Position numbers and translations under genes: made by a program. From positions 455,492-519,491 of the forward strand of contig NW_001865046.1 of NCBI RefSeq assembly GCF_000002865.3: DNA of 64,000 bases, written 5' to 3'. The notes under the pieces were generated by a model. It was not told where the DNA came from, ran no database searches, and saw only the letters and a program-made list of their open reading frames with translations. This document shows, in pieces, positions 1 through 64,000 of this stretch (its first letter is position 1; each line of letters begins with the position of its first letter). The DNA is from Monosiga brevicollis MX1. Its lineage: Eukaryota > Opisthokonta > Choanoflagellata > Craspedida > Salpingoecidae.

Positions 1-3000
1 GTGGCCTTGACTGGAGCCAGCTTCGTAGTTAATGAGGTGACTGCTCAGCGCTTTTTGACTCTCAATTTGAGTCGGGCCGCAGGGCTCTTTGGACAGCTCA
101 ACGTCACGCTAAACATCACCTTTACGGGTGCGCGTGGAAGTGGTAACCCAGTCTTCCTTGCTTCCGACCTAGGCTCGGCCGCAGAAGGCGACGGCTTTCG
201 CGTTCAGACCAGTGTCACCATGGTGGCTGACACCGTGTTGCAGGCGTTTGACTTGCCCATTAGTGACGACTTGCCCACAACAACTGGCGCTGGCTTTTTT
301 GTCAACATTGCGACCGCTTCCCTGGCTTCGCCTGCAACCCACTTGTCCAATTTTACGTCGGTTCAGCCAACATGGGCCAGTGGTACGGTGGCAACGCTTG
401 TAGAAACAGATGCCGTGACGTTTGGTCACTACGCATTTGCCCTCCCCACTGCGACTGTGGAGGAAGGCACTCGCCTCGACGTGGCCGTTCAGCGATCCGT
501 CGGCTACCTTGCGTCGGCCATCGTGGGCTGGCGACTGGTGGGTGATGCGGTTACTTTGGCGGCTAACTTTGAAGGCCCGACGTCTGGAACCTTGAATTTT
601 TCTGCATCCGCTCAGTCGCAAGTATTTTCGCTATATGCGCGCAATGATAGCCTACCCGAGGGACCGCAGGTGTACCAACTACAGCTGCAGATGGTGAGTG
701 AGGGTTATTCGCTCGATACGGCGGCCATGGTCATAACGATTCCCGCAAATGACGGCGCCTTGGGCCACTTTGAGCTGCTGAGGCCTGCCGCACCTTTTGC
801 CCTATCAGAAGGTGCCAGCCTCACGCTAACGGTCAATCGCCTGGGTGGTGCCCTGGGCACAGCCACGGTGTTTTGGAACGTCTCCTTGCCAGATCAGGTG
901 ACCACCAGCAGTGGTAGCCTTGTCTTTACCGAGGGTGTCAGCACAGGCAGCATTGTCCTCGAGGTGCTTGACGATGCAGTACCTGAGCTCAATGCTACGC
1001 TTGCTGTGCGACTGACAGCCACTGCTGGCCAGTTCGATGGCCAAGCCACCTTTGATGATTCGGTGCTGCCCGTGGTACTGTTGGCCAGCGATGACCCCTA
1101 TGGTGTGGTGGGTGTTGAGGCAGAAGCTACGGGTATTGCAGTCGTTGCGGGTCGGGGGCGTGCATTAGTGGGCCGCGTCGAGCGCTCGCGTGGGACCCTG
1201 GCAGACGTGGACGTGACTCTCTCCATCACCGGCCTTACATCGAGTAATGTGCTTGGTGCAACCCTCCCCACATGTGCCACGGAGGCTCTCACTCAAAACT
1301 GTCAGATCAGCGTTTTATTGGACCTCGATAGCGCTTCCACGCGCTTCCAAATGTTTATTGCTGAAACGGTCGCCCTCAATTCGTCGCGAGACATTCTCGT
1401 GCGTGTGGAAAATGCTCAAATAACGGGACACAGCGAGCCTGTACCTTTGAATAGTACCCTCAAGACATATGCAGTGCGCCCAAGCACTGCTCACGTGATC
1501 GGCAGCTTGGGTTTGGTGACGCCTTTGATCACTACAGTGAGTGAACCAGATGATGGCACTGTGTCCGTCGAGCTGACTGTAACGCGCCCGGTTGGAACCT
1601 ACACTCCCATGGGCCGTGGCTACGTGCAAGCAGCGTGGGCACTTGTCAACGCCCCCGCGTCTGCCTCGCTCACGCCTGCCTCAGGCGTGGTGCTCTTTGC
1701 TTTTGGTGATGCATCTGAAAACATCAACCTACAGCTAGCTGCGGACACGGTGCCCGAGGAAGCGGTGGCAGTAACGCTGCAGCTGCAGACCCCTGTGACG
1801 TGCTTTGTTCTGAACAACGGCGCGTGCTCTTCGGGGAATACAAGCGCCAACCCCACGTATGCCCTTGATGCGACACGAAGCGCTGTGGCTTTGACGGTGG
1901 CTGAAAGTGATGACCCCTATGGGCGCATCGAATTTGCTGCCGCACGACACATGGTGTCCGCCTACGCGCAGCTTGCAAACATTACACTCGTACGCTCGGG
2001 GGGGTCGCTAGGCCGGGTGCGCGTGTCCGTCAGAGCACGTCAAAGTAATCTTGATTCGTACCCTTTGGCAAGTCAAAACCTTGTTGCAGAGTTTGCTGAC
2101 GGAGTAACGACGGCTACAGTCAGCGTTGATCTGGGCGCCACCAACGCTGCCCGGAACAGTGATGAGCCTCTGAACTTCACATGTGCTCTGTCGCTGGGCA
2201 GCGATGCCTCTGCAACAGGACGCCCCCCTGTCCTCGGCAGTCGCACAACACTACAAGTTCTGGTGGTGCCTGAGGATTATAACGTCGCAGAGGACGATGA
2301 TTGGGTGGCCAGCGTCAGCACAGGCGCCAGCGGCACTTCTGCAAGCGGGTCACGCTCGTGCACCAGCACGTTGCCTAGCTCATGTCTGGGTCTGACCGGT
2401 GGTACAAGCTGGGATGCTTATGAGGACTGCCTGAGCACCCTTCGACGCGTGCTGCGCATCTCTGCAGCGCCGCTTTTCTGTGAGGAGCAGCTTAACTATT
2501 TGTATGCTGCTAGTCGGCATATGCTGCAAACTACTCCGAGCAATCGAACTGACGCCGAGCTGGCCACGGCAGTTGCACCTTTGCTCGATGTCATGAATGA
2601 ACAAAGATTTGCAGCCAATGAGCCGGCTGTTTTGTGGGACGACTTTGCGCGCCTCTTACTTGAGACATGCGAGACGGGTGAGGTGAGTGCAGAGTGCGCG
2701 TGCTGCTGCGAGCGCACAGCAAGCTCCACCAGCTTTTGGCTGCGCGCATCAAGAACCAGAGCCTCTAGTCTGTACAACGTCGAACTTTCGTCTGATGACT
2801 TGAGCTTGACGTACCCGCCGATGCTGCCGAATGTGTTGGCGAGCAACAATGGTGATGCCTGTGAAACGCTCTTGACTGGCACTTTAACGGCCCCACGAAG
2901 CTTCCCAGCCCCGCAGTACTCTCGCATTCTCAACGACAACGTCATTGAAGCTGGAGTCATGGACCGGAGCATCACGGACTTGGAAGAGGACAACCAATTT

Positions 3001-4365
3001 GAGTTTACCATCACCAATGCCCAAGACGTCTTGCACCCTCGCTGCGTGTATTGGAGTGATTCCGCTTCAGGCTGGCTGGATCAAGGATGCGCCGTTCTAC
3101 TTGACACTGATAGTGTCACGTGCCGATGCAACCACTTTTCCACCTTTGCGGTTTTGGAGGATACCTCGTCCATTATTCCGGTCTACCTCCTGATTGCCCT
3201 TGGCATCACGGCTTTTGCAAGTGTAGTGGAGCTGGTGCGAAGTGCTCGCCAATCCGGCGAGGGTGAGGTATTGCTCAACCTCATGCAGGTCACGACGATT
3301 GTGGCTTGCGTATTGACACTCGTGAATGGCGCCGTTTCTCCCGTTGAACGGGATGCAAGCGATGGCATGACGGTCCTGGCACTGTTCACCCACTTTGGCT
3401 TGTTAGCTTACTTGTGCACCGCCATGACTGCCGTTTTCGTTCACCACCGCCAATGGCGCACCAAGGGTGCCCTCATGCCAAAAATGACGCGACGCCTGTC
3501 TATCGTTCTGGCGCTGCTCGTACCTGCCTTCTTGGTTGCCGCTGTGGTGGTCCTCTCTTTTGCTGTAGACCTGGGAGTGGGTGAAGCCTATGGCATTATG
3601 GCTGACGGGCGGCGCTTTTCTTTCTGTCTGCTGTTATGGCCCCTTGTGGCAACGTGTATCCTGCCTTGGGCCTGTGCTGTTGTGTTATGGGGTCTGGTCG
3701 TAGCTCTCAACCGAGACTCTACGACAGTGATTATCACTGCTCATGCGCCTCGCCTGTCTCCCAGCGAAGATGGGGAGGATGCAGTTTCGGAGAAGAAAGA
3801 TTCGCAGCAGCTGGACCAAGAGCGTTCTCAGTTGCGTCAGCGCGCCATTGCGTGGGTGTCCACGGGGCTGGTTGCAGTGGCTCTCGTTGCCAGTGCCATC
3901 TACGTCCACACCACGGCTCTCTACATTCTGAGCACCATCGCACTTTTGGCATGGGCCTTGCTCCTGATCATCTTCCCACATTGGCAAGAACGTTCGGCTG
4001 GCCGTTCCGTGGCCATTGCCGTACAGGATTCCGTCGAGTTGGGCGCGTTTAGCAAGCAGCACAACGGCACGGCCCTATATGACCTGGCTGAAGCTGATGA
4101 TGCAGTATCTGTAGATGTGACGCAGCAGTCGGAACTCCCCTCGGCCATTTTACGCCCCAGCAACATGTCCATGGACTATGAGCCCATGGAATCCTTCAAT
4201 GGGGGCCTTACGATTCGCAGTCTGGATGAGGGTGAGGATGTCGAATTTAACCACTTGATGGCTGCTCTGTATGGCACGAGCCAAACCGATGATGACGCCC
4301 AGGTCAATACAACCACAGACACCATCGATCTCCGTCGCATGTCAATTGCTGACACTGCCCTGTAG
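1..4365 (+). CDS. Adhesion GPCR with Calx-beta repeats, GPS and 7TM (5' part outside window)
   Basis: Open from base 1, so the N-terminus lies upstream; 1454 codons are visible without an intron. Residues 1 to about 760 hold repeated beta-sandwich units with acidic turns typical of Calx-beta domains, for example SEPDDGTVSVELTVTRPVG near 1540-1595. A GPS motif sits at 3031-3160 (CVYW, then CRCNHFSTFAVL), with autocleavage expected between F and S. Seven hydrophobic segments follow at about 3172-3237, 3268-3336, 3367-3440, 3496-3567, 3616-3708, 3844-3912 and 3916-3975. The roughly 125-residue tail is acidic and ends DTAL, a class I PDZ-ligand form. Calx-beta plus GPS plus 7TM is the layout of ADGRV1/VLGR1, an adhesion receptor of cell-cell links in animals. 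Ligand and G protein cannot be told from sequence. Stop at 4363-4365. Confidence 0.9.
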   Translation: MALTGASFVVNEVTAQRFLTLNLSRAAGLFGQLNVTLNITFTGARGSGNPVFLASDLGSAAEGDGFRVQTSVTMVADTVLQAFDLPISDDLPTTTGAGFFVNIATASLASPATHLSNFTSVQPTWASGTVATLVETDAVTFGHYAFALPTATVEEGTRLDVAVQRSVGYLASAIVGWRLVGDAVTLAANFEGPTSGTLNFSASAQSQVFSLYARNDSLPEGPQVYQLQLQMVSEGYSLDTAAMVITIPANDGALGHFELLRPAAPFALSEGASLTLTVNRLGGALGTATVFWNVSLPDQVTTSSGSLVFTEGVSTGSIVLEVLDDAVPELNATLAVRLTATAGQFDGQATFDDSVLPVVLLASDDPYGVVGVEAEATGIAVVAGRGRALVGRVERSRGTLADVDVTLSITGLTSSNVLGATLPTCATEALTQNCQISVLLDLDSASTRFQMFIAETVALNSSRDILVRVENAQITGHSEPVPLNSTLKTYAVRPSTAHVIGSLGLVTPLITTVSEPDDGTVSVELTVTRPVGTYTPMGRGYVQAAWALVNAPASASLTPASGVVLFAFGDASENINLQLAADTVPEEAVAVTLQLQTPVTCFVLNNGACSSGNTSANPTYALDATRSAVALTVAESDDPYGRIEFAAARHMVSAYAQLANITLVRSGGSLGRVRVSVRARQSNLDSYPLASQNLVAEFADGVTTATVSVDLGATNAARNSDEPLNFTCALSLGSDASATGRPPVLGSRTTLQVLVVPEDYNVAEDDDWVASVSTGASGTSASGSRSCTSTLPSSCLGLTGGTSWDAYEDCLSTLRRVLRISAAPLFCEEQLNYLYAASRHMLQTTPSNRTDAELATAVAPLLDVMNEQRFAANEPAVLWDDFARLLLETCETGEVSAECACCCERTASSTSFWLRASRTRASSLYNVELSSDDLSLTYPPMLPNVLASNNGDACETLLTGTLTAPRSFPAPQYSRILNDNVIEAGVMDRSITDLEEDNQFEFTITNAQDVLHPRCVYWSDSASGWLDQGCAVLLDTDSVTCRCNHFSTFAVLEDTSSIIPVYLLIALGITAFASVVELVRSARQSGEGEVLLNLMQVTTIVACVLTLVNGAVSPVERDASDGMTVLALFTHFGLLAYLCTAMTAVFVHHRQWRTKGALMPKMTRRLSIVLALLVPAFLVAAVVVLSFAVDLGVGEAYGIMADGRRFSFCLLLWPLVATCILPWACAVVLWGLVVALNRDSTTVIITAHAPRLSPSEDGEDAVSEKKDSQQLDQERSQLRQRAIAWVSTGLVAVALVASAIYVHTTALYILSTIALLAWALLLIIFPHWQERSAGRSVAIAVQDSVELGAFSKQHNGTALYDLAEADDAVSVDVTQQSELPSAILRPSNMSMDYEPMESFNGGLTIRSLDEGEDVEFNHLMAALYGTSQTDDDAQVNTTTDTIDLRRMSIADTAL

Positions 4366-4759
4366 CCACTGTTCTGTTTCGGTGTGTTGTGAATGTTTTG
4401 ATGAATGTCGTGCTAACCTTGGTTTTGTTGGGCCGAAATTGAGCTAGCCTCAATGCACCCAACCCTTTGTACCTTATTGTCTTTCTATCCCTACCCCATA
4501 GTGAGTGCGCGTCCCCATTCTTGAGCTTGAAGCCTTGTTGATGGTGATGAAGTGTCTGCTTGCTTTTGTGTGTGTGTGCGTGTCATGTTAAATTGTGTTC
4601 CTTTTTCAGAAGTTTGAATTGTTCTTGGAGCACAGGTGCACATGCTGGCGTTGCCGTGTCTAGTAGCTCTAAGATCTGAGCATGTGCGGCAGATTGTTGC
4701 AGAATTGACCCCAATCATTTCAACCGCTTTTTCAAAGTAGGCCGCACTCGGTGCGTATG
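4366..4759. other. Convergent 3' intergenic region
   Basis: Lies between the stop codons of two genes facing each other. A TG-rich run at 4566-4582 is the only structure seen; presumably 3' UTRs. Confidence 0.6.
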
Positions 4760-7700
4760 CTACTGAAAATCAAACATGGTCTGCGCCTGTAGAATATTCT
4801 GTAGCTGTTGAGCAATACCCTCCAGCTCGTAAAGTGCTGCCGTCGAGGCTGCATTTTCACTGCCCAGTAGCTCTGTGTCTCTGAGCGAGGATATGTTCAT
4901 TGCAGGCTCAAAATGCTGCAGAGCTGGAAACTGGTGCAGGACCAGCTCGGCTAGTGTGCCTGACCGTAGCAAAACTCCGTGGGTCTAACGAGTAGCAGCA
5001 GAGCATGCACTGAGGAAGGGCAAAAAGCTCCCTGGTTCTCGTCTCAGATCAGAGTGACTTCAGGGGCTGGCAGCCACGCAGTTGATCCGCACCTGAAATT
5101 CCAACACAAAGCTTGCTGTGCTAAACGGTGTACCTGTAAACAAAGTTATGAGTGCCAAGCGAAAGCCAGGGACCCCTGTCACGTTGGTTGTTGCCTTGAC
5201 ATTGCCCCTCAACAAGCCTGCGTGCAAGGAATGGCCCCTATACCACTCGATACCCATCACTTGCACCGATGACATACCCGCCACCTGACCCATGAGGTCT
5301 ACTAGCTGCTTGAAGGGAATAGGCCAGACGTACTGCGCCACCACCAAAGCCTGCAAACAACAAACGCAGCAGAGAAAAAAAAGGCGAAAATAAACCTGAG
5401 CAAGGGCCGGTGCTATGCTGGTTGGCTTCCACAGGTGCAATGACAAGCAATCACATCTGACCCAAAACAGCGTTGCAGGCTGCAGAAGAGCGTCGAACAG
5501 CTCCTGGGCCAGCTGCTTCGTTCTGCTGAGAGGGATGGTACCAGCATTGGCCAATGAATAGGTTAAGCAAAGAGCAGCCTGTTGGAACGCGCCTTGTCCT
5601 GAAAACGTTGACCGCGCAAAGGGGCGATACATGTGCCATGAGGATCAAGCAGAAACGGTTGACTAGAGCCCAGGAACAAAGGCGTGGACGACACAAATGC
5701 AGGAGCCGTTTTAGTCATTTAAACATACGGCTCAGGAGTAAAGCGCAGCGTTGACACAAGGCAGAGTCATCACTGTTTATGAGTGCCAATCGACTTGTTG
5801 CAGCTGGGGAAGATTTCGGGGAAAATGAGAAAATGGCAGCTTTGCAAGCGCGTGCTAGCGTGTGCAAAGATAGGAGAGCGGTACCTCGTGTCAAAGGGCG
5901 CCAAGCGTCAGGGTGTAGCGAGAGTGAGCTTGCAGCAGACTGAAGCGCATCGACCCGAGGTGAAGATACCGATTTGACGGACGCGTGACCCTCTGCAGCG
6001 CGAATCGAGGTCGTCTGGGAGGATCAAATCCCGTCGACCAACCAGGATGAGAGACAGATCAGACTCACTTGGTCCTAAGGATGTGAGGCAAGTTCATGGA
6101 TCCAACATGCCTACCTGATCAACAGCCCAGCAGCAGTCAAACAAGATCTGGCAAACATCTGGGCGCGCAATCGGAGAGGTGGTCCACGCCTCCAGACGCC
6201 ATGGAGACCTGAGACAATATGACCGTTGTTGCGTCAATAGATGATGATGCGGATGATGCGGATGATGCACTTGCATATGCAGTTTTGGGGCCGAGTGGCA
6301 TTTGGAGCATCAGGATACCTGAGTGGTGGCGTGTTGCAACAGAGCTGGGCGTCGATTGTCGAGAGCAGGCGCTCGCCCACGCCATTGACAAGCTGATAAC
6401 AAGGGACATGATCACGATGATGAGCACATTCACGGTTTTTGAAAGCCCATGACAGCTAGTGAAGCAAGTGGTTTTTAAACCTGCGAAGTGTCGGCTTCAA
6501 GGGCCTCAGATAAAATGTTTGCGAGCGGCTTAAACTGTTGGGCCCATAAATCGTTCCACTGCAAAAATCATTGTGAGCTGCTAACATTCTGGCAGCCAGC
6601 TGCTGCCACCCGTGAGATTTGGGACGTACCTTTGGGGGCGCCATTTGGCCGGCTTTAGGGGGTTGTTCAAACAATTTGTGGCCCTTCTATACCCAGGACG
6701 GGCGAGGACAAGTTGGGGTGAGATGCAGACGAGTAAACTATGCTCGAGAAGGGGTGAACGACGCGCTCGTTTGGGAGGAAGCCGCACCTGGCGCGTCATC
6801 GTCGTTGCCTGCCCGAGCTGTTCTTGTTTTGCTCGCTTGGGTGTGGTGTGGGCAGCGACGTGTGGAGACTCGGCCGATTTGTGATCCGTTGATTCTCGTG
6901 TTGCCCGCTGCAGGAGTCATGCCAAAAATCAGAGATGAAAAGTTTGGCGGTACTGTTGGTCCAAAATTAGTTTTTGGGAATAGTAAGTGGCAGGCAGGCA
7001 TGTGCCCCGTGACCCTCACCATAATGGCTTGAAACGATGACAACAGGCCTTCAGCGCTCTTTGCAATGTGTGGGAGTATGGCTTGTGCCACGTGTCGGGC
7101 TTTGCCATCGTTGTGCGTCTTAAGATGATGCCGCGCGAGTCGCAGGGCCATGCGTGCAGCCGGTTTGATTGCTTCAGTTTCCGGTGAAGACTTGGGATAC
7201 AGTTTGACCACGGGAGGTGGTTTGCATAGCATACACTCTAGCGCCTGGGATATCAGCTCTGTGGCCCGATGCAGTAACCCAGATGACAGAAGTAGTCGCA
7301 AGAAAGAGACAAGAGTAAGCTGACCCCGGTGTGCACCAGAGCCAAAACAGACGTTCAGTCAACCCGACCTTCATCGGCTGCAGTATTGGAGCTTGAACCC
7401 TGAGCGTCGAGGCGAAGTAGGGCTGGAAAGTACGCTTGCAGTAGGATGGTTGCATCCGGTTTTGGTGGAGATTCGGGGGCTTGGACATCTCGGAGCATCC
7501 AGTCTAACACGCCAGAGTTAAGGTTGGCCTCGAGGTCCTCAAAAGACAGTTGGTGGTGCGTGACGAGAGCCCAGCAGCTGGCCACGGCATTGGTGACCAC
7601 GGCTGGCTTGCTAGATAGCTGGTGACGGATTGTGATGCATCATGAGCACCCACGGTGATTTACGATATTTTTTAAAAAGGGCAAAGGCCCACAACTTGCC

Positions 7701-8120
7701 AAGGCGCAGATTTGTGGGTGACTCTGTGCACCAGGCCTCTCTACAACGTGTGTACAGCAAGGAATGAGACACAAGGACTCACCGCCTTTGTGCTGGTCAG
7801 CTCTTTGTGAATGTCGGTAATGAGCTCTGTCGCTGTTGCACCGACGAAGAGCGGTGAGGCGGTGATGCCAAGATGCGATGTTGAGCCCATCAGGTTCGAT
7901 GTCTCAAAGACTTGGTGTGGGTGGTCTCACCTGGTACGGTCAGGATCTGCTGTGTGAGCGGTGCGGGGGAGCTGGCAGCGGTAGCAGCCGGCTCGAGAAG
8001 CTTCGGCTTTAGTAGGATCAGCCGTGCCAACCCTTCCCGCGGCACCAGCGGGGGCGGTGGCGACACCTTGCTCGTGTTTGCAGCCGTAGCAACGGCGCCT
8101 GCCGCACCTGCCGCCGTCAT
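4760..8120 (-). CDS. Unidentified 694-residue protein, 14 exons
   Basis: Fourteen phase-consistent exons: 7931-8120, 7783-7910, 7369-7606, 7020-7258, 6788-6907, 6630-6686, 6481-6558, 6319-6392, 6115-6208, 5885-5990, 5729-5803, 5396-5598, 5093-5350, 4760-4984. They total 2085 nt, 694 residues. The start is the ATG at 8118-8120, giving an Ala/Pro-rich leader. The middle is Leu/Ala-rich and helical in character, with a charged linker rich in K, E and T (exon 6788-6907). The last roughly 190 residues look more beta-rich and include VWPIPFKQLVDLMGQV. I do not recognise the family. A C-terminal order of helical region, P-x-P-F segment and beta-sandwich faintly recalls INTS7 or an adaptor appendage, but that is a guess. 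No signal peptide or membrane span is evident. The small exons make individual boundaries less sure than the overall locus. Confidence 0.65.
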
Positions 8121-8865
8121 GGTCGCAACAAGACACAACACCGTCCGAAGCCCCCACTGGCCGTACCTCCAGCCGCTGCCACAGCCGTGAGCAAGCACGC
8201 ACACACACCCACACACACACACAGTGGGAATGTGAGAGAGCAAGCAAGCGAAGAGAGAAAGAACACTAGACACACACACACACACACACACTGATGATTT
8301 TTAGCGAATTTCGGTTGATTTTTGAATGATTTTTTACTTCTTCAGCTCCCATGATGTTGTCGTAAGAGGGAAGGAAGGGGCATGGTGGCCTGGTCGATAA
8401 CAAGGCAGATCTGTACAGGAGCGAAGCAGTGGGTTTGAGGAGGGAAGCCAGCGCGACACCTAGAAACGTAGACCTGTAAATGTGTTGGCCGGACTTTTAC
8501 AACATTCACACAAACTTACACCTCCCCAGGCACTACTTTGGAAGAGGCATTGGTGCCACTTCAGCAAGCATTTTGTTCGTGTCGTGACCGTGACCCACAT
8601 CCATTGATTTTGTCAATTTCAATAACATCTTTTAGTATCTCACTCGTTGGCAGAGGGAGCTAGAGGGTGCAAGGGCAGGTGGCACAGATGCCGTTCGAAC
8701 AATCGTAAAGACGAGCAAGTTTGCAGCGACTGCCTCGACACATCAATTGATGGTTCCCTTAGAAAAAAAATACAGCGCTAACAGACACCGAGAGTCCCAA
8801 AACCAATACCCTTCGCTCGCGCACAAGGGCTGTCTGATTGGAGTAACGGGCAAGATATTAACAGG
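8121..8865. other. Spacer between two minus-strand genes, with CA repeats
   Basis: Upstream of the gene starting at 8120 and downstream of the protease ending at 8866. It contains (CA)n tracts at about 8199-8222 and 8270-8291. No conserved reading frame was seen. Confidence 0.6.
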
Positions 8866-10722
8866 TCAGCGGGGGCGAGTAGCTGTTGGCACCAATTTGG
8901 TAGTAGCTCGCGCACTCGATGAAGTGCTACTACTCCGACTGCTGACGCGGCTGCCCGCCCGGCTTCGGCGAGCGCCACCATCGCTTCGCAAATAAAAGGC
9001 CAGGTACACGCTGGAGGACTACACAAGCAGCCACCGCCCCGCGCAAGGCAGGTTAGACGGCGAATGCGGTGCAGGCAGGCCGGAACACGCAGGGAGAGGG
9101 GTTCAGGCAAACGGCGTTACTAGGACTGACCGTGGCTGGAGCGGTACATAGTCGAGCGGTGGCATCATTGAAGTCACACCAAGCATTGGTGCGCAGATCC
9201 AGGCACTGTGCCGTGTAATGACCTCCAAACAACGAGCCTACATGGTTGACAACACCCACAAGCCGATACACGGTGGGGTCCGAGCGAGCGGCAGCCTCGT
9301 CTGACAGCAGCAAAGACACACGGATGAGTCATCACGTTCCGTGCGCAGAGCCCAGGCGCCCAGGCTTTCGGTCGAATCACACAAACAAACCAGATAAAAA
9401 GGGCGCCAGATTCAGCTCAGACCCTGTCAGAGTGACCGGGGTGGTTAATTTTCGGCTGACATGCCCTCTGCCGAAGAAAACCATCGAGGAGAGCACACGT
9501 CATTAGGGTGGCGCACAGCAGGTACGAGCGCAAGAGCCGGGGCTAGATCAGAGAGAAGGCAGGATATAATGGGCAAAGCAACATACGTGTGTTGAAAGCG
9601 CTTGAAATGCACAATCAAGATGGGTGGTAGGAGCTCCAAGGCCACCTGCTTTGTGACTGGCTGGTTCTTGTGGCAAGCATCGCAGAGAATACGATGATCG
9701 CCCGCCAAATCCTCAGGCTGAGTGTAGCAGGCCAAACAAGCCTCAGTGGTAGGCGGAGATGCCAAGGCGGGCAAGTCCAAAGAAAGATCAACAAACGGTT
9801 CAAAGGTGGCAGATCGATGGCCACAGGAACGACACGTGACGGTCGAGCGGGTCCAGCCTTCAAAATGGGGAAGCATGGGGCCTGGCTCAAGCTGTCGATG
9901 GCGTCGCAGTAGCTGCTCAAAGCCAACCATCACCGGCACGGGGGCTTGGCCAGCAGGTGGTGTGGCAGATGGCGTCTTGGTGGCATCATGGAGTGCAAAC
10001 AGGATTGTGCGCAAGAGCTCTTCAGCATCATGTTGCTCATAGCCCACAAACATGTCATTCGCGCGTGCAGCAGCGTGCTGCAAAGCAAACGGGGCTACCG
10101 CCTGCGGGTTTGGGGTGCCTAGCTGCTCGAAGGTGCGCTGCACAGCTTGGAGAAGCCCGTGACGATCACCCAAGGGGCTTGCCGCAAGCACGCTTTGTCG
10201 AAAGGCTGGCAAATGATAGAGGCATTGCAAGCAGGCATTCATATAGCAGGTGTTGCCCAGATTGCGCAAGCCACGACGGCGCTGCAGAGGCGAGCGGTTG
10301 CTGGCCACGTGTACGGATGGCAAACTGTCCTGTCGTGGGTAGGTGGGCGGGCGCGCAGCCGGGGCGGCCGGCGGCCGGGCCGGTAGGGCTATGCCCGGTA
10401 AGCTGACACCGCCATATCCATTTTCACTCAGACGATGGCTGCGGGATGCTACGTCCAGGGGTGTGATGCTTTTCGGGCGAAACAGGCCCATTCGCGGTGC
10501 CAAACTTGATGCTCGCCGCCCAATGCCCGCTGAGCCAGGGTTGTTGAGGCCCGAGCCGGTGCCAGATCGCCCACTGTACCGCGCGGCAGTTGTCGCCGCG
10601 GGTCCAAGCCGAGTAGCATGTGCAGCGGCAAAGCGGCTCGAGGGGCGAGGTAGCGCATCAGCGGGCTCCAACCCTGCTGCGGACATCCGGCGTCGCGGTG
10701 ACTGAGCCAGTGTAGGGGTCAT
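8866..10722 (-). CDS. Ubiquitin-specific protease (USP, peptidase C19)
   Basis: Exons 9587-10722, 9391-9467, 9131-9300, 8866-9018 (511 residues). Deubiquitinase: a cysteine isopeptidase that removes ubiquitin from proteins. The Cys box GLRNLGNTCYMNACLQ places the nucleophile near residue 159. A CxxC...CxxC zinc-ribbon pair follows (CRSC, CDAC), then FKRFQH. The second exon restores the expected RKLTTPVTLTGSELNLAPFL segment. The third carries the His box (VVNHVG, GGHYTA) and WCDFND with the third catalytic residue. The final exon gives VYLAFYLRS, the usual closing strand, then a short Ser/Arg-rich tail. The first 150 residues are Ala/Arg/Pro-rich and probably disordered. Layout is of the USP36/USP42/USP3 kind, but orthology is not settled. 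ATG at 10722 is preferred; an upstream in-frame non-ATG start is unlikely. Confidence 0.9.
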
Positions 10723-11423
10723 GGTGCCAGCAGTCAAGCGCAACGACTTTGGGTTGCCATCCCATCACCAAGCTCGAGCATTGAGCAAGGGGGTTAGCGC
10801 GAAGAGGTACGAGCGCACGGGCGCCAAATTAAAAGAACAAACTGCGCTGGAGTTTAGGTGAGTCGCAGCCTAAGCACCGGCATCTGACGCCCCGCCCAAT
10901 GGTAGTTGGCTCGTCCAACCGGTCCGTTCAATGGCACGCCTCGCACCCTGGAGCGGCTCGCTCAAGTGCTGGTGGGTCGTTCTGCAATCTGAAGGAGAGA
11001 ATGCCCTCTGGTCGTCAGGTTCTCTGAGATACCGTGTCAAACGTCACACTTTGGACAACAGACCTTTAACCCATTCCCCTTTTAGTAACGTAAATGTAGT
11101 AAATCATAGAGATGATGTAGAGAATGGCAAAGAATAACGTATAACGTTACCATGTTAGGTATGGGAAATCGTCGCAAACTAACAAGAATGAGAAGATATA
11201 AGCGTTCAAAGCCAGAGACTAACATGTGGTACCACAGAGAGAGAGAGAGAGAGAGAGAGACATTTTTCTCGCAAGAGAAGAAGAAGAGAGAGAGCGCGAG
11301 AGCGAGGCGATTTGCATTGCGAGGGGATAGCGTCATCTTCGGCGGGTTTTGGCGTCGTGCGGTGAGACGATTGGGGTTGGATGTTGTGCAGGTGCCTGCC
11401 ACCACACTTTCTCTACCTTCAAC
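10723..11423. promoter_or_regulatory. Divergent promoter region, USP and TBP genes
   Basis: 701 nt between two start codons facing apart; the promoters and 5' UTRs of both genes should lie here. A (GA)11-type tract sits at about 11238-11261 on the TBP side. No specific factor site could be recognised. Confidence 0.5.
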
Positions 11424-12438
11424 ATGGCCGCTAAAGGCAATGTCAAGGTTGAAGCCACGGAGAACTCGGCGACTTCTCTTCCGACCGCCACGGATGTACG
11501 GCCCGCGGATGGCATCACCCCGACCGTCGAGTACGTGGTCCCGTGCCCCCGCTGCGTGTGCCACCTTGGCTTGGCTTGGCTCGGGCTTGGCTTGGCATCT
11601 GTCGGGTATAGCGGCGACAAAGGTTGTGGCAGTGCAAGGCCCTCATTGGTCTCTTTGTTCGCTTTTGCGCAGAAATGTGGTCGCCACCGGCTACTTTTCG
11701 GGCAAGGTCAATCTCGCTGAAGTGCAGAAGAAGACCCGCAACATCGAGTATAATCCTCGCCGCTTTGCTGCGTGTGTTATTCGTAACAAGCTGCCTCACA
11801 GTACAGGCCTTCTCTTCTCCTCTGGCAAGCTCGTCATCATGGGCTGCAAAAGGTACACCGCGGCCCCCCGCCTCATCCGCACCTGAGCGCACTGTTTGCG
11901 TTTCTGGCTCTGGTGCTGGCTCTGGCTCTCTAACGAGAGCATAATATCACTTTCCCCACACATTGTCCAGTGAGGAGCAGGCTGAGCAAGCCTGGAGCAA
12001 GTTCCAGGATATCGTGATTAAGCGTTGTAACATTGCCGTCACGCCCACCGGCTTTAAAATTCACAACGTCGTGGGCAAGTACGTCAAGCACTGCCCAAAC
12101 CATCTGCCATGAGATCACATCTCGCGATGATCATCTAATACGGCCCTTCCTGATGATTGCTCAAATGCGTGATGCTGTGTCCCTGAATGCGTTTTAGGGT
12201 GGACGTGGGCTTTAAGATTGACTTGCACAAGCTACATATGGAGCACTCCAAATTTGTGACATACGATCCCGAGACGTTTCCAGGCCTGACCTACCGAATG
12301 CAGGACCCCTCGGTTGTTTTGTTGGTCTTTCACAGCGGGAAAGTTGTCTTGACCAAGGCCAAGACTCGCCTTGAGATGATTGAGGGTCTTCGCCGCATCC
12401 TGCCTACCCTGAAGGAGAACCGTAGTTCAGTGGCTTGA
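11424..12438 (+). CDS. TBP: TATA-binding protein (TBP family)
   Basis: Exons 11424-11530, 11673-11852, 11971-12078, 12198-12438 (211 residues). General transcription factor: binds and bends TATA promoters as part of TFIID. After a short N-terminus of about 36 residues come the two pseudo-symmetric saddle repeats, ENVVATGYFSGKVNL... and HNVVGKVDVGFKIDL.... The four DNA-intercalating Phe positions are all present: RRFAA, LLFSSGK, ETFPGL and LVFHSGK. So are the paired Asn residues that open each repeat. Those features favour TBP over TLF/TRF2, which usually loses some of these Phe. The helix joining the repeats (EQAWSKFQDIVIKRC) is quite different from the conserved basic TBP helix that contacts TFIIA and NC2. 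This could therefore be a divergent TBP or a second TBP-related paralogue. Confidence 0.9.
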
Positions 12439-12977
12439 GCGTCGATCGTCGATCGTCGCTCTTTTGTGTCTTGTGTCCCGACACTGGCCTCAGGCTTTTT
12501 CATAGCACCTCTGCCTACATTGCGCTGGGCTTCCCAGATATCGAGTATTGACGGCAGTGGCAGCCCTTAAGGTCATTCCAAATTGTTTGTCGTTGTTGAG
12601 AAGACGTGCTCTTATTCCTTTCATTCTTGTTGTTCCATGTTGACCATCCTTTGGATACGAGCCAGTGCCATGTCTTCCCGCACCCTCATTGGCTCTGTGC
12701 CGATCCGCGCCAAGCGCAAATATCTGTTATTCTCTTCTGAGTTTGTGTCTTCCAAGCAGATTATGGTTGTTTGTTTCCTCTGCTTGCCTTGAGAATTCTC
12801 CCTCCCACATCCCAAAAAGAATCGATGAGAAAGAATTTTTTTCATTGATTTCACGAGGTGGCCCCCTCGACTGGAGCATCAGGCCTATTACAGCGGCCCC
12901 CTAGTGCGTCGTGAGTATGTGAGTATCACCTCAAACTGTGTCATATATACGCCCACAATTGCGGTGGCTCTCCGAAG
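12439..12977. other. Convergent 3' region
   Basis: Between the TBP stop and the ligase-peptidase stop on the other strand. No coding signal seen on either strand. Confidence 0.55.
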
Positions 12978-15900
12978 CTATGCCGAGCTCCATTGTGGTT
13001 GGAAGCGCACAACGGGATACTTCTTGGCGGTACCGGAGCGTGGGCGCCGAGCCTCTGACGCACGTCCATGGGGCTTGCGCGGTTGGATTTCGCGAAGCTG
13101 GCGCACGCCCAACTCAGGGGCCACATGTTGTAGCAAGAATGCATGCTCAAAAGCCAAGTCATGGTAATGATCCAAGCCTGTCTGCCCCATATGTCCGCCC
13201 GAGTTGGCGCGCAAAAGGACAGGCTTCCAGTCCCCCTTGACTTGACGCAGACGATGCACCCACTTGGTAGGCTGTGCTACGCTGACCAGGTTGTCGTTGG
13301 TTGCGGTTACACACATGACGTAGGGATACGTCTTGCCGGGACGAAGGTTTGTGTAGGGGCAGTAGCTGCGCATGTAGCCCATCATGATGGGGTCCTCAGG
13401 ATCGCCCCATTCTTCGTACTCATAGGCAGTGTATGGTGCCGAGGCATCTTGCACCGTGGTCACCACGTCCAAGAAAGGAACCTTCAGAAGGGCTGCCGCG
13501 CATAGATCAGGTCGCATGTTCAAAACAGCACCAACCAACAGACCACCCGCTGACCGGCCTGTCAAGGCCAGTTTGCTCTTGGATGTAATGCCGCTGGTGA
13601 CCAGATGCTCGGCGCAGGCGATCATGTCAAAAAAGCTATTTTTCTTGTGCTCACGGCGACCCTCAAAATACCATGTGGCGCCAAGCTCCGAGCCACCCCT
13701 AAGCAAGCATGCACGACCCAGTTTGGGCCGAATATTAGTTTCGAGGAAAAGAAAGGCGATAGAGAGAGAGAGAGGGAGAGAGAACGCCCGAGGTAGTTTG
13801 AAGCAGCAGGTTTTTTCTTTTTTTTTTTTTTTTCAAAGAAGAAAGCAACGTACCGCACGTGGGCTACGGCGTAGACCACACCCCGGTCCAAAAGAGACAG
13901 GACAGCGGGTGAAAAGTTGAGCTCGACAGATGAGCCGTAGGCACCATAGCCATACAGGACGCAGGGTTGATTGCGTGGTTTTTCTGTATGAATGGCTTGA
14001 TTGTAGATCAAAGAAATGGGCACCTGTTGTGGAAAAGGGCAGGTGGGACCAGGAGAAAAGGTGTATGAGAGGAACAGCATAAGGACTTTCAAGCTATAGG
14101 CATCGGTGGTTGTTGGGTGCAGTCAACTGGAGAAAAAGGAGCCCATGCAGGTAGAACGAGAACAGGACAACAATTGGTCCAAGGCGTACCTGGGTACCGT
14201 CCTGGCTGATGGCAGTCAGGCGGCGCTCCTTATAGCGGAAGGCCTCAAAGTTGATCACGGACGAGGCAAATTTGATATCAAAGCGTCGGGTGTCAGGATC
14301 GTACGTGAGCAACTGGGTCGGGCAAATGGGGCTCGAGTAGAACAATGTCATCAGGCGCACATTCTCGGCTTTTTGAGAAGGAAGGAGCAGGCCGCGGCCC
14401 GGGCGCATGGGGTCGCAGCCCCCCGTGATGGACCAGAATGAGTAGATAAGATGCGGAAAGCTGATGTAATGGTCAAAAGAGACGACGACGACACCATCTT
14501 CTTGGGTGAAATGCATGAGGCGAATCTGCTTGGCGGCATAGCTCTGCTCAACCATGGCCACGTAGCCATCCAACGCAATGACCTCCTGCAGCTGAACGTG
14601 CTCGCGCGCCGCCATGCAAACGGAAAAGTCACCCAGCGCAATACGATCGCCCTGCAAGTAACATGTGGCGGCCTCCAGCTGATGATTCTTTGCATCACCG
14701 CGGTTGGTGCGCATGAAAAGGGTATTTCCGGCCACGTCACACGTATAGTTGACACCCTGGGTGCGAGGCGACACGACACACAGCCATGCAGCTGCTCCTC
14801 CCAAGCGCACATTGAGGTCAGTCGGCAGGAGCAGGCACTCTGATGTGCTCTGGGAGGCCGAGTCAATAATCAGGTAATTGCCATCGCTGGACTGGTGTAA
14901 GGTTACGGCAAAGGCGGCATCCGTCTCTTGGAAAACGACCTGGGGCGGAACATTGCCGTGTAGCTGATGCAAGAATACTGAATTGGGCATCGTCTCGCCG
15001 ATACCAGAATAGAAGACCCCCTGACCGTCCTGGGTGAAGAAGAATTCGGCAGAGACGTCATCGATAACCGTCACAGGCTGTAGAGAGTGTGGTATAGCGA
15101 GGGTTCAAACACCATATGAGTGGCACGCACGGCTCTCGCCCTTTTGATGGCGATCGAAGACGGGGGCCAGAGTGCGGGGCGTATCGTACCTCCAGTGAAT
15201 CAACGTTGATGATGTGCAGCTTGTAGCATTCCTCGCCCTGATCATCGACCGTGTAACCAAAGTATTGGCCTTGTGGAGACAAGATAATCTGTTGGTCGTG
15301 GTCAAGCCAAAGAACATGAGCAAGGGCGAGGGTGGATGGCGAGACGATTCTCAAAAGCAGGGTTGTGAAAAAAAGGCAAACCTGGCCAAAATCGCAAAAA
15401 TCAAAGTTGTGTTCGGCCGCGTACTGCGCTTCATCCAGGAGAACGGTGGCGCCAAGATCAATTAGGGCACGGCGCGTGTCAGAGTCGTCCGAAGCGCGGG
15501 CGAGGGCCTCACGGGCAGTGCTGATGCTTTGCGTAGCCAAGCGGCCGTGTATCATGCTGTGGCGTGCCGAGTCTTGGATGCTGAAATAGATGTGGTCTTT
15601 GATGTCAAAAGCAAAGGGAGGGCGGGTGGGCATGCGCTGGAGCATGTCTGCAACCAATTGCTCCTGAAAGTCGGCAGTGGGGGCCATGACTTCCTCAGCA
15701 TAGTCATATTCGTCATCAATCAAGGTTTGAAACTCCTCACTAGAGGTGGCTTGCATCCACGCATATTCGTCGGGACCATCGCTGCGGCGAGCAATGGGGG
15801 GATCGGGCAGGTCAATGCGCAGTTGTTCCTGGCGGGCTGCGCTGTAGCTCACGAGGGTATCGAGCATGTGCTGCTGTGAGGTGAAATCCGCTGTGGCTAG

Positions 15901-17561
15901 CGCGTTGACGACCGTGGCCAAGTCAGCATCGGATACGGTGTTGGGCTGTTGCAGACGCTTGAGCGTCTGCCCCAGAATGGCCTGGGGGTCTTTGGTCGGA
16001 GCGTCGCGTTGTAGCACGCGGGCCGTCAGGGCGGCAGCATCGGGTCGCCGCTGGTGGCGAGTCCAAGCAGCGCGAACGACCGACTCGAGGAGGTGCGGCC
16101 ATTCGAGGCCAGCCAACTGGCCCGCTCGGCGGAACTTGCCGCCGATCCAGCAATTGGGGTTGACGTCCAGGAGGTGAGGGGTCCCACTGTCATCGAAGCG
16201 AAAGTCGATGCGGGCATAGTCTTGCAGGGACAAGGCGTCAAAAATTTTCGCGCAATGGTCTTCAATCAAAGCTTGAGTGGCATCATCAAATTGGGCATGG
16301 ATGTGAGCGACCTGTTCCCAAAATTCAGGAGCCATGCCACGTTTGGCATCGTAGAGCTGGATTTTGGGGGCATCTGGGGGCAGCTTTGTATAGTCGAGCT
16401 CCAGGATGGGCAACACACGAAAGTCGCCCGAGTCTGGATTTCCGAGGCAAGCCACGGTGATTTCACGGCCCGCAAGAAACTGCTGCACCAACATGGCAAG
16501 GGACGCCAGCTCCTCCTGCCGACCAAGGTCCTCCAGATGGGCCGCGAGCTCTTGGGTGGAATTGCAAATGCAAGTGCTGGTGATGCCTGTGCTTCCATCA
16601 CCACAACGGGGCTTGACCTGCCAGATTGGGTACGAGCATAGCAGCAGGTCGGTCGTGAGGATAGAGTAAGGGATAGTCGGCAGAGCGGCCAAGAGCACGC
16701 AAGTGACGCACAATCACGGGAAAGGTGAAGACGTGGGTCTCGATAAACTCGTTCACGGTTTGGTGGTTGGGCTCAAAGACATGGCTAAAAGGAACAGCAA
16801 TGTTTAATGCCTAAGGGTAAGTGCAGAAGATGTTGGGCAGTGATGCACATGCTGGTTAGTTGGCAGCGTCATGGTGGTGTCGTCGGGCGCAGGGCTTGAC
16901 GACCGCTTCTGACCTTGGCTACCGAGTCGACGAGCCACTTGTCGCGGCAGAGGGTGAGGCCAATGGCACCGGTGCCCGTGTACGGGATGCCGTGCATGTC
17001 CATCAGGGCGGGTAGGTAGGGCTCCCATTCATTGACGTTGTTGTAGCCTTCATCACACCTACATAGCCCCAGATATGCACGGGCAGGGAAAAAAAAAAAA
17101 AAAGAGAGGGTTCATGGTGCACTGCGTTCATTCCGGTGCACTCGAGGTGGCAACGGTTGGGGTGTGGGACGAGAAACTTACAAGTTGAAGATAAAAGCCG
17201 GAGGCTGGGATTTGAAGCGTTCAAGAAGGGTGGCATGGGTATCGAGCCAGCTCATGGTGACGTTAGGAATGCCTGAGAGGGCCTCCTTGAGGTGCTCAAG
17301 CTCCTCATCATCGTGTGGGGTCCAGCCGGGGTCGTCTTGGCGTGGATCGGCTAGCAAAACGGTAATGTTTTCAAAGGGCAGGAGAGGGAGATGGGCCAGC
17401 GGCGAGGCTGTGATGGCCGGAGCCGGGGCCGAGGTTGAGGCCGGGGCGGTGTGCATGAGGCCGGTTCGGGGGCTTTCAATTGAGCTGACGACGGCAGCGG
17501 CGGTACGGGAAAGAGCAGCAAAAGTTGTCACAGCGAGCCGGCTCAACGGCAGCCACTGCAT
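12978..17561 (-). CDS. ATP-grasp (D-Ala-D-Ala ligase-like) / oligopeptidase B fusion
   Basis: Exons 17182-17561, 16914-17058, 16712-16810, 15382-16617, 15190-15288, 14190-15077, 13854-14023, 12978-13698; 3738 nt, 1245 residues, all phases agree. The N-terminal 30 residues are Arg/Ala/Ser-rich and lack acids, possibly a mitochondrial leader. Residues about 65-450 are an ATP-grasp ligase: FNLCDEGYNN, VKPRCGDGSTGIT, then RIDFRFDDSG and LLDVNPNC (metal site, with Asp where Glu is usual). Residues about 535-1245 are an S9A prolyl-oligopeptidase of the PtrB type: propeller, then HVRGGSELG, GRSAGG (Ser about 1055), ATNDNLV (Asp about 1141) and NSGGHMG (His about 1175), a complete triad. Expected activities are ATP-driven amide bond formation and cleavage of short peptides after basic residues. 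The intron between FDFCDFGQ and IILSPQGQ is open in frame but breaks the propeller if retained. Confidence 0.88.
13741..13834. repeat. GA tract and poly-T inside an intron
   Basis: A (GA)n run at about 13759-13783 and a roughly 20-nt T tract at 13813-13833, both within the 13699-13853 intron of the ligase-peptidase gene. Confidence 0.8.
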
Positions 17562-18909
17562 TCACGACTCCTTGGGTGCACGGCGCAAAGGGGCGGGGTA
17601 GCAAATGACGAAGAGGGCGAAGACTCGGGTAGGCAACGCGTTCAAGGAAATGAAGCCTGAGGGTCTTCAGTGAACACCGTCCACAGGCACGTCAAGTGTA
17701 GAGCGAGCATAGCGAGCAGTCAAGAGGCGCGTGGTAGCCACCGTCTCCGTGACATCATGTAGCTGCCACTTTCTGCTTCACGCTGCCTGCCGTTTCTGAC
17801 AGAGTCAGGGGCCATTGCACGCAATGCATCGCCCTTGCAAGCTTTGCTGCAAACACCGCCGTGTTTTGGTGACAAATTGGTTGCTGCAACATCAGCAAAA
17901 CCATCATCATCACAAAGGGAGAGAGAGAGAGGGAGATTGAGAGGGAGATTGAGAGGGAGAGTGAGAGGGATTGAGAGAGATTGAGCGAGATTGAGCGAGA
18001 TTGAGAGAGTGATTGAGAGAGTGATTGAGAGATAGAGAAAGGAAGAGAGAGATAGAGAGAGTAAGAGAGGAATAGAGAGAGGTTGAGAGAGATTGAGAGA
18101 GATTGAGAGAGATTGAGAGAGGGACAGAGAGATTGAGAGGGACAGAGAGAGATTGTGAGGGATAAACATACGTACACATGTAACAGTGGGCGGGTTGGGG
18201 GTGAGTACAGAATAGAGTGACAAAATATGTTGCAGCAGTTCGTGGAGGTGACTTTTTCAGTCAAGCAACCGACAAGAGAGAGAGAGTGTGTGTGAGAGAG
18301 AGTGTGTGTGCATGTATTTCTTACTGCAACGTACCCTTTGCCTGTTGGCCAAAGGGAGCTTGGCACCGCTTGACGGTAAGGGGTGGGGGGTGGGGGATTT
18401 GCAATGTTAGGGAAAAGGGCGCTGGCTTGCTGCAACTGAGGCTTCTCGCACCATCAATCTGATGCTGGATTTCATTCACGACATGGGCATCAACGTTAGA
18501 GAATGGGAGAGAGAGAGAGGGCGTCTCACACCATCAACAGTCATCAGCAATGAGCATCTGGCGTCTCTCTGATCCACCCGTGGTTGGTGCAAGTCTTGCA
18601 CCAACAGGGGGTGCCCCTTTTACCGTTTTTCTTGGTCGGCCCCCTCCCGACCCGAACATGAGCCTCCCCAGCCGGCCAGCGACTGGCATTTTTCTTTGCC
18701 TCTGTCACGGTTCCAAGCAAGCTCGAGCAGCTCTGCCACCCTCTGCCCTTTGGCCACACACCCCGCGGTCGATTACCACCCGCAACACTCTGACCTTCAA
18801 CAACACAGCTTTGGCCACTGCCACTGCTTCTGCCTCCTTTCTTCAATACCAGTGGCACCGCAATCTGGACTCGTCGTCTTTGTCGCAGCTGCCCTACACC
18901 ACCAGCATT
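17562..18909. promoter_or_regulatory. Shared upstream region of the two ATP-grasp genes, with GA-rich repeats
   Basis: 1.35 kb between the start codons of two divergently transcribed ATP-grasp genes. The part at 17918-18165 is an imperfect array of GAGAGATT-type units. A GA/TG tract lies at 18275-18312. An open frame continues upstream of the chosen start of the + gene to about 18550, so its true start could lie earlier. Shared regulation is inference from geometry only. Confidence 0.5.
17918..18165. repeat. Imperfect GAGAGATT-type microsatellite
   Basis: About 250 nt of GA runs interrupted at short intervals by TT or GGG. On the minus strand it reads as long Ser/Leu open frames, which are artefacts of the repeat. 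Confidence 0.85.
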
Positions 18910-21184
18910 ATGACTACCCTTGCCGATGGCCTGTCCCTCGATACTTTGCCCTCCGAGTCGAGCGCCACAATGACCACCGCCACCACCACATCGTCTTCAC
19001 CCACCACCACCACCACCAAGCGCGCCAACACCGTCTGCCATGGCATTGTCGACTCGCTGGAGGCCAAGCTCCCTGAAAAGTGGTGGGAGACTCTTTTCGA
19101 TGAAATGTACGTCTGAATCGCCCCTTGCTGTCAGATGGCTCTGATCGCCCGGGCTTGGTACCCATTTATCTCTTCTTTTGCTTACTTGGTCTCTTTTGTT
19201 GTTGGTTGTCAGGTACCTGAAGACGGATGGCGATGTTGTGGAGAATGCCGACATTACCGCCGATGAGGTCGATGCCATCCTCAACGCAGTTGCGCTGCCT
19301 GATCAAGCTGCCGTGTTGGACCTCTGCTGCGGCCAGGGCCGCCATCTTCTCGAGTTGTCCCAGCGTCGCTCCGATTTGCAACTCTTTGGTCTCGATCAGT
19401 CTGCCTTTCTCATCCAAACGGCTCAGGCCCGGGCCGATGCCAGCCAAAAGAATGTCCACTTCACCGTCGGTACCTGCGATGCTCTGCCCTACGAAGCCAA
19501 TTCGTTTGACCTCGTGACCATCATGGGCAACTCTTTTGGCTACTTTGAGCGCGCTGAAGTTGATCAAATCGTCATTGCTGAAGTTCAGCGCGTCCTCAAG
19601 CCCGGCGGTACCGTTCTCCTCGACCTGACCGACGGCGAGCACATGAAGAATACCTTTAGCCCTCGCTCCTGGGAGTGGATCGACGATACGCTCCTCGTCT
19701 GCCGTGAGCGCCAGCTTGCCAGTGACGGCCGCCGCCTGGTCTCGCGTGAGGTCATCACTGACACGAACAAGGGTGTCGTTCGCGACCAGTTTTATGCCGA
19801 GCGCCTCTACACCTTCCCAGAGCTGCGCGCTGTGTTGGAGAAGGCGAGCTTTGTTGGTCCTCGCCAGATTGACATTCTCACAGGCGAGAAGAGCGACCGC
19901 GGTGGTCAAGACCTCGGTATGATGGCCCACCGCATGTTCATCCGCGCCAGCAAGGCCCCCACGGAGGTTCAGCTCCTGACCATGGGCACCCAGGCCAGTC
20001 TGCCCATTGAGACCACCGACACGGCCAGTGAGCAAACCATCTCGGGTGTCAGCACGCCCGGTACAGCCAAGCTTGTGGTGGTCATGGGCGATCCCAGCCG
20101 CCCATCATCGGAGAAGCTCAATCAGACGTGGAATGATGAGGATCTGCTCACGATCGAAAAGCTGAAAGGTGTTGTCCTTGAGCGCTTTCAACAGGATCGT
20201 GAAGTCGTCTTCTTGAACCACCACGACTCCATGTTCGAGGCCCTCACCGCTTTGGCTCGCGAGCACATCCCCCCGGTCATCTTCAACCTCTGCGACGAAG
20301 GCTTCAACAACCATGCTCGCCTGGAGCTGCACGTCCCCGCCATGATGGACATTCTCGGTCTGCACTACAGTGGTGCCGCTCCAGCTTGCTTGGCTATCTG
20401 CTACGACAAGGGCCTGGTCAACGCGCTGGCCCGTCGCCTGGGCGTTCCCGTGCCTGCCGAGGTCTTTATCTCTCACGAAACGGATTTGCGCCAGCTCTTG
20501 ATCGACGAGGCGGCCGCCACCGAATTTCTACAGGATCTCGACTTTCCCGTCTTTGTCAAGCCCGTGCGCGGTGATGGCTCAGTTGGTATCACTGCCGACT
20601 CCATCTGCAACAACGTGGAAGAGCTCATCTCCTACGTGGAGGCCGTGCGGGCCAACCCTACGGTCTTGAGCAAGGATGTGGTTGTGCAGGAATACCTGCA
20701 GGGCGAGGAGGTCTCCGTCGGTGTTATCGGTAACCCTGAAATGGATGCCGTCGGTGACGTTATTCCGGACAGCGCCCTTTTCTTGCCCATTCTAAAGGCG
20801 GACTTTTCCCAGCTGCCCGCCGATTTGCCTCCCATTCTCTCCTATGAGTCCAAATGGGATCCCGAGTCCCCTTATTGGACAGACGTGCAGTACAAGCCAG
20901 CCGAGGTGAGCGCTGAGCACCGACGCCAGCTGCACCAGCAGTGCGCCCTCTTGTTCAACCGCTTTGAGCTGCGTGACTTTGGTCGATTTGACTTCCGCTT
21001 TTCCAAGCGCACGCAAACATTCAAGCTGCTCGAGGTCAACCCCAACCCGGGTTGGTGCCATGATGGTAAAGCGGCTCTCATGGCCCAAATGGCCGGGCTG
21101 AATTATGCCGACATGATTCAGCGCATCATTTTGGCGGCCGAGGCGCGAATCGAAAAGGCGCGGAATGCTCAGTGGAAGCTCTAA
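18910..21184 (+). CDS. Class I methyltransferase / ATP-grasp ligase fusion
   Basis: Exons 18910-19106 and 19213-21184 (722 residues). Residues about 70-335 are a SAM-dependent methyltransferase: motif I VLDLCCGQGRH at about 100-110, acidic strand-2 motif FGLDQS, and VLKPGGTVLLDL. Residues about 345-722 are an ATP-grasp ligase of the D-Ala-D-Ala-ligase type: FNLCDEGFNN, VKPVRGDGSVGIT, VQEYLQGEEVSV, then FGRFDFRF and LLEVNPNPGW with the metal-binding Asp, Glu and Asn. It shares many positions with the ligase of the divergent neighbour, so the two are paralogues. Expected chemistry is ATP-dependent joining of a carboxylate to an amine plus methyl transfer; substrates are unknown. The N-terminus is Thr/Ser-rich. 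An in-frame extension to about 18550 exists, but ATG 18910 is preferred because the upstream residues look non-coding. Only one intron, near the 5' end. Confidence 0.88.
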
Positions 21185-21712
21185 AGCTCCCCGAGTCTAG
21201 TCAAACCAAGTCAGCGAGAACAGACAGTTGGATCGACTCGGCTGTTTTGTTTTTAACAATCGTCTTCTGCTTGTGCATGGCCAAGTCCGTGTGTATCCCG
21301 TGTGTATGTTGTATTGTGTCGGAAGATGGGTCTTCTGATGGGCTAGCCTATGCTATCCTGTTTGCTCATGATGATTGTAATCAGATAGTCAAGTCCAGAT
21401 GCGCTGGGCGCAAAGCTGTCGTTGTTTGTTTCTTCGCGATAATTGAGTTGTGTCAACCACTTTGATGATTCGCTTCTGCTCATTTTGGTTTGGTGAACTC
21501 AACAACTGACTGCCACAAGCTTGCAAATACGATTGAGACGTCGTTCACCCACACAAAGCAAGTAAGAGGTTACATAGCAGACATGAAAGTCGATGCATGG
21601 CACGGCCAATTGCATCGGCTTTCGAAAACAATGATGCGAACAAAACAAAACAAAGAAAAAAAAAAAAGACACGAAAAGGGACGGCCAAAGCAGGTGGCAT
21701 TGAATGTCTGCT
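21185..21712. other. Convergent 3' region
   Basis: Between two stop codons on opposite strands. An A-rich run at 21654-21667 is the only feature. Confidence 0.55.
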
Positions 21713-22527
<815 letters not shown>

Positions 22528-22671
22528 GATGATGGATATCAGGTATCGACAAGGATGGGAGTCTCAATGATCGAGCCGGATAGAGGGATGAAGAAAATGC
22601 CCCGGGACTTGAGCCACGCCCGATTCATCAAGTGTGGTCTAGGGACGCTCCATACAAACAAACAGACAGAC

Positions 22672-22703
<32 letters not shown>

Positions 22704-23120
22704 CCGCACGTTTTGGTCTATTCGCCGTGTTGGCAATCAGCGGCTGCGTTGGCACTTTCCAGCCAAGCGAATCTCAAGGCAGAGACGCAGAGACGCCCTC
22801 TACCCCTGAAGTACTGCAGCCATACCATAGGCATGGTGCAGCGAGATCTGCTGACACTGCACATTTCCAATTGTCAGCACAGGGCCTCGCCTAATTAGAC
22901 TCCGTTCGACTATAAATAGACGAAGTATCTAAAAAAAGTCTTTCGAGCATGGTGGCCGGCCAACAAGCCTCAAGCGTTGCCTGGTTGGCACTTTTCCCTC
23001 CTCCTCCGTCAAAAAGCGGGGGAAGAGTCGAGGGCACGCTCATTTCTTTTGCGTGTGTGTGTCTGATGAGTGCTCCTGAGCTTGTGGTTTGGTGGTGTGT
23101 TGCTTAATTGAGCTTTGGAC
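22528..23120. promoter_or_regulatory. Divergent promoter region, Arf and FBXO4 genes
   Basis: 593 nt between two start codons facing apart. It contains a (CAGA)n microsatellite and, at 22909-22916, a TATAAATA-like box oriented toward the + gene but about 200 nt from its ATG. Confidence 0.45.
22662..22703. repeat. (CAGA)n tetranucleotide microsatellite
   Basis: About ten CAGA/CAAA/CACAGA units in a row, intergenic. Confidence 0.9.
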
Positions 23121-24402
23121 ATGGCGACGACGACCTTGCTGTCCTGGCTGCGTGCCAATGACGATGTGCGCATCTGTCTCAGCGCCACACAGGCCGGGGG
23201 ATTTCAGGGTGAGCTCAAGTCTTTGCCCAGTCGATCATCTCGGTCATCGTGCCGCGAGCGCTGTCAGCGTCGGCTGCCCCATGATCTGGGCCTTGATCAA
23301 CTACCAGAGGACATCCTGCAGCGAATTTTCCGTCATTTGAGCGGCGTGCAGTTATGTCGCCTCGGTCAGACCTGCCGCTATCTCTACCAGCTTACGAGCA
23401 GCGATGCCGTTTGGCGGGATTGCTTGCGACGGGAAATGCCCACCTGGCAATTTGTCGAAGCAGGCTGCTACCCTGGTCATCAACAACGGACCTTCCGAGT
23501 CAAAGAAACGTGAGCACTGCCCTTCTGATTTGCTTTTGATTATTAAGCCTTGGATTGGCGTTGGCGCCCGCCTTCTCTTTATCCACCCGTGTCCACCCGT
23601 GCATACAGTCGTTGATAAACGACGACCAAACCCTTGGTGCTCTCACCGCTTTCTTCTTGCTTACGTCAACCACGAGAACAGATACATGGCCTTTTCCCCC
23701 TGTGGACCCCGTTTGCAAGCACCACGAGTCACATCGCCCTCCTCGACCATGTCGCGCTTTTCGTTCGCTGCAGCCGGCCGTCGCCTGCGCATCGCCATCT
23801 GCGGTCCGGGTTTGGAAATCCCCAAGCTTGATGTCGTCTCCAACATCATGTACACGGGGCCTTTTCGCATCAAAGGCATGGTGTCCGGTCACCAGGGCAT
23901 CGGCGGCGGTGTTGAGCTGCAGCACGAAAATGGCCGTTGCATCGAGCTCATCACCTTGTACCAACGCCCCCAGCATGAGCGCAACAACCCTCAACAAGCT
24001 GGGCAAGCAAGGCTGACACACAGCGGTCTTTCTCCTGCCGCACGTGAACTGCTCTCCACCATCGATGCCTTTGTGTTCGCCGTCAATGCCTCCCACATGC
24101 TCAAGGCTGATGCGAGCCGGGACAATCTTCTGTTCATTCATCAGACGCCAGCTCAGCTCACCGCGTTTGAGGAGTACTCGGCCATTCTGGGCCATTCCAA
24201 CGCCCCTGTCCTCGTGTTGAGCTGTCAACACCCGGGCACAACGACCTGTGCGACGCCATCAACCGGTGTAGTAGATACCGTGGAAGCGCTGCGCCTCACG
24301 GGTGAGTCGCGCCCTTGGCGCATTGAGCATCTGCCTATTTGTGGGGCACGTGTTGCACTTAGGCGTGGCTTCGACTGGCTAGTCCAGGCCCAGCCGTCAT
24401 AA
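23121..24402 (+). CDS. FBXO4: F-box only protein 4 (F-box plus atypical GTPase fold)
   Basis: Exons 23121-23509 and 23682-24402 (369 residues; human FBXO4 is about 387). The F-box spans about residues 55-105: LPEDILQRIFRHLSG, then LCRLGQTCRYLYQL and AVWRDCLRRE. It should bind Skp1 in an SCF ubiquitin ligase. The C-terminal half follows the FBXO4 small-GTPase-like domain: IAICGPGLEIPKLDVVSNIM, HQGIGGGVELQ, IELITLYQRP, VLVLSC and a final RRGFDWLVQ helix. The usual GTP-binding P loop (GxxxxGKS) is absent, as in human FBXO4, where this domain recognises TRF1. Acceptor at 23680-23681 was chosen because it restores TYMAFSPCGP, matching the equivalent YMA segment of FBXO4. Assignment rests on remembered family sequence. 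Confidence 0.85.
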
Positions 24403-24644
24403 GTCACGCCACCGAGCTCGGGCACAGTGCCAAGCCGTTGTGGTATGACACAACAGAGCCTTCCCACGCCTTCACGTCTTGCGATGAGAGTGAACTGCTC
24501 AACTTGTCTTTGATCGTCGGAGACATATTATGTCTTCACATTGCGCAAATTAATTTTTATTTTTGCACTGCCACTGGAGTTGTAATTTAATTGATTATTG
24601 ATTGACTGCGGGATCATTCGTTTACTGTTCATGAATCCATTCAC

Positions 24645-26633
24645 TTATCGTAGCGAGGCTCGCATTTTTGCGATCTGGGCCAGAATGTCATCGTCATCAT
24701 CATCGTCATCATCATCATCATCATGGTCATGGTCATTAGCACCGTGTTCTTTGGCATGGTCGGGATTGGCATTTGACGGCTGATCGCCATTTTCAGAATC
24801 ATTGATGGCTTGCCCATTGCGCCAGCTATCCAAGGCGTTCGTCGCCGACGGTGCTGAGACTGGCTGTTGGCGCACGGTCGCTCCGGCGTTCAGTGAAGAC
24901 GTACCGGATGGGGTCAGGGCAGCTAGCCATTGTGAAGCCCGCAGATCGTCCTCATAGTTTGCTTCATCTTGTGCCACAGCTGTGTGCGGGCGGCTCCGTG
25001 CCAAAGATTCCAGTGAGCGCAATGTGTCTGATGCAGAAAATGGAGCTGCCGCTTGCGATGCCGTGGATGAGCGACGGCGATGCAGCCGCGTGGGGTTGGC
25101 ACCTGAATCAAAGCGAGCGTCCTCCTCTGAGCTAGACGCCGATGTGGTGGGGTAACGTCGATCCTCGCATGCTTCCAAAGAGCCCTCGCTACTAGTCGAC
25201 GCAAAGGGGTCGAATTCATCGGGTTGCAAAGATGCCGGTTGTGGGGCTGCCACGATGGGCTGCCGTGCAAGCGGCACAGCTTCGGCGTCCTCTGCCTCTT
25301 TGTATTCTTCTTTCTTAGCCACGGTCTCCGAGAGGCTGGCACCCGAAACGCTCCGCGACTCGGCGTCGTCGTTACTACCGTCATCCGCCTCGAACGGTGA
25401 CTGTGTTTGGTGGGCAGCAGGCAGGGTGGGGGAAGCGTCCTCTGCTGCCGCTGTGTTGGCAGTCGTATTGCTGTTAGATGACTCACTGCTCTCCTCTTCA
25501 CTTTCATCGTATCGCGCCGTCGTTCTCAAGACAGGTGAGGCAGACCCCTCAGCGTGAGATTCGGTACGCGAGTCTGAGCTTTCGCCCACGTGCTGCTGGG
25601 TAATCACGTCTGAAACTTCAACAGAGCTTTCAGCTCTAGAAACAGCATGCGTATTGGTTGGAGCAACGGGCGAGGCTGGGGTAGTGACCTCGTTCATAGG
25701 CGAGAGTGCGCGTGCAGCCAGTGGTAAATTTTCGAGTCTGTCAAGGGGTGCATCGGACGCTGGTGGCTCTTCATCATCACTCTCGATGCTGAGCGTACGG
25801 CGCACATTTTGATATCGCGAAGCAGCCGTGCGGCGGGGAAAGTGGACGCGGAATCGTGGTGCTGATTGTCTGCGAGCGCAAGCATTAGTACGTCATGAGC
25901 CAGCGGGAGGGCAGCTGCCTCGCATTTGAGCAGGGCTAGCCAAAGGCACGCGGTACAGTTGCTGGATGCGTCTTACCTTTGGCTCGTATCAGGGTGTCTG
26001 TCCGTGTGCGTGTGAGGCCTACCAAACGTGTCCCGCATTGGCGACTATCCCATCCATTAAGTTCAATGCAGTGCATGTGAGCCAGGTTCTTGTCCTTCCT
26101 CCAAGCGTCGAGGCCTTTCTGTGCCAAGCCTAGAAAAAAACCAACCTTGATTTCTCCTCGTGTTGTGGCCTCACGAAGGACTTGAGCGTGGCTCAGGCGC
26201 ACCTAGGGGGATGGAGAGCAACGAGGTCAAGGATCAGCGCAGTGCGCCTCGCCCACCAGCAGGAGCTGTTTTGAAAGAAGCTGTGACTATGAACCGCAAG
26301 ATGTTCAACAAGAATCGCACAGCCCGGTCATTCCAATTGACGTACTGGCGTTACCGGGGGCCGTAAGGCAGCAATGGGCCGTTGGATCGGCCGAGAGGAC
26401 CGAGCAATTTTGCTTTCGACTGCCTCAGGCCGTGACGGCTCTTTTCGCGCTACTGGTGCCGGCGTGGCGGGCATTCGGATGGACTGAGCTTGCCAGGACT
26501 TTTCTTTGAGAATGCCTAGCAAAGTAGCAAACCGCCAAGTGAGTGAAAATTGACGGAGAACCAAGTTCTCGTTGACGGAATTTGTTTTTCCAAGGCCAAA
26601 ATTGAAGACATTGTTGCGTGTCTGGGTGGAGAA

Positions 26634-26724
<91 letters not shown>

Positions 26725-28182
26725 CGCGAGAGAGCTGCGTGTGGCCTTACCTGGCTGGAATGACTCCTGGCGCTGCGCAACCTCATGTGCTTGCTCGGCG
26801 CGGCGTTGGTCAAGCTCTGATTGACGCAAAGCCTTGGCCTCTTGCCGAGCCCGCAGAAGGGACTGTCGAGCGATTGCTAGCGTGTCTGGGGACTTTGGGC
26901 CCTCGGTTGCCAGAGATTGTGAGCCTCTTGAGCGCAGATTTGAGGAAGGGCCTTCATGAGCCTGGCGGTGCTGTGCGCGAGCGACTTGGGCAGCACGACT
27001 GTGGCGCGGCGTAGTGCGGGTTAGGTCACGCGGGGACTGCATTGCTTTGACGGCTGGCGGCTCTTCATCAGCATCGCTAGAGTCTGGACTGCCGTGGACC
27101 TCCCACTTCTGTTCCAAGCCGGTGACTTGGATTGAATCTGACACACAGCTTACAGGTTGCATATCTGGCCGAGGCAAAATATCCGAGTGTGTCGCGGAGT
27201 ACTGAGGCATGGGCCATCCTTCCTTTGGATCGGGTACAGATTCGGGCTGACCAGAGGCCAAAGCATCTGCGGCCTGTGTGTGCGTTGGTGCTGGCCCGCG
27301 TTGGAGGAAAAACTGTCCCAACTCGCAATAGAGCTGGTGCAGGAAGGTCGAAGGGCCAGGGCCTGAGGCGGCCTCCCCACTCAAGGTAAAGGGCTTGGAC
27401 GCGTCCATATTTGGTTGAGCAGTTGAACGGATGGCATGGCTCACAGGGTTTGTCAGACCGGCATCCCCAAGGTGTGTGCGATCGCTTTGAGAGATGCGTT
27501 TGGATGGTGCAGCTGGAGCCGGATCCGGCATGATGCCTCGGTGAAAGATGAGCGCTGGTGGCTGCCACTCGTCGTCAGCGGTTTTCGTCTCGATAAGGTC
27601 CAGGACTGGCCCAGGGGTGATATCAAGCCTTTCTGTCCAGTGTGGGGTGGCTTGTTGCGCGGTCGGTGACGGGGATGTGCGAGGCGCTGGCGCAGATTCC
27701 TGCCGAGGGGCCGAGGAGCCAGAGGGTGCCGAAGGAAAAGGGCGGTGGGACAGAGCATGGGGCCCCAAGCGGCGGATGCGACAAATAATGGAGAGGGTGC
27801 CCAGCGCGTGGCCATTCAAACTCAACATAGTGGCTCGTCCTTTGTGCTCGAGGAACATGGACTCGGGACGATGCAACCATAGCGGGCCAAGCTGCACGGC
27901 GGAGGAGGCCAGGGCAGCATGTTGACCATCTACCAGGGCCAGGTATAGGGGCAGGGCAGGCAAGAGACGGTCTAAGTCGGCCTCACAGCTCTCAAAGTAG
28001 CAGAGCTGGCCCTGATCAAGGCTGTCGTGCTTGCGTCCCAAGCCATGGTTCAAGGGCAATATGACCGGCTCGAACTGCAAAAATCGGAAAACCACAGCCC
28101 GGGCGTCGGCCAACACGGCAGGCAACACCGGATCAAATCTATCAAACCGACCCACCACAACCTCAACCGCACAGAGCTCCAT
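24645..28182 (-). CDS. MAP10-like protein, largely disordered
   Basis: Exons 26751-28182, 26346-26503, 25977-26202, 24645-25861; 3033 nt, 1010 residues. The first roughly 150 residues are ordered: AVVFRFLQFEPVIL, then GQLCYFE, and FLEHKGRATMLSLNG with LGTLSIICRIRRLG. These resemble, in order and spacing, the N-terminal domain of microtubule-associated protein 10 (a C2-like fold with a closing G-x-IxxxYRL segment). The rest is Ser/Pro/Glu-rich, with short helical patches such as a Gln/Arg/Glu coiled-coil-like stretch near the end of exon 1. It ends with a poly-Asp run before ILAQIAKMRASLR. MAP10 stabilises microtubules in animal cytokinesis; that role here is inference. The third and fourth exon boundaries are the least certain. 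Confidence 0.6.
26636..26719. repeat. (GA)n microsatellite in intron
   Basis: About 84 nt of nearly perfect GA dinucleotides inside the 26504-26750 intron of the M10-like gene. It reads as poly-(Glu-Arg) or poly-(Ser-Leu) in open frames, which are not real. Confidence 0.95.
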
Positions 28183-28399
28183 GACTAGCCTCACTTCCCC
28201 CGCCCGCTCTCCCCCAACGAAAAACTAAAAAAACAATAACTATCAACCAGTCACAGCCAGCCGCTGCACCGGCCTCACTCCTGTGCGGATGCGCGCCAGC
28301 AGAAAAAAAAAAAAAAAAAAAAAAAGCAACGAAAATTTCTATAAAAATATCTGACAATTTTTCTCATTGTCATCATTTTTTTGGGGGGGGACTGTGATC
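28183..28399. promoter_or_regulatory. Compact divergent promoter with poly-A tract
   Basis: Only 217 nt separate two divergent start codons. A roughly 24-nt A tract lies at 28302-28325; such tracts often exclude nucleosomes, but that is general knowledge. Confidence 0.5.
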
Positions 28400-29418
28400 A
28401 TGGTGAAGGATCGAGCACAGTCGGCCTCAATGGCAGCAGCGCCCGACTCACTCCTGAGGCGGGTGGTGGGATTCGATCAGCAGATATCTCGCGCGTAAGT
28501 GGACATGTTGCTTTGCTCCTTTAATATATGTCACTGTTCTCGCGGTGGTGCCAATGGTGGTGGGTACACAACTGCCCTGCCACTTCGCCAAACCACGGCC
28601 TCACGCATGTGCACGGCGAGCTGTTCCTGATTTAGGCTGTATTACAGGACCTGGGCTAGCGAGGGGGCCCAGCCCATCATTCGTTACAGCACCAAGTTTT
28701 TGGAGTACAGCGGACATGGAGTCCCTTGGTTCATTCTGGTGGCTTTCTTGCTGTCGATTGAAATATTTCCTGAGCTGCCCAGCTGGGTGCCAGCCAATCT
28801 CTTTGTCGCGCTGATTGGCGACCTACTGGCCGCGGCCACCATCAAAGCCATCGTGCGTCGAAGCCGGCCCAACTACAACGAGTCTGGTAGGTGACCGTCT
28901 TGTGCCTGACAAGAAAGACTCACCGGACAGGGCCACAAGGAAGCACATGCTTGAGAATTGCACTCACGTTGCTGGCGTGCGTCTGTGTAGGTGACATGTT
29001 TGCAACCGTCTCTGTTGACCGCTACTCATTTCCATCAGGCCACACCACGCGAGTTGTCATGTTGGCAACCTTGGCTGAGCGGTTGCATTGGCCGACCGAT
29101 CTACAATTTCTCGTCGTTGCCTGGGCCCTCGCAGTCGCTGCCTCGCGCGTCGTCCTCGGTTTGTCTTCTGCCTCAATTGTCGGGCTGGCAGGGGAGGTGG
29201 CGGGACTGGTGTTTGGGTCAAGCCCGCATGTATAGTCGTGGTTGCATCCTCATTCTTCAATGCTTTCTCGGCATGTTGTAGGTCGACATCACGTACTGGA
29301 TGTTTTAGCAGGAGCCATCATCGGCTTTGCCGTGGCTCAGGTCATTGCTGCCTTCTTTTGGTTGGACGCTGAGCGCCTGGCCAGCTTCTTCTCTCACCTT
29401 CAGAGCAACGAGTTGTAA
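28400..29418 (+). CDS. PLPP6: PAP2-family polyisoprenoid/presqualene diphosphate phosphatase (PLPP6-like)
   Basis: Exons 28400-28494, 28648-28886, 28991-29158, 29282-29418; 639 nt, 212 residues. Integral-membrane lipid phosphatase of the PAP2 superfamily. All three catalytic motifs are intact: KAIVRRSRP (C1), PSGH (C2, in VDRYSFPSGHTTR) and SRVVLGRHHVLD (C3, with the nucleophilic His). Hydrophobic spans flank them, for example VPWFILVAFLLSIEIFPEL, LFVALIGDLLAAATI and VAQVIAAFFWL. The VDRYSFPSGH context and small size match PLPP6 (PPAPDC2), which removes diphosphate from presqualene, farnesyl and geranylgeranyl diphosphates in the ER. Substrate is inferred from that family. A short gap to the next + gene does not suggest co-transcription. 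Confidence 0.88.
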
Positions 29419-29822
29419 TTCACATGTCAATTGAGACCCTCTGTCTACAGAAGAACCGTCCAAACCCCGCACTCGTGATTTTTTTTTTTTTTTTTTTTGT
29501 TGGGCCTGGAGCCCTTGCGATGGATGTGATCGACTTTATGATATGAAGGTTATCGTAGAGGCTTGGTGATTTGTCGAAGATATGTTAACCGACGTTGTGT
29601 TAGCAGGTGTAGCGCTCAGGAGCAAAGTCGCATTGTCATCCTTAAAAGACATTTCAAAAAGGGGCTGTAAGGTTGAGTGAGGTCTTTCGCGGATCACGTC
29701 TGGGCATTGAGGTTGGCGGCTTCGGCTGGGGGTGACGGCAGGGGGCAGGCGCTGCGAGCGGTGCCTGCCAGGAAAAGAGAGGACGCCAAGACCCTTCGAG
29801 CGACGAGGGTTTGGCACACGGC
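29419..29822. other. Intergenic spacer with poly-T tract
   Basis: 3' region of the phosphatase and upstream region of the AFG1 gene. A 19-nt T tract lies at about 29480-29498. Nothing else was recognised. Confidence 0.55.
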
Positions 29823-32675
29823 ATGGCAGCCCACGCAGCCCGGGCTCGCTGCTTGATTCAGCGCCGTCCGGGGCTGGCCACCGGCTGGTCTGCGTGGCCT
29901 CAGCAGCGGCACCAGGCCACCAGGGTCGGTCCCTTGGCGGCCTACTATCAGCGCGTTGAGGAGCAGCATCTTCGATTAGACCACGCACAGGTAGGCACAG
30001 GAGCTCCTTCCGTTGCAAGCTTGGCACTCTTTCATTCTATTTGCCGATCATTTGCAGGTGGTGGCGGGCCAACACCTTCAGCGTCTACATGACGAGCTTA
30101 GCCGGTACACTCCTCCGCTGTTGGGCGATTATGATGCTCATGTGCGCCTGGAGTGTAAGCGGGCGGTGCGTCATTGCTCTCTGACTCGACATCTCGCAGC
30201 CTCAAAAGCTGGTTCTCTCTCGAACGGCCGGATATCTTCACCATTGTTTGTACTGGTTGATACATATATATTTTTTTACTTTTTATTTAGCGCCAACGCC
30301 AGCAACGTCAGCTGCTCGAGGACCACGAGCGACAGATGGATGAGCTATATGGGTTTGCCGGGGCTGAAAAGGCACGGCATATGTCCTCGGTAAGTGCGAG
30401 TTCATGCTTGCCTGTCGCTTCCAGGTCGTGTTAGGCCAGCGCGAGGCTCAGTTTATTCGACGTGGCAGCCGCCCTCTGTGAATCGCGAGTTGCTGGATGC
30501 CGACCTGAGCCAGGAAGCCGCAATGCTGCCCAGTCTTAAGGAACCACCACAGGGAGTCTATTTATGGTCAGACTGTTGCCTCTTTGTCAGCGACGCGAGG
30601 TCAATCCATAAAGTTGTTGCCGTGGACACAGCAGGCTCATCGATCGACAATGGACTGGTGGACCCAGGGGGCCAGTGGGCTGTGGCAAGTCCATGTTGAT
30701 GGACCTTTTCTTCGCCGGTGCCCCTGTTCAAGATGACCGGAAGCTGCGCATCCACTTTCACAGCTTTATGCGTGATGTGTTGGCGCATTTACACCGACTG
30801 AGCCTCAACTGCACATCTACCCAGCGTGCCACCTACAACGACAATCTCATCCAGCTCATTGCCAAGGGCATTGCACAACAGGTGGGCAACTGTTGTTGGG
30901 CTGCTGTCGGTTAGCTCATAATGGTCAATAAAGCAGGGCTGCCTCTCCAAGTCCAGCATTGGGTCCAGTCTTCTTCTCAGTCCCATTCTGGTGGTGACAT
31001 CATTCTGTGCAGGCCTACGTGCTGTGCTTCGATGAGATGCAGGTGCCAGACGTGGCCACGGCAGGTATACTCTATCGACTTTTTCAGCACCTTCAGGACT
31101 ATGGCGTGGTTGTGGTGGCCACCAGTAACCGTCCACCGGCCGAGCTGTACAACGGGCACTTTCGCGAGGCCTTGTTTGAACCCTTTGTACGCATTCTCGA
31201 GGAGCGCACCGAGGTCCTAAAGGTAGAGGGCGAGGCGGACTATCGTGTTCTTATGAGGGGTGGTGCAAGTGCGGTCGAAGGCACCCGTGCTGCTTTTTTG
31301 GATCCGTATTGCTTTGGCCAACATGCCCGGCGTGATTTGTGGGAAACCTGGGAGCTGGCAACGGAAGGCCAGGTCAGGACCCCGTGCCTTTTTTTTCCCT
31401 GTTTACTGACTCGTACATCCAGCTAGGCTCATGCGCATGACTCGGGGATGCAGCAAATTTCGGTTGCAACAGTACCAGTACTGGGGCGCGACGTGGTGAT
31501 TCCGCGCGCCAGCGATGACAGGCAGGCATACTTTACCTTTCAGGAGCTCTGTGCTGCTCCACTTGGGCCCGCCGATTACCTGGCTATTGCTCGACAGTTT
31601 CAAGCCGTCTTCTTGGAGGGCGTGCCCAGACTCTCCATGTCGACGCGCAATGAAGCTCGGCGTCTCATATCACTGGTTGATGCGCTGTACGAGTGTAAAA
31701 CAAAACTCTATGCCAGTTTTGACATTGCCCTGGAGCGCCTCTTTGTCGACGTGCGTACCCTTGGGCCCTGTGGTGCACAGCCAGCTTCTTGAACCTTGAG
31801 AGGATGACCACTCGCTCACTGCACGGGTATTCTTGGGCGTTTAGGTCGAAGACCCCGAGGGTGATCGTTTCGAGATTATGCATGGTGAAATGATGGCACA
31901 AATTTTCTATGATGTACGTGAGCTGGCAGCAGATGGGATAAGGGCGCGGGCACAGAGGTACTGGCTGATGCATGCGTGAACAACAAATGATATGGCAGTT
32001 GGGCATGGATGAAACGCGGCGGCACGATGCGAGTCCGTTTCAGAGCAACCTATTTAGTGGTGAAGAGGAGATTTTTGCTTCGAAAAGGTATGTCCCCTGG
32101 CGTGTAGCTGACAGGGAATGACACGAGCGTTGGCCTCGCCTCGTTGACATTGGTGACTGCTGGTACGGCTCTAGGTGCATATCGCGACTGCAGGAAATGC
32201 AAAGCCCCATGTATGGGACGAGTGATCACCAAGTACGTTTAGACAAGCGTGACTAGGCTTGAATGGGGTCTGCGCAGGCCAGGATGGCGATCATGGGGTG
32301 GCGGGGACTTTTTGGTATAACTCGCGTCTTGCGTGCCTCAAGGACGCTCTCATGCCGCACGCGGTATCCCCTCCTGTACTTTTGGCTTAGGCAAAACTGG
32401 GATTTGTGGAGCTGGATCCAGGTGCTTTGGACTACGGGCTCGAGGTTGCAGCGAGCGCACCAAGCGCCGATGCTGTAACCCAACCGCGAGCAGATCGCCG
32501 TAACAAGCCAAAGTTTGGGGCCAAACATTTTTGGGGTGCTGGCTGGTATGTAGCTTTGCACCTACCCAAAAAGCTCGAGGCATGTCACGCAATTAATAAT
32601 CGTCTACTTCCTGACTTGGCTTTTTTTAGGTGGGAGTCGATCCTTGAGCGGCGCACGCAGAAAAAAGACAGCTAG
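29823..32675 (+). CDS. AFG1L: AFG1/LACE1-type mitochondrial AAA+ ATPase
   Basis: Twelve exons: 29823-29990, 30058-30165, 30291-30389, 30469-30566, 30668-30881, 31013-31372, 31427-31750, 31845-31913, 31999-32087, 32175-32232, 32391-32545, 32630-32675; 1788 nt, 595 residues. The Arg/Ala-rich start (MAAHAARARCLIQRR) looks like a mitochondrial presequence. AFG1 signatures in order: QRLHDELSRYTPPL, PPQGVYLW, GPVGCGKSMLMDLFF (Walker A, Lys about 165), RIHFHSFMRDV, LCFDEMQVPDV (Walker B), VVVATSNRPPAELY, FTFQELCAAPLGPADYL and GEEEIFA. The family acts in mitochondrial protein quality control and cytochrome oxidase turnover. The first ATG of the frame was used. Exon 4's acceptor is uncertain. The roughly 70 residues after the GEEEIFA segment extend past the human C-terminus. 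Confidence 0.88.
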
Positions 32676-32969
32676 TGGACTTGAGTTGCCAAAATTTGTG
32701 AGCTGTGGTTCGGCGTCGGGGAGGAACTTGCACACGAGGCCTCTACACCAATTTCAATCCAACTCAATTGGTGGCGCTGACACTCAAGATCATACGCCTT
32801 TTACAGACAGCAAACATCTCGGGTAGCCAGCGAGAAGAGCACCTTTGGAAGCATAGCCCAAGAGCTGAGAACGAATAGAGGAATCAAATAAGCGGAGCTG
32901 TATGTGTGAGTGAGTGAGTGAGTGAGTGAGTGAGTGAGTGAGTGAGTGTGTATTCATTTTGGGGCACAA
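32676..32969. repeat. Convergent 3' spacer with (GTGA)n microsatellite
   Basis: A (GAGT)n tetranucleotide run of about ten units lies at 32907-32948, between two facing stop codons. Confidence 0.85.
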
Positions 32970-33815
32970 TTAGCAGTCAATCTCAAGATCGGGTTGATCC
33001 AGTTGCTGGGCCAGACGCCAAATGCATGGGCAACACTGCGCCAAAGATGCACCGGCCGCATCAAAAACCTTTGCGAAGCAATCATAGCACTGATTGCCGT
33101 CGGCTGGATCGTCGTCATTTGGGGTGATGCAGGACTTGCACTCTGAATACGCGGCTGAAATGTCCGAGGCGCACCCGACCCAGTCGTAGTTGCTGCAAGA
33201 GGCAGGGTTGTGGGGATCGTCCCCACCGCCATTGATGGCACAGCAGATGGATTCGTCAGCGGGATACGGGCGGCGAGTGGAGGCCGGCAAGTTGGTGGGA
33301 GCATCGCCATAAGTGCAGCAGCAGCCGGTTGCATTGAAGCTGCCTGTTGCACCACTGTGAAAAGGCAATTGCGTGGCATAGGGGTGCATGAGGTGCCTGC
33401 GGAGTTAAGCACATGGGTATTGGAGTTCAGATGCAGACGGTCGAATGACATACGGATGCTTGCTGCAAAATGCAGTGCACGAGTCGGCGTCCGTGACGTT
33501 CCACGCGCCGCATGGGCGAGAGCCGTTGTTGGGGATGCGAGTCGGGTGAATGGTCGGACGGGTGCCGTGGGTCGAAAAGGTGGGCTGGCCGGTGGGGCGA
33601 GTGCGGGAGGAGTGCGGGCGCGTCGATTGGGCCCCCGTTGGACGCGCGCGCGTTCCTGGGGGTCGCGTCGGAGTCTCTATCGAATGATAAAAGTCATTAG
33701 TTCAAAGTCGGTTCAGGTAGGAGCGGCGGCGCGCATACGTACGGGCGGTGGTTGGCACAGCCAGGGCAATGGCGACAAGCACCAAAGCGGCAATCGTGAG
33801 CGTGTAAGCCTTCAT
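32970..33815 (-). CDS. Secreted cysteine-rich protein of unknown function
   Basis: Exons 33743-33815, 33454-33676, 32970-33396; 723 nt, 240 residues. It opens with MKAYTLTIAALVLVAIALAV, a clear signal peptide. A Thr/Pro/Arg-rich stretch of about 45 residues follows and could be heavily O-glycosylated. The remaining roughly 165 residues hold about 17 cysteines, including CCC, CC, CYDC and CCPC clusters, and no transmembrane span. The protein ends at a Cys (LEIDC). I recognise no named domain; the pattern suggests a disulfide-rich extracellular protein, perhaps lineage-specific. Splice sites are standard and phases agree. Confidence 0.75.
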
Positions 33816-34684
33816 GGCCACGATGCGAGACGAGGTTCTTGCAGACGATCAAGCTCTTGGGAGCGGGGAAAAGAAAATGCGAGATCGTTTCCTCGACCGC
33901 CCCTTTGAAACGGAGCGTAGCCACCATCAAAGACTCCATGTGTGTGTGTGTGTGGGAGTTTGGTCGGAGCGCGCGATCTCTCTCTCTCTCTCTCGCTCTC
34001 TCTCTCAGCCTAGGATTCGTTGCTGATGAGGTTTCTTGTTGATGTTCAATGTTAAAAACGCAAATGTGGCAGTTGATGCAGATCCTATAACATTGCACAG
34101 TTTGGCTTATGTCGATAAAATGGGGTATTGTAACGTAGCCAAGGTGCTTGGGCAGAATTGGTCACAACCAGGGATAGAATTTCGCGACATCGCTTAGTTT
34201 GAATTCTGACTTTAATCACACTTTGGGTGATTCGTGTCAGGAGCGCAAGCGACCAGCACTGACGTGATCTTGATGTTTTGCTCTTCTGGACTCACACCAC
34301 TTGTGAGCAAGACACGCTCTCCTGTGCGAATGTTTTTTTCTCTTTTTTTTTTTAAAGCCCTGAGTTGACCTCAGACCTGAGCCAGAGACATCGGCGGAAA
34401 CCACACGCGAGGGCACGGAAAAATCAATGTTCGTGGGCACAGGTCTTGCGCTGGGAGTTGAGAGGCCCGGTTAGGTTGATGGTGAGTCAATTAGTGTGTG
34501 TGTGTGTGCCAACCCAGCGAGCGACTTTAGCTGGGTGTGCAAAGAACGTCGAAAGTTGGATTGATCATGTGACCTTGAGCGTCAATTGAAGGCACATCAG
34601 CCCATAGAAATTGTACCCTTTGACATTCATGTCGGTATCGCCTTGACATCGCCATATGGCGATATCGCGTGGCAATACTCGCTC
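33816..34684. promoter_or_regulatory. Upstream region of the Cys-rich gene, with TG and CT repeats
   Basis: 869 nt between the start of one minus-strand gene and the stop of the next. (TG)n at 33939-33953, (CT)n at 33976-34004, T-rich run at 34332-34352, (TG)n at 34495-34509. No coding signal. Confidence 0.5.
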
Positions 34685-37422
34685 TTACGTTGCGTACTGC
34701 TCAATATCATCGAGGGACACGGGCTTGAAACGGTCAGCTCCCGGTGGACGCATGAAGATGACATCGCGTTGGATGTATAGCTGAGCCCGACCAAACTGAA
34801 AGATGGGCTGACCGTCTGGTGTTTGGGCCCCGGGTTTTGGGACATAGTCAATGCCATGCCGCGCAGCCACGTCTTGGACAAGGTCGCGCATGGTCACCAC
34901 CCGCGCAGCGGGCGGCGGCGGCGGTAGCTTGGACGCGGGTGCTGAGCCAGCTGACCGTGACTCGGCCGGTGTTGTCGTCGGGCCAGCTGCCAGCGTTTCG
35001 GATCGCTTCAAAGTCTCGGATACAGCCTGGGGCAGTCGGGCCGCATCGCTGACGGCCAGGTTGATAAGCTTGAGCATAGCCATAAACTCACGCTTGACGG
35101 TCGGCTCTGCAAGCACGGCAGCCGGTAACAGCGCCTTCCAGCCTTGATACCATTTCATCACCTCGGGAAACTGTACCCCTGGTTGCACAAGCCACTGGCA
35201 GAGGGTGCGCAGGAGCTTGGGAAGTAGATGGCGTACCAGAAGCGGGATCAAGGTAGCCGGGCCACCCAACAAGTCTTGCCATGCAAGGACAGCGCGCACG
35301 ACGCTCAGATCCTGGTTGCTGGGATCCACAGCCACGGCCTTGAGTCCAGCCACAATGCGCGGGAGAATGGCTCGTTGCACAAAAGCAGACATGTCGGTGG
35401 TGCTCCAGACGTTTTTCCAGGGGGCCAGCATAGCCAAGGCTGAGCCATCCGTCACGGTCCAAGCCTGGAGACAGCTCATCAGCTTGTAGCGTAGGGTTGG
35501 ATAGACGGCCTCTAGCGGGGCGGCGCCCAAGACTTCGACCAAGGGTGCCAACCAGAGGTGAATGGGCACAGGGTCTGTGCGCGGGTCCCACTCCTCGACA
35601 GCGCGTTGCACGCGCGGCAAAACCAGCTGACGCAGCACGTGTTCCAAAAGCCAGCCGGGCAAAACCGGCGACCAGGCTTCCAACACAGTGTTGAGCGCGG
35701 CTGCCTCGCTGTTTGTGCGCGGATCCCAGTCTGCCATGATCGCGGTGCGTAAACGTGGGAGAAAGGTCACCCACAGCAAGTGCTCATACTCTTCCATCTC
35801 CACTTCTTTAGGCAGCGCTGAGGAGCGGAAGCGATCCTCGTATAAAAGTTCAAGGCGAGCTTGTGCGAAAGTGGCAACGTAGCGGTCAGGCTCTTGCAAT
35901 GGACGCCACGTCTGCAAGCGACGGATCAGAGCCGGTTCTAAAGCCGACTTGAGGATGGCTGGGCATCCAAGGGCCTGGTAGGCGCGGCCATGTGTCGTGC
36001 GTAGCTCGGTAAAGGTGGCGAGCGTGGCGTCAACGTCAAGCTTGGGGCCCGCCTCCTCAAGTGGGGCAAGGGCAGTCAGCAAGGCGGCCACCGTTTCCAG
36101 GTGCCGAGTCTCGCTTGTCAGCTTGGTGTTCATTTCCTCCTTTTCCTCACGAAGGGCTCGGAGCTGCTGCTCCTCTTGCTTGACACGCATGTCGAGGCGC
36201 ATGAGTTCGGTCTCGGCCATGCTTACGAGTAGGTTGACGTTGTGCTGAAGCTCAGGCATGGGCACCTGTCCATCGACCGAGGCATAGACGGGACGCTGAT
36301 CGCCAGAGAGGTTTTGTGACACGCCCGAGGTGGAGTCAATGACCCGTTGGCTGGGTCCGGTCATGTCGATAATTTTGATGCCCGGCGCAGGGGCGGTCCC
36401 CTCTGCGGGCGCTTCTGGGCCTCGAGTCTGCAGCAGGTCTTCGGCGGTCGTGTACTTGTACTGTTTTCGGGGAGCCTTGCGTCGACTTTTGGAACCTGCT
36501 GCGGGATCATCTCGGCGCCACTGTTGGCGAGCTTCACGGAACTCACGGATCTCCTCATCCTCGCTGTCTTCCTTCTCGCCAAAGTCACGGCGACTCTGTT
36601 CGGTGCGCTCACCCTGGTCCTGGAGGCCCTGGTTGCGGCGGCGGTTGCTGTTGACTTCAATGGGACTGGAAATGCCCTGTTCAGCCACGCCGAGACCCTT
36701 ACCGGGCTTCCATCCCATCTTAGCCAGCAGCTTCATGCCGATGCCCTTGGAGTGTTTTTCAAAGGCGGCAAAGTCACGGTCCAGTCGCTGGCGACCACTT
36801 GTATCACTGCGAAATTGGGAGTAGCCTGCGGAAACCGAGGAGGAGGACGGGGCTGCTGCAGGAGCGGGGGTGGTTCGTGGCTGCTGCAACTGGCCAGGCG
36901 GCGGCGGGCCAGCTCGAGAGCGGGAGCCGGAGGGCCGAGCCGCATTTGCAGCGCGCGGACGTTCAGAGGCGTGGGGTCGATTGGCTCGCGGTGGAGGCTC
37001 GTCCGTGCGGGTGTCATTGTCTTGATTTTCATCGGCGGAGCTGTCCCCACCCGTGTCCATTTGATGGCTGCCTATGTTGCACAGCGACGTCAAACCAAGC
37101 CGTGCGTCGGGGGTCATGTGCGGGAGGGGAGGGGAGGGGAGTAGAGAAGGAAGGCGTGAAGAAGGAACGACCGCGCGTCAAATCACCACGTACTGCTGGC
37201 GACAAATTGCATGGCTAGGCTGGCAGAGGCACTCTGACTTCCGAACCCGGGCCGCCCGGCATCACGGCGGTCCTGGCCATTGTCTTCGTCCCCGCTCTCA
37301 TCAAAGACACCGTAGATGGCCTGCTTCTTGGACAGCTTTCGATGCCGTCGGTTGGGGTTAAACTCGTTGTTGACATCCCAATCCGTGACCTCAAACCGCT
37401 CCACCTCTTCCTCACTGCTCAT
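34685..37422 (-). CDS. TFIP11: Tuftelin-interacting protein 11 (G-patch splicing factor)
   Basis: Exons 37194-37422 and 34685-37071; 2616 nt, 871 residues (human about 837). The first exon gives the family N-terminus: ERFEVTDWDVNNEFNPNRR, then KKQAIYGVF. Exon 2 carries a G-patch, IGMKLLAKMGWKPGKGLGVA, followed by charged spliceosomal linkers, the KQYKYTTAEDLL and KIIDMTGPSQRVI motifs, then a long helical GCFC-type domain containing LLWVTFLPRL, WLLEHVLRQLVLPRVQ and YQGWKALLP. It ends with the VTMRDLVQDVAARHGI and FQFGRAQLYIQRDVIF signature. TFIP11/Ntr1 activates the helicase DHX15/Prp43 to take apart spent spliceosomes. Only one intron, unusual for this window. Start ATG at 37422 follows a typical upstream region. 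Confidence 0.95.
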
Positions 37423-38031
37423 GACACTGGTGCCGGGCGGGTATGCAGACACAAACGCAGCCACGAACACATGGGGGGTCTTGCGCGCGCGCGCCGACCC
37501 ACAGCCCGTCGTTTTCGCACGTTGCGACTGCTGGCTCGGTGCTGGATGAACTGAATATCCAGTGCGCGAACGCAGTGACATTGGATCAAAACTGTCGGCG
37601 TTTCTGCTTACAAAATTTGACAAGGTCGAGTCTCCACGAGTCTCGAATGGGTCTCACCCCTGCACACATCCAGCCAACAACACCACTCGCTCGCCTCACA
37701 ACTCCGTTGTTGCGTTGGATGCATGTGCAGTTGCCGTTGATTGCTGCCCTCCTCACAGTTGTTGCTAGTGCTTGACCACTGCGATCGCCACGGAAAGCCA
37801 CGGCCAGTTGTTACCAACTGTCAGAAGCCCCTTCTCCTTTCGAGTCATGATCGGTCTGGTCGTCCTCTTGTGTCATGTCGTGGTCGTGGTCAGTCTGAAC
37901 ACAACCGGGGCGTCGAGAGCAAAAGATGGGGCAATGGACATGATGGCCGTTCGGTTTACTTGGCCGGATGCCACACCGCCATGCATGTAACGTGTCTGTA
38001 TTCTCATTCAGAATTCAGAAAATAAAAAACG

Positions 38032-38067
<36 letters not shown>

Positions 38068-39461
38068 CAGAGAGAGAGAGAGGAACAGAGAGAGAGAGAG
38101 AGAGATGAATTGGTTTGGTCAGTTTGAGAACGAGAGAAATGAAGAGCAAAGAAAAGCACAACTACCACATGTAACAACAACAGGGAACAAAAGGAACAAA
38201 CAGAAAAACAACAACCAACGACAACAACAGAGAAACAGAGAGAGGAACAGAGAGAGAGGCATTGAGAGAGAGGCATTGAGAGAGAGAGGCATTGAGAGAG
38301 AGAGGCATTGAGAGAGAGAGGCATTGAGAGAGAGAGGCATTGAGAGAGAGAGGCATTGAGAGAGAGAGAATGAGCAGCAAAAAAGCAAGAGATCCAAAAG
38401 AAAGCAGGGAAGGGCTTTTTTTTTTTTGTGTGTGTGGGACCGTTTTGCAGTTTTAGTCTTGGCTCTTCGCGCCTTGAGGGGGAGGGTGTGCCTCGTGCTG
38501 TGCTGTGCTGTGCTGTGCTGTGGAGCGGATTCGTATCGGGAGGGAGGGGTTGCTTTTTGTTGAGAGGGGCTTTGTGTGGGTTAGCCATTCGCACCCTCTA
38601 TAGCCCCTTTGCTGCGCGCGTGTCGCCACTGTCGCCGTTCTTTCGCCGGGTGTGCCCTTTGCGTTCTCAACGGGCTCAACGGCGGAAACACACCCGCTTC
38701 TGAACCCGTGTGACCAACACCGCTCTCATCCGGTCGCCAGCCCTACCTCAGGTGTGTCTTGCTCCCCTCTCTCCCAATGTATTTGGCCCCCATCAGTCTG
38801 TATCCGAAAGCATGCCGTCCAGACACCACCCACACAAAAGCAAGAAGAGCAAGCCCTTGTTCACGAGGCACACGGCCTAGCACAGCCCTCCCGTCATATC
38901 CCTTTGCCCCTTTGACTTGAAAGATCATTCATCAACATGCCCGACATGCTTCCCCCTTTCCGCACACTCTCATCCATCTGCTCATGTCAATTAAATCATG
39001 CGCGGCTCGGCACGGAATCCTTACACACAACAATTTCGTCCGTCACCTGGTCGGGATCAGAGTGCCTGGCTCCTCTCACTCTGGCCTTTCACTTGACTTG
39101 ATCTCGTTGTTTGACATGTTCCTGACATGTTACTGATTAGACTGGCCCTCTTTGCCGATCTCAAGCATCAGGTGTCCCTGCTGGTCATCTTTGTCTCCTG
39201 CACACACACACACACACACAACCGACAACGTGCGTGCACGTCTCTTGGCAGCTTTTCTCATTCTCAGCCGTGTTTTGCCGGTTCGTTCCCTGTCATCGTC
39301 TCTGGCTCGCCCACCACAGTCGATTTGTGCGTTCACCTCGTCTTCTGTAGCCAGCCATTTCACCCCATTGTGGTCGCCTGCGCTTGCCCCAATCTTTTGG
39401 ACTGTCCAATCTTAGCAAAAAGCTGAACCGCGAGACAAGGTTCAAAAGCGGCGCCACTAAC
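37423..39461. promoter_or_regulatory. Two-kilobase divergent region with GA arrays
   Basis: Between the start codons of TFIP11 and the DYRK gene. It contains GA arrays, a (TGTGC)n run at 38499-38521 and a (CA)n run at 39202-39221. The start of the + gene may have untranslated exons here. No conserved coding sequence was recognised. Confidence 0.5.
38036..38371. repeat. GA array with 16-18 nt GCATTGAGAGAGAGAG tandem repeat
   Basis: GA runs at 38036-38105, then from about 38255 to 38370 seven copies of GCATTG followed by 10-12 nt of GA. The period is 16-18 nt. Antisense frames read Ser/Leu/Cys repeats and are not coding. Confidence 0.9.
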
Positions 39462-44120
<4,659 letters not shown>

Positions 44121-44777
44121 CATGCCACTTAGGCTGGCTTATGGTCTCTGCGTTCCCAGTTCAAGCCTTCGGTTGCACTCGGGTCTAGACTGTCAACATC
44201 TTGATTTCAAGGCCACCTTCACATGTCAATGATCTCAGCCGTTTTCGCTCATCCTCTCTGAATGGCAAAAAGTCATGGTCATCGGTGACCATTTGTGTAT
44301 ATCAACGTTTCGTCTGGTGTGTTGTCCTGGGCAGCGAGAGGCATGAGTGTGTGTGCTTGTCGGTTGGGTCTGCGTGGAGTTCATGTTTCATGTATCTTTT
44401 TGCAGTTAGTACAGCTTGGCCGCTGAGATAGGCAATCAGCTTTTGTGCAATGGCGGTTGTTCACGATTTCATATAGTTGTGTTGCTTTTTTTTTTTTTTT
44501 TTTCCATCCGTGGTCTGTGCTCTGGCCAGTCTTCACACGGTCGGTGAGGGTATGATTGTGTCTTTGTATTCATCCGTATGCGTTTGAGTGAGGCCGTTTC
44601 TTCTTCTTGGTGCGATCTGCCTGCCCATGCGTGCATGCGCGTACGACATGTGTCCTCTTGTCGACAGGCAGGGGTATCATTTTACATGTTAATTGATCGT
44701 GAGCTTTTTCTTTTCTGTCTTATTTCAAGTCTTGTCATCTTTTGAACGCCTGGGGCGAGGCCATCGTGAAAGATATG
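44121..44777. other. Convergent 3' region with poly-T
   Basis: Between the DYRK stop and the GPI8 stop. An 18-nt T tract sits at about 44487-44504. No coding signal. Confidence 0.55.
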
Positions 44778-45045
44778 TCACGCGATGCTGTCAAGGATTC
44801 GGTGTACCAGCGCCATAAACCATTCCATGGCTGGCAGGGACGGGTCAGGGGTGCGCTCGACTGGGCTGCTCAAGGCGTCCCACACCACATCCATCTGCAA
44901 TGATGTCAGCGCCAGAGCAACGGGGGCAGTGGTGCTCGCAAGGGTTTCAGACCCTGTTTGCTGCCCGGTGGTGCTCTGAGTGGTGTCATCAGCAAGGAAA
45001 TCCATGACACGCGTCTGCAAGCGCAAGGCAGGAGTCAAACGTGCC

Positions 45046-45096
<51 letters not shown>

Positions 45097-46591
45097 AAAG
45101 TGAGTATTGACATTGCAGCAGCTAGTAAAATCAGGGAACTGGGGCGATTGGCGTCAAAAGGATGGTGCGGGGCTGAAACATACTTGGCTGAGTGGTCTTG
45201 TGCGAGGTGAATGGGAGGTGGCAATGTGTGATTTCATCGGACGCTGGCCAATCTCATGTAGCTAGGCCGAGTATTGCATTGGCAGTCCAACGTTATGGAG
45301 GCTGCTCATGGACGAAGCAAACCATCTCGGTCAACAGGAAGCTTTGGCAATGCCCAGTGCACTCACCAGCTCAGCAAAAGTAAGGGTGCTATTGTGCTCG
45401 TGCGTGGCAAGTATATCGATCATGTGGGCAGAGAATTCATCGGACAAGCTCACGCCAATATGTGGTGATACTTGGTGCTGGAGGGTGGACAGGTGGGGGT
45501 GAGCATCAGAGATGTGCACAGGTGCAACACAGCAGCCAGAAGGAACAGGGAGATATCCAAGCACAGACCGAGTAGCTGTCTTCAACACGCAAGCTTGAGC
45601 CGATGCTAGCAATGTGCGGGGCGCGAATCTTGCTGCCCATGGTCTCAGCGTGGCAAGTGTCCAGGACAAAGACAATCTCCTTGTACCTGGGTTCGGCAAT
45701 CATAAGAATTCGGGTTGATACAGGTCCTGATAGGCAGGGAACATGCCGAATATCTCATTTGAGCGCAAGGCGTACCGCCTCCCGGAGTACATTTGGGCGA
45801 AGACGTTGGCTATTTCATGGCTGGATAAAATTTCCTTGTCCTGAAACTTAAAAAAGTCCTCTCCACCGTGTCCTGGGCAACAGCGAGAGCGAGTAGAGCA
45901 TGACCTCTGAGATAAGCGCAAGGCAGGCACCGCAAGCAAGCTCAATGACATGACACGCCCGCGCAAGCCACGGCAGCGAGCTCAGTACCCGTCATGTAGA
46001 GAAAGATGCGAGAGCTTGCGTCGGAGTTGAGGCGACGATGTCGTGGAGTATGTCGTGGTAAGCGACCTGTGAAAAACAGCAAGGGGGGCGCGGTGTCAGG
46101 CTATCGTGGATCAAGCAGCGGGCAATGGCTTTTAACTGAATACCTGTCATCAATCGGACAAAGTTGTCAGCCGAGACATCGGCGTCACGATAATCAATCT
46201 CCACGGTACTGTCTATGAGCCGCAACTCAGTTGATGAATGAAATGCAATTCCAGTGACAGGCCGCGGTGGTGCCTAGCACGTACCAAAAAGATTATCCTT
46301 GATCTGGCGGTCATGAAAGAGGCGGCCGGGCTTGATGTTCCGCGGGTTGCAGGCATGGTTGTCGGCAATCATCAGCAGAATGCGCTCATCGGGAATGCCG
46401 AGCCTCTTCACCGTGTGATAAACCGCGAGGGCATTGGTGGTATGACGATAGTTGTACCAAAACTTGGAGGTCGACACGATCACAACCCAGTCATTGGTCC
46501 CTGTCGTCACCACTCCCTGCCCACTGAGCGTAAGCGCCATTAGCCACAGCCCCGCCCACCAGCCCATCGACGAGCGCGCGCTCGATTTCAT
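44778..46591 (-). CDS. PIGK: GPI-anchor transamidase catalytic subunit (PIG-K/GPI8)
   Basis: Eight exons: 46285-46591, 46144-46212, 45989-46066, 45776-45872, 45569-45686, 45367-45477, 45184-45261, 44778-45014; 1095 nt, 364 residues. Starts MKSSARSSMGWWAG with a hydrophobic signal peptide. Cysteine peptidase of clan CD (C13, legumain-like): VVIVSTSKFWYNYRH, NPRNIKPGRL, VEIDYRDADVSADNF, the catalytic His in IFLYMTGHGGEDFFKF and the catalytic Cys in IVFVLDTCHAETMG. In the ER it cleaves the GPI signal and attaches the anchor. The C-terminal exon gives VMDFLADDTT, matching the conserved DFF region, then ends without the usual hydrophobic segment. The eighth intron holds a (TG)n run at 45046-45094. 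Confidence 0.92.
45046..45094. repeat. (TG)n microsatellite in intron
   Basis: About 24 perfect GT units within the 45015-45183 intron of the transamidase gene. Confidence 0.95.
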
Positions 46592-47193
46592 GATTTCGGT
46601 TTTCACACAAAAAACTTGACAATTGGCTCTTTTGGTGTATTTTGTCTGACATCGATGAATTGGCAAAATNNNNNNNNNNNNNNNNNNNNNNNNNNNNNNN
46701 NNNNNNNNNNNNNNNNNNNNNNNNNNNNNNNNNNNNNNNNNNNNNNNNNNNNNNNNNNNNNNNNNNNNNNNNNNNNNNNNNNNNNNNNNNNNNNNNNNNN
46801 NNNNNNNNNNNNNNNNNNNNNNNNNNNNNNNNNNNNNNNNNNNNNNNNNNNNNNNNNNNNNNNNNNNNNNNNNNNNNNNNNNNNNNNNNNNNNNNNNNNN
46901 NNNNNNNNNNNNNNNNNNNNNNNNNNNNNNNNNNNNNNNNNNNNNNNNNNNNNNNNNNNNNNNNNNNNNNNNNNNNNNNNNNNNNNNNNNNNNNNNNNNN
47001 NNNNNNNNNNNNNNNNNNNNNNNNNNNNNNNNNNNNNNNNNNNNNNNNNNNNNNNNCAGGAACGGACCAAGCTCGCGCGCAGCAACAAGAAATATGGAAA
47101 GACAGGAACAAAGAAAGAAAGATATTGATGGTGAATGTGAGGCACAAACAGTGTTCCTTTTCAACAAAACGGAGAATAACACGAAAGAGAATC
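46592..47193. other. Spacer with assembly gap (N at 46670-47056)
   Basis: 387 unknown bases lie between two minus-strand genes. Open frames drawn through the gap are meaningless. Both flanking genes appear complete without it. Confidence 0.95.
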
Positions 47194-50100
47194 TTAGAGA
47201 GATCCGTAGTTTGCGTTCTCATCGTTAAGGCTCGAGTAGTGGGCCCGCGAGGCGCGCATGCCACAGCACTGACAAAAGGTAAAAAAGACACCGTCTGAAA
47301 TGAGGCCCGGGACTTGGCTCCAGAATTTCGCATGGGGGATTTGAGGACCGCGATTGTTCCTGAAGCAAGCCAAGATCGACGCAGCGGTAAGGTGAGTTGG
47401 ACCCGGTCATAAGCACAGATTGCCTGATTTGATGCAGCAGGCCGTAGAGCCGGCTTGATGCGGACGGGGCCGAATAACATACTTGTAGTTGATGAGCATG
47501 CCGCCAACAACATCTGGATGCGCGAACAACGGTTGAGAAACAAAAGCCACATCATGAGCGTCGTGTCATCGACAATAGGCGTAGGTGCTCGCTCTGGCAA
47601 CGGACGACGAGTAAACATGTGTACATGGCATGCGGCACCACGTACAGACAAAGACGCTGAGGAAAGCAATCAGCAAAACGATGTCACCGCCACTCAGTCC
47701 ACCCTTGCCTTTCTTGGCTGGCGCGGGGGTGGGCGTATGGGTGGGAATGGGCGGCGTGGGATTGCCCGTCGGAGGAAACGGCGTGATCGTGGGGGCCGGT
47801 GGCAAGCCGTTGGTGACGTTGATCAGCTCATAGTCTTCAACCGTAAAGTTCTGGCGGTGGCAGATGCAGCAAGAAGGGTTTGGGGCAGGGCGTGGTCAGC
47901 ACCCATCGAGCTCGCCCGCCCCGGGTAGGGAGCTCATATTGCTCATACCTGGTTCAAGCCGTCAGTCGTGGCATACAGCTCCGTCAGGCGGAGCAAGGTG
48001 CGGCTTGCTGTGTAACGGCCAAAGCTTTGCTTGCCTGGTGGGTCACATGACAGTTGGGTGAGTGGGCTTGGCGAGCCATGTTGGCGGGAATTCAAGGCCG
48101 ATGAGCTGATAGCATCTTCTCACCTGGCTCAATACGTAGCCAGTCAAAGTCATCGCAGGTGCCAGCCGCACATCCACCCAAAAGGCTGTTGAAAGCGCCA
48201 GTTTGAAGGGAGGTGCAGTGAGACGAGCGTGATCCTTGTTTGAGCCACAAAAGTCGTCTCGAAAGTATGCCCATCGACGTTGGGGAGAAAGAAGATCAAC
48301 ACAGCGGAACCAGGTATTGCAGCCCATGTACCTGCGGGGGGATTTGGTTTTCCAGGTGCCTCCACAGGCGCATTGTGCTTGCAGATAAAAAGTCATGTTG
48401 TCCGTCAAGGGCGTGATGTCCAAGTGCGTGAGACTCAGCTCGATGGGCTGAGTCGAATTCTCGAGCTTGCCATAGCTCACCACCTGAACATACGAGTCAG
48501 TGCCAGTGTTAGCGGCAGGCAGCCTGGCACGTACGCTAGCCGAGGTGTGACGGCAAGGAGGACAAAGGCGAGACATTATCATTGCCAGCAGTACCGGTCC
48601 CACGTACCGTGCCCTCGGTCACAGCGGTCAAGACCAGGTCGTCGTTGCTGGCGCAACCGACACCTCCCTGATACAAGTTGTACTCGCGCTGGAAGGACGA
48701 GTCGTCAGAAAAGGTCCAGTTCACGACTGAGTCGGTAAGCTCAGTACTGGGGCTGCAGGGCTGATGCCACTGGCCGTTAATCTCCCAGCTAGTCTCAGGA
48801 AGCTTGCATTTATCAATGTAGAACAAGGGCTGATCATCCAGACCAAACGGGGTATCATATCCTGTTCAGGCAAAAACGTCACGTCAGAGTCCGCTCGCCC
48901 TTTAGAGGCAGACCACGACCAGGGCTTGAGATGATTCCTGCGTCTAGCGCACCTTCATTGGCATCGGTCAAAAATTTCCCAATGCGCAAGTATTCATCCT
49001 CATGCACAATGGTGCCAAAGCCGGGGGAGCCCACCTAGGGCGGCCACAAAGCCAAAGACCGAAAAACAAACAAACAATTCAACAAATAAACAGAAAACGA
49101 AAACAAACACACACAGAAACGTAAGCGAGCTGGGCGATGTTGGGCTTTGAAAAGCAGGGCACATAGTGCGTACGGGAATGTAGCCCAGGGCGGCTTGGCT
49201 TTTACAGTCGGTGCACGTAGTCAGAATGCGAGGGACCCCGATCTAAAAAAAAAAAAAAAAAAAAAAAAGAGTTGAAATGTTAATGTTGCTTGAGAGGCAA
49301 AGGAACACACTGCCCTCAAGCAATCATGAGCCATGAACCAACCTCCCAAGTACCGCCGCAACTGCAATGCTCGTTGAGTTCAGTGACTAGATCAGCCGTA
49401 AAAACGGTTGCATTCACGCGAAAGGCATTCAGTAGCATCTTGCGCGAGTTCTGCCACACGATGCCAGGTACAATATGCAGTGAAGACTGATCCCATAAGG
49501 CAGCGCAGGCTAAAAAACCACGTTTGCGGGCCATGCGTGACAACAAACAGCAAAGAGAGCATCGTTCTCGCCCTGATCAGAGTAGTAGCCCTCGGTTGTG
49601 ATCTGCATGGTGCGCACGTCATGCACGCAGCCATTGCCGCCCTCGAATGCTTGATACAAGCGAATGAAGCGACCGTCGCCCTAAACGAAACGAAATTGTG
49701 ATCAAGGGGCGGCGTTGGCTAAGGTAAATGAAGCTCTTTGCAAGACAAGTTGAGGCCAGGAGGAGGGTTTGACCAACCTCGGCTTTGTCGTTCGAGTCAC
49801 CTTCAAATGCCCATGTCACGGCGATATCATCGGCACCCTCAGACGACGAGCAGAGCAGAGTCCACTTGCCGCAGATGCCAAACTGTTGTTGGCCTGGGTA
49901 TAGGCACTCTCCATTGGTCAAGGAGAAGGCGTATTCATAGTCAGTAAATTGGGCTGAGGAGGCCTACAGAGTTTGCCATAGCGAGAAACGGGATGAGCCG
50001 GCTGCGTCGCGAATTAGATGGGTCAAGTGCCCAGTTCGCACATTGCTGGGCAGGGCGGTCCACGGCGTGTGGCGCATCTCCAGGCCATCGTTGTCAATGT

Positions 50101-52464
50101 TGCGCGTCTGGACCAGGAAGGAGGAGTAAAGGACCATGCCCGGGCTTTGGCCATCGTTGAACCATGGGTTCTCACAATTGTTGGGCATGCCTGTGTTTCG
50201 AGTCAGGCAAGCACAGCGGCTTTCAATAAGATATGCGACGGCATAGTGAAGCGGTCATCCAACACTGTGGACCTTCAAACATCGGGGCCGTGGCGGATTG
50301 TTGGACGGACAGGTGGTTAACATCGTTTTTTGGTTTGTGTTCCATTTGGCACCGCAGTTGCAGTCAGCCTTGAGCATGGCCGTGGCTGCGTCGGTAAAGG
50401 GGGTAACTTCGAGGGATGGCACAAACTTGGCCACCAAGCGTGACTATTGAGCAAGTACAACGTGTGGCATGCAAAATAGCGCGCGTCGTTTTACGATTGA
50501 GATGCAAGCAAAGGCGCGAGCCGAACCCCCCCCCCCCCCCAAAAGGGCACGTGACAGATTGGAATTTTCTTGAAACAAATGAGGCACGAATGGTAAGGCA
50601 CGCACATCGTCTTGGCCTTCACCGGGAATGGTCATGGTGCCCGTATCGCTGATTCGCAGATAGGGACTGGTGCACGTGTCGTCGTTGTAGTAGGTGGTGA
50701 GGATCTGGTACAGGCCCGAGCTGTTTTGAATGGTCTAGCAAGCATTCAACCCAGTCAGTGCGCCGAACAGAAGCGTCATGGACATGCAAGCCCGAAAGAG
50801 GCGGATCAAGACCAAGCCCGTGAAATGCTTGGTTCCCCCATGCAGCAGAAATGCAGTGCTGAAAGCGTACGTCATCTGGGGGCCCATCGTAAAGGATCTG
50901 GGTTGAGTATGACTGGGCATAAGGCTCAGCCTTGGTCTTGTAGGTGGACATGCAATCCAGCGAGTACTGGCCACAAATTTGTTGAATCGTCTCGATGGGA
51001 TCGCAGCCTAAGCAGCAGATGGGATACAAACGATCAAACGGTATCGATATGGGGGTACACACGGGCAAGATTGCGCCTACATACGCTTGGAAATGTTGAC
51101 GGTTTCATACACGTTGTCCTGCGAAAGCGTGAGACCAGCATGCAGCTCTCGATCCAGTCGTGACATGGCAAAAGACATGTTGAGTGACTCTTCGTTCTGC
51201 GCAAGTGGCCGGGTGTAAGAGCTCGATCAAGAAAATTTAAAAAAATAAAAATAAAAAAAAAACCCCAAGAACCAAGAGGCTAGGTGGTTAGAGCGGCGGG
51301 TTGAAAAGGGCTCGGGCAATGGTCGGTTACCTCCGTGATGGACCAGCCGTAATTGGATCCCTGAAAGACCATGCCATTGGTAGTTGCTAACGAAATGCAA
51401 GTTGCAGGGTTATGTGAGACCATCGCAATCGTGTGATGCTATGGCATGTTGTTGGGCTGACAGACCGTCCGAGGAGGTTCCGCCAAGCCAAGTGGTATCT
51501 TTGCAAGTGCCTGTAAAGGAAGAGTTGTCGTGAGCAAGATCAAGATAGCAGAGCGAAATCTCTTGATGTCGCACGCAGGGGCCGCACCAGGATCACATGC
51601 TTGCAAGTTGCGACTGCCCCCCAACTTCCAGGTGTCACCACACGGGCAATCTTTATTGAGCTTGTCAACCCAGGTCTGGTCGTTGACCACGACAAGGACA
51701 CCATCGCTATCCATGCGCCAGCCACGTGCGCCCTACAGCAGAGAGGGGAAAATGAGTGGCTAGCCCTTGGTGAATTTTGCGCGACGCAGGGGTGCTGCAT
51801 GACAGTACGCACATCAATGCCGGCGATGTCGCCCATATCCATCCATACACCACCCCAGCCAATCACCAAAGTCTGCATGCACAGCAGGGAGAATGTGAAA
51901 GGGGATTGTGCACGTGCATTCTTGACTGGTTGCCAAGTCATCGACTTTGAACAGAGTGTTTCAAAGGGAGAGGGAGAGAGAGACAGTGGCGCGCGAGCGC
52001 GCAAGAGTCGTTCATGCGATTGAAGACTGAGGATGCACGGCTGACCTGGGCACCAGTCTTGCAACCACCCTCGGCCACACTGGTATTGTAGTAGGTGCGG
52101 CTTAGCTGCCAAGTTCCTGTCTTGATGCCGGCGATGAACCAGTTGGACTGGCATGCGCAAAGGCAGGGGTTAACGCAAGCACAGCACATGCGCCCATGAG
52201 CCCAAATACAGTGGGTGGCACAACAATCCTCGGTAAAAGTCTGCAGGAGTGGCGGCACGCGTAAAACAATTGTTGCCTTGTGTTTGGGCGAGCACGTACG
52301 TGTACGGCGGTACCGAGCTGCGCGTCCTCGTAACACGAGTCCCAAGTGCCGCACTGGTTTCCCGACTTGACGGCCGCGGCAGTGGTGTATGCGGATAGCT
52401 GAAGCAGACCAAGAATCAGCACGCCAAACCCCAGCACGCGGCCAGGGGGCGCGAGAGCAGCCAT
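47194..52464 (-). CDS. Type I receptor with four APCDD-like repeats and MPR/ATG27-like tail
   Basis: Twenty-three phase-consistent exons: 52300-52464, 52046-52147, 51813-51872, 51588-51732, 51466-51510, 51331-51386, 51085-51196, 50871-51007, 50606-50734, 50281-50443, 50042-50190, 49778-49963, 49549-49680, 49343-49486, 49174-49242, 48953-49034, 48608-48861, 48311-48483, 48124-48185, 47949-48034, 47646-47850, 47483-47513, 47194-47359; 2853 nt, 950 residues. A signal peptide (GFGVLILGLLQLSAYTTA) precedes four repeats of about 200 residues. Each has C..W...C, a YY...C beta segment, then a C-x-CG-x-x-W motif: CPCGDTW, CNCGAKW, CSCGGTW, CACGGTW. This order matches the APCDDC domain of APCDD1. A Pro/Thr stalk leads to one membrane span (IVLLIAFLSVFVYVVGGM). 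The tail RGPQIPHAKFWSQVPGLISD resembles mannose-6-phosphate-receptor/ATG27 tails and ends with two Yxx-Leu sorting motifs, YSSL and YGSL. Ligand unknown. Confidence 0.8.
49243..49268. repeat. Poly-A tract in intron
   Basis: About 24 A residues (poly-T on the coding strand, just upstream of an acceptor, where it may serve as the polypyrimidine tract). Confidence 0.9.
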
Positions 52465-52796
52465 GGTGATGGGCTGCAGGTGTACGCGTCGTCTAGCATG
52501 CATGAGTAGCTGCACAGGAATCGTGAGAGAGAGGGTGAGAGAGCGAGAGAGCGAGAGGGGCCCAACTCATGTTCAAAAAGAACAACGCCCTCTGGGATCG
52601 CGCGATCCACAGCAACTCTCAAGTCAGCTCATCCCTTTGATCTCAAGATACAACATCAGAAGTTTCATCTCCTTTCCTCCTGCCAATCAATCGCCGAGAA
52701 CGCCGGACACCCCCTCCCCGAAGCTTGCAAAGCGCGCCAGTTCACTGACCCAAATCTGATCCGTGCGTGCGGATCCCGTAAACTGATGACATCTCG

Positions 52797-52857
<61 letters not shown>

Positions 52858-53355
52858 TCTCTCTCTCTCTGATTCTTCTCTGTCTCTCTCTCACTTGCGC
52901 TCTCCTGCGCGATGTCGTCTGATGTCAGATGAAATTTAGTCTCGATGGTGATTGGGAGACTCACGACGAAGAAGCAAAAAGGGGGAATGGTCACGCGACT
53001 TGAATGGCGGCCACAAAAACGCGCCCTCGATAAGATGAGATGATGTGTGCTCGGAGGGGAACAGCTCATCGGGCAGTGCCGACCGGCTGGCTGGGTCATG
53101 TCCTCGGTCGAGATCCTGGTATCGCGAGGTCTTGGAGGTAGTTGACAAAGAGCAGGGACGTCGCAAGCATTCCACTCAACCATTGGCACACCGTCAGCAC
53201 GCGTACACACGTAACAGTCGGTCAGGCCATGTGGTGGATTTTTTCTGTTTTTTGGGGGAACCGTGCATTTTTTTTTTCTCTCACTGAACGTTGGGAGAAG
53301 GAGAAAGAAGGTCGACCTTGACGCTTTGCTCGGGTGATATCGACTCTCTGTCACC
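52465..53355. promoter_or_regulatory. Divergent promoter region with (TG)n tract
   Basis: 891 nt between the APCDD-like receptor and the sterol isomerase genes. (TG)29-type repeat at 52798-52856 followed by CT-rich sequence, and a GA tract at 52525-52557. No coding signal. Confidence 0.5.
52798..52870. repeat. (TG)n-(CT)n compound microsatellite
   Basis: About 59 nt of TG followed by a 16-nt CT run. Antisense frames read poly-(Thr-His) and are not coding. Confidence 0.95.
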
Positions 53356-54766
53356 ATGGCCAAGTCTAGTAAGAGTGCTGCCAAGAAGGGTGGTAACAGC
53401 TGGTGCTGGACGCTGTCTCTGCTCGTGATCCTCTTCCTCGTGGGCGGATCCTTCTACCTGTACCACAACACCAACTTTGTCTTTGAGCCGGCTGAGTTGC
53501 AGGCCATCGCCAAGGCCGCCATCGCCGCGAACAAGAACGGTTCTACTGAGGCCCTGGTTAACGATGTCATTGCCCGTATGCGCGCCAAGTATGGCGACCA
53601 CATTCTTGAGGAATCAGAGTGCGTTTCTCGTCTCTACACCGAGCCCATACATGCTATGCCATCTCCTTTTTTTTTTTCTCTCTGTCTCTCTGTCTCTCTG
53701 TCTCTTTGTCTCTCTGTCTCTCTGTCTCTCTGTCTCTCTGTCTCTCTGTCTCTCTGCCTCTGTCCGTCTCTGTCCATCTGTCTGGCTCTCGCCTTGCAGT
53801 GCGTCGGCCGGTGTGTTTGCTCACGAGCTGGTGCTGCGTTCCATATCCGTACAGATGGATGTTCAACAATGCTGGTGGTGCCATGGGTTCAATGATTGTC
53901 CTCCATTGCTCTTTCTCCGAGTACATCATCATTTTCGGCACGGGTAGGTCGCTGCACCCTGCCGTTCGACCGCCCGCATTTTGAAAGTGTCTGCCCTGCC
54001 ACTGAAGGATCCGTTTTTGTGCCAGTCACTTGGCTTTCGTGACATTCGTGGCATCAGACTCATCGTGGTTGTCCATCCTGCCTTATATTGTTCCCAGCGC
54101 TGGGCACGGAGGGTCACACAGGCCGTTTCTTGGCTGACGATTACTTTACCATTCTGGCCGGCGAGCAGGTGCGGCATGGTTGAGTGGGATTCACGAGCGG
54201 GAAAGAATGTTTCAGACTCTCTGTGTCCCTGCCCTATCAACGACCTCCTCGGCCTTCCTCACAAACGCCCTTCTCCCCATTTATGCTTCGATGGCCTCTT
54301 GCAAGTGGGCCTACCCCGCTGGCGCTCTGGAGCGTGAAGTCTACATGCCCGGAGACCAACACCACCTTCGTCTCGGAGAAGCCAAGCAGTACAAAATGCC
54401 CGACGCGGTGCGTTGATGCTTGCTTCGCTGCTTCAAGGATTTGCGCTGGGCGTGTCGCTCTGCGTTCCCTGCCTTGTGGGCCATTTGCTTGCGCCGGCTG
54501 CAGCACCGCACATTGCCCCATGTCCAGCATTGCAGCTGCATCTGCTTGGCTCCGTCAGCGAATGTGAGTCTCATCTCCTGCACATTCCAATGCCCGATGC
54601 TTCGTAGTGCTGGGCGCTCGAGTATGCCCGCGGTAACATTGTGGCCATGCTGCCCTTTGGCTTTGCGGATGCCATCACCTCCACGCTTGACTTTTACACC
54701 TTGTACCAGACGGTGAAGGTCAGCACCATTTCCTTTGTGCATGAGCTCCTCAAGGGCAAGATCTAA
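53356..54766 (+). CDS. ERG2 / sigma-1 receptor family (C-8 sterol isomerase-like)
   Basis: Exons 53356-53618, 53855-53943, 54098-54168, 54306-54407, 54608-54766; 684 nt, 227 residues (human sigma-1 receptor 223, yeast Erg2 222). One N-terminal membrane span, [19 protein letters not shown], then the conserved core: [43 protein letters not shown], and [19 protein letters not shown]. The two acidic ligand-pocket residues of the family are present, in FLADDYF and in LEYARG. The protein is ER-resident; in fungi it moves the sterol double bond from C8 to C7, in animals it is a chaperone-like receptor. Which role applies here is open. A decoy acceptor at 53800 would put the second exon in the wrong frame. 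The first intron is a CT-rich imperfect repeat. Confidence 0.9.
53674..53791. repeat. CTCTGTCT-type imperfect repeat in intron
   Basis: About 118 nt of (TCTCTCTG)n-like units within the first intron of the sterol isomerase gene. Confidence 0.9.
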
Positions 54767-55348
54767 AGCCCTTCCAGAGGTTTTGGCACATGAGCACAGA
54801 GCCCCTGCTCCTGAATAGCCTGCTTTTCGCGCCGCGGTTGCGTCAACGGTGAGCTTGTGTTCGTTCGGGGGCTCCTGAAAGACGACATCGAGAATTCAGT
54901 CAGTCAACGATCCTCTTTCTTTGAACGTCCTTCATCAACTCAAGTCATCATCCTCTCCAGCCAAAGCTGTTGGGCAAGCACGATGGGGTGCACTGAGCAA
55001 GGAGACAGTCAAGTCCGGCAGGCGGGTGAATACACTGACGCACAAACAGGGATGCACAAGGACATGCAGAAATAATCAAAAGTCACGCATCAGAAACTGC
55101 TTGTGACGAGCTGAACAATTGTCATGGTTTGGACGGCACAGAACCCTTCGTCCATTTTGTGCAAAGGTTGAAAGAGGAGTCGCTCAGAAACGGAACGAAC
55201 GGCACAAGGAGGGCACGGGGGTGACCCCCATGAGAATCAGGCCAGCGGTGGTGGCAAATTTTGAACCAGTCAGTCTGGATAGGAGGACAAAGGCGCATTT
55301 TGTTATTCCATCGGATTGCCGGGTGCTGGATTGATGTGGAAGGAGACA
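54767..55348. other. Intergenic spacer between two + genes
   Basis: 582 nt with no recognisable coding signal; 3' UTR of one gene and promoter/5' UTR of the next. Confidence 0.55.
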
Positions 55349-56672
55349 ATGGCCGCAAGCATGTCACTTCGGCAGCTCCTGAACCAGGCACGCGCCAGCC
55401 ATGTGCCAGTCCAGGCGTTTGGCGCCCACAATGCCTTTGTTGGACGCATACTACAGCGTAATGACATTCCCGTTGCATATGTGAGCGGTGCTGCCACCAG
55501 TGCTGTGCTGGGCATGACGGACACTGGCATACTCGGTCGATCCGACTTTGAGCGCGCCATTCGACAGGTGTGGCTCCTGCGCTTTGCACCGACAGCCTTG
55601 TTGCTGGCGCACGCTCACGTGCTCATTTGCTCGTTGTTCATCTTGGCAGCTTTGCGAGGCCACCCAACCTAGTGCAGCTCGTGCAGCACCCCTGTATGTT
55701 ATGGCTGATATGGACACAGGCTTTGGAGAGACGCCGGAAGAATGGCGCGCCGCTGTACGCGGTTACGCCCATGCCGGCGCCCACAGCTTCCACATTGAGG
55801 ACCAAGTATCTGCGAAGCGTTGCGGGTTGGTGCCTTTCACACTCCTTACAGCCCTGATGACGGTCTTTTGGCATCGTGTGGCCTCATGGCTTGTTGGAAC
55901 TTGATCCGCACTGCAGTCACCTTGATGGCAAGCAGCTCATCAGTCCGACAGATTTTGCACACAAGTTGGCCGTGGTCCTGGATGAAGCCGCACAACAGCC
56001 TGGTTGGTCTTGCGTTCTCAAAGCATTCGCGCCTTGACTCAGCCTCGTCACCTCGTCTTTTCTTTTCTTTTTATTCTTGCCCCGGAACAATCACCAATGA
56101 CTCATGGGACTCCCTGCATGTTGTCACTGCGGCTTGTGTGATCTATAGGTGATTTGGTCGTGTGGGCTCGCACAGACGCCGCCTCTGTAGAGGGGCTTAC
56201 ACAAGCCATCGACCGTGCTCGGCGATATGCCGACGTCGGTGCCACGTGCTTTTTCCCCGAAGGTATAACCCCCCGCGCGCGCGCGTCAACAGCCTACAAA
56301 GTCATGCCAGTTGGAGTTTAACGTGCTGGTGTGACTGGCTTATTGCCACCAGGCTTGGAGCGGGCGGAAGACTTTGAGCGGTTTGCACTCGAGCTGCGTG
56401 CCACACACCCAGATGTCCATCTGTTGGCCAACATGACCGAGTTTGGCAAATCGCCACTCCTCAGTATCAACGACCTCGGTTTCATGGGGTATAGCATGGT
56501 CTTATATCCTGTCACGCTGTTTCGAGCAGCCATGCGGGCCGTGGAAGGCGCACTCCTTGCTGTTGGACGCGACGGCAGCAATCGAGCCCTGGAACCGGTC
56601 ATCATGAGTCGTCAGGAGATGTACGACATCCTCGAGTACCAGCCCAACACTCGTGGACCAAGCGAAGAATAG
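55349..56672 (+). CDS. Isocitrate lyase / PEP mutase family enzyme, 2-methylisocitrate lyase-like
   Basis: Exons 55349-55567, 55650-55825, 55917-56002, 56149-56262, 56353-56672; 915 nt, 304 residues (bacterial PrpB about 296). TIM-barrel of the ICL/PEPM superfamily. Visible signatures: VAYVSGAATSAVLGMTDTG, MADMDTGFGETP (metal-binding Asp residues), HIEDQVSAKRCGH with the catalytic-loop Cys, VVWARTDAASVEGL, RRYADVGATCFFPEG, LLANMTEFGKSPLLS and ALYP-like MVLYPVTLFRAAMRA. PrpB splits 2-methylisocitrate into pyruvate and succinate in propionate breakdown; close relatives act on other 2-hydroxy or phosphonate acids, so the substrate is not certain. ATG 55349 was chosen for its purine at -3; ATG 55334 in the same frame is an alternative. 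No clear organelle leader. Confidence 0.87.
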
Positions 56673-57126
56673 TACAGCCTTCTCCTTAGATCCTCTTTAT
56701 GTTCTCAGCAATCCAGCTTCTACCGTGAACCCAAACGACGACTGCCCGTCCCATGCTTCTCCGCAAACACAACCCCATCGACTATCCTCGAAAACGAGAG
56801 CGAGAGGGGAAAAGAACGAGAGAGCGAGAGGGAGAGGGAGAGAGAGGCTCAGGATTTGAGAGAGAGAGAAGAAGAAGAAAAAAGTCAGATAAAATAGAGA
56901 GTGAGAGAGAGAGAAGACACCCCTTCCCCCTACAAACACAAGACTGTAGTGTGTCAAGCAGTTTTTAGAGGGGCGACCGCCTTCTGTGCCCTTCAACAGC
57001 TTGCTCGTGGCTTGGGTGGCCCCCTGGGGTTCTACTGGACGACGCATCGGCGAAGGCGGTGTGGTCATGGGACTTGGTGGCATGGTCTTCGTCTGACTGG
57101 TACCCGCTGCTGTTGTGGGTGGGCAG
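56673..57126. promoter_or_regulatory. Intergenic region with GA repeats
   Basis: 454 nt between two + genes, with GA-rich runs at 56806-56858 and 56894-56915. No coding signal. Confidence 0.5.
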
Positions 57127-60100
57127 ATGGTTGGCAGAATGCCGGGGAGCCGCATGCGGGTGGTGGCCGCGGATCGAGCACCCGTCGCGAGACGTTGGCT
57201 CTATGTGTGGGGCACCCTTGTTGTTGTGCTCGGGTGCACGCTTCCTAGAGTCACAGCGCTCAATGCGGTGGTCATTGACGGGTTTTGGGGCCGATCCACC
57301 CCTGATGGATCAGAGGTGGCGTACAACCTCACTGGCAATGGCGAGGGTCTTGCCATCAACACACCATCAGCTCTGCGGTTTGCATTTCATGAAGCCGTGA
57401 GCGGCGACGCCTCATCTCAGGCTGCCGCCGTCAGCAACAATGCCGACGAGCGACGCTTTGCATGCCAGCTTGACGCACAAAGTTGGATGGCCTGTTCATC
57501 AGTCCGTGTCGATGCTCAACCGGGTGCTCAAGTCAGGTAGGTTGCTCATACGTCTTACCTACTCTCACCCTACTCGTTGCGTGGCTCTCTCTCTACCCAG
57601 TTGTACTAGCCGTGGCATAGTTTTTTTCACGCTTTTCTCATGCTCTGCTGCCTCGGGCCTGCCAAATCTATGTGTGCATGCAGCTTTGCAACCTCTTCAC
57701 GCCTCGCTGACGGAAATCGGGAGTTTTGTGTGCGTGTGACGCGGGACCTTGCCCTCAATGGCCAATTAATATCTTGCACCACCGAGGCTGGCTGTGGCCC
57801 TGCCACCTGCATCGCTTTTACCATCGGTGTGTTTCTTGTTTTATGCTTCAGGTTCTTTGCTCTCGCCTCGCGAGTCTGCCATCTCGCTTCGCCCGTGCTC
57901 CTCCCACGAGTTTTGATTTGACGCTCGCTTTCCTATGGCCGTCATTTTCCCGCTAACCTTTGTCGTCTGCTGATGCTTCCCAACACCAGATACCATGGCA
58001 CCAGCGTTGGAGTTATTGGCCGTGGGCTTTCCCCAGCAAGAACTGGCAGCGGCAGTTAACAACGCAGGGCTCGCTCAGGCTGTAGAGGCCTACACGCAGA
58101 CCTGGGCAGCTCAACCACGCCTGTATGACCCTGCTGCTCCACAGGCTGCGGTGACGCGCCGCACGACCATCCTCACCCTTTGGCGACCCACCGAGACAAT
58201 ACACAGTCCAACGGCGCTCCTGAATGTTTCCGACGACAGCGCGTGGTCCGGGTCCGCCGCGCTTTCAATTGTTTCCAATGCCACGCTGGAGCTCGAGTCT
58301 CGCATTTATGCCAACGTTCTCGTCGTGTATGGCAGTTGGACTCCAGATGCGCAAAGCTCAGAAAACAACGTGCGGCTCAGACTGGCGGCGATGGATCTAG
58401 CCGGCAATCTCTTGATGCCGACCACATTCACCTGGCGTTTTGATCAAACAGCCCCCGCAGTTCTTGTGCCGGCGGACACGCTGTTTGACCAAGGTCGCCA
58501 GCAATCGGCCATCACGGCCGGAACGATTGAGTTTGCTACTCTGGAACCTAACGTCCTGGCTGAGTGTCGGCTTCAACGCCTGGGTGCTAGCTTCCGGGCT
58601 GAGTTTGATCCATGCACCAGTCCCTTTGCTTTTGATGTGAGCACCGAGGTGGCGGCTCTTCAGGCTGCCGCGTACGAATTTCACGTTCGTGCTCGCGACT
58701 ATGCCGGAAACGTGGGCGACTGTTCTTCAGACGCCGTTGATGCGCTTAGCGTTGCTCAGCCCGCACCGTGCATGTACTATCGCTTTAGTCTGGATGTGCG
58801 GACACCAGATCTCGTGCTTGAGCCCTTGCTACCGGCGACTGCTCGTCCGACCCAAGGGGTAGCGGAGTGCCGCTTCTTAGACTCCGAGCGCCTTTGCGTC
58901 TGGACTGAGCCCGCGCTGGCCCTGCTGATCGCAAACGCCTCACGCGTGGCTGGTCTTGAGTGCAGTCTCAATGGAGCTGCCTGGATCGCCTGCCCCTTGT
59001 ACAATGCGACTAGGGCTGGGTTGTTGGTCAATCAGAGTGACCTTGAGACTCGAGTTGCAAACCATGCTAACGCCATAGTCCTGGTGCTCACAGGACTTGC
59101 CGACCAAGCACATCAGCTACGCGTGCGCCCCACATCGCCACATGACGTGCAAGGAGCTATTCTTGAATACGTTTGGCGCACCAAGGCGGTGCCTCCCACC
59201 ACTCGCATCCTCAGTCGCCCCGCGCCCCTGACGCGCCGGCGTGAATCCCGCTTCTTGTTCACGCTGGCCACAAGCGATGCCTATCATGCCGGGTTTGCAT
59301 GCTCCACCACAGGGGACGAATACACCCCCTGCAGCTCTGGGCTCCTCACCCGACTGGCCTCCAATTACACCGGTGGCCTTGCAAATTCAACCCAATTCAC
59401 CACGGGTTGGCTCTCCACCTCGGCCGTCACCGCCGCTGCAGATGGCGGCGGAGACGTGGAGAGTCGCTCTTGCCGCGGTCTGGGCGCCACTGCCGAGCCC
59501 TGGTCCTGGTCATGTCGCACGCAATGCGCTGCCAGCAGTACCGCATGCGTCCCTATACCTGCCGAACAGGCCGGGGTACAATTGCGAACAGCTTGCGAGC
59601 TAGTGCATGGGGAGGTCCTGCTAGAGTGCCGAAATCAAGATCAGGCGGCGAGGGGACAAATTTGCCCTGATTTTGCAGTACAGCTGACCTGCAACGCCCC
59701 GGCTAATCAGACGCGTCTCCACATCGCAGCCACAGGCAACACCACCGTGTATGCTGATGGTGTGGCCGTCTTACGGTCAGCCCTATGGTCTCGTGATGCC
59801 ACTGTCACACTACCCCTTTTCAACGTTCTCGCAGTCGAGGTCGAGGCAGCCGCCGATCCGGCTCGCCTCATCGCTACCCTACCCTTCCTTGACGCTGTAT
59901 CCGACGCCAGCTGGAGGTGCACATCTGATACCAGCGAGGTTGTCGTGTTGGGCAATTGGACTTTAGCGACATACGATGACCATGATTGGTCTCCTGCAGT
60001 ATCCGCTGTCGAACCACAGCCCGCCGCATGGACTGCCGCACTCACTCGGCGGCAAAGCGCGGATGCGCTTTGGGTACAGGCGGCTCAGGGTGGTATGCAC

Positions 60101-63100
60101 CTCTACTGCCGCTTTCGGCCTCAGCCTCCCATCGAGGATGACAGCGCTGAAGCCCTGGCCGTGCACCTTGATGGCAATGGGGTAGCGCGGCTTTTTTTGC
60201 GAGCCGAGGATGTGTTCGGCAATCAGGAAGTTCCCCAGATATTGGCTTGGGCACTTGATCTTGTCGCGCCCACAGCGCGCGTGGTGGCGCCGACCCGCGT
60301 CAACACCATCAACGGATCCGAGGCTGTTTTTTCTGCTTGGGCCGGCGAGGCTTCTGATGAGCCCGACCTCAACGTGGTGGACAATACGACATACACACCC
60401 ACGTTTCAGTTCCTTGTCAACACAGAGCCCCTGCCCGGTCGGTGGTGCGGCCCGGGTAGCTTTCTTTGCGATGGGCGCTGCATTTATATGCCGGCGTGCG
60501 ATGCCAACCTCTCGGATATGACACCGCTTGACCCACGCTTGGGCGCCGCAGGGAGCCAGTGTGCTACTCGGTTGCTCGGGTGCGACGTGGACCAAACGCT
60601 ACCCCGGGCTCTGGGTGACTTGCTGGTGCACGGCTTTAACGAAGTAACAGTGGTTGGCACGGACCTGGCTGGGAATCGCGGTGAAACTCAGACTCAGACG
60701 GTGTGGGCCGACCTGCAGCTTCCAATGCTCGCGCTGCTATCAAGCAATGCAACAACCACGGATGAGGAGGACGTTGACCTCGTGGTGGGCCGTGCCGGTG
60801 TTGCTCTGTCCGTGGGAGCCAGCTACGAGCTTAATCCGGCCCCATTCGAATACCACGCTCAGATATTCGGACGCCTGGGGGACGCTGACAGCTGGACGCT
60901 GTGGGCTTCGCTGCATCCGGCAGCCGCCAATCTTGGCTCTCCGCGCAAAGTGCAGTTGGTGCGGCTAACATCAGACACTACCCCGGACACCGATTCGGAG
61001 ACAGCCAGCTCCCGCGAGGATGGGCTGCTCTGGCCATACCTAGCCTCCAGAACGCACATTCCGTCCTGGCAAGCCTGGCCTACCACTGACAGTGGCGTCT
61101 TGCTCCTGAGCTGGACCCTGGCGCTTGGTGATACCGCTCTAGACTGCGTGCGAGCTTGTGTTGGACAGCTTGCTTGTGCGGCCTTGCAGGTGCTATACGT
61201 GCACGATTCAGGCTTATTCACATGCCAGCTGTTTACCGTGGAACCCACCAGGCACATCGATCTCGATACCCATGTTCAAGTCCAAGTCTTGATGCTGGCA
61301 GTGTCACACGGTATGTTTGGGACCAAAGACATGGTTTGATCGACGAATCGCTTCATCCATCTGCTCATCAGCAATACTACCCCCACCGACCAATGCTCAT
61401 TTATTGCTTGGCCTTGCGTTTGACATACAGAGAGCACTTGTCAAGTACACCTGGATACGCGCCGCGAGACGCTGAATGTAACAGCGCCGCGGTCCTTTGA
61501 TGCTTTCACTGCGGCTCGCGCCCGTTTTGAGGCGATTGCCAATTCTTCATGGGCCACCGACGACAATGTTCATGCCACGCCAGCGGCTGCCACAGCATCA
61601 GCCGAGGCAACTCCTTACGCCATCCAAACGCTACACGCACGGCTACACCCCAGCTACTCCTCTTTTGTTTGTGCCAGCGTCAACAATGACGAAGCAGCTC
61701 CTGCCTGGCTGGGGGCTGCCTGGCTCGACGATTTGAGTGTGCTCCTTGATGAGGTCTTGGAAGCTCGTCAGAGCGGCGCGAACTGTCCCGTTCCTCTGAC
61801 CACCTTGGCGAACATCGACTGCACTGGCAGCTCCACAGCCGGCCCTTTGCTCGCATTCCGCGCTCGAACATGCCTTCCTGATGTCGTTGCCGCGGGAATG
61901 GATTTGACTGCCGAAGCGCAAGCGGCAGCCTTGGTGCAAGGCGGACAAGTGCAGGCCGACGATTTGATTCGGGTGTGGGTGGAGATGACTGCCATGTCAA
62001 GCTGCAGCCTCGACGCCCCCATCCTGGTCCTTGACTGGTTTGGCTCAGATTCCCAGACCGTGGCATTGCCGTTACACGCGAACCCATGCACCAAAGAAGT
62101 GACCTCTTCAGACACGCCAGCCTCGGCCATGGTAGCCGGGTTGCTCGTGCCTGTTGCTGCGTTGTGTGCCTCAGATGGCATCCATGTCCTCGAACTCTTT
62201 GCCGTTGACCAGCTCGGCAATCCCGGTCCTAGGCTTCAGCTGACGGCCCGGTTTGACAGCGTCACGCCCCAGGTTCTGCTGAGCAACAAGCCCGAGCCCT
62301 ACACCGACGCAGCCGGGGGCCAGGCGGCTCAATTCGACCTGTTATGCAGCGATGCTGGTGAAACCACGAATGCTTGTACGTTTTTTTGTAGACTGCTCGA
62401 TGCCGAAGTCAGTGTCCTGTCCGTCCCATTCGAGAGCTGTGCGGCTGCCACGCGGCTGTCACTCTCAGGTGGGTCCTATACCTTTGAGGCCTATGCCGTC
62501 GATGCAGCCGGGAACGCTGGCGACATTGTGCAGTGGTCTTTTGTGGTTGATGATACGGCACCATCCGTGGATTTGGTCAGCAACATCGTGGGGGCCTCAA
62601 GCCTGACAAATCTGGGTACAACACAGCTTGCAGTGGTTTCATCTGAAGATAGTGACGTCATTTGTGCCGTTACAGTCTTGCCATGCGTCGATGCTCAGGA
62701 CCCGGTCACAGGCACTTGCGTTGCCCAGATGCCATTGCTCGATGCCTACGAGAGTTGTGCCTTTCCTGCCAGTCTGGCGGACTTGGTTCCGGCTGATCAA
62801 CAGCACCTGCTCGCATCATCCGCACTCGCTGAGTTGAATGCGTCGACGGCCAACATCACTGTTTCGGTCTTGGCTCGTGACGCTGCAGGCAACGTGCCGC
62901 CAACGCCAGCTGCACTGTGGTGGCAGTATCGCAGCGAGGATCTGTGGATTCGCTTGTCAGCAGACTCTCTGCCTCCCAGCGTCAGCTTGGCCGATCATTT
63001 CTCCATCCAGGCTGAGGGCAATGGAGATGGCCTCCAGTGTGCATGGTCAGAGGGTGCGAGCTCATCGGCAATAAATGCAGCACCAATCGAGTGGCAAGGC

Positions 63101-64000
63101 TGTGAGAGCCCTTTCCGAGCCCGATCGACGAAGCGGCACCAACGTTTCTGCGCGCGGGCCACTACGTCGAGCAGCGATGGGACGAGGAGCGACGCCTCGG
63201 GGGTTCCAAGCACGATGCAAACGTCCACCGCAGCGTGTCACACTTGGCAATATTTGTCGGTTGCGGTGGAGCTGGGCGCGCCCTCGTTGAGCGATGCTCA
63301 ACTAGATCCCTTGGTGCAGGCCGTGTTGGTCTTTGACTCCACTTGGCCTCGGCATTTGTTCGTTGCTGCATCTCAAAACGTGACGCTTGTCAACGCCGCA
63401 GCGGCGTCTACGCGGGGACGCGTGACACTGCAGAGAAGAAACGTGACGGCGTTGGACATTGAGTTGGCCGTTCCTGCATGGGTGGGGGCCTTTTCACTAC
63501 GTCTGTTCAAAACGCAGACGGGTATGCTTATGGAAGATCTCGGCGAATGGTTGATGTTCAATGTGCGCTCCAGCATTGTTCTGTCCCCAGCTACCATGCT
63601 GGCGTTTATCCGTGGGGAAACAACATGGAGCGCCTGGCAAGGCGCTGTCATGCTGGGCTCATGGACAGTGTCTCCCATGGGATGGGTTAGCAGCACTTTC
63701 AAGCTAGCAGCGCCCGCGGGAGCGGGCGTGGCTTTGCAGTGCTGCGCGGGGCCTGCGTGCCTATCACGGTGCTTGCGATGTCGTCCAGATGTCTGCGCGC
63801 TCGATTGCCACGAACCAGAGCTCACACGCTGTGCTTGTGCAGCTACCAGTAGCTTCCCGGCTCTCACAGACGTCCGATCGACGTGTGTGTCGGGTGCTCA
63901 GGCTTTTCCCTACCCAACCGCGTTGACAGACGAGCGCATCACGGTGGTGGCCCGTGCCGTGGACGCTGCTGGTCAACCCGGTGCCATGCATACAGTGGAG
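57127..64000 (+). CDS. Giant extracellular protein with tandem Ig-like Cys repeats (3' part outside window)
   Basis: Exons 57127-57536, 57684-57826, 57990-61310 and 61431 to beyond 64000; at least 2148 codons, open at the window edge. A hydrophobic segment (WLYVWGTLVVVLGC) about 30 residues in acts as signal peptide or anchor. The rest is a chain of units of about 100-150 residues. Each has a C-x-L-x(n)-W-x-x-C core (RRFACQLDAQSWMAC, LECSLNGAAWIAC) and a closing A-x-D-x-AGN or similar turn (RARDYAGNVGD, GTDLAGNRGE, AVDAAGNAGD) followed by W and a D-x-x-x-P start of the next unit. These are bacterial-type Ig-like adhesion repeats in character. A short GSFLCDGRCIYMPACD segment recalls an LDL-receptor class A module. 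Its membrane part, if any, lies past 64000. ATG 57127 is the first in-frame ATG. Confidence 0.75.

Follow-up and report, generated by a model that had tools for sequence, protein, structure and literature searches.

Organization of the locus

Two genes of the ATP-grasp family lie side by side in the choanoflagellate Monosiga brevicollis, within a window of 64,000 nucleotides that makes up the whole stretch of DNA analysed (Table 1). The original prediction of two genes transcribed apart from a shared 1.35 kb region was borne out: gene A is read from the minus strand and gene B from the plus strand. It had also placed a peptidase in one gene and a methyltransferase in the other. Peptidase_S9_N and Peptidase_S9 domains were indeed found in gene A, the peptidase being of the oligopeptidase B type, and a class I methyltransferase was found in gene B. 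The splice sites of both gene models were picked by reading frame and homology. An upstream in-frame ATG at 18550 is an optional start for gene B.

Table 1. Coordinates of the predicted genes, their exons and domains, and the region between them (positions in the window)
Feature	Position	Strand	Evidence and remarks
Gene A, ATP-grasp + oligopeptidase B fusion (1245 aa, 8 exons)	12978..17561	-	predicted spliced model, one open frame
Gene A exons	17561-17182, 17058-16914, 16810-16712, 16617-15382, 15288-15190, 15077-14190, 14023-13854, 13698-12978	-	
Gene A ATP-grasp (D-Ala-D-Ala-ligase-like), residues about 65-398	16050..17369	-	intron-interrupted; Pfam Dala_Dala_lig_C E 3.7e-14; VanA alignment
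Gene A oligopeptidase B domain, residues about 491-1206	13100..15771	-	Pfam Peptidase_S9_N + Peptidase_S9; 4bp8 E 2.6e-88
Intergenic region	17562..18909	.	1348 bp from one start codon to the other; CT-rich in tracts; a third gene is not convincing
Gene B, methyltransferase + ATP-grasp fusion (722 aa)	18910..21184	+	predicted spliced model; near end-to-end alignment to bacterial fusions
Gene B exons	18910-19106 (197 bp), 19213-21184	+	one intron
Gene B class I SAM methyltransferase, residues about 50-312	19057..19949	+	intron-interrupted; LDLCCGQGRH, GNSFGYFE; Pfam Methyltransf_25 E 6.6e-21
Gene B ATP-grasp, residues about 352-712	20069..21149	+	Pfam Dala_Dala_lig_C E 4.3e-24; VanA/Ddl alignments

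The seven introns of gene A are all of the GT-AG type, and its start codon (ATG at 17561) immediately follows an in-frame stop. The fusion is direct, with a single ORF (15061-16713, minus strand) holding both the ligase match and the peptidase-propeller match. The residues S1055, D1141 and H1175 were aligned with the catalytic triad of a solved oligopeptidase B (4bp8), and the acidic motif YEYEEWG corresponds to EWEEWG in that structure; the acidic residues of this motif presumably have an S1 role for Arg or Lys. The peptidase is a complete one of the oligopeptidase B type and is predicted to cleave after Arg or Lys. It shares its propeller, hydrolase domain, triad and EEWG motif with the solved enzymes (4bp8, 2xe4, 7ne7) and differs from them in carrying an N-terminal ATP-grasp ligase. 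No methyltransferase Pfam match was found in the five ORF pieces of gene A that were scanned.

The two ligase domains are related to each other, aligning over 316 columns with 34% identity and 178 bits (best of 200 shuffled controls, 25.8 bits). Both contain the predicted motifs FNLCDEG and VKPxxGDGSxGIT. In both, Lys, Arg, Asp and Asn are conserved at the catalytic positions. Alignment to VanA places K167, K210, E260, R344, D346, D359 and N361 of gene A at catalytic and metal-binding sites, and alignments to VanA and Ddl do the same for K465, K515, E565, R657, D659, E673 and N675 of gene B; for both sets these roles are assumed by us from known ligases. The D-x-N metal site that had been claimed for both ligases holds for gene A (D-V-N), where Asp (D359) replaces the metal-binding Glu, but reads E-V-N in gene B. 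Apart from this substitution, the catalytic positions of both ligases and of the peptidase look kept. The N-terminal 35 residues differ, with three basic and one acidic in A and no basic and three acidic in B, so the proteins may occupy different compartments.

Genomic context

In the 39.47-Mb eukaryotic genome, the only matches found are genes A and B, which are each other's neighbours. The chance of random placement within 5 kb is about 2.5e-4. A biosynthetic gene cluster, as originally proposed, would link several genes for biosynthesis, transport or tailoring. The proposal has weakened to two linked genes, A and B being the only such genes found when ten nearby ORFs were scanned with Pfam (window to 28.2 kb). 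Four of the ten matched a domain (GPS receptor-like, UCH, TBP and Arf) and six had no match. The named flanking genes (ubiquitin hydrolase, TBP and Arf GTPase) are ordinary ones, which argues for a two-gene pair and no larger cluster. A search of the window for ATP-grasp_4 gave no match. A second oligopeptidase-B-like sequence lies on the same contig, roughly 365 kb away, and is 46% identical.

Bacterial relatives

Gene B matches nearly end to end the methyltransferase-ATP-grasp fusions of eight bacterial loci, which represent two phyla (L023, L024, L048, L049, L050, L051, L089 and L090), with a full-length identity of 39.4-42.0%. Identity is 47.7-50.2% in the methyltransferase part (eight fusions) and 37-42% in the ATP-grasp domain (six fusions). 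A class I methyltransferase at the N-terminus, with Dala_Dala_lig_C after it in the same chain, was found by Pfam in gene B, L048, L089 and L050, and by alignment in the others. Gene B and the bacterial proteins also share the segments GNSFGYFE, RSWEW, FYAERLY, NLCDEG and NPNPGW, whereas the bacterial frames are uninterrupted and read GDSSxGIT or a variant where gene B has GDGSxGIT. The pairing of methyltransferase and ligase is no invention of the protist, since it exists in bacteria. Both halves of gene B appear to be related to the bacterial fusion and not to have been assembled separately; the clade evidence for this comes from the ATP-grasp tree, and the methyltransferase half was assessed by pairwise identity.

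In the trees, genes A and B group with nine bacterial fusion rows and with L091, a stand-alone ATP-grasp; this clade has 100/100 support and kept it when A, B or L091 was omitted. This is the opposite of distant clades with unrelated bacterial sisters, and together with the near full-length match of gene B it upholds the bacterial ancestry that had been proposed. The ligase of gene A is divergent (branch 2.0-2.1) and sits in the clade of the fusions with a different architecture; its first 60 residues gave only chance-level matches to them (E 0.43 or worse). L091, which the trees place nearest among the bacterial relatives, has no methyltransferase and contains an in-frame stop. It shares VKPxxGDGSxGIT and VQ(E/Q)(Y/F)LxG with A and B, and the eight aligned fusions differ there. 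Duplication as the origin of the pair fared less clearly: the best tree has the topology A,(B,L091), and a clade of A and B was not rejected (AU p = 0.123). Two acquisitions are therefore also possible.

At ten bacterial loci (nine fusion loci and L091), a search of 96 ORFs of at least 110 aa turned up neither an oligopeptidase-B relative nor another ligase matching the profile. A pathway of two ligases, or of ligase and peptidase, was thus not seen in bacteria. The profile searches brought up no ATP-grasp-oligopeptidase fusion among the bacterial ligases that matched closely. One candidate for an unfused methyltransferase and ligase operon (G599) was set aside, as its first ORF ends in an apparent joint that is read in another frame; it was read as a fusion that a frame change has split, and was counted as neither unfused nor intact. 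At one bacterial locus the fusion adjoins a Na/H exchanger-TrkA gene and a permease, and a related locus has look-alike ORFs; an osmolyte role drawn from these neighbours was considered too thin to claim.

A DNA-pattern scan of genome contigs, run with the alignment of A and B, returned 37 pattern matches but no more than five distant loci (best identity 26%), a poor view, since profile searches afterwards recovered the fusions. Two scans of viral contigs yielded no relative. Twelve phage records were found, with 22.6-27.3% identity among the eight matches listed. None of 515 plasmid records covers 80% of gene B and none of 731 covers 80% of a bacterial fusion; one of 468 covers 80% of the gene A ligase query, and this is a Streptomyces D-alanine ligase with 27% identity. 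Among the open-licence papers listed, seen mostly as titles and the beginnings of abstracts, none dealt with this gene pair or with methyltransferase-ATP-grasp fusions, and none described a function for the bacterial fusions. To our knowledge, these fusions have no known function. A 2009 study of ATP-grasp amidoligases by Iyer et al. may reportedly describe relatives.

A putative pathway and its alternatives

Genes A and B most likely belong to one short pathway, a reading proposed tentatively, that would end in a small metabolite resembling a di- or tripeptide, methylated and basic. Gene B would combine two functions on a bacterial design: the methyltransferase would act on an amino-acid-like substrate or on the product, and the ATP-grasp domain would turn a carboxylate into an acyl phosphate to be coupled to an amine. 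Gene A would supply another ligase from the same clade, one that lacks the methyltransferase and is fused to an oligopeptidase B cutting after Arg or Lys. It may thus be a synthetase and hydrolase in one chain, building and cutting an amide beside a basic residue. The activities, substrates and order of steps, the specificity for basic residues, the shared pathway and the role in building and cutting are what we infer. Glutathionylspermidine/trypanothione synthetase-amidase likewise joins a ligase and a hydrolase for one amide bond in one chain; its hydrolase domain is unrelated to that of gene A, and the likeness is one of logic only. A methyltransferase, a hydrolase and an ATP-grasp enzyme cooperate in the assembly of cystargolide and belactosin, which serves as a precedent (PMC11427300). 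There the likeness lies in the kinds of enzyme (CysG methyltransferase, CysE hydrolase and ATP-grasp ligase) used for one small peptide, and that system is a bacterial gene cluster with an extra AMP-forming enzyme.

The adjacency of A and B may be a mere trace of duplication, and it is quite conceivable that no joint pathway exists. Gene B would then, like its bacterial counterparts, make a methylated peptide of its own, and gene A would be a duplicate that captured an oligopeptidase B for a separate job in peptide turnover or protein modification. The bacterial fusions, which have no ligase or oligopeptidase-B partner nearby, are consistent with this, as are the divergence of gene A, its Asp in place of the metal-site Glu, and the other oligopeptidase-B-like sequence on the same contig. 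Both ligase sites otherwise look active, however, and the sole two copies found have remained adjacent. Rather improbable is a cryptic methylation, in which the methyltransferase of B turns a carboxylate into a methyl ester as a mask, the ligases join the amino acid so masked, and the serine (alpha/beta) hydrolase of A takes off the ester or a leader residue, much as a hydrolase acts in cystargolide assembly. There, one pathway does combine masking by a methyl ester with a hydrolase and an ATP-grasp enzyme (PMC11427300), but the EEWG motif and propeller kept in gene A suit peptide better than ester substrates, and the bacterial fusions have no such partner nearby.

A pathway to mycosporine-like amino acids, with the methyltransferase and two ligases as counterparts of MysB, MysC and MysD, is very unlikely. 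The same kinds of enzyme are known there (O-methyltransferase, ATP-grasp and D-Ala-D-Ala-ligase-like MysD; PMC10510106, PMC11983340). Two DHQ-synthase matches exist in the genome, but neither is linked to A or B, none occurs among the ten nearby window ORFs scanned, and none was noticed by eye beside the bacterial genes. MysB is presumably a member of O-methyltransferase family 3, for which (Methyltransf_3) an exon-by-exon search of the genome gave no match, and the peptidase would be left without a function. It is scarcely credible that either ligase is a D-Ala-D-Ala (or D-Ala-D-Lac) ligase acquired from bacteria, even though VanA and Ddl are the best solved matches of both and share the ATP-grasp family, the catalytic positions and Dala_Dala_lig_C with them. 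The NCBIfam Ddl scores of 97.6 (B) and 82.8 (A) bits fall far below the cut-off of 245.65, the N-terminal Ddl Pfam domain is unmatched, and A and B are fused to other enzymes. The acceptor-site motif of Ddl, PGMTxHS, is replaced by PGWCHDGK in B and PNCWIGGK in A. With these signatures missing a cell-wall role is unlikely, and it was rejected mainly on the family scores and motifs. No Mur ligase domain match was found in an exon-by-exon search of the genome, which lends weak support only, since folylpolyglutamate synthase, which shares this domain, was missed too.

Concluding remarks

It is possible, if on the doubtful side, that A and B form a two-gene eukaryotic pathway, remodelled from a bacterial capture, to an undescribed methylated peptide, with a self-contained ATP-grasp/oligopeptidase B enzyme that builds and cuts. 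The locus points to eukaryotic small-peptide chemistry that uses neither ribosomes nor NRPSs. The bacterial source family is expressible and can be assayed, and solving gene B would give a function to a family present in at least two bacterial phyla. If true, the fusion of ligase and oligopeptidase would add a new example of one protein that both forms and hydrolyses an amide.

The locus and its two genes

The two neighbouring fusion genes are transcribed divergently, gene A joining an ATP-grasp ligase to a peptidase and gene B joining a methyltransferase to an ATP-grasp ligase. This arrangement had been read correctly in the original prediction. The start codons lie 1348 bp apart, and this interval has CT-rich tracts and no convincing candidate for a third gene. 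The window (G000:C49:455492-519491) belongs to a genome of 39,470,161 bases in 57 contigs, and 31 of its 32 two-kb bins have a GC content of 52-60% (43% in the remaining bin). Because both genes contain introns and eukaryotic genes lie on either side, the DNA was taken as resident eukaryotic and not as a bacterial contaminant. These neighbours encode a ubiquitin hydrolase, a TATA-binding protein and an Arf-family GTPase, so the earlier term "cluster" was too strong.

Features of the window, its contig and the related bacterial loci
Feature	Coordinates	Strand	Description
Large ORF	1-4362	+	Adhesion-type-receptor-like; GPS site, weak Calx-beta match under cut-off
Ubiquitin hydrolase gene	9448-10764		Eukaryotic neighbour
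TATA-binding protein exon	12187-12435		Eukaryotic neighbour
Gene A	17561 (ATG) to 12978	-	8 exons, 1245 aa
Gene B	18910-19106, 19213-21184	+	2 exons, 722 aa
Arf-family GTPase exon	21942-22181		Eukaryotic neighbour
Oligopeptidase-B-like exon match	G000:C49:837494-837904		46%; about 365 kb from gene A, same contig
L003 (Thioflavicoccus plasmid)	1464-5810		Related ligase and neighbours
L008	6799-9269		ATP-grasp gene, then ATP-grasp gene with C-terminal SET part
L009	567-3149		As L008
L011	2032-4760		As L008
L089	4370-8749		Fusion and neighbours
L090	2919-11102		Fusion and neighbours
L091	6189-9177	-	S15-type peptidase/hydrolase and 315-aa protein beside the stand-alone ligase

Splice sites in both genes are predicted, having been picked on frame and homology. 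The seven introns of gene A are all GT-AG (93-166 bp), and its ATG lies immediately 3' of an in-frame stop. The ligase and peptidase-propeller matches fall within one ORF of gene A, and the fusion is therefore independent of splicing choices. An in-frame ATG upstream of gene B (18550) would give 842 aa. GC3 is 0.66 in gene A and 0.72 in gene B. Pfam domains are Dala_Dala_lig_C (3.7e-14), Peptidase_S9_N and Peptidase_S9 (2.1e-43) in gene A, and Methyltransf_25 (6.6e-21) and Dala_Dala_lig_C (4.3e-24) in gene B. Among solved structures, B's methyltransferase matches 9ri2 best (3.1e-23); that entry is titled "Methyltransferase, putative" and names no substrate.

The peptidase of gene A is of the oligopeptidase B type, with 4bp8 as its top solved match (2.6e-88, versus 3.9e-50 for the best chain named prolyl endopeptidase). 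The presumed oligopeptidase B triad is matched in the alignment by Ser1055, Asp1141 and His1175. The segment YEYEEWG aligns with EWEEWG of 4bp8, and its acidic residues are presumed to read Arg/Lys at P1. The second oligopeptidase-B-like exon match on the contig could be kin of this domain.

Ligase domains and their active sites

The ligase domains of A and B align at 178 bits, the top score among 200 shuffles of B being 25.8. Searching the organism's own genome with the B domain, with the best candidates scored, gave three matches, all at this locus (B and two stretches of A). The chance of two random genes lying within 5 kb on 39.47 Mb is about 2.5e-4.

Both domains keep two Lys, Arg-x-Asp and the last Asn, as well as the Glu within an (E/R)E(V/I)(S/T)V segment; we assume the roles of these residues by transfer from D-alanine--D-alanine ligase (Ddl). 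In A, Asp359 occupies a position that is Glu in all ten other aligned rows. The acceptor segment of Ddl is unlike that of A and B, and NCBIfam Ddl scores for both are far under the cut-off. With the catalytic positions kept, A and B are thus predicted to be ligases but probably not cell-wall ligases, and that role was set aside. An exon-by-exon search of this genome for the Mur ligase domain found no match (control positive in 12 of 14 genomes, all prokaryotes). Folylpolyglutamate synthase, which shares the domain, was likewise missed by this search, so the Mur ligase absence is weak.

Bacterial relatives and origin

In the phylum of genome G004 (one of whose loci bears the title Gemmatimonadetes), 98 of 200 genomes had a match to a profile of the A/B alignment at E <= 1e-20; for the phylum of G001 (locus titled Chitinophaga) the figure was 77 of 395. 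Among the matches listed, the six with E < 1e-80 (two and four, respectively) all proved to be methyltransferase-ATP-grasp fusions. Their open frames span 645-734 aa, too short to accommodate a ligase-oligopeptidase fusion. A full fusion profile (E <= 1e-60) was then used on genome sets that overlap these, so the counts are not additive. It matched 2/98 genomes in the order of G209 (one fusion, one ligase-only match), 3/6 in the class of G014 (two fusions, one methyltransferase-half match) and 6/244 in the class of G592 (four fusions, one frame-split, one stand-alone ligase). The distinct bacterial fusions number eight, one of them (L024) truncated by a contig end just past the ligase domain. 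Gene B matches all eight nearly end to end at 39.4-42.0% identity (47.7-50.2% in the methyltransferase part).

In a 76-row ligase tree, A, B and six fusions form one clade (100/99). A 33-row tree with nine fusion rows (the eight and the ligase ORF of the split L088) and the stand-alone L091 of G720 places A, B, the fusions and L091 together at 100/100. This clade stayed at 100/100 when B, A or L091 was left out, and the shared bacterial ancestry of the A and B ligases is therefore firm within this sampling. The pair may have arisen by the proposed duplication in the eukaryote or by two acquisitions. The former is compatible with a constraint joining A and B, which costs 4.4 log units and is not rejected (AU p 0.123). 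In the unconstrained tree, B groups with L091 (97/88) and A joins them at 92/75 on a long branch (2.14); placing B with the fusions costs 8.6 log units and is not rejected either (AU p 0.137). A stays with L091 when B is omitted (96/84), as does B when A is omitted (99/96); with L091 omitted, A falls outside B and the fusions (80/57).

L091 is interrupted by a single in-frame stop codon; across the 11 kb around it, none of the ORFs was recognised as a methyltransferase. Convergent with it are an S15-type peptidase/hydrolase and a 315-aa protein; the latter has no Pfam hit, and its KPIMNLRGMGTG segment is ATP-grasp-like by eye.

Genomic context in bacteria

Neighbourhoods were surveyed at ten bacterial loci, nine with fusions and one with L091 (96 ORFs of at least 110 aa). 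The ligase profile matched the family member alone at each locus, and no oligopeptidase B relative of A's domain was found among these ORFs. Fusion neighbours vary between lineages by eye. With no such partner nearby and unconserved neighbours, the bacterial fusion seems to work alone. In L089, the fusion adjoins a Na/H exchanger-TrkA protein and an amino-acid-permease-family transporter; L090 has ORFs resembling these neighbours and a sulfate permease preceding the fusion. These hint at an osmotic role, too little to claim.

Paired ligases occur elsewhere in the superfamily. Two adjacent ligases are present at nine loci in the phylum of G001 (L052, L053, L054, L055, L056, L058, L061, L062, L070), and in the 76-row tree the two of each locus fall in two separate clades; they form an old conserved tandem pair. 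The tandems of L008, L009 and L011, hosted by Chitinophagaceae and a Gemmatimonadetes MAG, again have two ligases and a methyltransferase kind (SET part Pfam-confirmed in L008, by eye in L009 and L011). In L003, the ligase lies with an annotated diaminobutyrate transaminase, SbnA and ornithine cyclodeaminase, which suggests a diaminopropionate-containing peptide.

Proposed mechanism

The pair holds two ligase domains of the same clade with catalytic positions kept, the methyltransferase being fused to B and the triad-bearing oligopeptidase B to A. B would couple a carboxylate to an amine, with substrate or product methylated. A may perform a further coupling or reopen an amide next to a basic residue, and the two proteins would act in one pathway. 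Synthetase-hydrolase single chains are a precedent for the ligase-peptidase logic of A. For the logic of the pair, a precedent is cystargolide, where an ATP-grasp, a methyltransferase and a hydrolase act as a team (PMC11427300). Counted against this mechanism are the solitary bacterial fusions, the differing N-termini of A and B and the Glu-to-Asp change in A.

The novelty of the methyltransferase-ligase pairing had been overstated, given the eight nearly full-length bacterial matches to B, whose predicted architecture is already known in bacteria. What is new is the ligase-oligopeptidase B fusion, not observed among close bacterial matches, and the eukaryotic A/B pair as a whole.
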